NCBI RefSeq assembly: GCF_003865345.1
Contig: NZ_RMVE01000001.1
Span: 310,001 to 374,000 of the forward strand
Reading direction: 5' to 3'
Length of the DNA stretch: 64,000 nucleotides
From: Nonlabens xiamenensis
GTDB lineage: Bacteria; Bacteroidota; Bacteroidia; Flavobacteriales; Flavobacteriaceae
Part shown: in pieces, positions 1 through 64,000 of the stretch
Layout: the number at the start of each line of letters is the position of its first letter
Position numbering within the stretch: the first letter of the stretch is position 1
Position numbers and translations under genes: made by a program
Notes under the pieces: generated by a model
What the model was told of the DNA's origin: nothing
The model's database searches: none
What the model saw: the letters and a program-made list of their open reading frames with translations, nothing else

Positions 1-2727
1 AATTTATCCCAGAAATCTCCATTTAAGAATTTAGAGTTTCAAAACATAGGGCCTACCGTAATGTCAGGAAGGGTGGTGGACGTTGCGGTGAATCCACAGG
101 ATCCTACAGAAATGCTCGTAGCCTATGCCAGCGGCGGACTCTGGCATACCTCCAATAACGCTACCAGCTTGACGCCCATCATGGATCAGGCCGAAACCAT
201 CAATCTAGGAGATATTGCTGTTGATTGGAAGTCCCGTACCATCTGGGTTGGTACAGGAGAAAACAATTCCAGCCGCAGCAGTTATGCAGGAATCGGAATT
301 TTGAAATCAACAGATTGGGGGAAAACCTGGAGCAAGCCCATGCTTACGGAAAGTCAACATATAGGTCGCATCTTGATCAACCCCTCCAATCCAGATCACG
401 TGGTGGTAGCCGTTACGGGCCCATTGTATTCAAAAAGCAACGCACGCGGCATCTACGTTACAAAAGACGGTGGACAAAGTTGGAAAAAGACACTTTTTGC
501 ATCTGATGAAGCTGGCTTTATAGATTTGGCTTCCACTCCTGGAGATTTTAAAACTTTATATACCTCTAGCTGGGAAAAGGACAGAAAAGCTTGGAACTTT
601 GACGGTAACGGTCCAGCCAGCGCAATTTATAAAAGTACGGACGGCGGAGATAGCTGGACAAAAATAAGCACTCCCAACAGTGGGTTCCCCACTGGAGAAG
701 GTGTAGGACGTATCGGACTGGCTGTTTATGATGCCAATACGGTATATGCAATCCATGATTCCCAATTCAGAAGGGAAAAATCAGGGGACCAAGATGACAA
801 AGATAATCAGGACTTAACCAAAGATGACTTTAAGACCATGTCCAAAGAGGCTTTTCTAAAGTTGGACAATAACAAACTAAATAAGTTCCTTAAACGCAAT
901 GGGTTTCAGGAAAAATACCGGGCTGAAAATATTAAAAATATGGTGAGAGCTGGTGAAGCCACTCCCATGGATGTTGCCAAATACTTAGAAGACGCCAATA
1001 CCCAACTTTTTGACACGCCTGTCAAGGGAGCAGAATTGTATGTTTCCAAGGACGGTGGAAGTACCTGGACCAAAACCCATGAAGGTCAAATCGATGATGT
1101 GTTTTACAGCTACGGATATTACTTTGCTCAAGTAAGGGTAGACCCAAATGATGTCAATAAAGTATATGTCATGGGGGTACCTATCATCAAGTCGGCTGAT
1201 GCTGGTAAAACCTGGGAAAGCATCTCTCGAGAAAACGTACACGCAGACCACCACGCCCTTTGGGTCAATCCGCAAAGGTCTGGCCACCTGATCAATGGTA
1301 ATGACGGTGGTCTTAATATCTCCTATGACGATGGCGCTACCTGGATAAAGAATAATTCACCCAGTGTGGGCCAGTTTTACGCCATCAATTATGACCTAGA
1401 AAAGCCTTATCGTGTTTACGGAGGTTTACAAGACAATGGGGTTTGGGTCGGCGCACATAATGCACGGGAGGATCGTGCCTGGCATCAATCTGGTCAATAC
1501 CCATGGCAAAGCATCATGGGTGGAGACGGCATGCAAATCCAAATCGACAACCGGAATAGTAATATAGTCTATACAGGATATCAATTTGGGAACTACTATC
1601 GGATCAATCGTGAAACCGGAGATCGCAAGTATATCCAACCCAAACATGAGTTGGGAGAATCCCCATACAGATTCAACTGGCAAACTCCGATTTTGTTGAG
1701 TTCGCACAATCAAGACATACTTTACCTTGGTGGTAATAAGTTACACCGATCCATGAATCAGGGAGAAGATTGGAGTACAATTTCACCCGATCTTACCCAA
1801 GGCGGAAAGAAAGGAAATGTGGCCTATGGCACGCTGACCAGCGTCAGTGAGTCAACCTTTGAATTTGGTTTGATCTATACAGGATCAGACGACGGCTTGG
1901 TTCACATCACAAGGGATTCAGGTGCGAGCTGGCAACCCTTAAACGGTGGATGGCCAGCCAATCTCTGGGTAAGTCGTATCCTCGCTTCATCTCACAAGAA
2001 ATCGCGTGTTTATTTAACCTTAAACGGCTACCGCTGGGATGACTTTGCGCCCTACATCTATAAAAGCGAAGACTATGGCGCAACATGGACACGTTTGGGT
2101 ACCAACTTGCCTGCGATGCCAGTCAACGTGATAGCAGAGCACCCAAGCAACGAACAGATTCTTTTTGTGGGTACTGATAATGCCACATACGTCAGTCGTG
2201 ATCAGGGATCGACATGGGCGCTAATGGACAAGGGAATGCCCCCAGTAGCCGTACACGACATCAAGATACAGCCAGAAGCCAATGATCTATTGATTGGAAC
2301 CCACGGTCGTTCAATTTACAGCGCCAATCTAGACGCGTTAACATTAATGGATAAAAAGGGACTGGCCTTGGGACCTGTGGAAAAAATCAGGTCTTCTACC
2401 AGGTATGGCAACAAAGGATTTATGTGGAGTGATGGACCTGAACCAAAGATTCAATTGGTTTACCACACCCCACTGGCCGGAAAAGTCAAGATCGAAGTGT
2501 TGAATGAGGAAGGTAAGACCTTGCAGGAACTTGCCACGCTCAGCGATGCGGGCTTAAATTACTATACTTATGACGGCAGTGTAGGCAACTACGCACTGAA
2601 GCATTTTGACAAGGATAAACGACCTAAAAAAGCAGAAAATGGTAAATACTACTTACCGGAAGGCACTTATACCATCAAAATCAGCGGTAATTCTGGGAGC
2701 AATAGCCAGGAATTGCTTGTGGAATAG
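1..2727 (+). CDS. BNR/sortilin-like beta-propeller protein, 5' end missing
   Basis: The frame is open from the first base of the window, so the first in-frame ATG at 61 is internal and the gene begins outside; 908 residues are visible. At least eight Asp-box (BNR) motifs of the form S/T-x-D-x-G-x-S/T-W are spread along it (for example SKDGGSTW, STDGGDSW, SYDDGATW, SRDQGSTW), the mark of sialidase/VPS10-type beta-propellers. A charged helical insert sits roughly at residues 260-325, and the C-terminus looks like an Ig-like beta domain ending in a PEGTYTIKI-type strand. Homologues in Bacteroidota are exported proteins often annotated as glycosyl hydrolase or sortilin-like. No catalytic assignment is possible from sequence alone. 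The cyclase-family lipoprotein follows one base after the stop. Confidence 0.85.
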   Translation, partial: NLSQKSPFKNLEFQNIGPTVMSGRVVDVAVNPQDPTEMLVAYASGGLWHTSNNATSLTPIMDQAETINLGDIAVDWKSRTIWVGTGENNSSRSSYAGIGILKSTDWGKTWSKPMLTESQHIGRILINPSNPDHVVVAVTGPLYSKSNARGIYVTKDGGQSWKKTLFASDEAGFIDLASTPGDFKTLYTSSWEKDRKAWNFDGNGPASAIYKSTDGGDSWTKISTPNSGFPTGEGVGRIGLAVYDANTVYAIHDSQFRREKSGDQDDKDNQDLTKDDFKTMSKEAFLKLDNNKLNKFLKRNGFQEKYRAENIKNMVRAGEATPMDVAKYLEDANTQLFDTPVKGAELYVSKDGGSTWTKTHEGQIDDVFYSYGYYFAQVRVDPNDVNKVYVMGVPIIKSADAGKTWESISRENVHADHHALWVNPQRSGHLINGNDGGLNISYDDGATWIKNNSPSVGQFYAINYDLEKPYRVYGGLQDNGVWVGAHNAREDRAWHQSGQYPWQSIMGGDGMQIQIDNRNSNIVYTGYQFGNYYRINRETGDRKYIQPKHELGESPYRFNWQTPILLSSHNQDILYLGGNKLHRSMNQGEDWSTISPDLTQGGKKGNVAYGTLTSVSESTFEFGLIYTGSDDGLVHITRDSGASWQPLNGGWPANLWVSRILASSHKKSRVYLTLNGYRWDDFAPYIYKSEDYGATWTRLGTNLPAMPVNVIAEHPSNEQILFVGTDNATYVSRDQGSTWALMDKGMPPVAVHDIKIQPEANDLLIGTHGRSIYSANLDALTLMDKKGLALGPVEKIRSSTRYGNKGFMWSDGPEPKIQLVYHTPLAGKVKIEVLNEEGKTLQELATLSDAGLNYYTYDGSVGNYALKHFDKDKRPKKAENGKYYLPEGTYTIKISGNSGSNSQELLVE

Positions 2728-2728
2728 A

Positions 2729-3553
2729 ATGAGATGGATCAGGATCACTACATTCGCTTGCTTGCTTTTGGCCGGATGTAAAACCAACTACAGGAATACA
2801 AATCCAGTTATGATAACAAGCATCCAACTAGCACATGAAGAGGTAAGGATCGACCTGTCCCAGCCTTTGGACATCAGCCTTGCCATTCAAGACCAAGGCG
2901 GAGTCGGTGCATGGTATATTGAACAGCCAGCAATCAAACATGTAGAAGTGGATGGTTATGTAGGCAAAGTGGCCTTGGGAGGCTCAACCAACTTCAACAA
3001 TATTCATTTTAATCCGCATAGTCATGGAACCCATACCGAATGCTTGGGACATATTACTGAGCAGTTCCACAGCGTCAATAATGCCTTGAAAAAAAGCTTT
3101 TTTAAGACGCAATTGATCACGGTAACCCCAAATCGCCAAGGAGAAGACCTCGTAATTACCCAGGAATTGATACCTGAATTGGAAAATGCGGTAGAAGCAG
3201 TAGTTCTGCGCACCTTACCGAATACGCAAGAAAAACGTCAACGCAACTATTCCAATACCAATCCCCCCTATGTGGACGAAGGCTTGATGCACCGCTTTCG
3301 CGAAAGCGGTATCCAACACTTTCTTATCGACCTCCCCAGTGTGGATAAGGAAAAAGACGATGGGGCGCTATTGGCCCATAAGGCATTTTGGAACCTCCAG
3401 GAAGCGCCACGACTTAATGCCACCATCACCGAATTGGTTTATGTGCCTGATGAGATAGAAGACGGCTTGTTTATGATGGATTTACAAATCGCTCCCATAG
3501 AGAATGATGCCGCTCCTTCCAGACCAGTTTTATATCGTTTACTGCAGCAATAA
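2729..3553 (+). CDS. Cyclase-family (kynurenine formamidase-like) lipoprotein
   Basis: The start at 2729 lies one base past the stop of the upstream gene and gives a lipoprotein signal with lipobox LLAGC. An earlier in-frame ATG at 2606 would lie inside the upstream gene and is rejected. The 274-residue product carries the metal-binding HSHGTHTE block (around residue 95), the counterpart of the HxGTHxD motif of the cyclase/kynurenine formamidase fold, and is likely a metal-dependent amidohydrolase in the outer or inner membrane leaflet. Asp is replaced by Glu in the motif, so substrate and activity are uncertain. The 14-base palindrome at 3293-3306 encodes RFRES near residue 190. Confidence 0.8.
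   Translation: MRWIRITTFACLLLAGCKTNYRNTNPVMITSIQLAHEEVRIDLSQPLDISLAIQDQGGVGAWYIEQPAIKHVEVDGYVGKVALGGSTNFNNIHFNPHSHGTHTECLGHITEQFHSVNNALKKSFFKTQLITVTPNRQGEDLVITQELIPELENAVEAVVLRTLPNTQEKRQRNYSNTNPPYVDEGLMHRFRESGIQHFLIDLPSVDKEKDDGALLAHKAFWNLQEAPRLNATITELVYVPDEIEDGLFMMDLQIAPIENDAAPSRPVLYRLLQQ
3293..3306. repeat. Perfect 14-base palindrome GCTTTCGCGAAAGC
   Basis: Copy 1 of 11. Read in frame as RFRES inside the cyclase-family lipoprotein. The symmetric match extends to ACCGCTTTCGCGAAAGCGGT (3291-3310). Confidence 0.97.
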
Positions 3554-3647
3554 AATGTAATCAAACATCACTGGAATTAGTTTTGCCAGAATTAAGGTCT
3601 TCATCCCCAGTCTAGGCTGACATTCCGATAAATTGTACTTTTACCGT

Positions 3648-4268
3648 ATGGATATTTTGTTCTTTCTGGGATTGGCACTGGGCGCTGTGGTTTCATTTTT
3701 TGCCTTTAAGTTTTTTGTAAAAAACGGGAAGTCTGAAAATACCCGTGAACAGAGCGTAGTGCTGATGGAAAAAATACGCTCGGTATGCAAGTTCATCACC
3801 GTGGAAGGAGATTTTTCTGAAATCTATCATTACCAAAATGTGAAAGATAAGATTGCCAATTTCCTGCTGGGCAAGAAAAAGGCCATCATTTTGATCAATG
3901 CCAAAGCCCATATAGGTTTTGATTTAACCAAGATCGAAATGGAAAGTGATCCTGATACCAAAACCATCAGGCTCATGAATTTCCCTCAACCACAAGTGAT
4001 GAGCATTGAAACAGATTTTAGCTATTACGACAAGTCAGAGGGCTGGGCTAATTATTTTACCAGCGACGACCTCACCGAAGTCACCCGCAATGCCAAGCAG
4101 CATATCATTGATAAAATTCCAGAAAGCGGACTCATGGAACAGGCCCGAAAAGAAGCAATTCTCGCGATTAAAATGATGGAAGGACTGGCCGATACCATAG
4201 GTTGGAAATTGGATTACAATGCATTGGTCCTAGATGCACCATTGGACTCTCACAAACTGCAAGCCTAA
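3648..4268 (+). CDS. DUF4230 domain membrane protein
   Basis: This 206-residue protein has one N-terminal membrane segment (residues 3-22) followed by a soluble domain matching the DUF4230 family, including the block around VEGDFSEIY, the later KKAIILINAKAHIGFDL and the IGWKLDY end. I chose ATG 3648 over an in-frame TTG at 3633, because the hydrophobic helix begins directly after it. Function is unknown for the family; it is a membrane-anchored protein facing the periplasm or cytoplasm. Its TAA overlaps the ATG of the YjbR gene (TAATG), so the two are translationally coupled. Confidence 0.85.
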   Translation: MDILFFLGLALGAVVSFFAFKFFVKNGKSENTREQSVVLMEKIRSVCKFITVEGDFSEIYHYQNVKDKIANFLLGKKKAIILINAKAHIGFDLTKIEMESDPDTKTIRLMNFPQPQVMSIETDFSYYDKSEGWANYFTSDDLTEVTRNAKQHIIDKIPESGLMEQARKEAILAIKMMEGLADTIGWKLDYNALVLDAPLDSHKLQA

Positions 4269-4636
4269 TGGAAATTGATGCCGTCAGAACTTATTGCCTT
4301 TCCAAAAAAGGCAGCAGTGAATCTTTCCCCTTTGACCAACACACTTTGGTGTTTAAAGTCATGGGAAAGATGTTTTGCCTGGCTGGACTTGAAAAATGGG
4401 AAAAAGGAGAAAAATTTATCAATCTCAAATGTGACCCTGAAAAAGCCATCGACTTGCGTGAAGAATATCAAGGCACAGTTTCTGGGGGCTTCCACATGAG
4501 CAAAAAATACTGGAACACCGTCTATTGTGATAAGGATATGTCACCAGAGGAAATTTGCCACTGGATTGACCACAGCTACGAACAGGTCGTTGCTAAACTG
4601 TCACGAAAGGACAAAGAATCTTTAAACCAACTTTAA
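4268..4636 (+). CDS. MmcQ/YjbR family protein
   Basis: 122 residues with the YjbR (CyaY-like fold) signature: SFPFDQHTLVFKV near the N-terminus, then FINLKCDP, and the HMSKKYWNTV block before the helical end. Family members are small, possibly DNA-binding proteins of unclear role. The start at 4268 overlaps the preceding stop by one base; longer in-frame starts would run deep into DUF4230. The MutS-like gene follows after one base, so the three genes form one transcription unit. Confidence 0.88.
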   Translation: MEIDAVRTYCLSKKGSSESFPFDQHTLVFKVMGKMFCLAGLEKWEKGEKFINLKCDPEKAIDLREEYQGTVSGGFHMSKKYWNTVYCDKDMSPEEICHWIDHSYEQVVAKLSRKDKESLNQL

Positions 4637-4637
4637 T

Positions 4638-6419
4638 TTGACATCAGATCTTCACAGTTTTTACCTCAACAGAAGGGATCAATATCATGAGCATCTCATC
4701 CAGCTACAAAATCGGTTACGATGGTCTAGCACGATTCGATTGGGCGTTTTTTTGTTAGGCATCCTAGGGGTCTATCTGTTATGGTCCTATTGGCAATTTG
4801 CCGTATTCCTGGCACTTTGTTCCTTTGCCGGATTTCTCTACCTGGTATCCAGACACGAGGATTTAAAAAAACAAAAAGCCTTTGCAGCGGCCCTTCAAGA
4901 GCAGAATGAGTTAGAAATACAAATACTGGATAGAAACTTTCATCATCTGCCCGACGGCAGGGAATTTTTAGAAGACCAGCACGAATATAGTAGAGATATC
5001 GACTTATTTGGTAAAGGCTCTCTGTTTCAATACCTCAATCGGAGTAAAACCACAGCGGGTGTAGCGACGCTTTCGCGAAAGCTGACCAGTAACCATACTG
5101 AGCATATACCAGAAAAGCAGCAGGCGGTGGACGAACTGGCTGGCAAGGTGGATTTCAGACAGAAATTTTGGGCAACGGCCAGTTTGATGGACCAAACTCA
5201 AAACCCCAATTCTTTGTTAGATGAACTGTTGAATTATAAGTCTTTTGTCCCAACTATTTTTGACTGGTTCGGGTGGGTCTGGTTTGGATTGGCTGTGGCT
5301 ACTGGAACCTGTTATGCGCTGGACCTAATCAGCGGTTACATTTTTGCTGGTGTATTTTTCGGCGGACTGGCAATTACAGGTCGCTACCTTAAACGCATCA
5401 ATGCTTTTTCTACTAAAATCGGTGATTTGGAATCGTTTTTTGGACAGTATGGTCAGTTGATCCTTGCCATTGAAAAAGAAGAATTTCACACTCAACAACT
5501 CAAGAATCTCCAACACATGATTCTTACCGATGGGCTAGCTGCCTCAGATCGGCTTTTTAGGTTATCTAAGGCTATTTCGAGGTTGGACCAACGTAACAAC
5601 TTGCTGTTTGGTACGTTGGCCAATGGTTTGGGTTTATGGGATTTAAAACAGGTATACTGTATTGAGTCATGGATACAGGACAATGCAGAGCATATCGCAG
5701 ACTGGATGGAAGTTGTAAGTGAAATTGATGCGCTGTCCTCACTGGCTAATTTTGCTTTTAATCACCCTGCCTATGTATTCCCGACAATTCAGCCGGGTGA
5801 ATTCCAATTGAACGCCCTCCAGGCACATCACCCTTTACTGGATCCAGCAAAATCTGTAGGGAACAATATACGTATCAAAGCAGGTGAATTTTTTATCATA
5901 ACTGGAGCCAATATGGCTGGAAAAAGCACTTTTTTGCGAACCGTATCCATGCAGATTTTAATGGCAAATTTAGGACTTCCCGTTGCCGCCAAATCCTGTG
6001 CTTATGCGCCGATCAAATTGATTACCAGCATGCGTACCAGTGATTCATTGACTGACGAGGCATCCTATTTTTTCAGCGAACTCACCCGGTTGAAATATAT
6101 CGTGGACAAGATGGAAGCAGATCGTTATTTTATTGTGTTGGACGAGATCCTTAAAGGAACCAACAGTCAGGACAAGGCAAATGGCTCGCGCAAATTGATA
6201 CAAAAGCTTTCTCAGAAAAAAGCCACAGGCATCATCGCGACCCACGACCTGAGTTTGACCCAGGTAGCGGATGAATACACAAGCATCAGTAATTACTACT
6301 TTGATGCTGATATCACTGATGACGAATTGACCTTTGATTACACATTTAAAGAAGGTGTTGCTACCAACATGAACGCCAGTTTTCTGTTGCGCAAGATGGG
6401 GATTGTAGATGAGGACTGA
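4638..6419 (+). CDS. Membrane-anchored MutS-like ATPase
   Basis: 593 residues. The C-terminal third is a MutS domain V ATPase: Walker A GANMAGKST (about 422-430), Walker B-type FIVLDE and the KGTNSQDK loop (about 498-512), and the terminal ATHDL. There is no mismatch-binding domain I. Two membrane-spanning pairs are evident, at about residues 33-72 and 205-245, with a helical core between and after them. No ATG lies near the start; TTG at 4638, one base after the yjbR stop, fits best. This is a Bacteroidota family usually annotated simply as MutS; the membrane segments make a classical mismatch-repair role unlikely. The 14-base palindrome encodes LSRKL near residue 145. Confidence 0.85.
   Translation: MTSDLHSFYLNRRDQYHEHLIQLQNRLRWSSTIRLGVFLLGILGVYLLWSYWQFAVFLALCSFAGFLYLVSRHEDLKKQKAFAAALQEQNELEIQILDRNFHHLPDGREFLEDQHEYSRDIDLFGKGSLFQYLNRSKTTAGVATLSRKLTSNHTEHIPEKQQAVDELAGKVDFRQKFWATASLMDQTQNPNSLLDELLNYKSFVPTIFDWFGWVWFGLAVATGTCYALDLISGYIFAGVFFGGLAITGRYLKRINAFSTKIGDLESFFGQYGQLILAIEKEEFHTQQLKNLQHMILTDGLAASDRLFRLSKAISRLDQRNNLLFGTLANGLGLWDLKQVYCIESWIQDNAEHIADWMEVVSEIDALSSLANFAFNHPAYVFPTIQPGEFQLNALQAHHPLLDPAKSVGNNIRIKAGEFFIITGANMAGKSTFLRTVSMQILMANLGLPVAAKSCAYAPIKLITSMRTSDSLTDEASYFFSELTRLKYIVDKMEADRYFIVLDEILKGTNSQDKANGSRKLIQKLSQKKATGIIATHDLSLTQVADEYTSISNYYFDADITDDELTFDYTFKEGVATNMNASFLLRKMGIVDED
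5069..5082. repeat. Perfect 14-base palindrome GCTTTCGCGAAAGC
   Basis: Copy 2 of 11. It encodes LSRKL in the MutS-like ATPase, in a cytoplasmic helical region between the two membrane pairs. Confidence 0.97.
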
Positions 6420-6462
6420 CGTAGCCTCAGCTTGTTAGAAAATTCCTTGGCCACATGTTACA

Positions 6463-7002
6463 TCACTCACGGAGCGGTGAGATTTTATTAAATAGGTCAT
6501 AGATTACTATACCGGCACAAACTGAAATATTCAAGCTGTGTTTGGTCCCAAATTGGTCGAGTTCAATCACATGATCGCAGGCACTGACGACTTCTTGTTG
6601 CACGCCTTTGACCTCGTTTCCTAAAATAACAGCTATAGATTGGTTCTTTTTGGCAGGAAAATCATAAAGATTAGAGGACGCTTCGGCTTGTTCAATTGCG
6701 CAGGTAATATATCCTTGTTGCTGAAGTAATTCAACCGCTTCCAAGGTATCTTCCACATATTCCCAGGCCACACTCTCAGTGGCTCCAAGCGCCGTCTTTC
6801 TGATGTCTTTGTGCGGCGGTTGGGCAGTGATGCCACATAGATAGATTTTTTCCACTCTATAAGCATCAGCCGTACGGAACACGGAACCAATGTTATTTAG
6901 ACTGCGTACATTGTCCAATACGATGGTCAATGGGGTTTTATCGCTTTCGCGAAAGCGGTCAGAAGAAAGACGGTCCAACTCGTCATTGCGTAATTTTCTC
7001 AT
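6463..7002 (-). CDS. SpoU/TrmH family RNA 2'-O-methyltransferase
   Basis: 179 residues, the length of single-domain SPOUT methyltransferases. The three SpoU motifs are present: NNIGSVFRTADA (motif 1), VILGNEVKGV (motif 2) and HSLNISVCAGIVIYDL (motif 3), which form the knotted S-adenosylmethionine site. It probably methylates a tRNA or rRNA ribose; the exact target cannot be read from sequence. It is transcribed alone towards the convergent MutS-like gene. The palindrome at 6943-6956 encodes RFRES at about residues 17-21, just before the first conserved strand. Confidence 0.9.
   Translation of the reverse strand: MRKLRNDELDRLSSDRFRESDKTPLTIVLDNVRSLNNIGSVFRTADAYRVEKIYLCGITAQPPHKDIRKTALGATESVAWEYVEDTLEAVELLQQQGYITCAIEQAEASSNLYDFPAKKNQSIAVILGNEVKGVQQEVVSACDHVIELDQFGTKHSLNISVCAGIVIYDLFNKISPLRE
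6943..6956. repeat. Perfect 14-base palindrome GCTTTCGCGAAAGC
   Basis: Copy 3 of 11. It encodes RFRES near the N-terminus of the SpoU methyltransferase. Confidence 0.97.
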
Positions 7003-7027
7003 ACCTACGTGGGTTCTAATTCCCGGA

Positions 7028-7035
7028 CAAAGATA
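7028..7035 (-). promoter_or_regulatory. Putative -7 box (TATCTTTG) of the SpoU methyltransferase gene
   Basis: On the minus strand the sequence is TATCTTTG, a full match to the Bacteroidota TAnnTTTG -7 element, 26 bases upstream of the start codon. I see no TTG at the ideal -33 spacing. Confidence 0.55.
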
Positions 7036-7116
7036 TCAAAGCGCGTTGGGGTTCCAGGAATCTGCTGAATAAAACCTAGTGGCACTAACCAATGGAGGTT
7101 CCTTAATGATCATAAA

Positions 7117-7149
7117 CAAAAAAAGGACCTGATGGTGGTCCTTTTTTTT
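7117..7149 (-). terminator. Rho-independent terminator after the PorP/SprF gene
   Basis: A GGACC/GGTCC stem flanked by A7 on one side and T8 on the other forms a symmetric AAAAAAAGGACC ... GGTCCTTTTTTTT hairpin. It lies directly downstream of the PorP/SprF gene and can act in both directions. Confidence 0.85.
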
Positions 7150-7164
7150 GATAAATATTTTCGA

Positions 7165-8166
7165 TTAAAGATTGACTGCCGGACAGTTACAGCTCCAACG
7201 ATCCTCTCTACACAAGAAATCGATTCCCAGGGTGATCTGGTGAAAACCTCCATTACTGAAGTTAATGTCGCCAAATTGGTAACTGTAGTTATATCCAAAT
7301 GTGAACTCCTTGTATTTAATTCCTACGAGCGGAGAAAGCAGGGACAAATTTTGCTCTTGAACACTATTTCCATCCAGGTACTCAGCACCATCAAAGCTTT
7401 GACGATAAGAAAGACCCATGTACAATACACTATTCTCATTAAGGTCGTAATAAGCTTTTGCATTAACGTCCATAAATTGCTCTTCGGTGCGATCAGTACG
7501 TTGATATAAAACAGAAGGTTCAAATTGCCAGTCACTGTTGCGTGGGGCAAAAAGATAACCCAAAGTAGCAATATATCTGCGCTGGTTGGTACTTTCGAAA
7601 CCTTCGGAGTAGATTTCTCTATTTTGGAAAATGGCATTCTTGACCGTGAAATGCGCATAGAATTCCTTATAAAAATAGGAAGCCCCAATATCCACATTAA
7701 AATAGGAGTCTGAACGCAGTACTCCTGTGATTATTGGGTCAAAATCGCTTAAATCAAAATCTGATTCATCAAGACGACTCTGCACTAATCCTACATTCAT
7801 ACCAAAAGAAAGGCGATTAAGATCCTCATACCCACCACCAATCTGCAAGTGATATGCGTATGATAGATAAGCTCCTGTTTGGGAATGATACCCATTTTTA
7901 TCATTAAAAAGAATAGCACCAATTCCACTGTTCTCACCTACTCCAGTATTAAAACTCAAAGTTTGTAAGTTTGGAGCATCAGCCTGATCAAACCATTGTT
8001 GTCTCACCGTACCCCTGATTTTACCACAAGCAGCGGCTCCTGCCATGGATGGGTGGAGCAAATAATAATTGTCGGTCAGGTAATCTATATAAACGGGAAC
8101 GCCCTCTTGGGCAAAAGTAAACTGGCTACCTAGGGCAATGGCCAGCAAAATGAATAGTTTTTTCAT
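7165..8166 (-). CDS. PorP/SprF family type IX secretion outer membrane protein
   Basis: 333 residues starting at ATG 8166, with signal peptide MKKLFILLAIALGSQFTFAQ. The mature N-terminus has the PorP/SprF pattern (PVYIDYLTDNYYLLHPSMAGA) followed by alternating beta strands of an outer membrane barrel with repeated YSGGVGY-like strands. PorP/SprF proteins help type IX secretion of, and surface attachment for, specific partner substrates. Partner genes usually encode large adhesins directly upstream, but none is present here, so this is an orphan copy. The C-terminus ends in a Cys-containing tail (RWSCNCPAVNL) that is unusual after a barrel strand. Confidence 0.85.
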   Translation of the reverse strand: MKKLFILLAIALGSQFTFAQEGVPVYIDYLTDNYYLLHPSMAGAAACGKIRGTVRQQWFDQADAPNLQTLSFNTGVGENSGIGAILFNDKNGYHSQTGAYLSYAYHLQIGGGYEDLNRLSFGMNVGLVQSRLDESDFDLSDFDPIITGVLRSDSYFNVDIGASYFYKEFYAHFTVKNAIFQNREIYSEGFESTNQRRYIATLGYLFAPRNSDWQFEPSVLYQRTDRTEEQFMDVNAKAYYDLNENSVLYMGLSYRQSFDGAEYLDGNSVQEQNLSLLSPLVGIKYKEFTFGYNYSYQFGDINFSNGGFHQITLGIDFLCREDRWSCNCPAVNL

Positions 8167-8327
8167 GTGTTTTCTGTCTAACAATTCAACGTTCACAACA
8201 CTGAATTTGTTTTATTGCTACCTCACTTTCTGGATAAATACACCTTCACAACATCTTGGGGCTGTTATTCCAATTGTTGGTGTCTCTGTAGGCGTCCATC
8301 AGCACGATAGTTTGATACCAAGGGCAC

Positions 8328-8335
8328 CAAATATA
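8328..8335 (-). promoter_or_regulatory. Candidate -7 box (TATATTTG) for the PorP/SprF gene
   Basis: A full TAnnTTTG match on the minus strand, but 160 bases from the start codon and without a clear -33 TTG, which would imply a long leader. Confidence 0.35.
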
Positions 8336-8478
8336 TAAATTTTTGTTCTAGAAAATCATTAATAACAGAATATGTTCAGACTCTAAAGGACCGATCAAAC
8401 GGCTGATTACCATTCACCCATTGAATCAAACACTACACCGATTGACAGAATCGATTAGGGTGTGAAAACACATCCACG

Positions 8479-8486
8479 TATCTTTG
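8479..8486 (+). promoter_or_regulatory. Putative -7 box (TATCTTTG) of nfu
   Basis: Perfect TAnnTTTG match 12 bases before ATG 8499 and 18 before ATG 8505. The short distance favours one of these ATGs over the in-frame TTG at 8484, which is part of the box. Confidence 0.55.
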
Positions 8487-8498
8487 CATGAAGTTCAT

Positions 8499-9419
8499 AT
8501 GAGCATGGAAAAGCACGAGATCAAGATCACTCCCACTAATAATGAAGCGATCCTAAAATTTGAAAGCAATCAGTTTTTGATTCGCAACAACTCTTACGAG
8601 TTTAAAAATATAGATGAGGCCAAACCTTCACCCCTGGCCCAACAACTTTTTTACCTTCCTTTTGTGAAGACCGTTTATATGGCCCAAAATTTTGTGGCCA
8701 TCGAACGTTATGATATCGTGACCTGGGAGGATGTGCAGCAAGAGGTCGCCGACCAAATAGAAAACTATCTCAATTCAGGGGCTGCTTTGATTAGTGAGTC
8801 CCAAGAGGCAAACAAACAAGTGCCGGTTACCGTTTATGCCGAAGCTACCCCCAACCCTAATGCGATGAAGTTTGTGGCCAATAAAAAGCTGACGGTGCAA
8901 AGCAAAGAGTTTAAAAGTATTGCGGATACAGAGGATAACAGCCTAGCACGACAATTGTACCAATTTCCTTTTATCAAGGAATTTTACGTGGATGAAAATT
9001 ATATCTCCATTCAAAAACACGAAGTAGTCACCTGGGAAGAAGTCACACAGGAAGTACGATCATTTATTCGTGAGGCACTTGCTCAAGGAGTACAAATAGG
9101 TGAAAGCCGATACGAAAGCAAAGCAATCACCATGGATCAAACCACATCACCCACGGCACCTCAACGTGAAGACTTGGATGATGTATCCCAAAAAATCGTG
9201 GAAATCCTGGATGAATATATCAAGCCTGCCGTGGCCAGTGATGGGGGAAACATTGTATTTGAAGGCTATGAAGAAGAGAAGGGTGAGGTCAGGGTGATTC
9301 TTCAAGGCGCTTGTAGCGGTTGTCCTTCATCAACCATGACGCTTAAAAACGGAATCGAAACCATGCTCAAGGACATGATTCCTGGGAAAATTAATTCTGT
9401 GGTGGCACTGAATGGTTGA
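8499..9419 (+). CDS. nfu: NifU/Nfu-type iron-sulfur scaffold protein
   Basis: 306 residues from ATG 8499 (ATG 8505 is also possible). The C-terminal 80 residues are a NifU domain with the cluster-binding CxxC in GACSGCPSS. Upstream are two tandem copies of the Nfu N-terminal fold: one beginning at IKITPTNNEAILKF, the other at VYAEATPNPNAMKF, each ending in a similar I/V-T-W-E-[DE]-V block. It transfers Fe-S clusters to apo-proteins in the cytoplasm. The first N-domain has lost the TPNPNAMKF signature, suggesting divergence after duplication. Confidence 0.9.
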   Translation: MSMEKHEIKITPTNNEAILKFESNQFLIRNNSYEFKNIDEAKPSPLAQQLFYLPFVKTVYMAQNFVAIERYDIVTWEDVQQEVADQIENYLNSGAALISESQEANKQVPVTVYAEATPNPNAMKFVANKKLTVQSKEFKSIADTEDNSLARQLYQFPFIKEFYVDENYISIQKHEVVTWEEVTQEVRSFIREALAQGVQIGESRYESKAITMDQTTSPTAPQREDLDDVSQKIVEILDEYIKPAVASDGGNIVFEGYEEEKGEVRVILQGACSGCPSSTMTLKNGIETMLKDMIPGKINSVVALNG

Positions 9420-9459
9420 TTTTTTGTATCTTAAGATTTCTAATCTTAAAATCAAAAAA
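9420..9459 (+). terminator. Hairpin between nfu and dodecin genes
   Basis: TTTTTTGTATCTTAAGATT pairs with AATCTTAAAATCAAAAAA around a TCT loop. The stem starts right after the nfu stop and ends two bases before the dodecin ATG. It could terminate nfu transcripts, but as it abuts the start codon it may also control dodecin translation. Confidence 0.5.
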
Positions 9460-9461
9460 TT

Positions 9462-9662
9462 ATGGCCGTTTTAAAAGTAATTGAAGTGTTGGCAAACAGT
9501 GATACAAGCTGGGAAGATGCCGCAAAAAACGCTTTGGCCCATGCCAGCAAGAGCGTTCAAAATATCAAATCTGTATACATCAATGAACAAAGTGCTCAGG
9601 TAAAGGATGGTAAGATATCTGAATATCGCGTCAATGCCAAAATCACCTTTGAAGTCAAGTAA
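9462..9662 (+). CDS. Dodecin family flavin-binding protein
   Basis: 66 residues, the standard dodecin length. It matches the family pattern KVIEVLANSDTSWEDAAKNA with the flavin-stacking Trp, followed by VKSVYI-like and YRVNAKITFEVK strands. Dodecins form hollow 12-mers that store riboflavin-type flavins. It is separated from nfu by a hairpin and ends three bases from the convergent tsaB. Confidence 0.92.
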   Translation: MAVLKVIEVLANSDTSWEDAAKNALAHASKSVQNIKSVYINEQSAQVKDGKISEYRVNAKITFEVK

Positions 9663-9665
9663 GGA

Positions 9666-10349
9666 TCAACCTGCCTTAAATTCTTTTAAGTAATAAGGTT
9701 CAAAATAAGCGACATCTACAAAGTCGCTTTTTTTGAACTTTTCCATTGCCAGATCGCAAAGTGTCAAAGCGCTAGGTTTTGCCTGGATGTATTCGTGTTC
9801 CTCATGACCCAACAGGGGTTTAAACTTTTCAACTCCAGTGCCAATGAATGTGATTTTTCCGCTTTCGCGAAAGCGGGCATAACTATGCTCATCCAAAATA
9901 ACTGCGGCTGGCCCTTCTACCTGTGTCCTTTCTTTAAAAACAGCTGAATAAACTTCCATACGCCTTGCATCCAACATAGGAATAATGTAAGCACTCAACG
10001 ATTTAGATTGTCTGGTGAGCGATTCAAGGGTACTGATAGCGATCATAGGAACATCAAGCGCATAACACATGCCTTTGACAGCCGCTACGCCTATGCGTAA
10101 TCCTGTATAGGATCCTGGACCTGCACTGACTGCAATAGCGTCCAAATCTGACGTCGAGACTCCATTGCGCTGAAGTAATTCTTCAATAAAAACATGTAAA
10201 CGTTCTCCATGGCTATAGCCCTCACTTTGGTCCTCAATAAGGTCCAGAACATGGACAACTTCAACATCATTATTGTAGCCACCATTTTCACTAGCCAAAG
10301 CCACTGAGCAATTGGTAGAACTGGTTTCCACACATAGGATTAACCCCAT
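9666..10349 (-). CDS. tsaB: tRNA threonylcarbamoyladenosine biosynthesis protein TsaB
   Basis: 227 residues of the ASKHA fold: the N-terminal ILCVETSSTNCSVAL strand-turn, then SAGPGSYTGLRIGVA and a GFxYAL-type helix. TsaB pairs with TsaD and TsaE to form t6A37 on ANN-decoding tRNAs. It begins one base after the adaptor gene at 10351 and is the last gene of the efflux operon, an unexpected partner, so it is probably co-transcribed by readthrough. The palindrome at 9861-9874 encodes RFRES near residue 160. Confidence 0.93.
   Translation of the reverse strand: MGLILCVETSSTNCSVALASENGGYNNDVEVVHVLDLIEDQSEGYSHGERLHVFIEELLQRNGVSTSDLDAIAVSAGPGSYTGLRIGVAAVKGMCYALDVPMIAISTLESLTRQSKSLSAYIIPMLDARRMEVYSAVFKERTQVEGPAAVILDEHSYARFRESGKITFIGTGVEKFKPLLGHEEHEYIQAKPSALTLCDLAMEKFKKSDFVDVAYFEPYYLKEFKAG
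9861..9874. repeat. Perfect 14-base palindrome GCTTTCGCGAAAGC
   Basis: Copy 4 of 11. It encodes RFRES in the C-terminal half of TsaB. Confidence 0.97.
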
Positions 10350-10350
10350 A

Positions 10351-11625
10351 TTATTCCGTTTTCTCGCTCTTAAAAATAGCAGATCCGTCCGTTTTTGGAC
10401 TTACTTTCTGGCCAGATTTCAACTTATTGGTCACGATATTGTACGGACCAGTAATAATTTTGTCCCCTGGTTCGAGTCCAGAGGTAATGACGATGTTTTT
10501 ACTATCCTGGATACCAGTTTGTACCACTCGTAGTTTTGCTTTCCCGTTTTTTTCCAAATAAACACACTCAAAATTTTCTGTCCCTACGGCCAGTGCAGTG
10601 CGTTTTTTACTTTCTGTAGTATCACTTTTGACGACGATAGAACTGATAGGCACAGCCACAACATCTTTCTTCTGTTTGGTAATGATGTCCACCGTGGCTG
10701 TCATTCCAGGCTTAAACGGACTATAACTGTCGCTCTTGCCTTCCAGTAATTCAGTATAACTATTTGGGAGAATACGCACCTTTACTTTAAAGTTGGTGAC
10801 TTGGTCTGCACTCAACTGACCAGTGGCTGTATTGGCAATTTCAGTGACTTGACCTTTGAATTCTCTTTTTAGATAGGCATCTACTTCTACGATCGCTTCA
10901 TCCCCTACCTCGATTTTTACAATATCATTTTCATTGACATCTACTTCTACCTCCATTTGAGATAGATCTGCCACCCGCAGCAACTCGGTACCTGCCATCT
11001 GCTGCGTACCAACAACCCTTTCTCCCAATTCTACCGCAAGCAGAGATACTGTTCCGGACATGGGCGCATAAATATTGGTACGTCCCAAGTTATCTGTAGC
11101 CTCATTAACCGTTGCACCTGCACTTTGTACGTTAAAGAAGGCCGATCGCTCCTGAGCTTTGGCACGCTCAAAGGCGGCGGTACTGGTATCGAGTTCTGAT
11201 TGTGACACTACTCCTTTTTCAAAAAGGGCTTTGGTGCGTTGAAAATTGACCCTTGCCTCTGTCAAAGTGGCTTTGGCTTGCTCAAAATTGGCTCGGGCAT
11301 TAGAAAGCCCGGCCCTGGAACGGCTAACACTAGATTGTAGCAAATCGGGATTGATCTTGACCAATAGGTCTCCTTTTTCAACGGATTGACCTTCCTTGAT
11401 CGGTAATTCAATAATCTCACCTGGTACCTCTGGAGATATACTAACTTCTACCTCTGGCTTGATTTTTCCGGTTGCGCTTACCATTTCGGTCACATCCATT
11501 GTAGTGACTTCCATCACATCTACTTTTATCCCCTCGTCCTTTTGTCCCAAAAGAAAGCTAAATGCAAAATAGCCCAGGATAAGTACAGCGATGATAGAGA
11601 AAATGATGATCAGCGTTTTCTTCAT
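10351..11625 (-). CDS. Periplasmic adaptor subunit (MacA/HlyD type), copy 2
   Basis: 424 residues with one N-terminal membrane anchor (about 5-27), then a lipoyl-like half (EVSISPEVPGEIIELPIKEGQSVEKGDLLVKI split over the hairpin), a long alpha-hairpin rich in Ala/Arg (about 100-165), the second lipoyl half, and beta-barrel and membrane-proximal domains. It bridges the inner membrane pump and TolC. It lies between tolC and tsaB and is the second adaptor of the operon, unlike the first at 13021 in sequence, so it may serve one of the two permeases specifically. Confidence 0.88.
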   Translation of the reverse strand: MKKTLIIIFSIIAVLILGYFAFSFLLGQKDEGIKVDVMEVTTMDVTEMVSATGKIKPEVEVSISPEVPGEIIELPIKEGQSVEKGDLLVKINPDLLQSSVSRSRAGLSNARANFEQAKATLTEARVNFQRTKALFEKGVVSQSELDTSTAAFERAKAQERSAFFNVQSAGATVNEATDNLGRTNIYAPMSGTVSLLAVELGERVVGTQQMAGTELLRVADLSQMEVEVDVNENDIVKIEVGDEAIVEVDAYLKREFKGQVTEIANTATGQLSADQVTNFKVKVRILPNSYTELLEGKSDSYSPFKPGMTATVDIITKQKKDVVAVPISSIVVKSDTTESKKRTALAVGTENFECVYLEKNGKAKLRVVQTGIQDSKNIVITSGLEPGDKIITGPYNIVTNKLKSGQKVSPKTDGSAIFKSEKTE

Positions 11626-11632
11626 GATGATT

Positions 11633-12967
11633 CTATAGTTTTAATTCAGAGGGATCCACACCAAAATAGATTTCCAATATCTTCAGCTGGAAGATGAAAT
11701 CGTATTTGGCTTGGTTGACATTGACCCTGGCATTGAGTAACTGGGTTTGTGATTGATTGTAATCAAAAGCATTCATTAAGCCCACATCATAGCGATCCTG
11801 GGCGTATTGGAAAGCCAATTCCCTGGCCGTAACAGTTTCTAATGCTGCCTCATATCTGGCACGTGCTGCCCTGGCATCGTTATGAACCTGAAAAATAGTA
11901 GCCTCAAGATTTTGTAAGGTCTGCTCGCGTTGCAGCCTTTGGTTCTCAATATTGATTTTATTCCTGGCAATATTGTTGGACACCTGGAACCCATTGAGGA
12001 TGGGTACAGACAACTGGACGCCAACTGAATATCCATCATTCAGGTAGAACTGTTCCCTGAGCGTCCTGTTGAAGAAGTCATTGTCAGAATATCGGGTGTT
12101 ATAATTAAAAAAGCCATCGATGGTCGGGAATCTTGCTGCTTTGGCTAATTCCAGATCTTTTTCGGCAATCTCGATATTTTGGTCCGCAATTTTAATTTCT
12201 GGGCGATCCTCTACCGCTTTTTCAGCAATATTGGCAGCCGAATTCATCAAAATACCATCATCTGGATTGTCCAATTCAGGTACCATGATGTCAAAATTCT
12301 CGTAAGCCGAGATATTCAAAGATTGGGCTAAATTGATCAAAGTAATATTGATATTATTTCTGGCCCCTACGATTTGCTGTTCTTCGTTGGCATAAGTGGC
12401 CTTGATTTCCAGCAAATCACCTCTGGGTAAACTACCCGCATCTACCAATTGTTGGGTGTTTTGGATACTCAATTCAGTGATTTCATGTTGGTTGAGCAAG
12501 GTTTGTAAATTCTCCTTGGCCAGTAAGACCTGCAGATAGTTGTTGGCCACCAACACAAGAATATCATTTTCCTGCTGGTCCAATTGATATTTACTGAGTA
12601 CAGCACTCAATTTTGCACGTTGTAATTGTTTAAAATTGGCCAATCCATCAAATAACCTCAGGTTGGAACTGATTCCCGGTGTAATGGAAAAGAAAGTGGT
12701 ATTGATAAATTCATTGGTTACCGGGTCAATGTTGGCTCCTGTGTTAGAGGCAAAAGTAGCTCTACCATTGAGGGAGGGTATAAAATTACCGATAGCGTCT
12801 TTTTTATCAATAGCCACATTTTCTACCTGTAATTCGGCCAGTTTGATGCTGATGTTGTTATCCAGCGCATATTCGACGCATTCTTGCAGTGTCCAAACTT
12901 TTTGTGTCTGTGCTTTCGCGAAAGCGATACCCAACAGCGTTAAAAGAGTAAAATATATCTTATTCAT
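11633..12967 (-). CDS. TolC family outer membrane channel protein
   Basis: 444 residues with two OEP-type repeats rich in long helices, starting W-T-L-Q-E-C-V-E-Y-A-L and ending with the paired helix block (FNYDQSQTQLLNARVNV). A signal peptide is present whose cleavage site, A-F-A-K-A before Q, is encoded by the 14-base palindrome. It forms the outer-membrane exit duct for the ABC-type pump encoded upstream. It lies between the two adaptor genes with 53 and 7 base gaps. Confidence 0.92.
   Translation of the reverse strand: MNKIYFTLLTLLGIAFAKAQTQKVWTLQECVEYALDNNISIKLAELQVENVAIDKKDAIGNFIPSLNGRATFASNTGANIDPVTNEFINTTFFSITPGISSNLRLFDGLANFKQLQRAKLSAVLSKYQLDQQENDILVLVANNYLQVLLAKENLQTLLNQHEITELSIQNTQQLVDAGSLPRGDLLEIKATYANEEQQIVGARNNINITLINLAQSLNISAYENFDIMVPELDNPDDGILMNSAANIAEKAVEDRPEIKIADQNIEIAEKDLELAKAARFPTIDGFFNYNTRYSDNDFFNRTLREQFYLNDGYSVGVQLSVPILNGFQVSNNIARNKINIENQRLQREQTLQNLEATIFQVHNDARAARARYEAALETVTARELAFQYAQDRYDVGLMNAFDYNQSQTQLLNARVNVNQAKYDFIFQLKILEIYFGVDPSELKL
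12912..12925. repeat. Perfect 14-base palindrome GCTTTCGCGAAAGC
   Basis: Copy 5 of 11. It encodes AFAKA at the signal-peptidase cleavage region of the TolC protein. Confidence 0.97.
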
Positions 12968-13020
12968 AATCGGATCGTGTCTATATGTAGATTTGATTGG
13001 GAATTTGTTACAGAAAAAAA

Positions 13021-14199
13021 TTAACCACCGTAACCGCCTCTGTTTTGAGGAGCCTTCAGCGGATTCCAGACTTTGATTTTATCGTCTTTTGAGATACCAT
13101 TAAGTACCTGAACGTAGATACCGTCACTCAAGCCCAATTCGACTTCCCGTTTTTCAAATTCCTGATCGCCTGTAGCGACTTCTACAAATGGCTTTTTGGT
13201 TTTGGGTTCGTATTGAACAAGCGCTTCCTTGATCGCCAAGACGCTGTCTACCTTATCTAGAATAATGCTGGCGTTGGCGCTTAAACCTGCTCTGATAAAT
13301 GAGGCGGTAGAATCTTTTTCTTTATTGTTTAACGTGCCTTTTATGGCAAATTGAATAGCTCCATTTTCGGCCACACCTTTAGGGGCGATGTAATCCAAAG
13401 TGGCATCAAATTTCTCATTGTCATAAGCACCCACCGTGATAAGTAGGGAAAGTCCTTCTTTTATTTTTCCGACTTCGCTCTCGTCTACCTTTCCTTCAAA
13501 GATCATTTTATTGACATCAGCGATTACGGCAATAGGAGTTCCCTCGTTGAAATTATTGGCTTCGATAACTTGATTTCCTTCCTTGACCGGAACGTCTAGC
13601 ACCATGCCTGATACAGTGGCACGCACATTGGTGTTTGCATATTCTCCCAGGCCAGAAGTGGTACCCGTCCTGACGATGTCATAATTCTGTAAGGCACTGT
13701 TAAGATTGACCTGCTCCTGTTTGTAGCGTTGAACAGCATTGTTGTATGTGTTTTGGGCCAGATCAAATTCATTGGCAGCAATCACACCTTTATTGAATAG
13801 TTCTTTTTGGCGTTCATAGATATCTTGTTGGTTGTCTAGCGCCAATTTAGCGGTTTCCACAGCCGTACGCTGGCTGGCAATACTGTTTTTTGCACTGGTG
13901 AGTGAGCTCACGTTGGGAACTACCTTGATCTCGGCAATGAGATCACCAGCTTCAACATAGTCTCCTGCTTCCACCAGGACTTTATCAATCACACCAGAAA
14001 TATTAGGTTTGATACTGACTTCCTCTTTAGGAACAATGCTTCCAGTAGCTACGGTTTCCTTAATGATACTTTGCTGAGAAGGCAGCTCTGTTTCATAGGT
14101 TTGAGGATCCTCCTGATCCTTCACCCAAATATACCAGATACCAATGGCAGCCAGTAATACAATAATCAGCAATGTAATAATGGTAGTTGTGCGTTTCAT
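13021..14199 (-). CDS. Periplasmic adaptor subunit (MacA type), copy 1
   Basis: 392 residues, with an N-terminal membrane helix (about 5-24), lipoyl half domains around IKPNISGVIDKVLVEAGDYV and ATVSGMVLDVPVKEGNQV, and a coiled hairpin at about 95-160. The family links MacB-like permeases to TolC. Its C-terminus ends Gly/Tyr rich (NRGGYGG). It follows the permease pair by 22 bases and precedes tolC by 53, so its pairing with the permeases is direct. Confidence 0.9.
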   Translation of the reverse strand: MKRTTTIITLLIIVLLAAIGIWYIWVKDQEDPQTYETELPSQQSIIKETVATGSIVPKEEVSIKPNISGVIDKVLVEAGDYVEAGDLIAEIKVVPNVSSLTSAKNSIASQRTAVETAKLALDNQQDIYERQKELFNKGVIAANEFDLAQNTYNNAVQRYKQEQVNLNSALQNYDIVRTGTTSGLGEYANTNVRATVSGMVLDVPVKEGNQVIEANNFNEGTPIAVIADVNKMIFEGKVDESEVGKIKEGLSLLITVGAYDNEKFDATLDYIAPKGVAENGAIQFAIKGTLNNKEKDSTASFIRAGLSANASIILDKVDSVLAIKEALVQYEPKTKKPFVEVATGDQEFEKREVELGLSDGIYVQVLNGISKDDKIKVWNPLKAPQNRGGYGG

Positions 14200-14221
14200 G
14201 TAATAATCCTAAAAGTTTGTT

Positions 14222-15481
14222 TTATTCTGTTCTTAAAGCGTCTACCGGCTTCATTTGTGTGGCTCTGGAAGCAGGGATAAACCCTGCCAGCAGTCCGGCA
14301 ATGATCAATATAACTAAGGCAATCCCGATGACAACGATGTTGACCGTAGGATTGGCAAAGTTTTCTACAGGTCCTGATTGATCCAATAAATAATTCATGA
14401 GCCATATTACTCCAGCAGCTACAGCTATTCCCGCGAGACCAGATATGATGGTTAACACCAAAGACTCTTGTAAAATTTGCTTTTTAATGGTCCAGGGTGT
14501 GGCTCCCAGCGCTCGTCTTACTCCGATCTCATTGGTGCGTTCCTTGACCACGATTAGCATGATATTACTAATACCAATTCCACCAGAAAGCAATACCAAT
14601 GCACCCACTACATAACCCACCAAACTCAAAACGCTAAACAAGCCGGTAAGTTTAGCCAGGCGCTCGGCCAGATCAAAGTTACCTATAGCTCGCTGGTCAT
14701 CTGGATGTACGGTGCGTTGTTCTCGCATGATCGCAAAAACAGCAGGCTTGATATCAGTAATACTGTATTCATCGTAGGCAGTGATGGCCATCCAACCTAC
14801 ATTATCTCCCGAGTTAAAAGCTCTGGCAAAGGAGGAAAACGGAATGAAAATAGTGTTGGCTTCTTCCTCATTATTTCCCTGGGTATTGGGGTTTTCGAAA
14901 ACACCGACTACTTTGAAATTCACTCCTTGGATTTGTATATAGGTCCCAATCGGTTCTTCTCCGATATCATAAAGTTGCTTAACCACATCTGTACCGATCA
15001 CGGCATTTTTCATTTCTTTTTGAATATCAGAATAATTAAGCCATCGACCCTTAAGAATATCCATATACCGCTGGTTGATAAACTCTGGATAATCCCCATA
15101 TACTTGAAAAGCGCCAGTTTTTTCCTGTCTTGTTACATTGTTAGAGCCATTGTAACCTCCCAACTGCAATCGAGGTGATACATATTTAAGTTGGGGCATC
15201 TTTTCTTTTAAAACACCTACATCAGCAATTTTGAATTGTACCCGTCTTCCTTTGTTCAATCCTTTATAAGGCATAGAGGTACTTTGACCCCACATAAACA
15301 TAGTGTTGGTGGCCTGATTGGCAAATTCCATGGTAACACCTGTACGTAAACCATTGGTCAAGGCCAGTAATAATACCAAAATCAGAATACCCCAAAACAC
15401 CCCGAATGCCGTCAGAAACGTCCTGAGTTTATTGGCGGTAAGCGCCTGTATTATTTCATTCCACCGGTCTCGGTTAAACAT
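14222..15481 (-). CDS. MacB-like ABC transporter permease, copy 2
   Basis: 419 residues. One N-terminal helix (about 19-44), a MacB periplasmic core domain to about 280, then three more membrane helices ending in a conserved FtsX-type block (GIGISNIMLIVVKERTNEIGVRRALGA). These four-helix permeases work mechanically, without transporting substrate through the membrane themselves, driving TolC extrusion. It begins one base after the first permease and shares its layout, so the two form a heterodimer. Confidence 0.92.
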   Translation of the reverse strand: MFNRDRWNEIIQALTANKLRTFLTAFGVFWGILILVLLLALTNGLRTGVTMEFANQATNTMFMWGQSTSMPYKGLNKGRRVQFKIADVGVLKEKMPQLKYVSPRLQLGGYNGSNNVTRQEKTGAFQVYGDYPEFINQRYMDILKGRWLNYSDIQKEMKNAVIGTDVVKQLYDIGEEPIGTYIQIQGVNFKVVGVFENPNTQGNNEEEANTIFIPFSSFARAFNSGDNVGWMAITAYDEYSITDIKPAVFAIMREQRTVHPDDQRAIGNFDLAERLAKLTGLFSVLSLVGYVVGALVLLSGGIGISNIMLIVVKERTNEIGVRRALGATPWTIKKQILQESLVLTIISGLAGIAVAAGVIWLMNYLLDQSGPVENFANPTVNIVVIGIALVILIIAGLLAGFIPASRATQMKPVDALRTE

Positions 15482-15482
15482 A

Positions 15483-16730
15483 CTATTCGTCTCTTAATGC
15501 GTCAATTGGTTTTATATTTGCCGCTCTTCGGGCAGGTATGTAGCCAGCTAAGGTTCCCGCTACAATAAGAATCACTACGGTAGTGATGGAGGTATTAAAA
15601 TCAACTTTTGGAAATCTGATAAAATCCTGTTCAATCATAGGGCCTACGATTTCCAATAGCCCCACGCCCGCAAACAGTCCCAACAAACCAGCAATGGCTG
15701 TAATAAATATGGATTCCTGCAATACCATCCAAATGATCGTATTGGGTAATGCCCCTAATGCCTTACGTATTCCTATTTCCTTAGTGCGTTCCTTAACAAT
15801 GATCAGCATTATATTCCCTACACCCACAACTCCGGCGACAATAGTTCCAATACCAATAAACCAAAATACCGCACGAATACGGTCGATCAATCCATAGATT
15901 TTCTTAGCCTCTTCCAAGGTATCAAATACCCTGATGGCGCTGCGGTCATCTGGAGCAACCACAAATTTTTCCCTGAGATCCTGCTCGATCGAAGCAGCCA
16001 TAGCTGCACTGGTAGCTACTGCCTCATCAAAATTTTCACTCATTTTTACCGTATAGGCAATGCGATTGATCGTATCTCCAGCCCTAAATACCTGCTGGGC
16101 TGTGGTCATGGGTATAAAAAGCCTTGTTTCTTCTCTGGAACCACCTGGATCCGTATAAACCCCAATAACATTGAAATTAACATCATTGTTGACCCGTATG
16201 GTCTTGCCAATGGGATCCTCATCTTTAAAAAGATCCTGCTTCATTTGATAACCCAACACGGCCACTTTTCTACTTTCCTTTACATCGACTTCGCTGAGAA
16301 ATCTGCCTGAAGTGAGATCGGCATTTTCGATAAATTGCTGATCGGGAAAGGCTCCTTCAATCCTATAACTTCCCTGTTTGTCTTGATAATTGACTTGACC
16401 TCCCCAGGTATTGAATAGACTGGTTTTATATTCGATTTGGTCCTCGTATTTGCGGTTGAAGTTTTCATAATCTGCATTGCGCATTTTAAGACGACGTCCA
16501 GGGTTGAGACCTTTGTAACCTTTGGTGGTGGTTCTGGTACTCACCACAATACGGTTGGTGGCATCTTGCTCAAACTGGCTGCGCACGCCATTGGCTATAC
16601 CAGAATTGAAACCCAAAAGAATGACCAGTATAAATATGCCAGAAGCTACTGAAATCGCGGTGAGAAATGTGCGCAATTTGTTCTTGCGTATGGTATCAAA
16701 GATTTCCTGCCAGCTTTCAATATTAAACAT
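15483..16730 (-). CDS. MacB-like ABC transporter permease, copy 1
   Basis: 415 residues with the same design as its downstream paralogue: one N-terminal helix in FLTAISVASGIFILVILLG, a periplasmic domain, and three C-terminal helices with the GVGNIMLIIVKERTKEIGIRKALGA signature. It overlaps the ATPase gene by 8 bases and is followed by the second permease after one base. A heterodimeric pump is inferred; each permease could bind a different adaptor. Confidence 0.92.
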   Translation of the reverse strand: MFNIESWQEIFDTIRKNKLRTFLTAISVASGIFILVILLGFNSGIANGVRSQFEQDATNRIVVSTRTTTKGYKGLNPGRRLKMRNADYENFNRKYEDQIEYKTSLFNTWGGQVNYQDKQGSYRIEGAFPDQQFIENADLTSGRFLSEVDVKESRKVAVLGYQMKQDLFKDEDPIGKTIRVNNDVNFNVIGVYTDPGGSREETRLFIPMTTAQQVFRAGDTINRIAYTVKMSENFDEAVATSAAMAASIEQDLREKFVVAPDDRSAIRVFDTLEEAKKIYGLIDRIRAVFWFIGIGTIVAGVVGVGNIMLIIVKERTKEIGIRKALGALPNTIIWMVLQESIFITAIAGLLGLFAGVGLLEIVGPMIEQDFIRFPKVDFNTSITTVVILIVAGTLAGYIPARRAANIKPIDALRDE

Positions 16731-17424
16731 GGCTCAAGGCTTTTACTTGATCGACCAAAGTATCATCGATGATACGACCGTCCTTAAGGTTAACGATGCG
16801 TTTGGTCATCTGGGCAATATCGGGTTCATGGGTCACCACCAAAATGGTACGCCCTTCTTCATTGATTCCCTGAATGAGATCCATCACCTCATAAGAAGTT
16901 TTGGTGTCCAGAGCACCCGTGGGCTCATCGGCGAGCAATACTTTAGGATCACTGGCCAAGGCCCGTGCTATGGCTACACGTTGTTTTTGACCTCCAGAGA
17001 GCTGGTTGGGGAGATGGTCTGCCCAATCAGCCAGTCCGACTTTTTCCAGATAATGCATGGCACGTTCATCTCGCTCACGCCGTCCTACTTTTTGATAGTA
17101 AAGCGGTAGGGCTACATTGTCCATGGCGTTTTTGTAACTGATCAAGTTAAAGGATTGAAATATAAAGCCCAGAAATTTGTTTCGGTATTTGGCCGCAATT
17201 TTTTCATTTAGGTTTTTGATGGGCACTCCATCCAGAACGTAACTCCCTTCATCGGCTTCATCCAGCATTCCTAATATGTTGAGCAAGGTGGATTTTCCCG
17301 AACCAGAAGATCCCATGATAGCCACCAATTCACCTTCCTTCACAGAAAAGTCTATACCTTTTAAAACATGCAGGTAGTTGCTTCCCGTTTTATAGGATTT
17401 GTGTAAGTTACTGATTTCTATCAT
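16723..17424 (-). CDS. MacB/LolD-type ABC transporter ATP-binding protein
   Basis: 233 residues from ATG 17424, where MIEISNLHKSYKTG begins the ABC fold; an upstream ATG would add 13 residues with no homology. Walker A GSSGSGKST, signature LSGGQKQRVAIARALA, Walker B VLLADEPTGALD and switch His in VTHEP are all intact. It powers the two MacB-like permeases. It is the first gene of the seven-gene operon that ends in tsaB. Confidence 0.93.
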   Translation of the reverse strand: MIEISNLHKSYKTGSNYLHVLKGIDFSVKEGELVAIMGSSGSGKSTLLNILGMLDEADEGSYVLDGVPIKNLNEKIAAKYRNKFLGFIFQSFNLISYKNAMDNVALPLYYQKVGRRERDERAMHYLEKVGLADWADHLPNQLSGGQKQRVAIARALASDPKVLLADEPTGALDTKTSYEVMDLIQGINEEGRTILVVTHEPDIAQMTKRIVNLKDGRIIDDTLVDQVKALSHV

Positions 17425-17559
17425 GGTTAGTGTGTTTTGCAGAACGCCTGCGGCAGGCCGCACACATATAGACTCTAAATTTCCATACTTGTTACGCTAT
17501 AAATGATAAGAAATTGTTAATTCCTGAGAAACAAGGCCAATATTGCGGTGCAGCAATAC

Positions 17560-17784
17560 TTAATTTTCTTTTGTGGTGGTCTTATTTGTACTTCGATAAA
17601 TCATATAAATAATTGCACCTATGGTAAGGTATGGAAAAGCCATCAGCCATGTAATTCCATTATTCAAACCTTCGGCAGTGGCGTTATCTCCAGAGCTTTC
17701 AATTACAGCACGGCACATGGCGCATTGCGCTTTCGCGAAAGCGGGTACCACAAGCAACGTAAAAAGTACTAGAACGTTTTTCAT
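17560..17784 (-). CDS. Small exported membrane protein with CxxC, in respiratory biogenesis cluster
   Basis: 74 residues from ATG 17784; an upstream in-frame ATG at 17820 would overlap the DUF420 gene and is rejected. A signal peptide ends in AFAKA/Q, encoded by the 14-base palindrome. The mature protein starts with CAMC and a short polar stretch, and then has one membrane helix (about 47-66). I do not recognise a named family. Its position after SCO and DUF420 suggests a role in cytochrome oxidase assembly, with the CxxC as a possible copper or redox site. Confidence 0.7.
   Translation of the reverse strand: MKNVLVLFTLLVVPAFAKAQCAMCRAVIESSGDNATAEGLNNGITWLMAFPYLTIGAIIYMIYRSTNKTTTKEN
17729..17742. 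repeat. Perfect 14-base palindrome GCTTTCGCGAAAGC
   Basis: Copy 6 of 11. It encodes AFAKA at the signal-peptide end of the 74-residue protein, placing the AKA just before the QCAMC start of the mature chain. Confidence 0.97.
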
Positions 17785-17794
17785 TGATATGACT

Positions 17795-18316
17795 TTAGTA
17801 GTGGGGAAACATAAAAACATACACAGCGACTCCTGAAAACGCTACATAAACCCAAATAGGGAAGGTCCAGCGGGCGATTTTACGGTGTTTTTCATACCGC
17901 TTGTTCCAGGCAAAATACATGGTATACAGCACCAACGGCAAAATGATCGCCGACAGGACGATATGGGATATTAATACAAACAGGTACAATAGCTTGAGAG
18001 GTGCATGGTCTGGATAAGGCACTGGTTCATTGCTAATTTTAGAAATCACATAGCTCACCAGAAACACTGCGCTTAATACAAAAGCGGTTGTCATCACCTT
18101 GCGGTGGGCACTTCGATTGCCTGCTTTGATCAAACTGTATCCGGTAACCAATAATATTCCGGTCATAAAATTAAGCGCCGCATGGAAGAGCGGAAATACA
18201 CCAGATTTCACCCCTAGAAAATTAAAGCGTTCGGGCATAAACATCAACAATACGACTACCAGCGGAACAATTACCGAAACAGCAATGATGATGGCGGGTC
18301 CTCTTTTTTCCAACAT
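17795..18316 (-). CDS. DUF420 domain membrane protein
   Basis: 173 residues with four to five hydrophobic helices and the conserved His residues of the DUF420 family (for example HAALNFMTG and HIVLSAIILPLV). The family is routinely found beside cytochrome oxidase genes and may take part in haem or copper insertion, though its role is not established. It begins two bases after the SCO gene stop. Confidence 0.88.
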   Translation of the reverse strand: MLEKRGPAIIIAVSVIVPLVVVLLMFMPERFNFLGVKSGVFPLFHAALNFMTGILLVTGYSLIKAGNRSAHRKVMTTAFVLSAVFLVSYVISKISNEPVPYPDHAPLKLLYLFVLISHIVLSAIILPLVLYTMYFAWNKRYEKHRKIARWTFPIWVYVAFSGVAVYVFMFPHY

Positions 18317-18318
18317 AT

Positions 18319-19032
18319 TTATTTGTTTAACAAAGTTTCGGCATCCTGAATAATTTCTTCAATTTGTGCAGGAAGCTCGTTGTCCTGGATGCCATTGTAG
18401 TGGTAGATCCAATTTTCGTTTTGATCATCTATTTTGACCTTTCGGCTACGGATATATCCTTCTCTGTCGACCAAGGCAAAATTACCACTATGCTCAAATC
18501 TTACATCAGGATTTTTACTGGGTGCCACATAAGCGTTAAAACCTGTTCTTGCGAGTTCATATATCTCTTCCTGATCTCCAGTTAAAAAATACCAGTAAGA
18601 GGCGTCGGCATCGTATTTTGCTGCGTATTCCCTCAGTACCTCTGGACGATCATAATCAGGATCAATAGAGATAGAGACCGCCTGAAAATCAGGATGTGAT
18701 TTTAGTTCATCGGCAACTTTTGACAGGTTACGACTCATGGGCGTGCAAATGGTAGGACAAGTGGTAAAGAAAAAGTCAACGATATATACTTTACCCAACA
18801 GGTCTTGATCGGAAATGGTATCTCCGTGTTGGTTGATCATGGTAAAAGGTGGAACCTTATTGAACTTCTTAAGAAATTTATTGGCCACTGGATCGCGGTC
18901 CTCTGTCCTGTTGCTGTCAACTACTTTATCCTTGTTGATGTAGTGTACAATATTGGTCACGGCAAAATAACCAAATATGATAATGATAATACCGAGTCCA
19001 ATGTAATAAGGTGTATCTTTTTTATGAGCCAT
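18319..19032 (-). CDS. SCO1/SenC family copper chaperone
   Basis: 237 residues from ATG 19032. One N-terminal membrane helix (about 10-28) anchors a thioredoxin-like domain with the copper ligands C92 and C96 in TTCPTICTP and H181 in FEHSGN. It delivers copper to the CuA site of cytochrome c oxidase in the periplasm. The gene overlaps the 3' end of the upstream degenerate homologue by 11 bases, which supports translational coupling. Confidence 0.93.
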   Translation of the reverse strand: MAHKKDTPYYIGLGIIIIIFGYFAVTNIVHYINKDKVVDSNRTEDRDPVANKFLKKFNKVPPFTMINQHGDTISDQDLLGKVYIVDFFFTTCPTICTPMSRNLSKVADELKSHPDFQAVSISIDPDYDRPEVLREYAAKYDADASYWYFLTGDQEEIYELARTGFNAYVAPSKNPDVRFEHSGNFALVDREGYIRSRKVKIDDQNENWIYHYNGIQDNELPAQIEEIIQDAETLLNK

Positions 19033-19723
19033 CCTTTTGTAATTTTTGATCCCTATTTTTCTTAAAGGCAAATCTATATTCTGCCAACAGCACGCGCATA
19101 TCATCCACCATGCGCTTATTTAAGTGGGCAACCAAGCTAGAGTCATATCCATACACCATACCTTGGTCTGGATCATCGGTGCGACCCCTTAAAGAAGCGT
19201 TCTTATCAATGATAAAAACGTAATCTGAGGAAAAATCCTTATTCAGTTCTAAATCTGTTTGCAAGGCTTCAAAAAACTCACTGATCTGCTGGTCGCTAGC
19301 GGTCACAAAATGCCAGTCGGACATATCTGTGTTTTCCTTCATTTGCAAAACAACCTCTTGAACATCTTTCAATCCTTGTTCAGAAACAATACTGATCATT
19401 TGGAAGTTGTTGAATTCATGGAAATCCTTGTAGACTTTATCATTGATATTTGAAATATAGCCCAACCTATCGTAGGGTCGATGGCCCAAAAAATTCAAAA
19501 CCGTCACACTGTCTTTAAGTTGCAGTTCTGAACCGTCCAGGGATTGAAACTCGGACAGATTACCCACCTGTTGTGTGACGATCGGTAAAGTTTTAAAATG
19601 ATGTTCTCCATTCAGGAAAAAAAGGTAAGCAACCAGGGGTAATGCAAACAAAAGCAGCAGCACCGTAACAATGGCAATTCTACTGGTTTGTTTAATTCCT
19701 TTTGCGGGTGGATATGTGGCCAT
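19022..19723 (-). CDS. Degenerate SCO-like thioredoxin-fold membrane protein
   Basis: 233 residues. It has one N-terminal membrane helix (about 16-37) and a thioredoxin-like core laid out like SCO (VTVLNFLGHRPYD where SCO has the CPTIC loop, a later FIIDKNASLRGR strand). The chain contains no Cys at all, so it cannot bind copper the SCO way. It overlaps SCO by 11 bases. It may be a partner or scaffold subunit for SCO. Confidence 0.75.
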   Translation of the reverse strand: MATYPPAKGIKQTSRIAIVTVLLLLFALPLVAYLFFLNGEHHFKTLPIVTQQVGNLSEFQSLDGSELQLKDSVTVLNFLGHRPYDRLGYISNINDKVYKDFHEFNNFQMISIVSEQGLKDVQEVVLQMKENTDMSDWHFVTASDQQISEFFEALQTDLELNKDFSSDYVFIIDKNASLRGRTDDPDQGMVYGYDSSLVAHLNKRMVDDMRVLLAEYRFAFKKNRDQKLQKDGS

Positions 19724-19744
19724 TATGGGTTAAATATCTTGTAC

Positions 19745-19769
19745 AAAAAAGGACGGTGGTACCGTCCTT
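19745..19769 (-). terminator. Hairpin between cox4 and the SCO-like genes
   Basis: AAGGACGGT pairs perfectly with ACCGTCCTT around a GGT loop (19749-19769). On the minus strand it is followed by T6. It lies between the end of the subunit IV gene and the start of the SCO-like gene, so it probably reduces transcription into the assembly genes. Confidence 0.7.
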
Positions 19770-19793
19770 ATGTTTAGATGTAATAAGTAGACA

Positions 19794-20189
19794 TTAAAAG
19801 TCAAAACTTACAGCTGCATCCTTGTAGACTTCGTATATATAATCTCCTTCTACTAACAAAATAGCAATAAGGTAAATGATCAAAAATACGGCTGTCCAGA
19901 CTACTGCTCTTCTCAATCCGCTGGTTTCATCTCTCATGTGCATGAAGTCCCAGGTGATGTAATAGGCCTTGACCAAAGTAAGGATAATAAAAATCCAATT
20001 CAGGTACTTAAGCGCTAGGAATTTACCATTAAGAAAATCGGGTTTGATATATCCCAAGGCCACCTCAACGATGGTCACCAAGGAGAGAAAAATCAATACG
20101 CCCCAGATTTTCTGAACGTTGTTTTTGAATTTTAGGCGACCTCTAAAGATGGCCAATTTATGTTCGTGATGTGCTGCGTGATCTGCCAT
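19794..20189 (-). CDS. Cytochrome c oxidase subunit IV family protein
   Basis: 131 residues with a His-rich start (ADHAAHHEHKL) and three hydrophobic helices, matching the Bacteroidota Cox4/caa3-type subunit. It stabilises the aa3-type oxidase in the inner membrane. It follows the larger subunit III gene by 18 bases. Confidence 0.85.
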   Translation of the reverse strand: MADHAAHHEHKLAIFRGRLKFKNNVQKIWGVLIFLSLVTIVEVALGYIKPDFLNGKFLALKYLNWIFIILTLVKAYYITWDFMHMRDETSGLRRAVVWTAVFLIIYLIAILLVEGDYIYEVYKDAAVSFDF

Positions 20190-20207
20190 TGTACTATCTT
20201 AAATAAA

Positions 20208-21212
20208 TTAAACCAGGTAGAAGAAGGTAAATACAAATACCCAAACTAAATCTACAAAGTGCCAGTATAATCCGACTTTCTCTACCATTTCATAGTGTCC
20301 TCTTCTTTCATAAGTTCCCAACAAAACATTGAAGAAGATGATCAAGTTAAAGACTACTCCTGAGAACACGTGGAAACCGTGGAAACCTGTGATAAAGAAG
20401 AAGAAATCTGCAAATAGCGGTGCTCCGTATTCGTTTTCGGTAAGGTTAGCTCCTTCTACCACACTAACTGCATCTGTCTGTAAACGTCGCATGGATTCCT
20501 CGCGAGAAAGTACGATTTTTTCACTGGCTCCAGTTTCTGGATTGACCTCTAATTGTTGGGTCCTGATTACGATGTTAGGATTAGCGGCAAAGCCTTTTCT
20601 AACCTCATCAATTGTATAGGTTGCACCAATATCTCCAGAGGTTTCATACCAGATCCCTTCACTTTCCCCATAGGCTTGTAGATCTCTTGGACCTACCTGG
20701 ACAAACTCATCCAACGCAATTCGTTCTTCAGTCTTTGCATCCAGAAACTGCAAAATCTTGCCTCCTTTAGTCTTTACTGCACCGTATTCTCCAGCGATAA
20801 AGTTTTTCCATTCCCAAGCTTGAGAACCTACAAAGATCAAACCACCAATGACGGTCAACAATAGGTAAAAAGATACTTTCTTACGATTCATCTGGTGACC
20901 AGCATCTACTGCCAATACCATAGTAACAGAGGAACCAATCAAAATAAAGGTCATCAAGGCCACGTAGAACATTGGCGCATCCGTACCATGCAGAAAAGGA
21001 AAGTGGTTAAAAACTTCATCTGCGATAGGCCACTCTTCTATAAATTTGAATCTTGAAAAACCATAAGCGGCAAGAAAACCAGAAAAGGTAAGGGCGTCTG
21101 AAAGAATAAAGAACCACATCATCATTTTTCCATAGCTTGCGCCTAGAGGTCTGGTTGCACCACCACCCCACTTCTGTCCTTCGGTACCAGTAGTAGCTAC
21201 TGTTGTATCCAT
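20208..21212 (-). CDS. Cytochrome c oxidase subunit III, long form
   Basis: 334 residues, with the heme-copper oxidase subunit III fold: helices in the N-terminal half with GHQMNR..., then a large polar insert (about 130-240) and C-terminal helices with FFFFITGFHGFHVFSG and YWHFVDLVWVFVFTF. This is the typical Flavobacteriaceae length. It follows the shorter subunit III paralogue by 45 bases. Confidence 0.93.
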   Translation of the reverse strand: MDTTVATTGTEGQKWGGGATRPLGASYGKMMMWFFILSDALTFSGFLAAYGFSRFKFIEEWPIADEVFNHFPFLHGTDAPMFYVALMTFILIGSSVTMVLAVDAGHQMNRKKVSFYLLLTVIGGLIFVGSQAWEWKNFIAGEYGAVKTKGGKILQFLDAKTEERIALDEFVQVGPRDLQAYGESEGIWYETSGDIGATYTIDEVRKGFAANPNIVIRTQQLEVNPETGASEKIVLSREESMRRLQTDAVSVVEGANLTENEYGAPLFADFFFFITGFHGFHVFSGVVFNLIIFFNVLLGTYERRGHYEMVEKVGLYWHFVDLVWVFVFTFFYLV

Positions 21213-21257
21213 AACTTGTTTTTAGTTGTAACTTGTTGCAAAAATAGACTAAAAATA

Positions 21258-21839
21258 CTATTTAAAAAACATCAGGAAGGCCAGAAGGAAAATCCACAGC
21301 ACATCCACAAAATGCCAAAAAATCGCACCTAATTCAAAGCCCAGCATTTTCGAGCTGGAATATTTGCGGCTAACCGCCTTATATGTAATTACCGCCAGGG
21401 AAATAAGCCCAGCAACAATGTGGGCCAAATGCGCCATGACGATCACATAGATAAATGAACCAGCAATATTGCTTCCTTTTCCGGTGAAGTAAATCTTTTG
21501 ATCGTAGAGGGATTCAAATCCCATAAACTGAATCACCACAAAAGCGGTCCCTAATCCAAATGTGAGCAAGGTAAAAAGACTTGCTCCTGGAAGATTGTCC
21601 TTTTCCAAACTTTTTTTAGCAAGAAAGAGACTGAGCGAACTCAATACAATAATTCCTGTACTGTAGTAAAATTCTACGGGCAGCTCCACTGGAGACCAAT
21701 CCCTGCGACTACTGCTTACTATATAAGCACTGGTCAGCCCGGCAAACATCATGATCAAACTGGCAATAGCAAACCACATCATTTGTTTTTTTGATCTGGC
21801 CATTTTTTCCTTATGCGGAAGCTCTGATATATCTGTCAT
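21258..21839 (-). CDS. Cytochrome c oxidase subunit III, short form
   Basis: 193 residues and five to six membrane helices, ending in the family signature IFWHFVDVLWIFLLAFL. It lacks the insert of the longer paralogue, and likely works as the partner half in the same complex. The gap to ctaB is two bases. Confidence 0.92.
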   Translation of the reverse strand: MTDISELPHKEKMARSKKQMMWFAIASLIMMFAGLTSAYIVSSSRRDWSPVELPVEFYYSTGIIVLSSLSLFLAKKSLEKDNLPGASLFTLLTFGLGTAFVVIQFMGFESLYDQKIYFTGKGSNIAGSFIYVIVMAHLAHIVAGLISLAVITYKAVSRKYSSSKMLGFELGAIFWHFVDVLWIFLLAFLMFFK

Positions 21840-21841
21840 TC

Positions 21842-22735
21842 TTATCTCAAAAATTTATCAATCACATAAATGATCTGAATTAAACTGATGTAGCTCACGC
21901 TGACCAACATCAACTTTCTGGCGGTTTCAATACTTCGCAACTGGTAAAGTTTAATCGCATGATACAAAAACCATACGCCCATCACAGCGACAATGACCGC
22001 CGTATACGGAGTGATATATAGATCACCTGTCACACCAAACACCGGAATCAGCGAAATAGCGACTGTCCATATCGTATATAATACTATCTGAACAGCGGTG
22101 CCGCGATCTGCTTTACCCGTAGGCAGCATTTTAAAGCCTCCAGCCTTGTAGTCGTCTTCCAACATCCATCCTATCGCCCAAAAATGTGGGAACTGCCAGA
22201 AGAACTGTAGCATGAATAACGTACCTGGCTCTATCCCAAAGTCTCCACTCGCCGCTACCCAACCCAACATGTAAGGAATAGCTCCCGGAAAAGCACCAAC
22301 AAACACACAAAGTGGTGTACGAGTTTTTAAAGGTGTATAAACGGCTGCATAGAGCAATATGCTTAAGGCCCCAAAGAAAGCTGTGGCCAAATTGATCAAC
22401 CAAAGCATATACAGACCTGAAAAAGCCACTAATAAACCAAACACCCATGCTTGAGGTACAGTTATTCGACCAGTAGGAAGCGGCCGATTTTGAGTGCGCT
22501 TCATCAAGGCGTCCCGGTCCTTTTCTATAATTTGATTGAAAACATTAGAAGATCCGACGAGAAAGTATCCACCAACGCATAAGAGTAGGATAGTCCATGC
22601 GTCATAAACTGAGGCTCCCAGAAAATATCCAGCTACCGATGAAAACACCACCACCACGGATAACCTGGGTTTTGTGATTTCCAAATAAGCCCTCCAGGAA
22701 CTGGATGAATTGGCTATGGCATCTGCTTTTCTCAA
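21842..22735 (-). CDS. ctaB: Protoheme IX farnesyltransferase
   Basis: 297 residues, a UbiA-family membrane prenyltransferase. Asp-rich motif 1 is NVFNQIIEKDRDALMKRTQNRPLP in three steps (about 65-88) and motif 2 LEDDYKAGGFKMLP lies near 195. It converts heme B to heme O, for later heme A. It is the first gene of the cox operon, preceded by a canonical promoter. Confidence 0.95.
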   Translation of the reverse strand: MRKADAIANSSSSWRAYLEITKPRLSVVVVFSSVAGYFLGASVYDAWTILLLCVGGYFLVGSSNVFNQIIEKDRDALMKRTQNRPLPTGRITVPQAWVFGLLVAFSGLYMLWLINLATAFFGALSILLYAAVYTPLKTRTPLCVFVGAFPGAIPYMLGWVAASGDFGIEPGTLFMLQFFWQFPHFWAIGWMLEDDYKAGGFKMLPTGKADRGTAVQIVLYTIWTVAISLIPVFGVTGDLYITPYTAVIVAVMGVWFLYHAIKLYQLRSIETARKLMLVSVSYISLIQIIYVIDKFLR

Positions 22736-22754
22736 GTGTTTTTTTTAAGGAGTG

Positions 22755-22785
22755 CAAAGATACCTCACAACTCCTTTGTGGCAAA
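22755..22785 (-). promoter_or_regulatory. Promoter of the ctaB-cox operon
   Basis: On the minus strand, TTTG (22782-22785) is followed after 19 bases by TATCTTTG (22755-22762), a full match to the Bacteroidota -33/-7 consensus, 20 bases upstream of the ctaB start. Confidence 0.8.
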
Positions 22786-22877
22786 GGAATTAACTATAAT
22801 ACCCAAGCGCTTAATAACTTTCGATAAATGAAGATTTAATCAACGATGAAAGCCTTAAAATAAGTTTGTTGGAGGCA

Positions 22878-24170
22878 TTATTTGTTTTGAGCCACTGTCT
22901 CCTTTTGCTCGTCCTTCAGTTGCTCGATAGTATTTTGCAACTTCACGTTATCCCTCTCAAGGCTTTCCAAGCGCTGGGAGAGCTCTTGCACGGCTTGTAC
23001 CAATGGCACTACAAATTGTTGGTAGCTTACCTTATAATTGTCTTTGTTGATGTCTTCTGGAACGATAATACCGTCAAAGTCGTAGTCGGTATCTTGCGCA
23101 GCAGCAGCCACCTCTTGCGCGATAAATCCGGTTCTGATGTCATCTGTATTGCGCAAAGAAGATTTTTCACCTAAAAATTTATTGAGTTTTTCAATATCAA
23201 ATTTATAGGTTACAGGGCGCAGTTGATTGATAAAATCCAATCCAGGCACATTGGCTTGAATATCGTACTTGAACCTTCCATCCGACGCATTGACCAAAGT
23301 CGCGTTGATTTGGTCAATCTGTGTGATATTTCCGTAACGCAATTGATTGGCTTGGGTGGTGCTGGCATCCAGCCCTATAGCGATACTTTCAGTAAATCCG
23401 GCATCTGCATTCGAACCTAGGGCTATCGCGTCGGCTGCATTCCCGTGGGCATTTCTACCTAAAGCAATAGATTGCGAATTATCAGACAAAGACTCATATC
23501 CTATAGCAATAGATCTTATGCCGGAAGCTGTAGAGTTTCGTCCCAGAGAGGTGCTATTTGATGTAGTTGCCTCTGAATTATAACCAATTGCCGTACATCC
23601 TACATCATTACCAAATGCATCTCTACCTATGGCTGTAACTCCGATTCCATTTGCGTTAGCATCAAGTCCTACTGCCGTGGCACCAAATCCATTAGAAATT
23701 GTAGTAGCATTACCAATACGAATTTCATCGTTGGCAAAGATCAATTGGTCATTGTTAGTAAAGGTCCATCGATGGGTATTTCCTACCCTTACTCGAATGG
23801 GTTCAATATTTGTAGTCCCAAAGAAATCGGTTGGAGTGGCGGCATTTCCCTGTAATGCCCAGTCTGAATCAGTGACCACGGTATTGAACCTGGTCCATTG
23901 TCCATTCCAAAAATAAAATCCTGGGGTCACATCAGCCGTTGTCGCTGTATTATAAACAAGTAGACTCTCTACTGGGCTTGCTACGGTAACAACATCAGTA
24001 GTACTGGTTAAACTAACGCGAGGAATTAATAAGCCTTTGGAGTCTGAAAAAACGTCTAGGATACTTGATGGATCGGGATTATCGTTGTTAATACCAACTT
24101 GTGACCAACCATGCGTAAAGAGTGATGTGGCAAAAAATAATACCAATACAGATTTCAAGGATATTTTCAT
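22878..24170 (-). CDS. YadA-head-like exported protein with endosialidase-chaperone (S74) domain
   Basis: 430 residues with a signal peptide (ending GWSQ). A collagen-free N-terminal part is followed at about 165-275 by tandem A-I-G-x-N-A-type YadA head repeats. At 296-301 is SDGRFK, keeping the Ser and Lys of the autocleavage dyad in peptidase S74 chaperones, then a fold ending in a coiled coil (about 395-425). Such proteins trimerise, then cleave off the chaperone. In a Flavobacteriaceae genome it is likely a surface fibre and not a phage part: there are no phage genes nearby. Confidence 0.88.
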   Translation of the reverse strand: MKISLKSVLVLFFATSLFTHGWSQVGINNDNPDPSSILDVFSDSKGLLIPRVSLTSTTDVVTVASPVESLLVYNTATTADVTPGFYFWNGQWTRFNTVVTDSDWALQGNAATPTDFFGTTNIEPIRVRVGNTHRWTFTNNDQLIFANDEIRIGNATTISNGFGATAVGLDANANGIGVTAIGRDAFGNDVGCTAIGYNSEATTSNSTSLGRNSTASGIRSIAIGYESLSDNSQSIALGRNAHGNAADAIALGSNADAGFTESIAIGLDASTTQANQLRYGNITQIDQINATLVNASDGRFKYDIQANVPGLDFINQLRPVTYKFDIEKLNKFLGEKSSLRNTDDIRTGFIAQEVAAAAQDTDYDFDGIIVPEDINKDNYKVSYQQFVVPLVQAVQELSQRLESLERDNVKLQNTIEQLKDEQKETVAQNK

Positions 24171-24210
24171 TATTTCATCGATTTACAAGAAATGTCTTCT
24201 AGATGAAATG

Positions 24211-24218
24211 CAAAATTA
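24211..24218 (-). promoter_or_regulatory. Putative -7 box (TAATTTTG) of the S74 gene
   Basis: Minus-strand TAATTTTG, a full TAnnTTTG match, 41 bases upstream of the start codon at 24170. No clear -33 TTG. Confidence 0.5.
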
Positions 24219-24710
24219 CTCGGTACCAGTGTTTAACAGCGGCTAGCTAAAGGCTTGGGATGATTGATGCACCTAAATTGGATAATATTACACTTAGGGT
24301 TTTGACTTGCAGTAAATGGTCATTTTTCAAAACCCTGATTATCATTAGGATCGTAGAAAACAAAAATGAAATAGTATTAAGATCAGACATTTTCGTATGC
24401 GGAGTGTATTTCAACGAAAACCGATTGACCCTCAATATCAATCACTTAAAATTCAAAGCCTAGAAAATGTGCATTTCTTGATAGCTTATCTTGGCTGAAT
24501 AAAGAATAACCAAAATTCAGTTTGAAAATATTAAGATTCCTCAAATAAAGTGAACCAAAATTAAACAAATATTACAAAACCTCGATCAGTGGCAATGAGC
24601 ATAAAGCTGTGGTAGCACGCAGTTATATAAGTGTGAAATATGACATATAAAGCTAACCAACATCTTGGAGAGATGCTAAAATCACCTTGACAGAAAAAAT
24701 ATAAATAACA

Positions 24711-24736
24711 AAAGCCCTCTTGACAAAGAGAGCTTT
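24711..24736 (-). terminator. Probable terminator after the mini-protein gene
   Basis: AAAGCCCTCTT and AAGAGAGCTTT form a stem with one mismatch around a short loop. On the minus strand it continues into a T-rich run. It lies downstream of the 24792 gene. Confidence 0.55.
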
Positions 24737-24791
24737 AACTATGTTATCTTAATTATTGAAAATTCTTGGTGGCTCCCAAGAAAAGAACAAA

Positions 24792-24974
24792 TTAATTACG
24801 TTTTCTAAGCTTGTAACAGCCTATACCAATGGCAGCTGCGATAGCAAGAGCAATACCTGGGATGGGGGCATCGGCAACGTCGTCCACAAATCCAGGACCT
24901 GTTTGAGCGATGGTCGGTAAACCAACCATAAAGGTGATACCTGTACAAATCAGAGTAGATCGATAAAACTTCAT
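24792..24974 (-). CDS. Mini-protein with signal peptide and PID-CTERM-like end
   Basis: 60 residues. A signal peptide ends near PTIAQ. A short acidic linker (GPGFVDDVADA) is followed by PIPG, a hydrophobic helix (about 38-53) and a basic tail KLRKRN. The order motif-helix-basic tail matches the C-terminal sorting signals (PID-CTERM type) seen in small Flavobacteriia proteins; here the motif is PIPG instead of PIDG. Function is unknown. It is flanked by gene-free DNA, and a terminator follows. Confidence 0.65.
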   Translation of the reverse strand: MKFYRSTLICTGITFMVGLPTIAQTGPGFVDDVADAPIPGIALAIAAAIGIGCYKLRKRN

Positions 24975-25327
24975 GTCAATTAATTTAGAGTCATGTGTAT
25001 CTATTATATCGCAATGAACCAGTTATTCCTACGAGCATAAATATTTGCCGCAATATAAAGGTTTCAACCAGAACGAACATATTTTGGTAAAAAAAAACAA
25101 CTCTTTAACGATTTTGTACAGGATCAACCCTGTTTAACGCCAAAATCTAAGTAAAACAGTTGAGCTCCTCAAACATCAATCCGTCATGTAATGATTAGTC
25201 TTTTCTTCGTGCATCAATGCCATATCAAGCCCTAAATGACATTTTCAAGTAAGCTGAGCCAACATATGAGCGTTGGTCAGCAAAAGCGATTTAATAGCTC
25301 CTTTAAAGACAACCATTTTGCTTACCA
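24975..25327. other. Gene-free stretch between mini-protein gene and leuS
   Basis: About 350 bases, in which I see no gene, RNA or repeat. It must contain the promoter of the mini-protein gene, but no full TAnnTTTG match stands out near it. Confidence 0.5.
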
Positions 25328-28186
25328 TTAGCCTATTACAAAATTCACAATTTTACCCGGCACGATGATAGTTTTGCGTATTTGCTTTCCAGCCAACTGT
25401 TCCTGCACCTGATCATTGGCCAAGACCATTGTCTCCAGCTCATCCTTGGAAGCATTCACAGGTAACTCCAGCGTAAACCTCATTTTTCCATTAAAAGAGA
25501 TGGGGTAGGTTTTGCTGGTTTCTACCAGGTATTGCTCTTCAAATTCAGGAAAAGCCGCTGTGCAAATGGACTCATCATGTCCCAACAAAGACCATAACTC
25601 CTCAGCGATATGAGGCGCATAAGGGCTGACCAATATAGCCAGAGGTTCCAATACCTGCCTGCTGTTACAAGATTGAGTGGTCAATTCGTTTACGGCGATC
25701 ATAAAACTACTTACACTGGTATTAAAAGAGAAGTTTTCAATGTCTTCTCTCACCTTTTTAATAGTTTTATGCAAGGTTCGCATACTGTCGGCTGATGCAG
25801 GTTGATCGCTCACCGAAAAACCATCCTCGTTGTGGTAAAGTTTCCAGAGTTTTTTGATAAAGCCATAAACTCCCGTGATTCCAGCAGTATTCCATGGCTT
25901 GGCCTGCTCTAATGGACCCAAAAACATCTCATACAGTCGCAATGTATCTGCTCCGTATTGATCACAAATATCATCTGGGTTGACGACATTGAATTTGGAC
26001 TTGGACATTTTTTCCACTTCACGAGAAACTTTGAAAGCACCATTCTCATTACAAATGAATTCAGTTGTAGCATGATCAGTGCGCCATGCCTTAAAGCCAT
26101 TAACATCCAATTCATTCTGCGCGTTAACCAATGAAACATCTGCGTGAAGCTTTCTCCCTGATTTAATATTGAGATGTTTAGCATTTACCCCCTGAGAGAT
26201 AAACCGTTTCTCTAAACTGCCTTCGACTTCAACTTCAAGTTCTTTGACAAAAGCACTCTCCCCCAGAATCATTCCCTGGTTGATCATCTTTTTAAAAGGC
26301 TCCTCTACATTTACCTTGCCCCTATCATATAAAAATTTCACCCAAAATCTGGAATACAACAAGTGACCAGTAGCATGCTCGCTACCTCCAATGTATAAGT
26401 CCACATTTTGCCAGTACTCTTGGGCTTCCTGAGCAAACATTTCATCTTCATTGTTGGCATCCATATATCGGAACATATACCAAGAACTACCTGCCCAACC
26501 CGGCATGGTGTTTAATTCCAAAGGATAAACACAATCCCTGTTGTCGTCATTGGACACCACCTTGTTTTCCTCGGTGCACCAACTCCAGGTGGTAGCGCGA
26601 CCCAGTGGGGGCGCACCATCTTCAGTAGGTAAATATTCATCTACCTCTGGTAATTCCAGCGGCAAATGCTTAGCATCTATCATTTGTGGCAAACCATCCT
26701 TGTAATACACAGGAAAAGGTTCTCCCCAGTAACGTTGTCTGGAGAATACCGCATCACGCAATCGGTAGTTGGTTTTTCCCTTTCCAGCACCTATCTCCTC
26801 CAGTTTGGCAATAGCTGCCGCCATGGCTTCTTTATAGCTCATCCCATTGAGGAAATCGCTATTGGTAATCCTAGTTTCATCCTTGGCGGTATAAGCTTCT
26901 TCGCTTACGTCGACACCCTCAAAAATATTCTTGATTACTGGCATTCCTTCCTGATTAGCAAAGTAATTGGCAAAAGCATGATCCCGCTCATCGCCACAAG
27001 GAACAGCCATAACGGCACCTGTTCCGTAACCAGCCAATACATAATCACCAATCCATACGGGCACTTGCTCGCCACTTAAAGGGTGGGTCGCATAGGCACC
27101 AGTAAAGACACCCGAAATGGTTTTTACATCGGCCATACGCTCGCGCTCTGATCTCGCAGCTGTTACTTTTTTATAGGCTTCTACTGCATCGCGTTGAGCG
27201 TCTGTAGTAATTTGATCCACGAGTTCGTGCTCCGGTGCCAGGGTCATAAAGGTCACCCCATAAATGGTATCGGGTCGGGTGGTAAATACATCAATTTGAC
27301 GTCCCTCTAGAGGAAAGCTGACCATCGCACCTACAGATTTCCCGATCCAATTGCGTTGGATTTCTTTGATGGATGCACTCCAGTCCAAGTCGTCCAAATC
27401 TAATAGCAAACGCTCTGCAAAGGCTGAGATGCGCATCATCCATTGCCTCATCTTTTTGCGTACCACAGGATGTCCACCACGTTCTGAAACGCCGTTGACA
27501 ATCTCGTCATTGGCAAGGACAGTTCCTAAAGCAGGACACCAATTCACTTCCGTATCTGCTAGGTAAGTCAGGCGGTAATTCAACAATATTTCTTGCTGCT
27601 GCTGTTGGGTATAGCTGTTCCAGTCTTCGGCAGTAAATGCTGGTAGATCATCCTCTGTTGCGGCCTGGACGTTAGTGTTTCCGCTTTCGCGAAAGCGGGA
27701 TACCAAATCCTCTATGGGTCGTGCACGGTCTGCCTCTTTATCATACCAGCTCTCAAAAAGCATGATAAAAATCTCCTGAGTGTACTTATAATAATCGGGT
27801 GAAGAAGTGCGCACCTCACGATCCCAATCAAAGCTAAACCCCAACCGGTCCATTTGCTCACGATACCTGGCGATATTGTCCCTGGTAGTCACCGCTGGAT
27901 GCTGACCTGTTTGGATGGCATATTGCTCTGCTGGCAATCCAAAACTGTCATAACCCATGGGATGCAGAACATTATGACCGGTATGACGCTTATAGCGGGA
28001 AACGATATCACTAGCGATATATCCCAGCGGATGTCCCACGTGTAATCCTGCACCACTTGGGTACGGAAACATATCCAAGGCATAAAATTTTGGATGATTG
28101 CCGCCATTTATCGCCTTGAAGGTCTTATGACTGGCCCAATATTGTTGCCATTTGGCTTCTATAGCTTTGTGATCGTAGAGTAACAT
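25328..28186 (-). CDS. leuS: Leucyl-tRNA synthetase
   Basis: 952 residues, longer than the 860 of E. coli but usual in Bacteroidota. It has the HIGH-type motif HVGH at residues 49-52, the editing (CP1) domain with TRPDTIYGVTF, the KMSKS motif in EKMSKSKFN (about 727), and an anticodon-binding C-terminus. It charges tRNA-Leu. It is a single gene with its own promoter. The palindrome at 27683-27696 encodes RFRES near residue 165, in the region before the synthetic-site core resumes. Confidence 0.96.
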   Translation of the reverse strand: MLLYDHKAIEAKWQQYWASHKTFKAINGGNHPKFYALDMFPYPSGAGLHVGHPLGYIASDIVSRYKRHTGHNVLHPMGYDSFGLPAEQYAIQTGQHPAVTTRDNIARYREQMDRLGFSFDWDREVRTSSPDYYKYTQEIFIMLFESWYDKEADRARPIEDLVSRFRESGNTNVQAATEDDLPAFTAEDWNSYTQQQQQEILLNYRLTYLADTEVNWCPALGTVLANDEIVNGVSERGGHPVVRKKMRQWMMRISAFAERLLLDLDDLDWSASIKEIQRNWIGKSVGAMVSFPLEGRQIDVFTTRPDTIYGVTFMTLAPEHELVDQITTDAQRDAVEAYKKVTAARSERERMADVKTISGVFTGAYATHPLSGEQVPVWIGDYVLAGYGTGAVMAVPCGDERDHAFANYFANQEGMPVIKNIFEGVDVSEEAYTAKDETRITNSDFLNGMSYKEAMAAAIAKLEEIGAGKGKTNYRLRDAVFSRQRYWGEPFPVYYKDGLPQMIDAKHLPLELPEVDEYLPTEDGAPPLGRATTWSWCTEENKVVSNDDNRDCVYPLELNTMPGWAGSSWYMFRYMDANNEDEMFAQEAQEYWQNVDLYIGGSEHATGHLLYSRFWVKFLYDRGKVNVEEPFKKMINQGMILGESAFVKELEVEVEGSLEKRFISQGVNAKHLNIKSGRKLHADVSLVNAQNELDVNGFKAWRTDHATTEFICNENGAFKVSREVEKMSKSKFNVVNPDDICDQYGADTLRLYEMFLGPLEQAKPWNTAGITGVYGFIKKLWKLYHNEDGFSVSDQPASADSMRTLHKTIKKVREDIENFSFNTSVSSFMIAVNELTTQSCNSRQVLEPLAILVSPYAPHIAEELWSLLGHDESICTAAFPEFEEQYLVETSKTYPISFNGKMRFTLELPVNASKDELETMVLANDQVQEQLAGKQIRKTIIVPGKIVNFVIG
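27683..27696. repeat. Perfect 14-base palindrome GCTTTCGCGAAAGC
   Basis: Copy 7 of 11. It encodes RFRES within leuS, at a place where homologues show variable sequence. Confidence 0.97.
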
Positions 28187-28205
28187 AAAATCTTCTTCTG
28201 GCCCG

Positions 28206-28213
28206 CAAAAATA
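28206..28213 (-). promoter_or_regulatory. Putative -7 box (TATTTTTG) of leuS
   Basis: A full TAnnTTTG match on the minus strand, 20 bases upstream of the leuS start; -33 element unclear. Confidence 0.5.
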
Positions 28214-28391
28214 CTAAAGCCCTTGCTTTTCAGCGGGTTTCTGGCCAACCTATTTCGTTTTAAACAATAGCAGCCTATTTGAGACGTTGAAAAAAGGTCT
28301 AGGGAAAGTGATGACGCTAGAAGATAGGTCATAAACAATCAAAGTCGATTAAAATAAATGTTAGGAATATACAGCAGGTGGCTGACTTTCT

Positions 28392-28399
28392 TATTTTTG
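28392..28399 (+). promoter_or_regulatory. Putative -7 box (TATTTTTG) of ftsX
   Basis: A full match to TAnnTTTG 36 bases before the ftsX start; no good -33 TTG. Confidence 0.5.
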
Positions 28400-28435
28400 T
28401 AGCTTTATTCATCACCGCATCCAGCATATAAATTT

Positions 28436-29314
28436 ATGGCATCACAATCAGGTTATCAGAAACGACGTTTGTTTAGCTCCTACTTTTGGGTAGTCATCAG
28501 TCTATTTCTGGTGCTTTTTATGTTAGGTCTTCAAGGCTTTTTCCTACTGAATAGTCAAAAGCTGGCCGACTACTTTAGGGAGCAGGTACCGATGAGCATA
28601 TACTTTAAAGAAGGCGCCAAAGATGTTGAAATGCGCCAATTGGAAAAAAGCCTGCAAATGGCCGATTATACCAAAAGTGCAGTTTTTGTGAGTAGCGAGG
28701 AAGGTGCCAAGCGCACCCAAGAAGATTTGGGGGAAGATTTTGTGGCCAAATTGGACGGTTTTAATCCGATACCCAATTCCATCGATGTAAGATTAAATGC
28801 CCAATTTGTCACTGCTACTGAAATCCAACAGATTGCTGATGATCTGGCCGCCAAAGATTTTGTCCAGGAAGTGAGCTACGACAAACCTTTAGTGTCTCTA
28901 CTGAATGAAAATGTCAAGCGTATTTCATTATGGATGCTAGTGGTTTCAGGTGTATTTATTCTGATTGCATTTTTATTGATTAATAGTTCAATCCGCTTGA
29001 GTGTGTATGCCAAAAGGTTTACTATAAAAACCATGCAAATGGTCGGAGCGACCAAAGGCTTTATCAGACGCCCATTTATCATGACCAGTGTGCGCCTGGG
29101 ATTGATCGCTGCCATTTTAGCCCTGGGACTACTGGCTGTAGTGGTTTATTATGCCGATGGTATGGTGCCTGAATTGGAAATATTAAAAAATTATAAGATG
29201 CTAGCCATTTTATTTGCAGGTGTATTGGTGTTTGGTATATTGATCAGCCTGATCAGCACCTTTTTTGCTACGACCAGGTATCTTAATTTGCGCACAGACC
29301 AGTTATATTATTAA
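28436..29314 (+). CDS. ftsX: Cell division protein FtsX
   Basis: 292 residues with the FtsX layout: one N-terminal membrane helix (about 15-37), an extracytoplasmic domain (40-160) and three C-terminal helices containing the MVGATKGFIRRPF loop. With the FtsE ATPase (not in this window) it activates peptidoglycan hydrolases at the septum. It is followed by DUF3098 and uppP, a common Bacteroidota gene order for envelope synthesis. Confidence 0.9.
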   Translation: MASQSGYQKRRLFSSYFWVVISLFLVLFMLGLQGFFLLNSQKLADYFREQVPMSIYFKEGAKDVEMRQLEKSLQMADYTKSAVFVSSEEGAKRTQEDLGEDFVAKLDGFNPIPNSIDVRLNAQFVTATEIQQIADDLAAKDFVQEVSYDKPLVSLLNENVKRISLWMLVVSGVFILIAFLLINSSIRLSVYAKRFTIKTMQMVGATKGFIRRPFIMTSVRLGLIAAILALGLLAVVVYYADGMVPELEILKNYKMLAILFAGVLVFGILISLISTFFATTRYLNLRTDQLYY

Positions 29315-29327
29315 GAGGCTGAAAGAG

Positions 29328-29364
29328 TTTTGACCAATCATTTCATGGTATAGCATTACCTTTG
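29328..29364 (+). promoter_or_regulatory. Promoter-like element upstream of the DUF3098 gene
   Basis: TTTTG (29328-29332) and, 24 bases later, TACCTTTG (29357-29364), 16 bases before the DUF3098 start. Spacing is slightly longer than the ideal 19. Confidence 0.55.
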
Positions 29365-29380
29365 CAAAAGGTATTGAATT

Positions 29381-29665
29381 ATGGGAAAAAAGAATATTAC
29401 CAAACACGACGAGCAGCAGGAAGAAAACCTGACGCCGAGATTTGAATTTATCTTCCAGAAGAAGAATTACATTTTCATGGTGGTAGGCCTGTTGGTCATA
29501 GGTTTGGGCTTTGCATTAATGGCCGGTGGCGGCAGTGATGATCCTAATGTATTTAATGAGGAAATCTTTTCCTGGAGACGTATACGACTAGCACCTATCC
29601 TGGTATTGATCGGATTTGGGATAGAGATATATGCCATCTTGCTCAATCCCAACAAGGAAAAATAA
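29381..29665 (+). CDS. DUF3098 domain membrane protein
   Basis: 94 residues with two hydrophobic segments (around 30-48 and 68-87) and a polar N-terminus (KHDEQQEENLTPRFEF), the DUF3098 layout. The family sits between ftsX and uppP in many Bacteroidota; its function is unknown. The uppP ATG directly follows its stop codon. Confidence 0.85.
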   Translation: MGKKNITKHDEQQEENLTPRFEFIFQKKNYIFMVVGLLVIGLGFALMAGGGSDDPNVFNEEIFSWRRIRLAPILVLIGFGIEIYAILLNPNKEK

Positions 29666-30472
29666 ATGGAAGTCGTTGATGCGCTCATTCTAGGGGTGAT
29701 ACAAGGACTGACCGAATTTCTTCCCGTCTCTTCCAGCGGCCATATCGAATTGGGCAAAGCGATTCTAGATACCAACATCGCCAGCAAGGAAGAAAACCTA
29801 TTATTCACCGTCATCGTTCATTTTGCTACTGCTCTAAGTACTATAGTGGTATTCAGAAAGGACATTCTCGAATTGCTGGGCGGTTTGTTTTCCTTTTCTT
29901 GGAATGAACATACCCAGTTCTGCTTTAAGATTGTGCTTTCCATGATACCAGCGGTTATTGTGGGTTTATTTTTTGAAGAACAATTAGAGGCGCTTTTTGA
30001 AGGTAAAGTGGTCCTGGTGGGCTTTATGCTTATCATTACTGGCTTATTACTATTCCTGGCGGGAAGAGCGAGAAAAACAGGTAAGGATGTAAGTTGGAAG
30101 GATGCTATATTGATTGGTATTTCTCAAGCCGTCGCTATGCTACCTGGTATTTCACGTAGTGGTGCTACCATATCCACATCGGTTCTTCTAGGCAATGATA
30201 GAGCCAAAGCTGCGCGCTTCTCCTTTTTAATGGTGGTACCTTTGATTTTTGGAAAAATTGCCAAGGATCTGTTGGACGTTATTCAAGGGGAAACCGTGAT
30301 TGAACGCGTTTCTACTACTCCGTTGATCGTAGGTTTTCTAGCTGCCTTTATCACAGGTTTATTGGCCTGTACCTGGATGATTTCGCTGGTGCGAAAGGCA
30401 AAACTCCATTATTTTTCCTACTACTGTTTTGCTGTGGGAGCACTGGCTATCTTTGCTGGTCTCGTACTCTAA
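29666..30472 (+). CDS. uppP: Undecaprenyl-diphosphate phosphatase
   Basis: 268 residues, a polytopic BacA-family protein. The active-site blocks are present: LTEFLPVSSSGHIEL near the N-terminus, and PGISRSGATISTSVLLG in the second half. It recycles the undecaprenyl carrier of cell-wall synthesis. It is translationally adjacent to DUF3098. Confidence 0.95.
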   Translation: MEVVDALILGVIQGLTEFLPVSSSGHIELGKAILDTNIASKEENLLFTVIVHFATALSTIVVFRKDILELLGGLFSFSWNEHTQFCFKIVLSMIPAVIVGLFFEEQLEALFEGKVVLVGFMLIITGLLLFLAGRARKTGKDVSWKDAILIGISQAVAMLPGISRSGATISTSVLLGNDRAKAARFSFLMVVPLIFGKIAKDLLDVIQGETVIERVSTTPLIVGFLAAFITGLLACTWMISLVRKAKLHYFSYYCFAVGALAIFAGLVL

Positions 30473-30497
30473 CCTCAATTTCTTTGCCCTCAAAATT

Positions 30498-30525
30498 GAC
30501 CAATTGATAATGGATTAACTTTGGG
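30498..30525 (+). promoter_or_regulatory. Promoter of the DinB-family gene
   Basis: TTG (30498-30500) and, 17 bases downstream, TAACTTTG (30518-30525), 15 bases upstream of the ATG at 30541. Confidence 0.65.
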
Positions 30526-30540
30526 TTTTCATCCAAAGCT

Positions 30541-31062
30541 ATGAAACTATTACCTCTGATTGTTATGTTGGGTGTTTGTTCAATTCTACAAGCGCAAACT
30601 GCAGACTATAAAACAGCATTTATTGAAAAGTGGAACAACTCTAAGCAATATCTGATCCAGGTGGCAGAGGCCATGCCTGAGGAAGCGTATGATTATAAAC
30701 CCACACCGCGTCAGAAAAGCTTTAAGGAACAGCTGCTACATATACAAGCCAACATCAATTGGTTAAGCGGAACTTATTTGACTGTTTCCTCCCACAAAGG
30801 GAACCAAGCATCAACGACATCCGCGGTAATGACAAAAAAGGAATTGATCGCAAGTTTGGCCGAGGCTTTTGACGAAAGTCTCAGGCAGGTCGTTCAGACG
30901 CCTACTTCTTCCCTGTCTAAAACAGTGGACTTTTTTGCGGGTCCCAAATCCAAGTTACAGATTCTCCAATTAATGCAGGATCATGTGACCCACCACCGCG
31001 GACAACTGTTAGTTTATCTCAACCTTAAAGGAGTAACGCCACCAACTTACGTAGGGTGGTAA
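30541..31062 (+). CDS. Exported DinB family protein
   Basis: 173 residues: a signal peptide ending ILQAQ, then a four-helix DinB-like bundle. The metal-ligand histidines are seen in LLHIQAN and DHVTHHRGQLLVYL. DinB folds bind a metal and often act as thiol transferases; an exported one has no defined role. It stands alone behind its own promoter. Confidence 0.82.
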   Translation: MKLLPLIVMLGVCSILQAQTADYKTAFIEKWNNSKQYLIQVAEAMPEEAYDYKPTPRQKSFKEQLLHIQANINWLSGTYLTVSSHKGNQASTTSAVMTKKELIASLAEAFDESLRQVVQTPTSSLSKTVDFFAGPKSKLQILQLMQDHVTHHRGQLLVYLNLKGVTPPTYVGW

Positions 31063-31097
31063 CAAAAAAAATCGGTTGCTGTTTCCAGCAACCGATT
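31063..31097 (-). terminator. Bidirectional terminator
   Basis: A perfect 12-bp stem AATCGGTTGCTG / CAGCAACCGATT around TTTC, preceded by A7 on the plus strand. On the minus strand it is followed by T7. It serves the convergent DinB and M16 genes. Confidence 0.9.
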
Positions 31098-31144
31098 ATA
31101 TCATTTTCTAGGGTTTTAATAACCTAGCACATCAGATTCTTTGA

Positions 31145-33208
31145 TTAATTAAAATCAGCGTCATTGACCGTGTTGACTTCTACCTTTTTGACTTCAAAAT
31201 TCAAGTCACGCCCCATCATTTGCTGGGTAATAGTCATCGGGAATTTCACGCCTGATGTTTCCTCATAATCGCTGAACTTAATCAAGTTAGTCACTGTTTG
31301 ACCTTGTGCCTCACCTTTAGTTTCTTGTGCTACCAACAAACCAGTGTTTACATCATAAAAGGTTTTTTTGTCATCCGACCATTTGATCACATAAACTTGG
31401 TTATCACCCATCATTTCAGCTCCAGCCAATTCTGCTTTTGACGGATTATAAAGTTCTGGAAAGAACATGGCTTCATCTTGCACCGAGGCCAAATCGTCTC
31501 CGGTCAACTCTTGGCTACCACCCATACCACTCATTTTACCTTTTCCATCGGCATAGACTTGTTTGGCAACAGTGTTTCCACCCATTTTAACCGTCTGTAC
31601 CCATTTATCGCCCTTGGCTCTTTTTACATCGAGAACCAACTCACCCATCGGTGCAGTATACACAGCAAAGTAAGAAGTTGAATTCAAATTTTTAACTGCT
31701 TCCTCACCACCAATGGCTTTGATATAATTGTCAAGTACAGTTTCTGCTGTCAATCCAGCCGGAATCTCAATGGTGGATGGACGTTCTGTTTCATTAGCGT
31801 CTTTGTCGTAAAATTTGATGGGTACTGTTTTACCATTGATTTTCATTTTTTCCAATGGCTCAAGAATATCTCCTGCTTTTCCTACAAGTACAATACGCAG
31901 TTGATCTGGATTCAGGTATTTGTTGGCTACCCTTTTCACGTCTTCTTTGGTTACCTTGTTGATATTGGCGATAAAGTCTTTGTAGAAATCTTCATCTAAA
32001 TCATTCTTCTGGATATTAATGGCACGATCAGCGACCGTTGATTTATCTTCAGACTGCATGATAAAGTTACCCAAGAATTTTGCTTTCGCAGTAGCGAGCA
32101 TCTCATCATCTACATATTCATTGCGAATTCTTTCAATTTCCTTAAAGGTTTCTACTACAGCACTGTCGGTCACTTCATTACGTACCTTGGCGGTAGCGCG
32201 AAAGGTACTTTTATAATTACGACCTGCACCTATTGAAGACCTGGCACCGTAAGTATAGCCGTTTTCCTCACGTAAATTCATGTTCAAATAAGAACCGAAA
32301 CTCCCACCAAATACATAGTTAGTTACTAACGCTGCATGGTAGTCTGGGTCACTCATCTTTAAGTCGGACAAGCTCATAACAGCCAGTTCAGTTTGAACAG
32401 CGTTTGGAACGTCGATCAAATTAATCTGGGTCTCAGAAACGTCGCTCAAGGTTGGCATACTAGCTTTTGGCGCCATTCCTTCTTTCCAGTCGCCAAAATG
32501 TTTTTTTACCAATTTTTTGGCTTCCTTTTTTTCGATATCACCACTGATCAAAAGGTAACCTCTTGAGGGCTGGAAGTACTGATTGTAAAACTGCTCAACA
32601 TCAGCCAGGCTAACGTTGTTGATGGTTTCTTCAGTAGCAAACTCACCGGCAGGGTGATCTTTACCGTACACTAGCGCACTTCTCACCTTTCCTGCAATCG
32701 CAGCGGCACTGTTCTCACCAGATTTGATTCCTTCTATCAGTTGGGACTTTTCAAATTCCAGTTCCTTTTCGGTAAAATTCGGGTGGAAAGCCGCCTCGGC
32801 AAAAAGATCAAAAATCTGCTCTTTGTATTTAGAAAGTCCACCGGCATATCCTCCAGAGGTACTTACAAAAATGTTGGCCCCTAAAAAGTCAACATTCTCA
32901 TTAAATTCTTCCTTTGGAGTTTTAGTGGAACCTTTACCCATAATGGATCCAGTAAGGGATTGTACGCCAGCTTTGTCTCCTTCAAAGATTGGTGGATTAT
33001 TCAAATCCAGACTCATGGAAAAGGTAGGAAGTTTTTTATCTGTTACGACCAAAACCTTCAATCCGTTTTTCAATTCAAAATCATAGGGCTTACCTAGGTT
33101 GATTTCTGGTGTCGGACCAGAGGTTGGCATTTTGGATCTGTCGATCTGAGCCGTGGCCATCGCTCCAGTGAGCAAGAAAGCCATTATATATATCAATTGT
33201 TTTTTCAT
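31145..33208 (-). CDS. Catalytically inactive M16-family subunit with C-terminal lipoprotein-type domain
   Basis: 687 residues from ATG 33208, with a signal peptide. The M16 fold is clear, but the zinc motif HxxEH of the partner reads S-L-T-G-S here (GVQSLTGSIMG), so the site is dead. After about residue 470 comes a further domain (YIKAIGGEEAVKNLNS onward) resembling outer-membrane LolA/LolB-like carrier folds, common in Bacteroidota proteins. It overlies the substrate chamber of the active subunit encoded just upstream, 7 bases away. Confidence 0.87.
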   Translation of the reverse strand: MKKQLIYIMAFLLTGAMATAQIDRSKMPTSGPTPEINLGKPYDFELKNGLKVLVVTDKKLPTFSMSLDLNNPPIFEGDKAGVQSLTGSIMGKGSTKTPKEEFNENVDFLGANIFVSTSGGYAGGLSKYKEQIFDLFAEAAFHPNFTEKELEFEKSQLIEGIKSGENSAAAIAGKVRSALVYGKDHPAGEFATEETINNVSLADVEQFYNQYFQPSRGYLLISGDIEKKEAKKLVKKHFGDWKEGMAPKASMPTLSDVSETQINLIDVPNAVQTELAVMSLSDLKMSDPDYHAALVTNYVFGGSFGSYLNMNLREENGYTYGARSSIGAGRNYKSTFRATAKVRNEVTDSAVVETFKEIERIRNEYVDDEMLATAKAKFLGNFIMQSEDKSTVADRAINIQKNDLDEDFYKDFIANINKVTKEDVKRVANKYLNPDQLRIVLVGKAGDILEPLEKMKINGKTVPIKFYDKDANETERPSTIEIPAGLTAETVLDNYIKAIGGEEAVKNLNSTSYFAVYTAPMGELVLDVKRAKGDKWVQTVKMGGNTVAKQVYADGKGKMSGMGGSQELTGDDLASVQDEAMFFPELYNPSKAELAGAEMMGDNQVYVIKWSDDKKTFYDVNTGLLVAQETKGEAQGQTVTNLIKFSDYEETSGVKFPMTITQQMMGRDLNFEVKKVEVNTVNDADFN

Positions 33209-33215
33209 GTCAGTC

Positions 33216-34937
33216 TTATTTTTTTGTGATGGTGAATTCCGTTCTTCTGGACTGCTCGTATTCTTCTTCTGAACACTCCTTGTTGGAACAGTCCACAACT
33301 GGGTTTTCTTCTCCACGGCCTACGGCCTTGATTCTGTTGGCATCTACTCCTTTGGCTACGATATAGGCTTTAACCGCATTGGACCTTAGTTGCGAAAGAT
33401 TTTTGTTGTAGGCATCACTTCCTCTTTCATCCGTATAGGTCTCAGCCAGGATTTCCATGGAAGTATTTTTTATCATCAGATCAGCAATACGGGTCAATTC
33501 TCTACCGGCCGTTTCAGTGATTTCTGCCTTGTCGTTTTCAAAATAAATTTTTCTGATCTGGATCTTGTTATCCACGATCTCGAGTTCATCCTGCATAGCC
33601 TCAGGAGTTCCAGCTTCTGGAGCGCTTCCAGCGAGGTAATCCAATTCGAGCCTTTGGTTGGGCTTCAAGTATTGGTTGGCCACTCGCTTGATATCCTCAC
33701 GCGTTATATCTCTATAGATATCCAATTCTTTATTGATCAAATCAGTATCTCCCATCAACATATTATAGGTGGCCAAAGAACTGGCAATACCTTGAACTCT
33801 TGAATTTGAACTTACATACCTTGCTTCAAACTGATTTTGAAGTTTTTGGTACTCTCGTTCTGAAATCAATTCTGTTTGGAGCTTCACAATTTCCTCATCC
33901 ATCACCTCGGCAAGTTTATCCAGGCTCACATCTCCTTTGGCCAAAGCTCCCATGGTATAGGTACCATAATCCTGATTGGCTTGGTTGAAAGCCAATACCT
34001 GTAAAGCAATTTGCTCCTCTTCCACCATGCGCTTCTGCATTCTGGAACTGTTACCACCAGTTAAAACCGAGGAAATATAATCCAGCACATAGGCATCGCG
34101 ATCTACAGACTTAGGGGTTATGTAAGAGAATATTTTAGCAGGAATCTGAATATTGGCATCATATTCAGTAGCATATCGGGTTTCCGTAATCGGATCTTCT
34201 TTGATTACCTGACGATTGTTTCTAGGAGCCTTATTTTCAATAGGACCAAAATAATCTTCGATCATTTTCTTGGTCTTGTCCATATCTATATCTCCAGCAA
34301 CTACCAGGGTAGCATTGTTAGGATTGTAATATTTGTCATTAAAAGAACGGAATTCAGACAGTTGAGCCGCATTCAAATCTTCCATGGATCCAATAACGCT
34401 TTGACCGTAAGGGTGCTTTTTGAAAAGGTGTTTGTCAATACCAGTACGATAAATAATGGCACCATAAGGAGCATTGTCAATGCGTTGACGTTTTTCTTCC
34501 TTGACCACTTCGTTCTGGGTGTCCACACCGACCTGCTCGATTTTAGGGTGCATCATACGTTCGCTCTCCATCCATAACCCCAATTCCAGGTTATTAGAAG
34601 GAAAAGTCTCGTAATAATACGTACGGTCTTGCGTGGTGTTTGCATTGTTACTTCCACCATTGGCAGAAACAATATCGAACCATTTTCCTCTTTCAATATT
34701 TTCAGTTCCTTCAAACAAAAGGTGTTCAAAGAAGTGGGCAAAACCAGTTCTTCCTGGTTCCTCATCTTTGGCACCTACTTGGTACATGACTCCTACGGTC
34801 ACGACAGGTGCAGCATTTTCTTGATGGAGGATCACATGAAGACCGTTATCCAAGTCATACTCGGTAAAGGCCACCTCCTGGGAAAAGCCTAGTGCTGTGG
34901 TTACGACCAAAGCCAGGCTTAAAACAATTTTTTTCAT
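33216..34937 (-). CDS. Active M16 zinc peptidase fused to OmpA domain
   Basis: 573 residues with signal peptide (ending GFSQ). The M16 active site is intact: H68, E71 and H72 in HFFEH and a probable third ligand E148 (NEVVKEE), spaced as in the family. Residues about 460-573 are a second, unrelated domain: an OmpA-type peptidoglycan-binding fold with IYFENDKAEIT, then YTDERGSDAYNKNLSQLRS, and a closing QSRRTEFTI. So the peptidase is likely tethered to the cell wall or outer membrane. It is followed by its inactive partner. Confidence 0.9.
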   Translation of the reverse strand: MKKIVLSLALVVTTALGFSQEVAFTEYDLDNGLHVILHQENAAPVVTVGVMYQVGAKDEEPGRTGFAHFFEHLLFEGTENIERGKWFDIVSANGGSNNANTTQDRTYYYETFPSNNLELGLWMESERMMHPKIEQVGVDTQNEVVKEEKRQRIDNAPYGAIIYRTGIDKHLFKKHPYGQSVIGSMEDLNAAQLSEFRSFNDKYYNPNNATLVVAGDIDMDKTKKMIEDYFGPIENKAPRNNRQVIKEDPITETRYATEYDANIQIPAKIFSYITPKSVDRDAYVLDYISSVLTGGNSSRMQKRMVEEEQIALQVLAFNQANQDYGTYTMGALAKGDVSLDKLAEVMDEEIVKLQTELISEREYQKLQNQFEARYVSSNSRVQGIASSLATYNMLMGDTDLINKELDIYRDITREDIKRVANQYLKPNQRLELDYLAGSAPEAGTPEAMQDELEIVDNKIQIRKIYFENDKAEITETAGRELTRIADLMIKNTSMEILAETYTDERGSDAYNKNLSQLRSNAVKAYIVAKGVDANRIKAVGRGEENPVVDCSNKECSEEEYEQSRRTEFTITKK

Positions 34938-35013
34938 CAGATTAATTTTAAAAGGTTCTTTTTTGATTGGTGTCTTGTCTTTATGAAATGTTACATAAAA
35001 TGTAAAGACTTCA

Positions 35014-35021
35014 CAAAAATA
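35014..35021 (-). promoter_or_regulatory. Putative -7 box (TATTTTTG) of the M16 operon
   Basis: A full TAnnTTTG match on the minus strand, 77 bases upstream of the start at 34937. The -33 element is not evident. Confidence 0.4.
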
Positions 35022-35111
35022 AATTCTCAGAGGCGAAATAGCGTTAAAGTAACTTCAAAGTTCTAGGCAGGGAGGACAGAAATAGCGAATTTTAAAGAAA
35101 TTCCAATCATT

Positions 35112-35585
35112 ATGAAAACTTTACACACTACAAAATATGCTATTTACATCGCCATTGCCTTAATTGTCTATTTTGTAGCTATAGACCTTGTAGGTTTTGC
35201 CGATCGTATTTACCTCAGTTTTTTCAATGCGGTGATTGTTGGTGTAGGATTATTTTTTGTCATCCGTGATGTGTATGAATACGAGCGTGATCAATTTAAA
35301 TACATGGATGGATTTATTGCCGGACTAAAGGCAGGATTTGTAGCCACCGTCATCTATACTATTTTCATGGCGATCTATTTGTACGAGATCAATCCCGACT
35401 TGGCTGAAGCCATTGAAAGGCAAGTTACTATTGCTGGTGAGGGTATTGAAGTTGCCATGTTGCTATTTATTTTTCTTAGCGGTCTCGCTACCACCGTTGT
35501 GGTCCCATTGGTCATACTTCCTCTTTACAAGAGGTCTTGGAACACCAGGGAAGTTCGCGTTAAACAAAAGCCTCTAAATCAATAA
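35112..35585 (+). CDS. DUF4199 domain membrane protein
   Basis: 157 residues with four hydrophobic helices (about 12-27, 35-50, 72-93, 115-140), matching the Bacteroidota DUF4199 family of unknown function. It is monocistronic and precedes the rplU promoter. Confidence 0.8.
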   Translation: MKTLHTTKYAIYIAIALIVYFVAIDLVGFADRIYLSFFNAVIVGVGLFFVIRDVYEYERDQFKYMDGFIAGLKAGFVATVIYTIFMAIYLYEINPDLAEAIERQVTIAGEGIEVAMLLFIFLSGLATTVVVPLVILPLYKRSWNTREVRVKQKPLNQ

Positions 35586-35616
35586 ATTCACTTTTCTTCT
35601 TTTAGTTGTTGATAAC

Positions 35617-35647
35617 TTTGGTAATTTGGGGAATAGAACTATATTTG
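35617..35647 (+). promoter_or_regulatory. Canonical Bacteroidota promoter of rplU-rpmA
   Basis: TTTG (35617-35620), 19 bases, then TATATTTG (35640-35647), which is a perfect consensus. The rplU ATG lies 33 bases further on. Confidence 0.85.
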
Positions 35648-35679
35648 CAGCCCGAATTTAATAACTCTAATCAAAGTAT

Positions 35680-36360
35680 ATGTACGCAATCGTAGAGATA
35701 GCAGGGCAACAATTCAAGATCGAGAAGGATCAGAAGTTGTTTGTTAACCGTCTCCCAGAAGATGAAGGTGCGTCGATCAACATCGACAAAGTTCTTCTAT
35801 TGGGTAATGGTGACGACATCACCCTCGGCGCCCCAGCTGTAGAAGGAGCATTTGCTGAAGCAAAAGTTCTGGGTCACTTGAAAGGTGACAAAGTAATCGT
35901 TTTTAAGAAGAAACGCAGAAAAGGATTCCGTAAGAAAAATGGACACCGTCAATATTTGACCGAAATCCAAATTTCAAGCATCTCTGCTTCCGGTGGTAAG
36001 AAAAAAGCTGCCGCCAAAAAAGAAGCTCCTAAAAAGGAAGAGAAGGCTAAAAAAGAAACCAAACCCGCCAAATCTGAAGCAGCGCCGGCCAAGAAATCCA
36101 AATCTTCTGGAAAGGCAGATGACTTGAAAAAGATAGAGGGTGTCGGTCCAAAAATCGCTTCTACCTTAAATGAAGCAGGTATTGTGACTTTTGCTGATCT
36201 AGCTCAATCTGATCCAGCAAAAATCTCTGAAATCATTGCTGACGTAAGAGGTAATCATGTTCCAGATACCTGGCCAAAACAAGCTCAACTTGCTGCTGAT
36301 GGTAAGTGGGATGAGTTAAAAGAACTTCAGGACCGTTTAGACGGCGGAGTAGAAAAATAA
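35680..36360 (+). CDS. rplU: Ribosomal protein L21 with helix-hairpin-helix tail
   Basis: 226 residues, against about 103 for a typical L21. The first ~100 are a normal L21 (YAIVEIAGQQFKIE, then KKRRKGFRKKNGHRQ with its rRNA-binding basic loop). A Lys/Ala-rich linker (about 105-145) leads to a helix-hairpin-helix domain (LKKIEGVGPKIASTLNEAG) and a short helical end. This extension is recurrent in Flavobacteriaceae. It suggests extra nucleic-acid binding. It heads the rplU-rpmA operon. Confidence 0.95.
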   Translation: MYAIVEIAGQQFKIEKDQKLFVNRLPEDEGASINIDKVLLLGNGDDITLGAPAVEGAFAEAKVLGHLKGDKVIVFKKKRRKGFRKKNGHRQYLTEIQISSISASGGKKKAAAKKEAPKKEEKAKKETKPAKSEAAPAKKSKSSGKADDLKKIEGVGPKIASTLNEAGIVTFADLAQSDPAKISEIIADVRGNHVPDTWPKQAQLAADGKWDELKELQDRLDGGVEK

Positions 36361-36404
36361 GTATAACCATTCCCAAGATAGCTTGGGACGCAAAATAAAT
36401 TATC

Positions 36405-36668
36405 ATGGCTCATAAAAAAGGAGTAGGTAGTTCTAAAAACGGAAGAGAATCAGAATCGAAACGCTTAGGTGTCAAGATCTTTGGTGGCCAGGCTGCGGTA
36501 GCTGGAAATATCATTATCCGCCAGCGTGGTATGGAGCATCACCCAGGTGAAAATGTGTATGCAGGTAAAGATTATACCCTGCACGCCAAGGTAGATGGAA
36601 CCGTTCAATTTACTAAGAAAAGAAACAACAGATCATACGTGTCCATTATTCCCGCTGCTGAAGCATAG
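36405..36668 (+). CDS. rpmA: Ribosomal protein L27
   Basis: 87 residues. It has [22 protein letters not shown] at its start, the core [14 protein letters not shown] and KDYTLHA, all standard L27. L27 reaches the peptidyl transferase centre. It lies 44 bases after rplU. Confidence 0.97.
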
Positions 36669-36691
36669 GAATTAGTTGTTTAATCAATTTA

Positions 36692-36726
36692 AAACCCAAA
36701 TCTCTTAAGAGGTTTGGGTTTTTTTC
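36692..36726 (+). terminator. Terminator of the rplU-rpmA operon
   Basis: AAACCCAAA pairs with TTTGGGTTT around an internal CTCTTAAGAG palindrome, followed by TTTTTT. This is a clear rho-independent terminator. Confidence 0.9.
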
Positions 36727-36935
36727 TTTAGGAAAATACTGGTTTATAGGTCCTTCATCTACAATCCAAGCAACTGAATTGATCCGGCGATGATCATCAG
36801 GGAAATGGAAGTTCTTAAATAGGGTGCCTTAGGATGCCACCAAGCTTATACAAGACGTAGATTTGAAATCTGAGCGGATCAATACAATAATGCATGCTCA
36901 TATATTCGGATAGCATTTGAATGCTATTAAATAAC

Positions 36936-37292
36936 TTATTGCGCCAATCCTGCCCTACCTAATTCTACGATGAGGGAATCACAAAACGCTCCTTCTTCCA
37001 ATTCGCCGATGTTAGCGATCTCTATATTATAGACCTCCATCATACCGGTTTGATCCACCAACGTGGTATCTCTTAACTTGTTTAGGCTATTCACCAAGCG
37101 AGAAATAGGCCAATCCGTCATTTGTATAGAATCTCCTGTGATTTTTAAACCTGCCTGCCCATAAACGCCAGTGGGATGTCCTCCCTCAATAAAGCCACTC
37201 AAATGAGCTGTTTGTACCTCTCGGCGGGAGTAATCAGTTCCACAAGAAACTAACAGAAAAAAAAGTATTAAAAACGGCCCGTAGTGCTTCAT
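36936..37292 (-). CDS. Small hypothetical lipoprotein
   Basis: 118 residues from ATG 37292, with lipobox LLVSC. No named domain is recognised. The mature part is mostly polar and short. Longer in-frame starts would give 23 extra residues of no signal-peptide character, so the ATG beside the hydrophobic run was chosen. Confidence 0.6.
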   Translation of the reverse strand: MKHYGPFLILFFLLVSCGTDYSRREVQTAHLSGFIEGGHPTGVYGQAGLKITGDSIQMTDWPISRLVNSLNKLRDTTLVDQTGMMEVYNIEIANIGELEEGAFCDSLIVELGRAGLAQ

Positions 37293-37364
37293 ATCATGGA
37301 TTATTTGATATAACGAAGATAAAACTTCTTTATTCTTTTTAATCACTACCCAAGAAGGCAAAAA

Positions 37365-37395
37365 AAAACTGGCTCCATTTGATGAGGCCAGTTTT
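37365..37395 (-). terminator. Terminator after the 37417 gene
   Basis: AAAACTGGC (37365-37373) and GCCAGTTTT (37387-37395) form a stem around a short loop, with A7 on the plus strand just left. It follows the 72-residue gene on the minus strand. Confidence 0.7.
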
Positions 37396-37416
37396 AATAT
37401 ATGGGAGAAGAGTTAA

Positions 37417-37635
37417 TTACACCCTAATTCCTTTTAATCGCTTTTCTACTTTTTGCTTCTTAGCTGTAAGCAATTTCATCAGATCCATTAATTCTTCATC
37501 CTTGGATTCTTTGTAGTGCTCATTAATACCGAGAATCAATTCTTTTGCCCTTCTGGACGCATGAACCCGATCACTGGTTGACATATTACTCATCGACTCA
37601 TTGAGCCAATCGTTTGCATCTTTTACTATATCCAT
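37417..37635 (-). CDS. Hypothetical 72-residue helical protein
   Basis: A highly charged, wholly helical small protein (MDIVKDANDWLNESMS...) with no membrane segment and no recognised family. It has clear coding character, and a strong terminator follows it. Confidence 0.6.
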   Translation of the reverse strand: MDIVKDANDWLNESMSNMSTSDRVHASRRAKELILGINEHYKESKDEELMDLMKLLTAKKQKVEKRLKGIRV

Positions 37636-37777
37636 AAATTAAAAATTTCAAATCGCTTTTTTAGCATTCAAGATTTTAACTGAAAACCATGTCAAAGCGC
37701 AACATTCAATTAACAATTGAAAAGTTAGTCTATTTTTTGATATAACCTAACAATTCGGTATTTATTTTAATAAATCC

Positions 37778-39094
37778 TTAGTACCTGTAATATTCAGGTT
37801 TAAAAGGACCTTGTACCTCAACCCCAATATACTCGGCTTGATCTTGTTTTAACTCGGTCAATTCAGCGCCAATACGCTCCAAGTGCAACGCAGCAACCTT
37901 CTCGTCCAAATGCTTAGGAAGCATATATACCTCGTTTTTATAACGATCTGAATGATTCCACAATTCGATCTGTGCCAAAGTTTGGTTGGTAAAGGAATTA
38001 CTCATCACAAAACTAGGGTGGCCAGTCGCACAACCTAAATTGACCAATCGCCCTTCAGCCAACAAAATGATGTCCTTTCCGTCGATGGTATACTTATCCA
38101 CCTGTGGCTTGATTTCTACTTTGGTGTTGCCATAATTTTCATTCAAAAAGGCCACATCGATCTCATTATCAAAATGTCCGATATTACAAACAATTACTTT
38201 ATCACGCATGGCCTTAAAGTGCTCTCCACGGATAATATCTTTGTTTCCTGTGGTGGTAATTACGACGTCAGCTTTTCCAACCACAGATTCTAATCGTTTT
38301 ACTTCAAAACCGTCCATGGCTGCTTGTAGCGCACAGATAGGGTCTATCTCAGTCACAGTAACAATAGAGCCAGCACCTCTAAAAGAAGCTGCAGTACCTT
38401 TACCTACATCACCATATCCACAAACCACCACACGCTTTCCAGCTAGCATGGTATCGGTAGCACGACGTACGGCATCTACCGCGCTTTCTCTACAACCGTA
38501 TTTATTGTCAAACTTTGATTTGGTTACTGAATCATTCACATTGATGGCTGGCATGACCAAAGTTCCGTTTTTCATTCGCTCATACAAACGGTGAACTCCG
38601 GTAGTCGTTTCTTCAGAAAGCCCTTTAATACCTTTGGCCAATTCTGGATATTGATCAAACACCATATTGGTTAAATCACCACCATCATCTAATATCATGT
38701 TCAAGGGTTGTCTGTCCTCACCAAAAAACAGAGTTTGCTCGATACACCAGTTAAACTCCTCTTCATTCATCCCCTTCCAGGCATATACAGGAATACCGGC
38801 AGCAGCGATGGCTGCAGCAGCGTGATCTTGGGTAGAAAAAATATTACAGGAGGACCAGGTTACATCAGCACCCAGTGCAACTAAAGTCTCGATTAAAACT
38901 GCCGTCTGGATGGTCATGTGCAAACAACCTGCGATACGCGCACCTTTTAAGGGCTGTTCATCTTTATATTCTTCCCTCAGCGCCATCAATCCTGGCATTT
39001 CTGCCTCGGCTAGTTCAATTTCCAATCGGCCATAATCGGCCAAAGAGATGTCTTTTACTTTGTATGGAACGTAGGGAATAGTTTCTGTACTCAT
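37778..39094 (-). CDS. ahcY: Adenosylhomocysteinase
   Basis: 438 residues, with the SAHH signature [17 protein letters not shown], the NAD-binding [18 protein letters not shown] and the GHFDNEIDV and C-terminal KPEYYRY ends. It hydrolyses S-adenosylhomocysteine to adenosine and homocysteine, clearing the product of methyl-transfer reactions. It is divergently transcribed from the PPTase-GGGPS operon. Confidence 0.97.
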
Positions 39095-39210
39095 ATAGCT
39101 TGTGCATTGTAGGCAAATACTTTGTCAAGTGCGTTAACTTTCAACAATTTAAATGCCTTATTTATTTGTTAAATTGCGGGCGCAAACTTACGAAATTCTT
39201 ATCGATTTAT

Positions 39211-39840
39211 ATGCCGCTTTACCAATCCATTAACAACAGGGAAAATACACAGGTGCTGGTCTGGAAAGTTACCGAGACAGAGGCGGCCCTGCGACATGGT
39301 ATTGAGCTGTCCAACAATTCGCTAAATCGCCTGTCTATGATGAGTTCAGAGCTACATCGACGCGGATTTTTAAGCATCAGGCATTTATTGATTGCGGCAG
39401 GTTATACAGATTTGGACCTGCATTATACCGATGATGGTAAACCTCATCTGAACACTGATCGTTACATTTCCATCACCCATAGCTTCCATTTCACCGCTAT
39501 CGCTATCAGCGATGCGCCCATCGGCATCGATATTGAAAAACAAAGGGAAAAAATAACGCGCATCGCACCAAAGTTTATCGGATATGAAACCGAATTTGTC
39601 GAAAGTCTGGAAAATCCAATTCCTGAATTGACGGTGGTTTGGGGCGCCAAGGAATCTATGTACAAACTATATGGCCAAAAAGGCCTGGGATTCAAAGACC
39701 ATTGCCATGTAGAATCTTTTGACATGCGAGAAGAGACCACAATTTCCAGTATTCATTACCATCAACAACATTTCTCATATGAGGTTTTTTTTCAGGCAGT
39801 AGAAGATTTTGTTTTGGTCTATATATTACCTGATGTCTGA
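39211..39840 (+). CDS. 4'-phosphopantetheinyl transferase superfamily protein
   Basis: 209 residues from ATG 39211. The PPTase motifs are intact: GIDIEKQ (Mg-binding Asp/Glu) at about residue 107 and WGAKESMYKLYG near 147. It activates acyl- or peptidyl-carrier proteins. Upstream in-frame ATG 39100 is rejected because it would run through the ahcY divergent leader. Its stop overlaps the start of the next gene by 8 bases. Confidence 0.9.
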   Translation: MPLYQSINNRENTQVLVWKVTETEAALRHGIELSNNSLNRLSMMSSELHRRGFLSIRHLLIAAGYTDLDLHYTDDGKPHLNTDRYISITHSFHFTAIAISDAPIGIDIEKQREKITRIAPKFIGYETEFVESLENPIPELTVVWGAKESMYKLYGQKGLGFKDHCHVESFDMREETTISSIHYHQQHFSYEVFFQAVEDFVLVYILPDV

Positions 39841-40564
39841 AATTCTTCAAAACATCAACGCGTCGCAGAGAAGCCTGGGTATTTTATTGGATCCAGAAAA
39901 GCTCGAGTTGAATGATTTGCCCGCTTTCGCGAAAGCGATATTACCGAATATCAAAAATATTCAGTCACAGCTTCAAATTGACCAACTCATCTTTTTGGTA
40001 GGCGGAAGCACTTTACCGGAAATGAACCTGGGAGCCTGGGTGAGCGAATTAAAAAATCAAGTTCACCTGCCTATCCTTTTGTTTCCAGGACACCACCATC
40101 AAATCACGGAAGCCGCTGATGGCTTGATGTTTTTACAACTGATCTCTGGGCGCAATCCAGAATACTTGATAGCCCAGCAAATTGAAGCCGCCAAAAAATT
40201 ATACAATTCCAGTCTGGAAATTATTCCAACAGCCTATTTGTTGGTTGATGGCGGCAAGGAAACAGCCGTAGAAAGGGTTTCCAAAACTAAGCCTATGGCT
40301 CAGACCGCAATAGAAAGTATTTGCGACACGGCTTTTGCTGGCCAACTCATGGGCAATCGATTGGTCTATCTAGAAGCTGGGAGTGGGGCCATTCAAGCAG
40401 TGTCTACAGAGATTATCAGAAAGGTATCCGCATCATTGCGTGTCCCCTTAATTGTAGGCGGGGGATTAAGAAAGCTCGACCAGATGGAAAAAGCCTATCA
40501 AGCTGGTGCCAGTATGCTAGTTGTAGGGACAGCGATTGAGCAGAATGTGCATTGGAAAGGTTAA
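39833..40564 (+). CDS. Geranylgeranylglyceryl/heptaprenylglyceryl phosphate synthase family protein
   Basis: 243 residues, a TIM barrel of the PcrB/GGGPS type: LLDPEK at the N-terminus, LVDGG, YLEAGSGA and the phosphate-binding VGGGLRK. Bacteroidota members join glycerol-1-phosphate to polyprenyl diphosphates, possibly in minor ether lipids. The palindrome encodes AFAKA at about residues 31-35. It overlaps the PPTase by 8 bases, so the two are coupled. Confidence 0.9.
   Translation: MSEILQNINASQRSLGILLDPEKLELNDLPAFAKAILPNIKNIQSQLQIDQLIFLVGGSTLPEMNLGAWVSELKNQVHLPILLFPGHHHQITEAADGLMFLQLISGRNPEYLIAQQIEAAKKLYNSSLEIIPTAYLLVDGGKETAVERVSKTKPMAQTAIESICDTAFAGQLMGNRLVYLEAGSGAIQAVSTEIIRKVSASLRVPLIVGGGLRKLDQMEKAYQAGASMLVVGTAIEQNVHWKG
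39923..39936. repeat. Perfect 14-base palindrome GCTTTCGCGAAAGC
   Basis: Copy 8 of 11. It encodes AFAKA in the GGGPS-like gene, in a helix near the N-terminus. Confidence 0.97.
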
Positions 40565-40585
40565 GTTTGCCTGTAAAATAAGATT

Positions 40586-40846
40586 ATGGAAGTTTCTGTC
40601 GAGCTTACAATGTCACCTCTTGATGACAACTATGAATCTCATATCATAGACTTTATCAAAACCCTGCGTGCCTCAGGATTTACAGTGTTGGAAAATCCGC
40701 TGTCCACTCAGGTTTTCGGGCCCTATCAACCCCTCATGGCATTTCTCACTGAAGCGATCGGTGAAAGCATGAAAAAGCAAAATGCAGTTTTGATCTATAT
40801 GAAAATGGTCAAAAGCAATCGAAGTGATTACGAGCCCTTTTTCTAG
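40586..40846 (+). CDS. Thiamine-binding (YkoF/MTH1187-type) protein
   Basis: 86 residues with the alternating beta-alpha-beta pattern and VSVELTMSPL start of the thiamine-binding PF01910 fold. These bind thiamine or related pyrimidines in the cytoplasm. The ATG of pnuC follows its stop directly, so it is likely the intracellular partner of that transporter. Confidence 0.72.
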   Translation: MEVSVELTMSPLDDNYESHIIDFIKTLRASGFTVLENPLSTQVFGPYQPLMAFLTEAIGESMKKQNAVLIYMKMVKSNRSDYEPFF

Positions 40847-41476
40847 ATGGAACTGTTAGAAGCCATTTTTGGTCAGTACCAGGAGTACAGTAACCTAGAT
40901 ATCGGCCTGGAGATCACAGCAATTATTGCCAGTTTAATCAGCGTGTATTTTTCTTTTCGCAATAGCGTAGTGGTATTTCCATTTGGCATCATCAGTACAC
41001 TTATCTACGTATACCTGCTTTACCATTGGAATTTGTTAGGAGATATGAGCATCAATGGCTACTATTTTATCATGAGTGTGTACGGTTGGTATATTTGGCG
41101 TTTTGGCGGGAGAAATGATCAAGAGAAAAAGGTGACCCGCACTACCGCTGAAGAATGGTTCATCTCTACAGGTATTCTACTTGCCGGTGGTCTTGGTGTG
41201 TATGTACTATATACGCTTACTGATCGGCTGGAAAGTTGGATTTCTTTTGTAGATATGTTGACCACCGGAATATTTTTTGCCGGAATGTGGTTAATGGCCC
41301 GGAGGAAATGGGAACACTGGCTGGTATTGGCACTTGGAAATCTGATTTCGATTCCCTTATATTGGTACAAAGGTTACGGATTTAGCGCAATTCTTTATGT
41401 GGTTTTAGCAATTGTTGCGATATTCGGGTTCTTGGAATGGAAAAAATACCTCCACAAATCCCGTTTGACGGTTTAA
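40847..41476 (+). CDS. PnuC-family vitamin precursor transporter
   Basis: 209 residues, seven helices, with the NiaP/PnuC signature YGWYIWRFGG near the middle. PnuC members import nicotinamide riboside, and PnuT members thiamine. The neighbouring thiamine-binding protein points to thiamine, the NadR-like kinase to nicotinamide riboside; the substrate is undecided. It overlaps the kinase gene by 40 bases. Confidence 0.88.
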   Translation: MELLEAIFGQYQEYSNLDIGLEITAIIASLISVYFSFRNSVVVFPFGIISTLIYVYLLYHWNLLGDMSINGYYFIMSVYGWYIWRFGGRNDQEKKVTRTTAEEWFISTGILLAGGLGVYVLYTLTDRLESWISFVDMLTTGIFFAGMWLMARRKWEHWLVLALGNLISIPLYWYKGYGFSAILYVVLAIVAIFGFLEWKKYLHKSRLTV

Positions 41477-41988
41477 GGATCGTTCTGTTTGGACCTGAGA
41501 GTACTGGTAAGAGTACGCTTTCGCGAAAGCTGGCCGATCACTATCAGTCCACCTGGGTACCAGAATTTGCTCGCTCTTATCTGCAGAAAAAGTTTGATCA
41601 GGATGGGCACATCTGCACGTATGAAGACTTGCTACCTATTGCTTACGGACAACGTATAGCCGAAAACCAAGCTGCCGCCCGAGCAGGACTTCATTTATTT
41701 TGTGACACGGACGCTTTGGAAACTTTTGTTTATGCCATGGCTTACTTTAATAAAGCTCCTAAAGAACTTAAAAAGGCTGTCCAAAACAGCAGCTATGACT
41801 TATATTTACTGATGGACATTGATATTCCATGGGTAAAAGATGACCTGAGAGACAAGCCTGGTGAACGCCAACAAATGCTCCAGGCTTTTGAGCAAGCGCT
41901 ACAACAATTTGGAAAAAACTACTGTAAAATCAGCGGTAGTGGGGACCAGCGATTGGAACAGGCTGTGGAAGCGATCAACAAATTATAA
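41437..41988 (+). CDS. NadR-like nucleoside kinase (P-loop ATPase)
   Basis: 183 residues with Walker A GPESTGKST, WVPEFARSYL and a later DTDALETFV, all seen in the nicotinamide-riboside-kinase domain of NadR. It likely phosphorylates the vitamin nucleoside as it enters. The adenylyltransferase domain of full NadR is absent. The palindrome runs straight out of Walker A as LSRKL, where homologues have a variable helix. Its start lies within pnuC. Confidence 0.82.
   Translation: MEKIPPQIPFDGLRIVLFGPESTGKSTLSRKLADHYQSTWVPEFARSYLQKKFDQDGHICTYEDLLPIAYGQRIAENQAAARAGLHLFCDTDALETFVYAMAYFNKAPKELKKAVQNSSYDLYLLMDIDIPWVKDDLRDKPGERQQMLQAFEQALQQFGKNYCKISGSGDQRLEQAVEAINKL
41517..41530. repeat. Perfect 14-base palindrome GCTTTCGCGAAAGC
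   Basis: Copy 9 of 11. It encodes LSRKL immediately after the GKST of the P-loop in the NadR-like kinase. Confidence 0.97.
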
Positions 41989-41993
41989 TCTTC

Positions 41994-43550
41994 ATGACAC
42001 TAACCGATATACAAGAAAAACAATTGCGCGAAAAGGGGATCTCCCAACAAACCTTGGAAAAGCAATTGTATAGATTCCAACATGGTTTTCCAGGGGTGAC
42101 GCTGAATCGTGCGGCGGTACTTAATGATGGGATCGTACCCATTGAGCAGCTGAATGCTGACCAATTGATTTCAGATTACGATCAACAGCGGAAGGATCTG
42201 GACATCATCAAATTTGTGCCAGCAAGTGGTGCTGCGACAAGAATGTTTAAGTTTCTGCACCAATTTCTCAATAATTTTAATCCGCAGGAAGAAAGTATCA
42301 ATAGCTATATCAACAACAATAAGGCAACTGATCTTTTTACTTTTTTGGTGGGCCGCAGGGACCTTCCGTTTTATCCAGAAGTCATTGCTTCAGTCAAGAA
42401 AAAACATCCGGATTGGTCGTCCAAAAGCAAGACTGAAAAGGAATCCATATTTGTGCGAGAGGTATTGATGCCCTCCGGCTTTAATTTTGCGGCGATGCCC
42501 AAAGGTCTTGTACCTTTCCATCGCTATAAAAATCAGAGTGCTACAGCTTTTGAAGAACATTTGTTTGAAGCCTCCATTTATGCCAGTAGTGATGGACTTG
42601 CGCGCTTACATTTTACCATTGCTCCTGCATTTAAAGATCATTTTACTACCGAATTTGAGCGCATCCAGCACATGGTAGAAAATAAGACCCATACACGTTT
42701 TGATATTGATTTTTCTTATCAATCGCCAGACACTGATACCGTCGCTGTGGATATGGAAGACCAGCCTGTAGTACTGGATGACGGTAAGTTATTTTTCAGG
42801 CCCGCAGGTCACGGTGCCTTATTGAACAACCTCAATGCGTTAGATGCGGACGTGATTTTTATCAAAAATATCGATAATGTGACCATCTCCAGTCTCAAAG
42901 AAGAAACCTCTTACTTCAAAAAGCTATTGGCAGGCTACCTGCTGCATTTGAGAAATCAGGTTTATAGGTATTTGAGAGCATTGGAAGAAGGCGCAATCAC
43001 AGATGAAAAAAGAGAGGAAATAGAAACATTCCTAACCGATAAATTGGCCGCGGTTTTACCCAAGGACTATCATAAGTACAAAACCAAATATCAGGATGAA
43101 CATCTCTTTGATCAGTTGGATCGTCCCTTGCGTGTATGTGGGATGGTAAAAAATGAAGGAGAGCCTGGCGGCGGACCATTTTGGGTGCGTAATCAGCGCG
43201 GTGATCTTTCTATTGAGATTGTGGAGAGCGCACAAATGGATAAGAACGATCCCAGGCAACGCAAAATCGCTTCTGAAGCCACCCATTTTAATCCAGTGGA
43301 TTTGATTTGCAGTGTACGAGATCACAAAGGAAAAAAATATGATCTTGCCCAGTACTGTGATGAGGATACCGGTTTTATTACCTATAAATCTTTAAAGGGT
43401 AAGGAAATAAAGGCACAAGAACTACCTGGACTTTGGAACGGAGGTATGGCTTATTGGAACAGCGTTTTTGTAGAAGTACCTCTGATTACATTTAACCCTG
43501 TTAAAACAGTCAACGATTTACTGAAATCCGCACACCAGTTGGAAGAATGA
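41994..43550 (+). CDS. DUF4301 family protein
   Basis: 518 residues, matching DUF4301, with blocks such as KFVPASGAATRMFK and GHGALLNNLNALDAD, which resemble sugar-nucleotidyl transferase loops. The family's function is not established. It has no membrane segment. It starts five bases after the kinase stop, and overlaps arfB by four bases. Confidence 0.85.
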   Translation: MTLTDIQEKQLREKGISQQTLEKQLYRFQHGFPGVTLNRAAVLNDGIVPIEQLNADQLISDYDQQRKDLDIIKFVPASGAATRMFKFLHQFLNNFNPQEESINSYINNNKATDLFTFLVGRRDLPFYPEVIASVKKKHPDWSSKSKTEKESIFVREVLMPSGFNFAAMPKGLVPFHRYKNQSATAFEEHLFEASIYASSDGLARLHFTIAPAFKDHFTTEFERIQHMVENKTHTRFDIDFSYQSPDTDTVAVDMEDQPVVLDDGKLFFRPAGHGALLNNLNALDADVIFIKNIDNVTISSLKEETSYFKKLLAGYLLHLRNQVYRYLRALEEGAITDEKREEIETFLTDKLAAVLPKDYHKYKTKYQDEHLFDQLDRPLRVCGMVKNEGEPGGGPFWVRNQRGDLSIEIVESAQMDKNDPRQRKIASEATHFNPVDLICSVRDHKGKKYDLAQYCDEDTGFITYKSLKGKEIKAQELPGLWNGGMAYWNSVFVEVPLITFNPVKTVNDLLKSAHQLEE

Positions 43551-43969
43551 ATGTTGAGCAACTAGAACGCGAAGTAACTTATACGGCCACCACCAGCAGC
43601 GGTCCAGGGGGGCAGCATGTCAATAAAGTAGCCACCCGGGTGGTACTCGATTTTGATCTTATTTCTAGTCAGGCTTTTTCTAGCGAAGCGCCAAATGGGC
43701 AAACAATCTCTGAGCGAGAACGCATCATCCAGGCCTTAAAACACAAATTGACCAAAGACGGTTTTCTGCAATTGAGCAGTCAGCAAACCCGCAGTCAGGC
43801 CAAAAACAAAGAATTGGTTTTTAAAAAACTCCTGGAGGTATTATCCGATGCTGCCAAAATCAAAAAGAAACGAAAAAAGAGACATACTCCAGCTTGGGTC
43901 AAACGCAAACGCCTCAATGATAAGAAAAAGCACAGCCAGAAAAAACAGGACAGAAATTATCGTTATTGA
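43547..43969 (+). CDS. arfB: Peptidyl-tRNA hydrolase ArfB (rescue factor)
   Basis: 140 residues with the catalytic GGQ in SSGPGGQHVNK (residues 21-23) and a basic C-terminal tail rich in Lys/Arg that reaches into the mRNA channel. It releases peptides from stalled ribosomes. Its ATGA overlaps the DUF4301 stop, ending the seven-gene run. Confidence 0.93.
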   Translation: MNVEQLEREVTYTATTSSGPGGQHVNKVATRVVLDFDLISSQAFSSEAPNGQTISERERIIQALKHKLTKDGFLQLSSQQTRSQAKNKELVFKKLLEVLSDAAKIKKKRKKRHTPAWVKRKRLNDKKKHSQKKQDRNYRY

Positions 43970-44015
43970 TTGGTACGCCTAATCCTTATTTTTAACGAGC
44001 CATAAGCATATTTCC

Positions 44016-45107
44016 ATGAAAAAATATTTCACTCTCGCTTGTATAGGCGTTTTACTTGCCTGTAAATCCGACCCTTCTGCTGAAACAACGCATCAGCTGG
44101 AAGCATCAATAGCTGCTGAAGCTCCTCAACACACCAGTAGCTATGCCATCGTCATTCACGGTGGCGCGGGAACCATCAAAAAAGAAAATATGACCCCAGC
44201 GTTGGAGGCACAATACGAGCAAAAACTCACAGAATCCATTCAGGCAGGTCATAAGATATTGGCGCAGGGTGGCAGCGCAATGGACGCTGTCGAAGCCAGT
44301 ATACGTATCATGGAAGATTCTCCCTTGTTCAATTCAGGAAAAGGAGCGGTCTTTACCCACGATGGGATCAATTCCCTTGATGCCAGCTTTATGGACGGTA
44401 AGAGTTTGAATGCAGGAGCCGTAGCAGGAGTGACCACCACCAAAAATCCAATATCTCTGGCGCGAAAGGTGATGACGGATTCAGAACATGTATTGTTGAG
44501 TGGCCCTGGAGCGGATGCCTTTGCGAGTTCGCTAAACGACCCACAAATCGAAATTGTAGACAACCAGTATTTCTATACGGAAAATCGTTTTCAATCTCTT
44601 CAGCGGGTGTTGAACCGGGAAAAAAACCAAGAAGAAAAAAACGACAAAAAAATGGCCCAACTCATTCTTGAAGATGCTTGGATCAAAGACACCAAATACG
44701 GAACAGTAGGTTGTGTAGCCTTGGATAAAAACGGGAATATTGCTGCTGGAACGAGCACTGGTGGTATGACCAATAAAAAATACGGTCGCATCGGTGATTC
44801 TCCTATTATCGGAAGCGGTACTTATGCCAACAATAAAACTTGTGGAGTTTCCAGCACTGGACATGGAGAATACTTCATACGCGGTCAGGTCGCTTATGAC
44901 ATCAGTGCGATGATGGAGTATAGCCATATGAGCCTCAAGGAAGCGACAGATGCCGTCATTCAACAAAAACTCACCCAATTGGGTGGTACTGGTGGTGTAG
45001 TCGCATTGGACCATTTAGGTAATATCAGCATGGAGTTCAATACGCCAGGTATGTATCGGGCCAGCATGAACGATCAAGGAGAGCTACAAGTCGCTATGTA
45101 CAAATAA
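44016..45107 (+). CDS. Isoaspartyl peptidase/L-asparaginase lipoprotein
   Basis: 363 residues with lipobox LLAC, so it is membrane-anchored. The Ntn-hydrolase fold is present: GGAGT at the start, and the nucleophile Thr in KYGTVGCVALD (about residue 230) with the downstream GTSTGG and GSGTYA blocks. It is normally cleaved into two chains before the Thr. It acts on isoaspartyl or asparagine-type amides. Confidence 0.92.
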   Translation: MKKYFTLACIGVLLACKSDPSAETTHQLEASIAAEAPQHTSSYAIVIHGGAGTIKKENMTPALEAQYEQKLTESIQAGHKILAQGGSAMDAVEASIRIMEDSPLFNSGKGAVFTHDGINSLDASFMDGKSLNAGAVAGVTTTKNPISLARKVMTDSEHVLLSGPGADAFASSLNDPQIEIVDNQYFYTENRFQSLQRVLNREKNQEEKNDKKMAQLILEDAWIKDTKYGTVGCVALDKNGNIAAGTSTGGMTNKKYGRIGDSPIIGSGTYANNKTCGVSSTGHGEYFIRGQVAYDISAMMEYSHMSLKEATDAVIQQKLTQLGGTGGVVALDHLGNISMEFNTPGMYRASMNDQGELQVAMYK

Positions 45108-45147
45108 AAACAAGGTTGAAGATCAATAACTCTGGAAAATATTTAAA

Positions 45148-45912
45148 ATGAAGATCATATCCTATAATGTCAATGGCATACGTGCTGCCATGAAAAAAGA
45201 CCTCATCAGTTGGCTTAAAGCTGCCCGTCCAGATGTACTATGCCTTCAAGAAATTAAAGCTATGGAGGATCAGGTGGATACAGAAGCACTTACTGAGGCC
45301 GGTTACCCGTACCAATATTATTATCCTGCTCAGAAAAAGGGCTATTCTGGTACAGCAATACTATGTAAAACAGAGCCAGACCATGTAGAATATGGAACTG
45401 GCATTGAAATGATGGACCAAGAGGGACGTAATCTGCGTGTGGACTATGGTGATCTGTCCATTATGTCCATGTATCTACCCAGCGGTACTAACGACGCCAG
45501 ATTAGGTTTTAAGTTTGAGTACATGGAATTGTTCCTCGAGTATACTATAGAATTGCGCAAGCAAAGACCAAATCTCCTAATTTGTGGTGATTATAACATC
45601 TGTCACAAGGCCATTGACATACATGATCCGGTGCGATTAAAAAATGTATCCGGATTTCTTCCCGAGGAACGTGAATGGTTGGACCGATTTGTCGACAGTG
45701 GTTTTGTGGATACATTTAGAATGTTCAATGATCAGCCAGAGCAGTACTCCTGGTGGAGTTATCGTGGTGGGTCCAGGGCCAGAAATAAGGGCTGGAGATT
45801 AGATTATCACATGGTGAACGATAGCTTGAAGGATCGGGTAAAGAGATCTGTAATTTTAAGCGAGGCCGTACACAGTGACCATTGTCCAGTGATGGTGGAA
45901 ATTGATGAATGA
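45148..45912 (+). CDS. xth: Exodeoxyribonuclease III
   Basis: 254 residues, an AP endonuclease of the EEP fold: ISYNVNGIRAA, LQEIKA, CGDYNICH and the final SDHCPVMVEI. It repairs abasic sites. It is followed by an overlapping small outer membrane gene. Confidence 0.95.
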   Translation: MKIISYNVNGIRAAMKKDLISWLKAARPDVLCLQEIKAMEDQVDTEALTEAGYPYQYYYPAQKKGYSGTAILCKTEPDHVEYGTGIEMMDQEGRNLRVDYGDLSIMSMYLPSGTNDARLGFKFEYMELFLEYTIELRKQRPNLLICGDYNICHKAIDIHDPVRLKNVSGFLPEEREWLDRFVDSGFVDTFRMFNDQPEQYSWWSYRGGSRARNKGWRLDYHMVNDSLKDRVKRSVILSEAVHSDHCPVMVEIDE

Positions 45913-46424
45913 GTTCGCTGAGCAACCTACATACCGGATCAAGAATAGTGGTTGCAGTGCTACTATTCCCGCTATTGTCTGCAGCTCAAGATATATCCAA
46001 CCCAAATCAGAAGGGGTTTGTGTTTTCGCCAGGTATAACCTACCAGTCAAATTTTTACTTGGATGTCAATTTACTGTACGGGATAACATTCAACAACAGT
46101 CCCACTAAAATTCCAATTATTTATTATCAAGGATTTCGTCTGGGCGCCGAATCCTCTACAATCGGTGTTGATAATTATACCATAGCGCCAAAAATAGGTT
46201 ATGAATATTGTCCGATGTTTTTTAGTTTACGATTATCAGGTGCAGTTTATTTCCAAAACGATAATATTCAGCCCAGGATAATTCCAGAACTGGGTTTAAG
46301 TTTATCGACCTTTATAAATATCACTTATGGGTATGGCTTCAATTTATCTCATTCAAATATCCAAGACCTGAGCCATCATCGACTGACAATATCTGTGAAT
46401 TTTAATCGGCATCTACACCAGTGA
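45909..46424 (+). CDS. Hypothetical outer membrane beta-barrel-like protein
   Basis: 171 residues, overlapping the xth stop by four bases. A signal peptide ends SAAQ. The rest is beta-rich with repeated Y-x-Y/G-x-G strands and an N-terminal GFVFSPGITYQSNFYLD pattern of small porins. No named family. Confidence 0.65.
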   Translation: MSSLSNLHTGSRIVVAVLLFPLLSAAQDISNPNQKGFVFSPGITYQSNFYLDVNLLYGITFNNSPTKIPIIYYQGFRLGAESSTIGVDNYTIAPKIGYEYCPMFFSLRLSGAVYFQNDNIQPRIIPELGLSLSTFINITYGYGFNLSHSNIQDLSHHRLTISVNFNRHLHQ

Positions 46425-46474
46425 GATCACATGCAACAATGTTACCTTGAATCAAGTCAGCAATCTGGCAGTTC

Positions 46475-47146
46475 TCAAGTGCTTTTCCCCTCCAGTACAA
46501 TCACAAATTCGCCCTTGGGTTTTTTCTGCTCAAAATGCTGGATGGCTTCAGCCAGTTTTCCTCTAAAATGTTCTTCGTAAAGTTTGGTGATTTCCCGTGA
46601 AACCGAAATCTGCCGATCTCCCCCAAAATGGGCCATAAAATCAGCCAGGGTTTTGGGTAGTTTATGGGGTGACTCATAAAAAACCATGGTACGGGACTCC
46701 TCCTTTAAAAACTCCAATCGTTTTTGCCTTCCTTTTTTAACGGGTAGAAAGCCTTCAAACACGAACTTATCGCTGGGCAATCCAGAGACTGTCAGGGCAG
46801 GAACAAAGGCAGTAGCACCAGGCAAAGCTTCTACCTGAAGTCCTGCTTCGAGTAACTTTCGCGCAAGCAAAAAGCCTGGGTCGCTGATTCCTGGGGATCC
46901 TGCATCTGTGATCAAGGCCATGATCTCTCCTCCTGCAATGCGCTGTACTATGGAGTCCGAAATTTTATGCTCGTTGTGCATATGGTAGGACAACATAGGG
47001 CTTTTTATATCATAGTGCTGTAACAACTTACCGCTAGTACGTGTATCTTCTGCCAAAATCAGATCCACTTCCTTGAGGATTTGAACACCGCGATAGGTCA
47101 TATCTGATAAATTACCGATAGGTGTAGGGACGAGGTAGAGTTTCAT
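46475..47146 (-). CDS. rsmI: 16S rRNA (cytidine 1402-2'-O)-methyltransferase
   Basis: 223 residues with the TP-methylase signature: LYLVPTPIGNLSDMTYR at the start and ALITDAGSPGISDPG. It methylates C1402 in the 30S decoding centre. It is shorter than the E. coli protein, lacking the extra C-terminal domain, as is usual in Bacteroidota. A degenerate copy of the palindrome (ACTTTCGCGCAAGC) lies at 46855-46868, in the LLARKLLE stretch. Confidence 0.93.
   Translation of the reverse strand: MKLYLVPTPIGNLSDMTYRGVQILKEVDLILAEDTRTSGKLLQHYDIKSPMLSYHMHNEHKISDSIVQRIAGGEIMALITDAGSPGISDPGFLLARKLLEAGLQVEALPGATAFVPALTVSGLPSDKFVFEGFLPVKKGRQKRLEFLKEESRTMVFYESPHKLPKTLADFMAHFGGDRQISVSREITKLYEEHFRGKLAEAIQHFEQKKPKGEFVIVLEGKST
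46855..46868. repeat. Degenerate copy (12 of 14) of the GCTTTCGCGAAAGC palindrome
   Basis: ACTTTCGCGCAAGC in rsmI, encoding part of LLARKLLE. It differs from the perfect element at two positions and is a possible decayed or precursor copy; chance is not excluded. Confidence 0.4.
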
Positions 47147-47164
47147 AGCGATCTGAATGAACTA

Positions 47165-47197
47165 CAAAGATAAAGTCTTCCTAATTCCTAAAAACAA
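47165..47197 (-). promoter_or_regulatory. Promoter of rsmI
   Basis: TATCTTTG (minus strand of 47165-47172) 19 bases upstream of the rsmI start, with TTG at 47195-47197, 22 bases further upstream. Confidence 0.6.
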
Positions 47198-47198
47198 G

Positions 47199-47230
47199 AA
47201 ACCGCCCCAGTTTGCAATGAGGCGGTTTTT
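47199..47230 (-). terminator. Terminator after mscL
   Basis: AAACCGCC (47199-47206) pairs with GGCGGTTT (47221-47228), with T5 on the plus-strand side. It follows mscL on the minus strand and sits just ahead of the rsmI promoter. Confidence 0.8.
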
Positions 47231-47248
47231 ATAACAAATGAATGGAAT

Positions 47249-47659
47249 TTAGTTCTTGGCTTTGATTGCATCGCGTATTTCCATCAACAATTGCTCTTCC
47301 TTGGTAGGACCTGGAGGTGGAGCAGGTTCTTCTTTTTTTCTCACTTTATTATAAGCTTTGACAATCATAAAAAGCACAAAGCCTACAGTAATCAAGGAAA
47401 TGATGGTGTTGACCCAAGCCCCATACATGATTGCGTTTTCTGGAGTCTCGATAGTGCCATCAGCAGCCACCACGGCTTCTGACAATACGATTTTCATGTC
47501 GGCAAAGTCTACTCCGCCCGCAAAATGACCCACGATCGGCATCATGATCATTTTGACAAAACCGTTGACCACTGCACCCACGGCTCCCGCCAAGATGACT
47601 GCAACAGCCAAATCAATGACGTTACCCGTCATGATAAAATCTCTAAATTCTTTAAGCAT
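47249..47659 (-). CDS. mscL: Large-conductance mechanosensitive channel
   Basis: 136 residues from ATG 47659, with the MscL start LKEFRDFIMTGNVIDLAVAVI and the two membrane helices (about 15-45 and 80-105), then a C-terminal coiled tail. It releases solutes under hypo-osmotic shock. The longer start at 47689 adds unconvincing residues. It is preceded by alr on the same strand with a 134-base gap. Confidence 0.93.
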   Translation of the reverse strand: MLKEFRDFIMTGNVIDLAVAVILAGAVGAVVNGFVKMIMMPIVGHFAGGVDFADMKIVLSEAVVAADGTIETPENAIMYGAWVNTIISLITVGFVLFMIVKAYNKVRKKEEPAPPPGPTKEEQLLMEIRDAIKAKN

Positions 47660-47723
47660 CTGATTTTGGTTTAAAAAGGTTAATAACATCCCAATTTAAA
47701 AAGACTTCTTGATTAAATGAATA

Positions 47724-47750
47724 AAAGTCATGTAGGTAATAGGTGACTTT
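47724..47750 (-). terminator. Possible weak terminator between alr and mscL
   Basis: AAAGTCA (47724-47730) and TGACTTT (47744-47750) form a seven-base stem. On the minus strand it continues into a T-rich run. Confidence 0.35.
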
Positions 47751-47793
47751 AAGAAAAGAATCGACGAACAGCTATAAACACCTATGATCTACC

Positions 47794-48903
47794 CTATGGC
47801 AGATACACGCGAGGGACACGCTTTTGAATTCCAGTAAGTAATTCGTAGGAAATCGTCCCGGCATTCTCAGCCATTTGTCGCGCGGTATGCTGTTTCGTAT
47901 CAAAAATAACCACTTCCTCCCCTACCTGTGCCTGGATCCCGGTAATGTCAATCATAAACATATCCATACAAATGATACCTAGTGTAGGTGCTGGTTTTCC
48001 CTGAACAAATACCTGGAGACGACCATGACCATAAATGCGATTGACGCCGTCTCCATGACCCAAAGCTACCACAGCATAGGTCATAGGACCTTCTGCTTTA
48101 AATTGTCGGTTATAACTCACAGTTGCTCCGGCTCCAATGGATCTGATTTGCGAAATATTGGACTTTAAGCTGGCCAAGGGCTTCAAATGCTGATCGTGGA
48201 CAGGATCGTTGCCAAAACCATACAATCCAATACCTGACCGCACCATATTAAAATGCGCATTTTTATAATTGAGGATTCCGCTGGTATTGGACTCATGCTT
48301 AATGATGGGATACCCGAGCGCGTTTTCCAACGCCTTTGCAAGAGATTCGAAAAGGCTGATTTGGTTTTCTGTAAAGCTGCGTTCTTCAAGGTCTTCGCTG
48401 GCGGCCAGGTGCGATTGTACCCCTTTGACTTTGACTTCTGGATGGGACTTGAGAAATTTAAGGACTTGATCCAATTCTTCTGGGTCCATTCCGATCCGAT
48501 TTAATCCTGTATTAAATTCTAGATGAATGGGATAGTTTTGTTGGTCTTCCGCTTTCGCGAAAGCGGAAAAAGCTTCCAACATCGGTACACTATAAATCAC
48601 AGGTTCGATACAGCGCTTGATACACTCTTCCAATTCATGCTGCTGCGGATGAAGCACGAGTATGGGTTTAATGATCTCATGGTCTCGTAGTTCTACCGCC
48701 TCGTGCACATAAGCCGTAGCAAAATAATCTGTACCCAATTCTTGCAGCTTTTGGGCGATGCGAACACTTCCATGACCATAGGCATTGGCCTTGACCACAG
48801 ACATGAACAAGCTATCTTTCGGAATCTTGCTCTTGAGATAGAAGTAATTATGTGCGAGCGCCGAAAGATCAACCTCCAGACGTGTTCCTTTAGTCATCGT
48901 CAT
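47794..48903 (-). CDS. alr: Alanine racemase
   Basis: 369 residues, with the PLP lysine K38 in VVKANAYGHG and the second catalytic Tyr in VSYNRQF near residue 267. It supplies D-alanine for peptidoglycan. The palindrome at 48551-48564 encodes AFAKA near residue 115. It follows tdk on the minus strand. Confidence 0.95.
   Translation of the reverse strand: MTMTKGTRLEVDLSALAHNYFYLKSKIPKDSLFMSVVKANAYGHGSVRIAQKLQELGTDYFATAYVHEAVELRDHEIIKPILVLHPQQHELEECIKRCIEPVIYSVPMLEAFSAFAKAEDQQNYPIHLEFNTGLNRIGMDPEELDQVLKFLKSHPEVKVKGVQSHLAASEDLEERSFTENQISLFESLAKALENALGYPIIKHESNTSGILNYKNAHFNMVRSGIGLYGFGNDPVHDQHLKPLASLKSNISQIRSIGAGATVSYNRQFKAEGPMTYAVVALGHGDGVNRIYGHGRLQVFVQGKPAPTLGIICMDMFMIDITGIQAQVGEEVVIFDTKQHTARQMAENAGTISYELLTGIQKRVPRVYLP
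48551..48564. repeat. Perfect 14-base palindrome GCTTTCGCGAAAGC
   Basis: Copy 10 of 11. It encodes AFAKA in alr. Confidence 0.97.
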
Positions 48904-48914
48904 GCATCATTTTT

Positions 48915-49553
48915 TTAGGAAGCATCCTGATCACGGATCTGCTCTGGATCCTTGACTTCCATTTCTCTGACCTTGTTAGACAACATGGCTTTGTAATAAG
49001 CTGCGCGGCTCAATGGCTCGTATTCTTCCTGCTCACCCAGCATCACAACTTTATCATCCTGTGTTTTTCTATAGGAATATTGGGCTAGATTACCAGTACG
49101 TGTGCAAACGGCGTGTACTTTGGTAACATACTCTGCCGTTGCCATCAAAGCAGGCATGGGACCAAAGGGGTTGCCCTTAAAATCCATATCTAATCCCGCA
49201 ACAATCACCCTGATTCCACGATTGGCCAGAGCATTGCACACCGCAACAATCCCATCATCAAAAAACTGGGCTTCATCGATCCCCACCACGTCACAGTCGG
49301 TGGCCAGTAGCGGAATATTGGCTGCAGCAGGCACAGGGGTGCTTTGAATTTCGTTGGCATCATGTGAAACCACCATTTCTTCATCATAGCGCACGTCGAT
49401 AGCCGGTTTAAAGATTTCTACTTTTTGCCGGGCAAACTGCGCGCGTTTGAGTCGTCTGATCAATTCCTCGGTCTTTCCAGAGAACATGGATCCACAAATC
49501 ACCTCGATCCAGCCGAATTGCTCCTTGTGATTCACCGTATTTTCTAGAAACAT
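48915..49553 (-). CDS. tdk: Thymidine kinase
   Basis: 212 residues from ATG 49553. The P-loop is [10 protein letters not shown], followed by DEAQFF and the thymidine-binding YRKTQD, as in type II kinases. It salvages thymidine. The alr gene lies 11 bases downstream, so they are likely one operon. Confidence 0.95.
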
Positions 49554-49642
49554 TTTGTAATTTACAGGCGTTATTGTCCAGCGGTAGCCACCGCAGGTCC
49601 AAATCCAAAAATACAAATAAACGAGCGGCATATTATAGCATT

Positions 49643-50485
49643 ATGAAAAAGAAAATAGCAGCAGACCTTACTAGCCTCGCCCATCGCATACTACAATTCA
49701 AAAAACAGGACGATGTCACTGAATTGCAAGCCATGGCTAAGGAACTGTACGAAAAGCTTACCGTGTTGGCCTTTGCCGAAAAACATTTTTCAGGTGTTCA
49801 ACCCAATGCCGGTGATGTTGAAATCAAGCGACGATTAGAAGCGGTTTATGAAGACGCCCAAGAAGATGTAGAAAGCCTTTCGCAAGATGTGGAAGAAGTG
49901 ATGGATACTGCCCAATCTGAAGTTGAACAGGCCTTTACCAGTAATAACCTGAGCGATTTATTCATGCCTGCCGCCGAAGAGGACACGCGAGAAGAAATGG
50001 AATTACCAGGTATATCTACCATTCAAAAGATGGTCAAGGAAATGCCAGACGAGGTTCCGGCTACCAGCGCCGATCTGGATATTCCAGAAGTTTCCACCTC
50101 AAGTGAATCTGCTAGTAAAGCCCAATCAACCCCAAACAAGCAAGATCGCGCTGACCTGGAACAGCTTACAGCCGATTACCAAACCATGCCCGTATTTGAG
50201 CGTAAAGTCAACGACGCTGGAAGCGACGATAAACCTCTCTCTCTAAACGACCGGCTGAACAAAGGACTGAAAATTGGTATGAATGATAGAATAGGATTTA
50301 TCAAGCACCTTTTTAATGGAAGTGACCAGGATTATAATCGGGTGATCTCTCAGCTCAATACGATTGACAATTTTGACGCTGCCAAGCGCTTTATTGTCAC
50401 CATGATCAAACCGGATTATAACGGCTGGGAAGGGAAAGAAGCCTTTGAAAGCCGTTTTATGGAATTGGTGGAGCGCAATTATTAA
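49643..50485 (+). CDS. Conserved hypothetical protein, coiled-coil N-terminus
   Basis: 280 residues from ATG 49643. The first half is acidic, helical and low-complexity (about 60-175), and the C-terminal ~80 residues are the most ordered (LNDRLNKGLKIGMNDR and VTMIKPDYNGWEG). It shows no membrane segment and no recognised domain. It lies divergent to tdk. Confidence 0.7.
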   Translation: MKKKIAADLTSLAHRILQFKKQDDVTELQAMAKELYEKLTVLAFAEKHFSGVQPNAGDVEIKRRLEAVYEDAQEDVESLSQDVEEVMDTAQSEVEQAFTSNNLSDLFMPAAEEDTREEMELPGISTIQKMVKEMPDEVPATSADLDIPEVSTSSESASKAQSTPNKQDRADLEQLTADYQTMPVFERKVNDAGSDDKPLSLNDRLNKGLKIGMNDRIGFIKHLFNGSDQDYNRVISQLNTIDNFDAAKRFIVTMIKPDYNGWEGKEAFESRFMELVERNY

Positions 50486-50501
50486 TCCCGACCCATGAAA
50501 T

Positions 50502-50714
50502 ATGTATAGCTGGATCGCCACCGGAGTGCTGAGTGCCATGATGTTGGCCAATGCTGAATTGTTATTTCATTTCCTGTTGGCGCTTGGCGCACATTTGTCG
50601 CTAATGGACATTGATATTCCCGTTCCATTGTTCACCATTATTTTATTATTGTCATCTTGCATAAGATGGAAGAATCTCAAGCCAGAACCGCTTGCATCAA
50701 CACAGAAAGTGTAG
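50502..50714 (+). CDS. Possible small two-helix membrane protein
   Basis: 70 residues with two hydrophobic segments (about 4-31 and 38-54) and a basic tail. It is the only ORF in the 296-base gap before the ABC ATPase gene. I see no family. It may be a chance ORF. Confidence 0.35.
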   Translation: MYSWIATGVLSAMMLANAELLFHFLLALGAHLSLMDIDIPVPLFTIILLLSSCIRWKNLKPEPLASTQKV

Positions 50715-50781
50715 TTGCAAAGCAAATAATACTTAACGCGGAATAAACGTATAAGATTCCCAAATCACCAAAACCAACCCT

Positions 50782-51936
50782 ATGTCTCTATACTTTCAAC
50801 GACTTCATGAAGTCGGCTCTTTTTTTGACAATCGCGATACTGTTTTAGGCTATAGAAAGCTCATGGATTGCGTCATGGACACGCAGGATATGTCACTTTA
50901 CAGGGAGATGATCTTTCTGACCGATTGGAAGGAACAGCATCCCAATGATGAGCAGGGATTGATTGATCGTTCCAAAGATATGCTGGCCAAACTCCAACAA
51001 GTAGAGGTTACAGAAGCAGAAGTGCATCAACCCGTAATCGCTGCCGAGGATATCATCAAAAACTACCGTTCCAGCGGCTTCCAACTAGGACCCATGAGCC
51101 TGGACATCAAAAAACGCAGTGTTTATGGATTGGTCGGAGAAAACGGTAATGGGAAAACCACTTTGTTGCGCATGCTGGCCAAGGAGTTGGAAATTTCTCA
51201 AGGAAACATCAATTTTCATTTTGATGCACAGGTCACCTCAGATTTTGACCTGAGATCCAAATTAGTTTACATCCCACAGCGCACCGCCACCTGGTACGGC
51301 AGTTTAAAGGACAACTTGAAATTTGTGCTGTCCAATTATAACCTGCCTCCAAAAGAAAACGAGACCAGGGTACTGATGATGATCGCGCGTCTGGGATTGT
51401 GGAATTACAAACACTTGAAATGGAGCGAACTCTCTTCTGGCTATAAAATGAGGTTTGAATTGGCCAGAACATTGTTGAGACGTCCAGAGGTCATGTTGCT
51501 TGATGAACCTTTAGCTAACCTTGATGTCTTGGCACAACAGGTTGTACTGGAAGACCTTACATCCATCTGCAACTCTGTTTCAAACCCCATCGCCTTGATC
51601 TTGAGCTCGCAACAACTCTATGAAGTGGAAAAAGTCTCTGATAAAGTAATTTACCTGAAAAATGGAAAATACACAGACAACAATGCCACCTTTGAAACCG
51701 TGGCCAAAGGTCAATTGATCGTAGAGATAGATAGCACAGCGTCCAGGGAAGCTTTACAAGAGGCTTTTAAAGCTCTTCCTGTTGAGAAGTTGGTTTTTAA
51801 CGGTGGTGTGTTTCTTTGTTATTTCGCCCCAGGCACACCATTCCACGAGATCATGCAAGCCTTGGGATCCCACCAGATCGATGTGACCTACCTGCGCAAT
51901 ATTTCCAGTTCAACCAGAAGATTCTTTGTATCCTAA
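50782..51936 (+). CDS. ABC transporter ATP-binding protein with 90-residue N-terminal extension
   Basis: 384 residues. The ABC core follows an unusual N-terminal extension of about 90 residues (FQRLHEVGSFFDNRDTVLG). Walker A is GENGNGKTT (about 119-127), the signature is LSSGYKMR and Walker B is VMLLDEPLANLD. The usual switch His of the H-loop is Gln (LSSQQLYE, about residue 277). The last 80 residues form a C-terminal domain. It shares an 11-base leader with the following membrane protein gene, so they are likely a unit. Confidence 0.88.
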   Translation: MSLYFQRLHEVGSFFDNRDTVLGYRKLMDCVMDTQDMSLYREMIFLTDWKEQHPNDEQGLIDRSKDMLAKLQQVEVTEAEVHQPVIAAEDIIKNYRSSGFQLGPMSLDIKKRSVYGLVGENGNGKTTLLRMLAKELEISQGNINFHFDAQVTSDFDLRSKLVYIPQRTATWYGSLKDNLKFVLSNYNLPPKENETRVLMMIARLGLWNYKHLKWSELSSGYKMRFELARTLLRRPEVMLLDEPLANLDVLAQQVVLEDLTSICNSVSNPIALILSSQQLYEVEKVSDKVIYLKNGKYTDNNATFETVAKGQLIVEIDSTASREALQEAFKALPVEKLVFNGGVFLCYFAPGTPFHEIMQALGSHQIDVTYLRNISSSTRRFFVS

Positions 51937-51945
51937 AACCAACCC

Positions 51946-53703
51946 ATGAAAAATTCCATCACCAAATTCAACCAAAAATTGTTGGAAAAACATCCCACGA
52001 TCTGGAACACAAAAATCGTATGGATGTTGCTGATCTCTTTGGGATTACATCTGTTATTTTACCTGATAGGACTGGTTTCGTTGATGAATCCCGCTTCCTT
52101 ACACGGTTATAAAGCGATTGACATTTATTTTAAAAACGGGATGGTTTTTGTCGCCTCCATTCTCAGTGTATTACTGATCGTGATTTGGTTAATATCCATG
52201 TTCAGGAATAATGCATTTAAGAACTTTTATCCACTTACACAGGTACAATTATTTAAACAATTTACCTGTTATTTTGTGATTCTAATGGCAGCCACTAGCT
52301 TTTACTACAGCTATACCCTAGGGCTGCAAACCTATATCATATCGGCTTATGGTGATGAAAGTTTTGATGCAGATATCGCGCTGGCCAATGAAACAGCGCC
52401 GTTCTTTTCATTTGACCTTAGCAAATACGAATTGGATCAACTGGCTTACCCACCACCTTTTGACACTTTGTATTGTGAGACCAGAGAATCATCAATAGAC
52501 TTTTCGCAATCCTACTTTGAATTCAAAGAACAGGAATATCAATACTATAGCATCAAACGCTTTACAGTGGAAGATGGTCGCAGCGTATCACAATATACAA
52601 TTGCGCAATCTGTTTTTAATGAGCGTAAGGACGACCTGAGAATTTTTTACCTCAAAGACTCCGTGATTGATGTCTCAGATTTGATTAAAACTGCACACCC
52701 CAGCTATTTTAACTATCACGAGGAGTTTTTTGAAAAGGAGAAAGAAGATTACAGTTTTCTTGATTTTGACATGGACTTTGAATATGATCAAAACAACCCT
52801 TACCAAAAGGAATGGCTTACCCAGCAACGTGTCCAAAAAATACAAAAGCATCAGGCTTTTCTTCAACATGCAGATCAAGACGCTTATGAAAAACAATTCG
52901 CCAAGTTTCTGGACATGGCAGAACGTTTCCAAATCAAGACCAACCTGGATCCCACTAACTGGGCGATATTAATGCATGCTGGTAACGACACCGATGAGGT
53001 GAAACACCTGATCATCAATGATGATGAAATTGGAGATCAGGATGAAATCACCTATGAAGCTGAAACTGCATATTCAGCGTATGAAAAAACGCTGAACACC
53101 GACTTTTATCTGGATGCGAAGTCGCTCCGGAGTGCGTTTAAAAATATCGATGAAATAAAAACGACCAACATTTTTGAAGGCAGCATACATTTTTATTGCT
53201 GGATCATGTTCCTGATTTCTTGTGTGATTTTCATCTTTAGAACCACCAGTTTGAAATCGTTGTTGTTTAGCATTGTGAGTATAGGCCTACTGGCTATTTT
53301 TATTTCCTTGATCGCTGCTTTGTATGGACTCATGATCTCTTACCAATCAGGGATTGAATACTTTGTATCCTATTTTGTTTTGTTATTGGGTACAGGAATC
53401 CTTGCCATTGCCTTGCTGGCCACCCAGCGCGTCAAAAAGATTGTCGGCAGTATATTTCTAAACGTCTCGCTGGTCGGCTTTGTCCCCTATCTAGTATTGA
53501 TTTTGGGAATTATTTCCATGCACCAAGACGATGCTTGCCGAGAACGAAACCGATTACAACCTTATGACGAGATCATTGATTGTCCAAACATCTTTGAATT
53601 TCTAGGCGTATATTGGAGTTATTTGCTACTTGCTCTGGGCTTCTTGTTTGTTTTTTATTATTGTCGGAAAATCATGCAATGGAGAGCCATGCCAGAGGGC
53701 TGA
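51946..53703 (+). CDS. Large polytopic membrane protein, likely ABC partner
   Basis: 585 residues. Three membrane helices (about 20-45, 64-86, 102-128), a large soluble domain of about 270 residues (130-400, acidic), and six C-terminal helices. No named family was recognised, but it follows the ATPase gene by 9 bases and has the make-up of an ABC-2-like permease with an ectodomain. Substrate unknown. Confidence 0.7.
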   Translation: MKNSITKFNQKLLEKHPTIWNTKIVWMLLISLGLHLLFYLIGLVSLMNPASLHGYKAIDIYFKNGMVFVASILSVLLIVIWLISMFRNNAFKNFYPLTQVQLFKQFTCYFVILMAATSFYYSYTLGLQTYIISAYGDESFDADIALANETAPFFSFDLSKYELDQLAYPPPFDTLYCETRESSIDFSQSYFEFKEQEYQYYSIKRFTVEDGRSVSQYTIAQSVFNERKDDLRIFYLKDSVIDVSDLIKTAHPSYFNYHEEFFEKEKEDYSFLDFDMDFEYDQNNPYQKEWLTQQRVQKIQKHQAFLQHADQDAYEKQFAKFLDMAERFQIKTNLDPTNWAILMHAGNDTDEVKHLIINDDEIGDQDEITYEAETAYSAYEKTLNTDFYLDAKSLRSAFKNIDEIKTTNIFEGSIHFYCWIMFLISCVIFIFRTTSLKSLLFSIVSIGLLAIFISLIAALYGLMISYQSGIEYFVSYFVLLLGTGILAIALLATQRVKKIVGSIFLNVSLVGFVPYLVLILGIISMHQDDACRERNRLQPYDEIIDCPNIFEFLGVYWSYLLLALGFLFVFYYCRKIMQWRAMPEG

Positions 53704-53773
53704 CCCTTGCATTTCATTGATGCAGATGAGTATGAGGCTTCCCTTCGGTCGCGAAAGTATATCAACTACGTCA

Positions 53774-54355
53774 TTATTGCTCTTGGATCACTTTTAATAC
53801 ATCCTGAGCTATGCTGTTAATCATTTGTAACTCACGGCGTATTTGATAGGCAATCCAACCCACCAAAAATACGGCGATAGGGATACTAGAAATCCAGGTG
53901 TACTGAAACCAAAAATCTGACAAATAACGATGCAGCGTGGGGATCAACATCACAAACCCCATCCAGTAGAGGCTGAGCAAAATAGGCGTATACCATTGAT
54001 GGATACGCAACCGGTGTCGGTGATAACTTATCATTTGCTGATGGTGGGCCTCCAGGCTTAGTCCCCATTGGACCTGGGAAAATCTGCGGACTGATCGCCA
54101 TTCCATTAAAATACGTATGGCCAGACATAAAATCATCAGCATCAATCCCAAAATAAAGCTTGGGTGATCTGCATTGAATGTCCACACCAAATAGGCAACC
54201 AAGACGGTCAACGCCACGGCCAATACGATCTGGGTGACACGTTTCTTTTGCATGATATATTGGACGCGGGTCTTCAAAGCACTGGTCGGATCCTGTTCTG
54301 GATGAGAAGCCTCTTGCTGCTGCCAGCTTTGAGATAATTGTTCAAATGTTTTCAT
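53774..54355 (-). CDS. Four-helix membrane protein, likely anti-sigma-type partner
   Basis: 193 residues from ATG 54355. A soluble N-terminus (about 1-45) is followed by two hydrophobic pairs. No HxxxC zinc anti-sigma motif is present. It overlaps the ECF sigma gene by 14 bases and is translationally coupled to it, the usual arrangement of sigma regulators, so an anti-sigma role is inferred. Confidence 0.65.
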   Translation of the reverse strand: MKTFEQLSQSWQQQEASHPEQDPTSALKTRVQYIMQKKRVTQIVLAVALTVLVAYLVWTFNADHPSFILGLMLMILCLAIRILMEWRSVRRFSQVQWGLSLEAHHQQMISYHRHRLRIHQWYTPILLSLYWMGFVMLIPTLHRYLSDFWFQYTWISSIPIAVFLVGWIAYQIRRELQMINSIAQDVLKVIQEQ

Positions 54356-54839
54356 GAGATACACATTTTGTGAGTTGATTTTTAATGCGGTTCAACCTGG
54401 TGCGCAAGGCACCGTGTTGGATACCGATAATTTGAGCAATCTCTGTTTGTGGAACCTGCTCAAGTTCAAGTAATATGATGGTTTTATTCACCGGATTCAA
54501 TTGATCGATACAAGCATACAATTGCCGGAATTGTTCTTCTTTATTATCTGAATCGGCAGTTGATAGCTGATCCAATGCTGTGATCTTGGCTTTTTTAAAC
54601 GCCTTGGCTTTTCTCAATTCCTGCAAACTAGTATTAACGGCAATACGGTAGAGCCAGGTACTGCGTTTTGCCTTGCCGTCAAAACTACCCCAATGCAACC
54701 AGACTTTGATAAAAACTTCCTGTTTCAGGTCATTAGCTAGCGCTGAATTTCCCTTGAGATATCCCAGGCACAATCGATATACCTTCGCCTCGTGCTGACG
54801 GTAAAGTTCTTCGAATTGGCCTTTTTTATGGCTTTTCAT
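54342..54839 (-). CDS. ECF-type RNA polymerase sigma factor
   Basis: 165 residues with sigma-70 region 2 (DLKQEVFIKVWLHWGSF, then STWLYRIAVNTSLQELRK) and region 4 (EIAQIIGIQHGALRTRLNRIK), and no more. It would direct a small regulon. It overlaps the membrane protein gene downstream and the hydrolase gene upstream by four bases. Confidence 0.92.
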   Translation of the reverse strand: MKSHKKGQFEELYRQHEAKVYRLCLGYLKGNSALANDLKQEVFIKVWLHWGSFDGKAKRSTWLYRIAVNTSLQELRKAKAFKKAKITALDQLSTADSDNKEEQFRQLYACIDQLNPVNKTIILLELEQVPQTEIAQIIGIQHGALRTRLNRIKNQLTKCVSHENI

Positions 54840-55672
54840 GGCTTTAAAATAGCAGCTAGTTGGTCATGAAACCAATCTGGAGCGTCAAACATGATAAAAT
54901 GTTTGGAATCCTCCCTAATAATCAAGTCGTAATCCGCAAGACTGGCGTATTGGTTGGTATAGGTTTGCTGGACCAGAGACGTTCCATAGGGCTGCCCAGC
55001 GGCAAGAATGGTCACTGGTAAGTTGATGCGGTCGAGATGGCTGCGCAGGTCCAATTTAAGATAGTCGGTATATCCATGAACATAAGTTTTCCTATCTGAT
55101 GCGAGAATAGACTTTTTGATCAACTCTTGATGTTGTGTATCTGTAGCCAAGCCTTGAGCCATTCCAGCGGCCATTTGGCCAAAAGCAGCCTCCTCCATAT
55201 TCATCATTTGCGTGTTGTAGGGGCTATCATACTGTAGTTGCTCAGGGTCAAAATTAGGAAATATCAAGGCACCGGTAGCTGGAAGTCCATCTACAATGAC
55301 GATTTCACGAATATTCAACTCTGGTTGGGCTGCTAACCAGGTAGCGATGGTTCCTCCCAGACTGTGGCCTATGATTATCCATTCCTTGCTACCCTGCTCA
55401 TAGAGATAATCCTTCAGCGCTTCTAAGACCTGAGGCAGCCAATGACCTTTGAGCGGTGCCAACTCGCCAAAACCGGCATAGTTTACCGTATGCATTTCAT
55501 GGCTATCGCCAAAGTTTTTTACAGTTTCCTCCCAGACCACGTGTGTACTGGCAAACCCAGGTAAAAGAAGTACGGGATCACCCTGGCCAGTAACTTGGGT
55601 AGCTATAGGCTTTTGAGCAGTAAGGGTTAGAACGATGCACAAGCAGGAAATAAGAGTCAATAAAGTTTTCAT
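54836..55672 (-). CDS. Exported alpha/beta hydrolase
   Basis: 278 residues from ATG 55672, with a signal peptide ending LTAQ. The alpha/beta hydrolase nucleophile elbow is GHSLGG, with a later acid and His near DSKHFIMFDAP. It could be an esterase or peptidase; no closer family. It is the first gene of the unit with the sigma factor. Confidence 0.85.
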   Translation of the reverse strand: MKTLLTLISCLCIVLTLTAQKPIATQVTGQGDPVLLLPGFASTHVVWEETVKNFGDSHEMHTVNYAGFGELAPLKGHWLPQVLEALKDYLYEQGSKEWIIIGHSLGGTIATWLAAQPELNIREIVIVDGLPATGALIFPNFDPEQLQYDSPYNTQMMNMEEAAFGQMAAGMAQGLATDTQHQELIKKSILASDRKTYVHGYTDYLKLDLRSHLDRINLPVTILAAGQPYGTSLVQQTYTNQYASLADYDLIIREDSKHFIMFDAPDWFHDQLAAILKP

Positions 55673-55821
55673 GATGTAATGATTTTTGAAAGTGTTGTAC
55701 CCTTTTGATACAAAAACACCCAATTGTTACATCATTAGGATCAAAAAATTTAATCGATCATGAAAAAGGAAAACCTTATAAGAAATTCTCATATGTATGC
55801 TGCATGGATATCCTCTGTACA

Positions 55822-55857
55822 CAAAAAGCCCCTTCCGATAACGAAAGGGGCTTTTAA
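55822..55857 (-). terminator. Terminator of the ATP synthase operon
   Basis: AAAAGCCCCTT (55824-55834) and AAGGGGCTTTT (55845-55855) form a perfect 11-bp stem. It follows atpG on the minus strand. Confidence 0.88.
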
Positions 55858-55878
55858 ATTTTATGAGAAACCTGAAAC

Positions 55879-56754
55879 TTAATTATTCAATGCCTCGGCA
55901 CCACCTACGATCTCCAGGATTTCATTGGTAATAGCTGCCTGACGGGCTTTGTTGTAGGTCAGTTTAAGCTGGTCCCTAAGTTCTGTAGCGTTATCAGTTG
56001 CCTTGTGCATTGCGGTCATACGCGCACCGTGCTCACTGGCCCATGAGTCACGTACACCTTTGTACAATTGCATTTTCAAGGATTTTGGGATCAATTCTTC
56101 AATGATCTCTTCCTTGGAGGGTTCAAAGATGTAATCCAGTTCACGCTGCTTCTCTATGGCGGCCTCATCCTTTTCTACAGGCTTCAACGGAAGAAAATCT
56201 TCAGTTCGCACGATTTGGGTTGCAGCGTTTTTAAAGCTGTTATAGACCAATATGATCTTGTCAAACTCACCGGTAGCAAAAAGCTCCATAAGTTCTTCTG
56301 CAATCACGGCTACATTATCATACGAAATGTCATCAAAAAGATCACTTTTGTTGGACTGTACGCTCCCATCCTTGCTGACAAAATCATTGGCTTTTTTACC
56401 AATGGTCATATAGGATACAGCCACACCTTTTAAGTCTTCCTGATTCAGTCGGATCAACTCCTTGATGATGTTTGAATTAAAGGCACCAGCCAGACCACGA
56501 TTGGAAGTGATGGCCACAACAAGGGCACGTTCCACCTCACGTTGTTCTGCATACTGGCTTCCAGCATCACCTTCCATGGTGGCACTCAGATTTTGCAGGA
56601 TCTCGGTAAGCTTGTCAGAATAAGGACGCATGGCTGTAATGGCATCTTGCGCCTTTTTAAGCTTTGCCGCACTAACCATCTTCATCGCAGAAGTAATCTG
56701 CATGGTAGAAGACACTGATGATATTCTGTTTCTTATTTCTTTTAAATTGGCCAT
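55879..56754 (-). CDS. atpG: ATP synthase gamma subunit
   Basis: 291 residues with the N-terminal ANLKEIRNRISSV and C-terminal RQAAITNEILEIVGGAEAL blocks of the rotary stalk. It couples c-ring rotation to ATP formation. The gap to atpA is 184 bases and holds inverted repeats, in contrast to the tight spacing elsewhere in the operon. Confidence 0.96.
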   Translation of the reverse strand: MANLKEIRNRISSVSSTMQITSAMKMVSAAKLKKAQDAITAMRPYSDKLTEILQNLSATMEGDAGSQYAEQREVERALVVAITSNRGLAGAFNSNIIKELIRLNQEDLKGVAVSYMTIGKKANDFVSKDGSVQSNKSDLFDDISYDNVAVIAEELMELFATGEFDKIILVYNSFKNAATQIVRTEDFLPLKPVEKDEAAIEKQRELDYIFEPSKEEIIEELIPKSLKMQLYKGVRDSWASEHGARMTAMHKATDNATELRDQLKLTYNKARQAAITNEILEIVGGAEALNN

Positions 56755-56766
56755 AATTCAAGTTCA

Positions 56767-56930
56767 GAGTTATGAGTTTAGCTGATCAGAAAACTCAACA
56801 ATCTCACACGCGAATTGAAAATTCTTGATGTGGATCGGACTATTGTGAACAGCCATAGTCAGCTATGTTTTAAAGTTATGACTATGGGTAGGGCTCTCAC
56901 TCTGAACGCTGAACCCATAACTCATAACTC
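56767..56930. repeat. Nested inverted repeats in the atpA-atpG gap
   Basis: Outer pair: GAGTTATGAG (56767-56776) and CTCATAACTC (56921-56930), perfect. Inner pair: CCATAGTCA (56853-56861) and TGACTATGG (56879-56887), perfect. CATAACTCATAACTC on the right shows a tandem doubling. Confidence 0.75.
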
Positions 56931-56938
56931 ATTTTTAA

Positions 56939-58513
56939 TTAATAGCGTGCAGCCAAATCTTTTGCTACCGCAGTCAGGGTATCAGTGACCTCATCGGTCA
57001 ATTTTCCGGCCTTTAGGGTATCCAAAACTCCTCTGTGCTTAGCATTGAGCAATTCCAAATAGTCTTTTTCAAATTCTTTTACCTTTTCTACAGGAACATT
57101 TCTCAATAGGTTTTTGGATCCGGCATAAATAATAGCCACTTGATCTTCTACCGTATATGGATTGTTTTGTGCCTGCTTAAGGATTTCAACGTTACGCTTT
57201 CCTTTCTCGATGATGTTCAAGGTTGCAGCATCCAGGTCAGATCCAAACTTGGCAAAAGCTTCTAGCTCACGGTACTGCGCTTGATCCAGTTTCAAGGTTC
57301 CAGAGACTTTTTTCATGGACTTGATCTGTGCACTACCTCCTACACGGGAAACCGAGATACCTACGTTAATCGCCGGACGTACACCCGAGTTGAACAAGTC
57401 AGACTCCAGGAAAATTTGTCCGTCGGTGATCGAGATCACGTTGGTAGGAATATAGGCAGATACGTCACCCGCCTGGGTTTCAATTATTGGAAGGGCGGTA
57501 AGTGATCCACCTCCTTTTACCAAAGGCTTCAAGCTCTCTGGCAAGTCATTCATATTCTTAGCGATCTCATCATCGGCAATTACCTTGGCCGCACGCTCCA
57601 ACAATCTGGAGTGAAGGAAGAAAACGTCTCCTGGATAAGCTTCACGCCCTGGTGGACGACGCAACAAAAGGGATACCTCACGGTAAGCTACTGCCTGTTT
57701 GGACAAGTCATCATAAACGATCAATGCGGGACGACCAGTATCACGGAAATACTCTCCGATTGCAGCACCAGCAAATGGAGCATAAACCTGCATTGGAGCA
57801 GGATCAGAAGCGTTTGCCGCTACAATAGTGGTATAATCTAGTGCACCAGCTTCTTCAAGAACTTTGGCAATATTAGCGACGGTAGAAGCTTTCTGACCAA
57901 TCGCTACATAGATACAATATACTGGTTCACCAGCGTCATAAAACTCTTTCTGGTTGATGATGGTATCGATACATACAGTAGACTTACCTGTCTGACGGTC
58001 ACCAATCACTAATTCACGCTGACCGCGACCTACTGGAATCATGGCATCGATAGATTTGATACCAGTTTGCATAGGTTCAGTAACCGGCTGACGGAAGATC
58101 ACTCCAGGAGCTTTACGTTCTAATGGCATCTCATACAAATCACCCTCAATCGCACCTTTACCGTCGATAGGCTCTCCCAACGTGTTCACCACACGCCCTA
58201 CAATTCCTTCACCTACTTTTAGGGAAGCAATGCGTTGGGTACGCTTTACCGTATCACCTTCCTTGATGTCTTTGGATGGACCTAAAAGTACCACACCTAC
58301 GTTGTCTTCTTCAAGGTTCAATACGATACCTTCCAGACCACTGTCAAAGGAAACAAGTTCCCCATACTGTGCATTGGAAAGTCCGTAAACACGGGCGATA
58401 CCGTCACCTACCGTTAGTACGGTTCCTACTTCGTCAAGCGATGCAGTAGCATCAAAACCTGATAGTTGTTGCTTAAGTATTGCAGATACTTCTGCTGGAT
58501 TTACTTCTGCCAT
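56939..58513 (-). CDS. atpA: ATP synthase alpha subunit
   Basis: 524 residues, with P-loop GDRQTGKST and the catalytic-site ARG and VGGSAQ blocks. It forms the F1 hexamer with beta. The beta and epsilon genes are not in this window, so they lie elsewhere, as is common in Bacteroidota. Confidence 0.97.
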
Positions 58514-58539
58514 GTTCTTATGTTTATTCTTTGTTGTCT

Positions 58540-58630
58540 CAGGTTCTGAAACCTGCCGACTTGTCTTTTAATTATTGTTGTTTCGCTTTCGCGAAAGCGT
58601 TGACTTCCTACAGATTTTATTTCAATCTGT
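58540..58630. other. Three short palindromes in the atpA-atpH gap
   Basis: The 122-base gap holds CAGGTT/AACCTG (58540-58555), the 14-base palindrome (58585-58598), and ACAGATT/AATCTGT (58610-58630). Confidence 0.7.
58585..58598. repeat. Perfect 14-base palindrome GCTTTCGCGAAAGC
   Basis: Copy 11 of 11 and the only one outside a gene: it lies between atpH and atpA. Confidence 0.97.
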
Positions 58631-58635
58631 AAAGC

Positions 58636-59169
58636 TTAATTGGCAAACGTGCGTTTGAGTTCGCCGAATTTGTTTTGTACACTGGCGTTGATCTCACGAT
58701 CTCCTACCCTCAAGACAAAACCACCGATGATGGAAGGGTCTATTATCTTTTCAAGGCTAACTTCCTTACCAGCCAACTCCTTGGCTTTGGCAAGCACCTT
58801 TTGCTCCAGTTCAGGGGAAATTTCCACTGCTGTTGTAACGGTGGCGATCTCGCGCTGGTTCATTTCCTCAAAAAGGATGATATAACTGGCTGCCACGTCA
58901 GAAAGGATATCGGTACGCTTGTTATCCACCAACAAATCATAAAGGCTCATGCTGATGCCATTGGTAGCTTTAAAGATCTGACGCAGACCGGCACGCTTAT
59001 TTTCTGCATTCACCAGCGGACTGGTCAGAAAGTTGCGCAAGTCCTTATTATTTGAAATGGTAGCAAGAATGCTTTTCATATCCTCATTCACTGCGGCAGC
59101 TTCATTCTTATCCACAGCAAGGGAAAGAATGGCTTTGGCGTAACGGGATGCAGCTCTTGATAATCTCAT
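58636..59169 (-). CDS. atpH: ATP synthase delta subunit
   Basis: 177 residues with the delta/OSCP start SRAASRYAKAIL and end GGFVLRVGDREINASV. It links F1 to the peripheral stalk. It begins five bases after the atpF stop. Confidence 0.95.
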   Translation of the reverse strand: MRLSRAASRYAKAILSLAVDKNEAAAVNEDMKSILATISNNKDLRNFLTSPLVNAENKRAGLRQIFKATNGISMSLYDLLVDNKRTDILSDVAASYIILFEEMNQREIATVTTAVEISPELEQKVLAKAKELAGKEVSLEKIIDPSIIGGFVLRVGDREINASVQNKFGELKRTFAN

Positions 59170-59174
59170 AGTTT

Positions 59175-59669
59175 CTAGATATTGGCTTCCGTGAGCATTT
59201 TATCGATTAGTGCCAGTTGGGCATCTTTTTCAGAAAGCTCCTTCCGGGTCACCTTTTCGGCAATTTCAACAGAAAGTTCTGCCACCTGTGATTTAATATC
59301 GGCAAGTGCAGCTTTCTTTTCGGCTTCAATAGCTTCTTGGGCATTGGCGATGATCTTGTCTGCCTTTTCTTGTGCCTGCTCGGCTGCATCGCTGATCATT
59401 TTTTCCTTGATCTCGCGGGCTTCCTTCAACATCTCATCTCTTTGAGCACGGGCTTCTTGTGCAGCAGCCTCATTAGAGGCTTCCAGCTGGGCCATTTCAA
59501 TTTTGGCATTTTCGGCAGCCTTGAGCGCATCGGCGATCCCTTCTTCACGCTCATTTAAGGCATTGAGAATAGGTTTCCAAGCAAATTTACCCAACAAAAA
59601 GATCAAAATGATCAAAATGACCGCTTGCATTACAAACAAGCCAGGTGAAAAATCTTCCAGTAAATTCAT
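59175..59669 (-). CDS. atpF: ATP synthase subunit b
   Basis: 164 residues: one N-terminal membrane helix (about 10-30) then a long charged coiled coil rich in Ala/Glu/Lys. It forms the peripheral stalk. It lies 86 bases after atpE, with a strong hairpin in the gap. Confidence 0.95.
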   Translation of the reverse strand: MNLLEDFSPGLFVMQAVILIILIFLLGKFAWKPILNALNEREEGIADALKAAENAKIEMAQLEASNEAAAQEARAQRDEMLKEAREIKEKMISDAAEQAQEKADKIIANAQEAIEAEKKAALADIKSQVAELSVEIAEKVTRKELSEKDAQLALIDKMLTEANI

Positions 59670-59705
59670 TTCTTTAGTTTAAAAGCTAATTTTTAATTGT
59701 TAAAA

Positions 59706-59739
59706 ACACCTCCTGCAACCAACCGTTGCAGGATGGTGT
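59706..59739 (-). terminator. Intercistronic hairpin downstream of atpE
   Basis: ACACCTCCTGCAAC pairs with GTTGCAGGATGGTGT with one bulge. On the minus strand the stem is followed by GGTGTTTTTAAC, like a leaky rho-independent terminator. This could hold atpE above atpF in expression. Confidence 0.75.
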
Positions 59740-59755
59740 CTTTGTTTGTTTAGGA

Positions 59756-59953
59756 TTATTGACCTAGGATCAATGCACCAAAAGCAAGTCCTTCAAGAAG
59801 TGCACCGATGATGATCATCGCAGTTTGGATTTTTCCAGCTGCTTCTGGTTGACGAGCGATAGCTTCCATCGCTTTTCCACCAATTTGACCAAGACCGATA
59901 CCACCTCCGATAACGATAAGACCAGCTCCAATTAAATTAAGAGTTCCCTCCAT
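59756..59953 (-). CDS. atpE: ATP synthase subunit c
   Basis: 65 residues, two helices and a polar loop ARQPEAAG. The ion-carrying Glu is E54 in LLEGLAFG. Q23 is present but the following residue after Glu is Gly, so it does not show the full Na-binding set; proton use is more likely. It forms the rotating ring. Confidence 0.96.
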   Translation of the reverse strand: MEGTLNLIGAGLIVIGGGIGLGQIGGKAMEAIARQPEAAGKIQTAMIIIGALLEGLAFGALILGQ

Positions 59954-59970
59954 GATTATTAAATTAAAAA

Positions 59971-61176
59971 TTAAACAAAACGTTCTCTTACCTCATCCAC
60001 ACCTTCTTCTTCAGTACCATGGTGTTCAGCATGGTCATGTTCTGCCACGGCCATTCCAATGAACAGGGCAGAAAGCATAGTGAAGATAAATGCCTGTAGA
60101 AAGGCAACCAATAATTCTATAACTGATATAAATAATGTCAAAAATACCGACAGTCCTGTAGAGCCTACCGCTCCAAACTGTGCTTTAAGGGTAATCATCA
60201 AAGCGATCAAACTCATTACCACAAAGTGACCTGCTGTGATATTAGCAAACAAACGGATCAGCAGAGAGAATGGCTTGGTAAACATACCCAACACCTCGAT
60301 TGGAATCAGGGCGATTTTCATCAAAACGGGCACATCAGGCATCCAGAAGATATGCTTCCAGTAATCCTTGTTTCCACTGAATTGAACGATAAAAAAAGTA
60401 AACAAAGCCAAACATGTGGTAACAGCGATCTGACCGGTAATATTAAAACCTAGTGGGGTTAAGCCCAAAAGATTGGCAATCCAAATCAGAAAAAATACCG
60501 TTAACAGGTAGGGCATATATTTCTTGTGCTTCTCCTCACCGATATTGGGGCGGGCAATTTCATCCCTTACATAGATCACCAATGGCTCCAACACGCGTCC
60601 AAAACCAGTTGGGATTTGTTTCTTTTTGTACTGTTTTGCCAGACCAGCAAATAAGAATACCAATAGTAAACCAATCAACAACAAACCAAAAACAGATTTA
60701 GTAATTGAGAAGTCCAATACCTTATGCGCATTAATTGGATGATGCTCCTCATCAAAGTTGATGCTTTGGGCACCAGCCTCCATCTCATAAATCTTGCTGT
60801 GATATTTTACCAGGGTAGCCTCTCCTTTTTGCACTTGAACTTCGGCAGCATCATCGTGATGAAACTCAGATGACATAAATACCTTTAACCCATCAGTGGT
60901 CCATACAATGACCGGGAGTGGAAAACCAACATGTACTCGTTCGTTGGCATTGTTAGTATAAGAAAACAAGTGAAAATCGTGCACATCTTTTAAATGGTGC
61001 TCGATATAGGACTTTATCTCTGAAGGTGTATTCACTTTTTCCTCCTCTGCATCAGTCACGTGTACTTCATGGTCAGACAGGTGGTCTTCCAAATGGTCAT
61101 CTTGTTGCGCTTGAAGTGTCGAAGAAACTAGTAGAATCAAGCCAAAAAAAGCCGTTGTCAAATACGCTTTAAACAT
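59971..61176 (-). CDS. atpB: ATP synthase subunit a
   Basis: 401 residues from ATG 61176. It has a signal-peptide-like start and a ~130-residue His/Asp-rich extension, typical of Bacteroidota, before the five-helix core. The essential Arg lies in LLIRLFANITAGHF. It begins the atp operon after a -7 box. Confidence 0.94.
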   Translation of the reverse strand: MFKAYLTTAFFGLILLVSSTLQAQQDDHLEDHLSDHEVHVTDAEEEKVNTPSEIKSYIEHHLKDVHDFHLFSYTNNANERVHVGFPLPVIVWTTDGLKVFMSSEFHHDDAAEVQVQKGEATLVKYHSKIYEMEAGAQSINFDEEHHPINAHKVLDFSITKSVFGLLLIGLLLVFLFAGLAKQYKKKQIPTGFGRVLEPLVIYVRDEIARPNIGEEKHKKYMPYLLTVFFLIWIANLLGLTPLGFNITGQIAVTTCLALFTFFIVQFSGNKDYWKHIFWMPDVPVLMKIALIPIEVLGMFTKPFSLLIRLFANITAGHFVVMSLIALMITLKAQFGAVGSTGLSVFLTLFISVIELLVAFLQAFIFTMLSALFIGMAVAEHDHAEHHGTEEEGVDEVRERFV

Positions 61177-61215
61177 GTAAATCACCTTAAAAAGTTAGGT
61201 CTTCTAATTCGGGTG

Positions 61216-61223
61216 CAAATGTA
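61216..61223 (-). promoter_or_regulatory. Putative -7 box (TACATTTG) of the atp operon
   Basis: A full TAnnTTTG match on the minus strand, 40 bases upstream of the atpB start. No TTG at ideal spacing. Confidence 0.5.
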
Positions 61224-61300
61224 TGACAAAAAAACGTGTAAAAAGCAGGCTTTTAAAAGTTAATTTTTTGGCTGTTTTCGAAACAAATTTATATACTCAA

Positions 61301-61666
61301 TTAATTCTTATTGAGCCATTTAATTACGATGGCTGCCTCGGCAAACAAAAAGAGGAAATAAGGAACTAAAAAGCCCAGCAGTTCAGCTTTGCCGAGGCCA
61401 GGGTCTTTATCTATTAATTCAGGAAAAATCAGAACTACCGCCCCAAACTTGACCAATACCAAGGCAAGAAAGGCGTAGCCCAACTTAGATGGCACGTAGA
61501 AATGCACAAATTTAAGGGCTGCTACGGTCAAAAAAGCCGCCACCCCTAAAAAGGAATAGGTCTTTAAATGCGCAATGGCCGGAGTGGGATTGATCTGTCT
61601 ATGGACAAAAAATGCCACCATAGCAATCACCGCTACAGTTATCAAAGTCTTTAGGTAGAATTTCAC
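61301..61666 (-). CDS. DUF6168-like four-helix membrane protein
   Basis: 121 residues from a GTG at 61666; the in-frame ATG further upstream would overlap the bactofilin gene by about 60 bases. There are four hydrophobic helices. It takes the place between bactofilin and atpB held by DUF6168 proteins, and AtpI in other lineages. It likely helps ATP synthase assembly, but this is inference. Confidence 0.65.
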   Translation of the reverse strand: MKFYLKTLITVAVIAMVAFFVHRQINPTPAIAHLKTYSFLGVAAFLTVAALKFVHFYVPSKLGYAFLALVLVKFGAVVLIFPELIDKDPGLGKAELLGFLVPYFLFLFAEAAIVIKWLNKN

Positions 61667-61695
61667 GAGTGGAGGTTGAAGTAGATAAAGAGTAA

Positions 61696-62100
61696 TTAAG
61701 CTTTTGGCTCCTGTTCCTTTTTCTTTTCCGTTTTTGCAGGCTTGGAACCCATCACACAACTTGCGTTAAAGGCAGCGCCTGGCTCAACGGATAATTTTTG
61801 GGTGGTCACTTCCCCATCGATTACAGCAGTAGATTTGAGACTGAGAATACCACCTACCTCTAGGGTGCCAGAAAATGAGCCTTCGATATCAGCATTGGCA
61901 CAAGTGAGTGTTCCATCTACTTTACCATCTTTACCAATCACCACTTTTCCTGGAGTAACCAAGTTGCCATGAATGGTTCCGTCAATCCTGAACCCTCCTT
62001 CGCTTTTAATGTCACCTTCAATAACGGTTCCTTGACCGATTCGATTTTGGGTATTACCAGCCTCCATGGTAGATTTATTATTTTTTTTGTCGTTAAACAT
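61696..62100 (-). CDS. Bactofilin (polymer-forming cytoskeletal protein)
   Basis: 134 residues. The central beta-helix with repeated G-x-I-x-G/V-x-G-x-V turns (QGTVIEGDIKSEGGFRIDG) marks bactofilin; a Lys/Glu-rich tail follows. It makes scaffolds at the membrane. It lies 14 bases after the PorW-like gene. Confidence 0.9.
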   Translation of the reverse strand: MFNDKKNNKSTMEAGNTQNRIGQGTVIEGDIKSEGGFRIDGTIHGNLVTPGKVVIGKDGKVDGTLTCANADIEGSFSGTLEVGGILSLKSTAVIDGEVTTQKLSVEPGAAFNASCVMGSKPAKTEKKKEQEPKA

Positions 62101-62114
62101 GATTTATAGGGGAA

Positions 62115-64000
62115 TTATAACATCTCTTGCTCATATTTATCCAGGTTTTTATGGACCTGAATAATTTTATAGTTTTCTGTCGCCATCGGAATAAATGGAC
62201 GGGTCAAATTATACTCGTTTTCTGGTTTGGCCAACAGATCGCCCAATCCCTTGGCACCCATTTTAGAGCTCAATCTGTGTACCACAACCAAAGTTTCTGT
62301 CGTACTATAAACATCTTTGGACACCCTTAATCCAAGGTCTTCCGATTGAATGGCTTTTTCCAATAGGCTTACCGTATCATCCAGGGCGTCTTGTTCGGTA
62401 TTTTGAAACCTGTACACCAGTTTAAAGTCGGTCAAACCGTTTTCTGGCACAAAAACCTCTGGTATCTTTAAGGCCTCAGCATCATTGACCAGCCCTTGTG
62501 CACTCTTTCCTACCTCAGTATTCGGGAAATTCAAGGCTACATAATCAATGCCTTTTTTGTATTCTGCAAAACCGTACAACCTTCCGGCCGCAAAAGCTTT
62601 GAGCAATTCGAGTTTGGGCACGATAGGATCGCCACTGAATACATTGGCATAATTCTCCACATTCTTGATCACATAGTCGTAATTCTCCTTTTCATATTCT
62701 TTATAGAGCATATTGTACACACCAATAGGGGTCTGGCTCACATCCAATTTACTGTCCGGACTGCGCAAGAGTTGGGCATATCGGGTATCCGGATATTCAT
62801 TGATGATCTGGTTTTTAATCGCTTCAGCCTTACTGGTTGTCTCAGGACCTCCATCCCGATAGATCAGATACAGGTTATACAGGGCGGGTAATTTAAGTTT
62901 TTCCACCGGGTCATGGGTGAGCAACGTATCAAACCTTTGGATGGCCAGGTCATTACGTTTGAACTTCTCTTTATAAATGACCCCTAATTGATAATAGGCA
63001 AAATCCCTGGAATCGGCGATGCTATCCAGTACGATGCGTCCCTGGGGTAGATCTTTGATATAATACTCGGTAGTAAACTCTGGGCGAACTTCTTCAATCA
63101 GCTCCTCCGTATCCACCAGTTCATCTTCGGATTGTAGGTCTTCTTTTTTGTCTTTGCGCCTCCAGTTGTCCTTCAGCTCACGCTTTCCCCATTTGGCCCG
63201 AAAATCCAATTTTCCTCTTGCCACGGTTTGCTGATTATAAAAATAGAAGCTGCTGGTCGCACCCAGGTTAGATGATGCATTTCTGGGATTTGGTGGCATA
63301 TTACCGCCACTGGGCGGCCCAAAACCTGGGCCTGCAGATCCTCTTCTGGTCGTACTGTTGTTCTGGATTTTAGAAAAAGCGGTTTGAGCTTGAGCGTCTT
63401 TCGCTGCCTGTATTTCAGCTTCACGGGCAATTCGTTCTTCTTCTGCTTTTAACGCATCAATATGCGCCTGATAATAAGTCTGTTGCTGCTCAGGTGTCAT
63501 TGCCAGCACACGGAAGATGCTATCTGCACCGCGCCTCCAGCCCTCATAAAGAATCACATCATCTAGATTTCTCCGTTTTTTACTGACCAAACGGTATTCA
63601 TCCGTACGCTCCTGATATTTAGTGATTGCACTGTCATAATATTTTCCAGCATCCACAAACCTGGATTGATCAAACGAAATTTTCCCCAAGGCTGAATAAT
63701 TGTTGCCCTTCAAATACTCATCGGCTGCTTGTTTTGCCCTTAACGATTTATTGTAATACTGCTTGGCGAGCTCTATGCTATCTTCCCTTTCAAAGTAAAT
63801 GGCCTTACGGGAGTAAATGGCATCCAGCCACGGTCTGTTTTCTCTATTTTCCTCTAGGTCATTGAGCAGGGCCAATAGCTCGGTCTTGCTATCCGTGGAT
63901 TCATCAAAGAGTTTTATTTTTTCAATAAAGGCATTGAGATAATACCGTCTGGGAATCTTGCGGTGCATCTCAATGATCTGGTCGTAATGGGCAAAAGCAC
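62115..64000 (-). CDS. PorW/SprE-like type IX secretion TPR protein, start missing
   Basis: The frame is open to the right edge, so ATG 63968 is internal and the gene starts outside; 628 residues are visible. TPR helices fill the visible N-terminal part (Y-x-K-A-L-type), a Gly/Pro/Asn-rich stretch follows around residue 210, then more TPRs. The end (VVHRLSSKMGAKGLGDLL) matches the PorW/SprE lipoprotein, an essential type IX secretion and gliding component. The same order bactofilin-PorW-atp is seen in Flavobacteriia. Confidence 0.8.
   Translation of the reverse strand, partial: AFAHYDQIIEMHRKIPRRYYLNAFIEKIKLFDESTDSKTELLALLNDLEENRENRPWLDAIYSRKAIYFEREDSIELAKQYYNKSLRAKQAADEYLKGNNYSALGKISFDQSRFVDAGKYYDSAITKYQERTDEYRLVSKKRRNLDDVILYEGWRRGADSIFRVLAMTPEQQQTYYQAHIDALKAEEERIAREAEIQAAKDAQAQTAFSKIQNNSTTRRGSAGPGFGPPSGGNMPPNPRNASSNLGATSSFYFYNQQTVARGKLDFRAKWGKRELKDNWRRKDKKEDLQSEDELVDTEELIEEVRPEFTTEYYIKDLPQGRIVLDSIADSRDFAYYQLGVIYKEKFKRNDLAIQRFDTLLTHDPVEKLKLPALYNLYLIYRDGGPETTSKAEAIKNQIINEYPDTRYAQLLRSPDSKLDVSQTPIGVYNMLYKEYEKENYDYVIKNVENYANVFSGDPIVPKLELLKAFAAGRLYGFAEYKKGIDYVALNFPNTEVGKSAQGLVNDAEALKIPEVFVPENGLTDFKLVYRFQNTEQDALDDTVSLLEKAIQSEDLGLRVSKDVYSTTETLVVVHRLSSKMGAKGLGDLLAKPENEYNLTRPFIPMATENYKIIQVHKNLDKYEQEML

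Follow-up and report, generated by a model that had tools for sequence, protein, structure and literature searches.

Peptidases of the M16 family act, by default, on peptides and small unfolded proteins, and the M16B heterodimers close around peptides, with one subunit providing the zinc chemistry and the other one the substrate contacts. The OmpA/Pal domains, in turn, bind the stem peptide of peptidoglycan. The M16B pairs that most closely resemble the one analyzed here, namely, SPH2681/SPH2682 of Sphingomonas sp. A1 (3AMJ/3AMI), PA0371/PA0372 (4NNZ) and the H. pylori protease (5EUF), share with it the combination of an active HxxEH subunit and an adjacent inactive subunit; their subunits are 419–445 aa long in the PDB records and carry no added domains. 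We analyzed a 64,000-nucleotide stretch of the Nonlabens xiamenensis genome (contig NZ_RMVE01000001.1, positions 310,001–374,000; hereafter, the window) in which an M16B peptidase and an OmpA-family domain are encoded in one gene of 573 codons (33216..34937, minus strand), identified by its frame and Pfam domains and found as the same gene in 20 Nonlabens genomes. A sequence-only reading of this DNA had located the gene correctly; the coding strand is the minus one. The fusion is real and intact, and this domain architecture, within a known kind of peptidase, is restricted to one genus in the samples searched and is apparently new.

The reading frame is uninterrupted by stops over all 573 aa and includes all three Pfam domains. 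It starts with a signal peptide of about 19 residues (MKKIVLSLALVVTTALGFS|Q; 34881..34937, minus strand, assigned from the sequence). The only cysteines in the protein, C550 and C555, are both located within the OmpA domain; because the signal peptide is a plain one, without an N-terminal cysteine, the protein is not a lipoprotein. The catalytic Peptidase_M16 domain (PF00675, 2.5e-19) spans residues 35–181 (34395..34835, minus strand) and is followed by Peptidase_M16_C (PF05193, 1.9e-29) at residues 193–369 (33831..34361, minus strand); the scores of both domains are well over the respective cut-offs, and this composition is that of M16B subunits, in which the two domains make up about 50 kDa per chain. 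The zinc site HFFEH (residues 68–72; 34722..34736, minus strand), which the sequence-only reading had called intact, is invariant in 34 of the 34 aligned relatives and lies, together with the third zinc ligand E148 (34494–34496, minus strand), within complete M16 domains. E148 is found 80 residues past the first histidine of HFFEH, or about 76 residues past the motif, as is typical of M16B; the same spacing between the histidine and the glutamate is tabulated for SPH2681/2682 and BHP (PMC12731061). The PDB sequences closest to the catalytic subunit are 5euf, 4nnz (PA0372) and the active subunit of 3ami/3amj (2e-49 to 2e-45), and the top structural match in the PDB for the AlphaFold2 model of the fusion is 3ami, the Sphingomonas M16B active subunit (E 4.3e-42, TM 0.93 by target length); in this model, the peptidase is confidently predicted, the OmpA part moderately so, and the linker weakly (residues 442–450, pLDDT <50). 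A profile search of the N. xiamenensis genome for M16_C produced two matches, that is, the two genes of this pair. Many Nonlabens genomes (G001, G003, G012, G016 and others) additionally code for an M16 protein with a reading frame of about 950 aa, for which N. xiamenensis has no counterpart.

The adjoining downstream gene encodes the inactive partner (31145..33208, minus strand; 687 aa from the ATG of its signal peptide, assigned from the frame, Pfam and alignment to 3AMJ_B). The listed GTG start, at 33316, is placed too far upstream, making this gene overlap the fusion gene; the likelier start is the ATG at 33208. This homologous neighbor subunit lacks HxxEH, as judged from its sequence; its PF00675 score is under the cut-off (19.1 vs. 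22.3), PF05193 is over it (6.4e-29; 32078..32617, minus strand, with the R..Y segment LREENGYTYG in the alignment to 3AMJ_B), and its top PDB match is that same inactive subunit, 3AMJ_B (4.5e-28). The pairing with an inactive M16 chain that has an extra domain of its own, pointed out in the sequence-only reading, was thus borne out, and the extra domain can now be assigned to a fold. Because the profile search against PDB sequences yielded nothing meaningful for this domain, the assignment is taken from structure comparison: the 211 C-terminal residues (31148..31780, minus strand; AF2 pLDDT 94.3) are predicted to adopt the LolA/LolB-superfamily fold, with Foldseek matches to 3buu (2.6e-8), Porphyromonas gingivalis LolA3 (9tp6, 1.2e-7) and LolB (9tpm, 3.6e-6), and VIA Z-scores of 12–15 to 3bk5, 4z48, 3buu, 9tp6 and 9tpm. 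At the sequence level, the resemblance to LolB1_Flavo and DUF4292 is weak, with scores under the cut-offs of these families.

The LolA-like domain was matched in 128 of the 296 genomes of the phylum sample; in most of the strongest matches, it resides in frames of about 680–760 aa, while other matches are stand-alone proteins of about 230–290 aa. The domain is therefore old, widespread in Bacteroidota and independent of the OmpA fusion, with which it did not arise. In three genomes, the gene directly beyond the M16 pair encodes a homolog of this domain as a separate protein of about 250 aa with a signal peptide (G249:C32:5000-10500; G133:C2:860310-860924; G328:C61:167870-168496). We found no description of an M16-LolA architecture in the open-licence literature; this apparently undescribed combination of an inactive M16 subunit with a LolA/LolB-like domain probably matters more than the OmpA fusion itself, and it provides a concrete starting point for working out what the Bacteroidota M16 pair does.

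In the active subunit, M16 is followed by a linker (residues ~437–463; 33549..33629, minus strand) that is predicted with low confidence, varies in length among species and coincides with the point where the unfused relatives stop, according to the alignment and the model. As the sequence-only reading had it, the chain runs on past residue 460 or so into an OmpA-type domain, and the Pfam search proposed there detected PF00691 at residues 465–554 (33276..33545, minus strand; E=1.4e-19), with a score of 70.7 bits vs. the gathering cut-off of 27.2 and a fold that extends to about residue 572. The best PDB matches of this domain are the C-terminal domains of OprF, Pal and P6, and, in an alignment that includes 2AIZ, D503 and R518 fall within the TD...YN..L..R segment of Pal and P6. 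Both these residues, as well as C550 and C555, are invariant among the fusions aligned. D503 and R518 would supply the Asp and Arg with which OmpA-family domains engage the diaminopimelate of the stem peptide, and their counterparts in Pal and OmpA are the residues that we take to touch the peptidoglycan ligand. Given a Pal/OmpA-type domain with invariant ligand-contact Asp and Arg, tethering to peptidoglycan is plausible, and on these sequence grounds the domain most likely binds peptidoglycan and holds the enzyme at the wall.

OmpA-family domains can also serve other purposes, and the added domain might be folded and retained without anchoring anything to peptidoglycan, instead stabilizing the heterodimer or docking an envelope protein or a substrate. 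The rates of evolution are relevant here. In the same species pairs, dN/dS amounts to about 0.03–0.12 for the added domain vs. about 0.01–0.04 for the peptidase (rough Nei-Gojobori estimates from short sequences, for pairs with measurable dS), and its dN is about 2–5 times that of the peptidase in most pairs; the domain is under purifying selection, with a weaker constraint than that on the peptidase because its dN is higher. This faster evolution, the variable length of the linker, and the affiliation of the nearest paralog with a large TPR/PD40/OmpA family implicated in outer-membrane integrity and type IX secretion, where protein contacts matter as well, all speak for a non-anchoring role; the invariant pocket residues and the fact that the nearest solved relatives are peptidoglycan binders speak against it. 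On balance, we consider such a role unlikely, albeit credible.

Purifying selection 3' of the junction also bears on the more mundane concern, voiced in the sequence-only reading, that two genes had been joined by a frameshift or an assembly error. Frameshift, read-through, misassembly and a chance join are all ruled out by the presence of the fusion in 20 separate Nonlabens assemblies, which represent many species and share the same junction region; given, in addition, the single open frame, and with no support for an artefact found, the probability that we assign to such an origin is vanishingly small.

The fusion is present in 20 of the 23 Nonlabens genomes, that is, in 20 of the 22 that have the gene. 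In two metagenome-assembled genomes (MAGs), G006 and G013, the gene lacks the OmpA part (frames of 448 and 472 aa), and no ortholog was found in G021, a 78%-complete genome. At the other named loci, from Winogradskyella to Flavobacterium along with a Mucilaginibacter MAG, the active subunit stops at about 440–460 aa. Among the matches listed for the family sample (397 genomes, 237 genera; matches of E 1e-205 or stronger), the OmpA part was covered in Nonlabens only, and among those listed for the 395-genome phylum sample, with the longest frames inspected, there was no fusion outside this genus; the scans comprise the best rows, so that genomes with weak matches could harbor a fusion that escaped them. 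Several long frames from the phylum scan (G071, 615 aa; G112, 610; G181, 590; G234, 552; G100, 520; G116, 515) were rejected as candidate fusions, being overhangs of the upstream frame without an OmpA domain. A 1144-aa frame in G730 was rejected as well: it contains the active and inactive genes in frame, with a single TAG between them (G730:C1:1182700-1187000, 448-aa and 695-aa frames). Within the samples searched, then, the fusion is as unusual for M16 as the sequence-only reading had supposed, and the wide presence that it had allowed for was not found.

Orthology of the pair is fixed by its neighborhood, which tells little about function: the two M16 genes are adjacent in all 80 loci inspected, and the gene for ribosomal protein L21 is located beside them in 75 of these 80. 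In the window, the pair is flanked by genes for a DUF4199 membrane protein and L21 (35112–36360), the latter a 226-aa frame with a C-terminal extension. No description of an M16-OmpA fusion was found in open-licence papers; a 2025 review of M16 (PMC12731061) mentions neither OmpA nor peptidoglycan nor Bacteroidota, and another paper (PMC9291397) names OmpA solely in an unrelated context.

The added domain has a likely source in the same genomes. It shares 51–54% identity with the C-terminal part of a 621-aa CHU_0125/PorE-like protein of Nonlabens (G000:C5:570839), which is also encoded in the unfused MAGs. In the OmpA-domain tree, the 20 fused rows comprise a single clade (100/98) that is the sister group to the 621-aa paralog of the genus (joint node 100/96). 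The M16 tree places the fused rows in one clade with a modest SH-aLRT of 80, beside the unfused MAGs G006 and G013 and Winogradskyella, which are grouped apart from the fused clade (97). The trees are compatible with one gain of the OmpA domain in Nonlabens. Under the simplest account, the 3' end of a CHU_0125/PorE-like gene would have been acquired once, after the last M16 strand (LELDYLAG) and ahead of the intact partner gene. The fusion protein appears to borrow a CHU_0125-type domain without being a member of that family: against NF053607, it scores 94 bits vs. the cut-off of 620, through the C-terminal domain only.

Conversely, the fusion might be ancestral to a wider group and have been lost in most lineages, as could be suggested by the two Nonlabens-labelled MAGs and Winogradskyella, whose M16 sequences are 79–82% identical to the fused ones and come without OmpA. 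We consider this scenario highly improbable: a single gain is the shortest account because the M16 tree sets the unfused group apart from the fused clade and because no fusion was seen elsewhere among the matches listed in the family sample. The Nonlabens active subunit is 77–79% identical to those of Winogradskyella, vs. about 55–68% to those of most other Flavobacteriaceae. The Winogradskyella sequences cluster with the Nonlabens MAGs, and the M16 gene may have been transferred horizontally.

Taken as a whole, the locus probably encodes a periplasmic heterodimeric peptidase of the SPH2681/SPH2682 type that is anchored to peptidoglycan in Nonlabens. From knowledge of the family, we infer the heterodimer, the periplasmic site and the catalysis. 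The upstream subunit would supply the zinc site and the downstream one, devoid of such a site, the R..Y substrate-contact segment, so that the two would form a clam-shell chamber cutting peptides or small unfolded proteins. By binding the stem peptide, the OmpA domain would hold an otherwise soluble enzyme at the wall through the catalytic chain, placing cleavage between the wall and the outer membrane, and the partner chain would contribute its hydrophobic-groove LolA-like domain. Periplasmic processing near the wall, the function that the sequence-only reading had offered, holds up as a local refinement and fails as the basic function because the unfused relatives do the job without a tether. 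Given the LolA-like domain on the partner, it is attractive to suppose that the Bacteroidota pair handles lipoproteins or lipopeptides, although this is a speculation to which we give rather little credence: the domain would capture acylated clients, either mislocalised lipoproteins or cleaved lipopeptides, and feed them to the M16 chamber, with the Nonlabens version being fixed at the wall. The wall-anchored reading makes the locus a clean and recent natural experiment, in which a phylum-wide soluble periplasmic peptidase acquired what is probably a wall anchor in a single marine genus, and the likely donor family in the same genomes along with the unfused sister species allow comparison.

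Compared with known systems, the LolA/LolB superfamily (3buu, P. gingivalis LolA3 9TP6 and LolB 9TPM) shares the fold of the partner C-terminal domain, which differs in being joined to an inactive M16 chain and is only 5–13% identical in sequence. Pal and OmpA C-terminal domains (PF00691) belong to the same fold family as the added domain and have the same ligand-pocket residues, but their carrier is a lipoprotein or a beta-barrel rather than a peptidase. The nearest relatives of that domain, the OmpA proteins of the CHU_0125/PorE families (NF053607, NF052230), contain N-terminal TPR and PD40-type parts in place of the peptidase; the 621-aa Nonlabens paralog, at 401 bits vs. the cut-off of 620, is not formally an equivalog. 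The unfused pair of Flavobacteriaceae and other Bacteroidota is the same gene pair, with an active subunit 55–82% identical and the same LolA-like domain on the partner, and differs in that the active subunit ends at about 440–460 aa, without the OmpA domain. The M16B heterodimers 3AMJ, 4NNZ and 5EUF are similar to the Nonlabens pair in size and fold (sequence matches down to 2e-49 and 4.5e-28 for the two subunits); unlike them, the Nonlabens pair combines an OmpA domain on the active subunit with a LolA/LolB-like domain on the inactive one.
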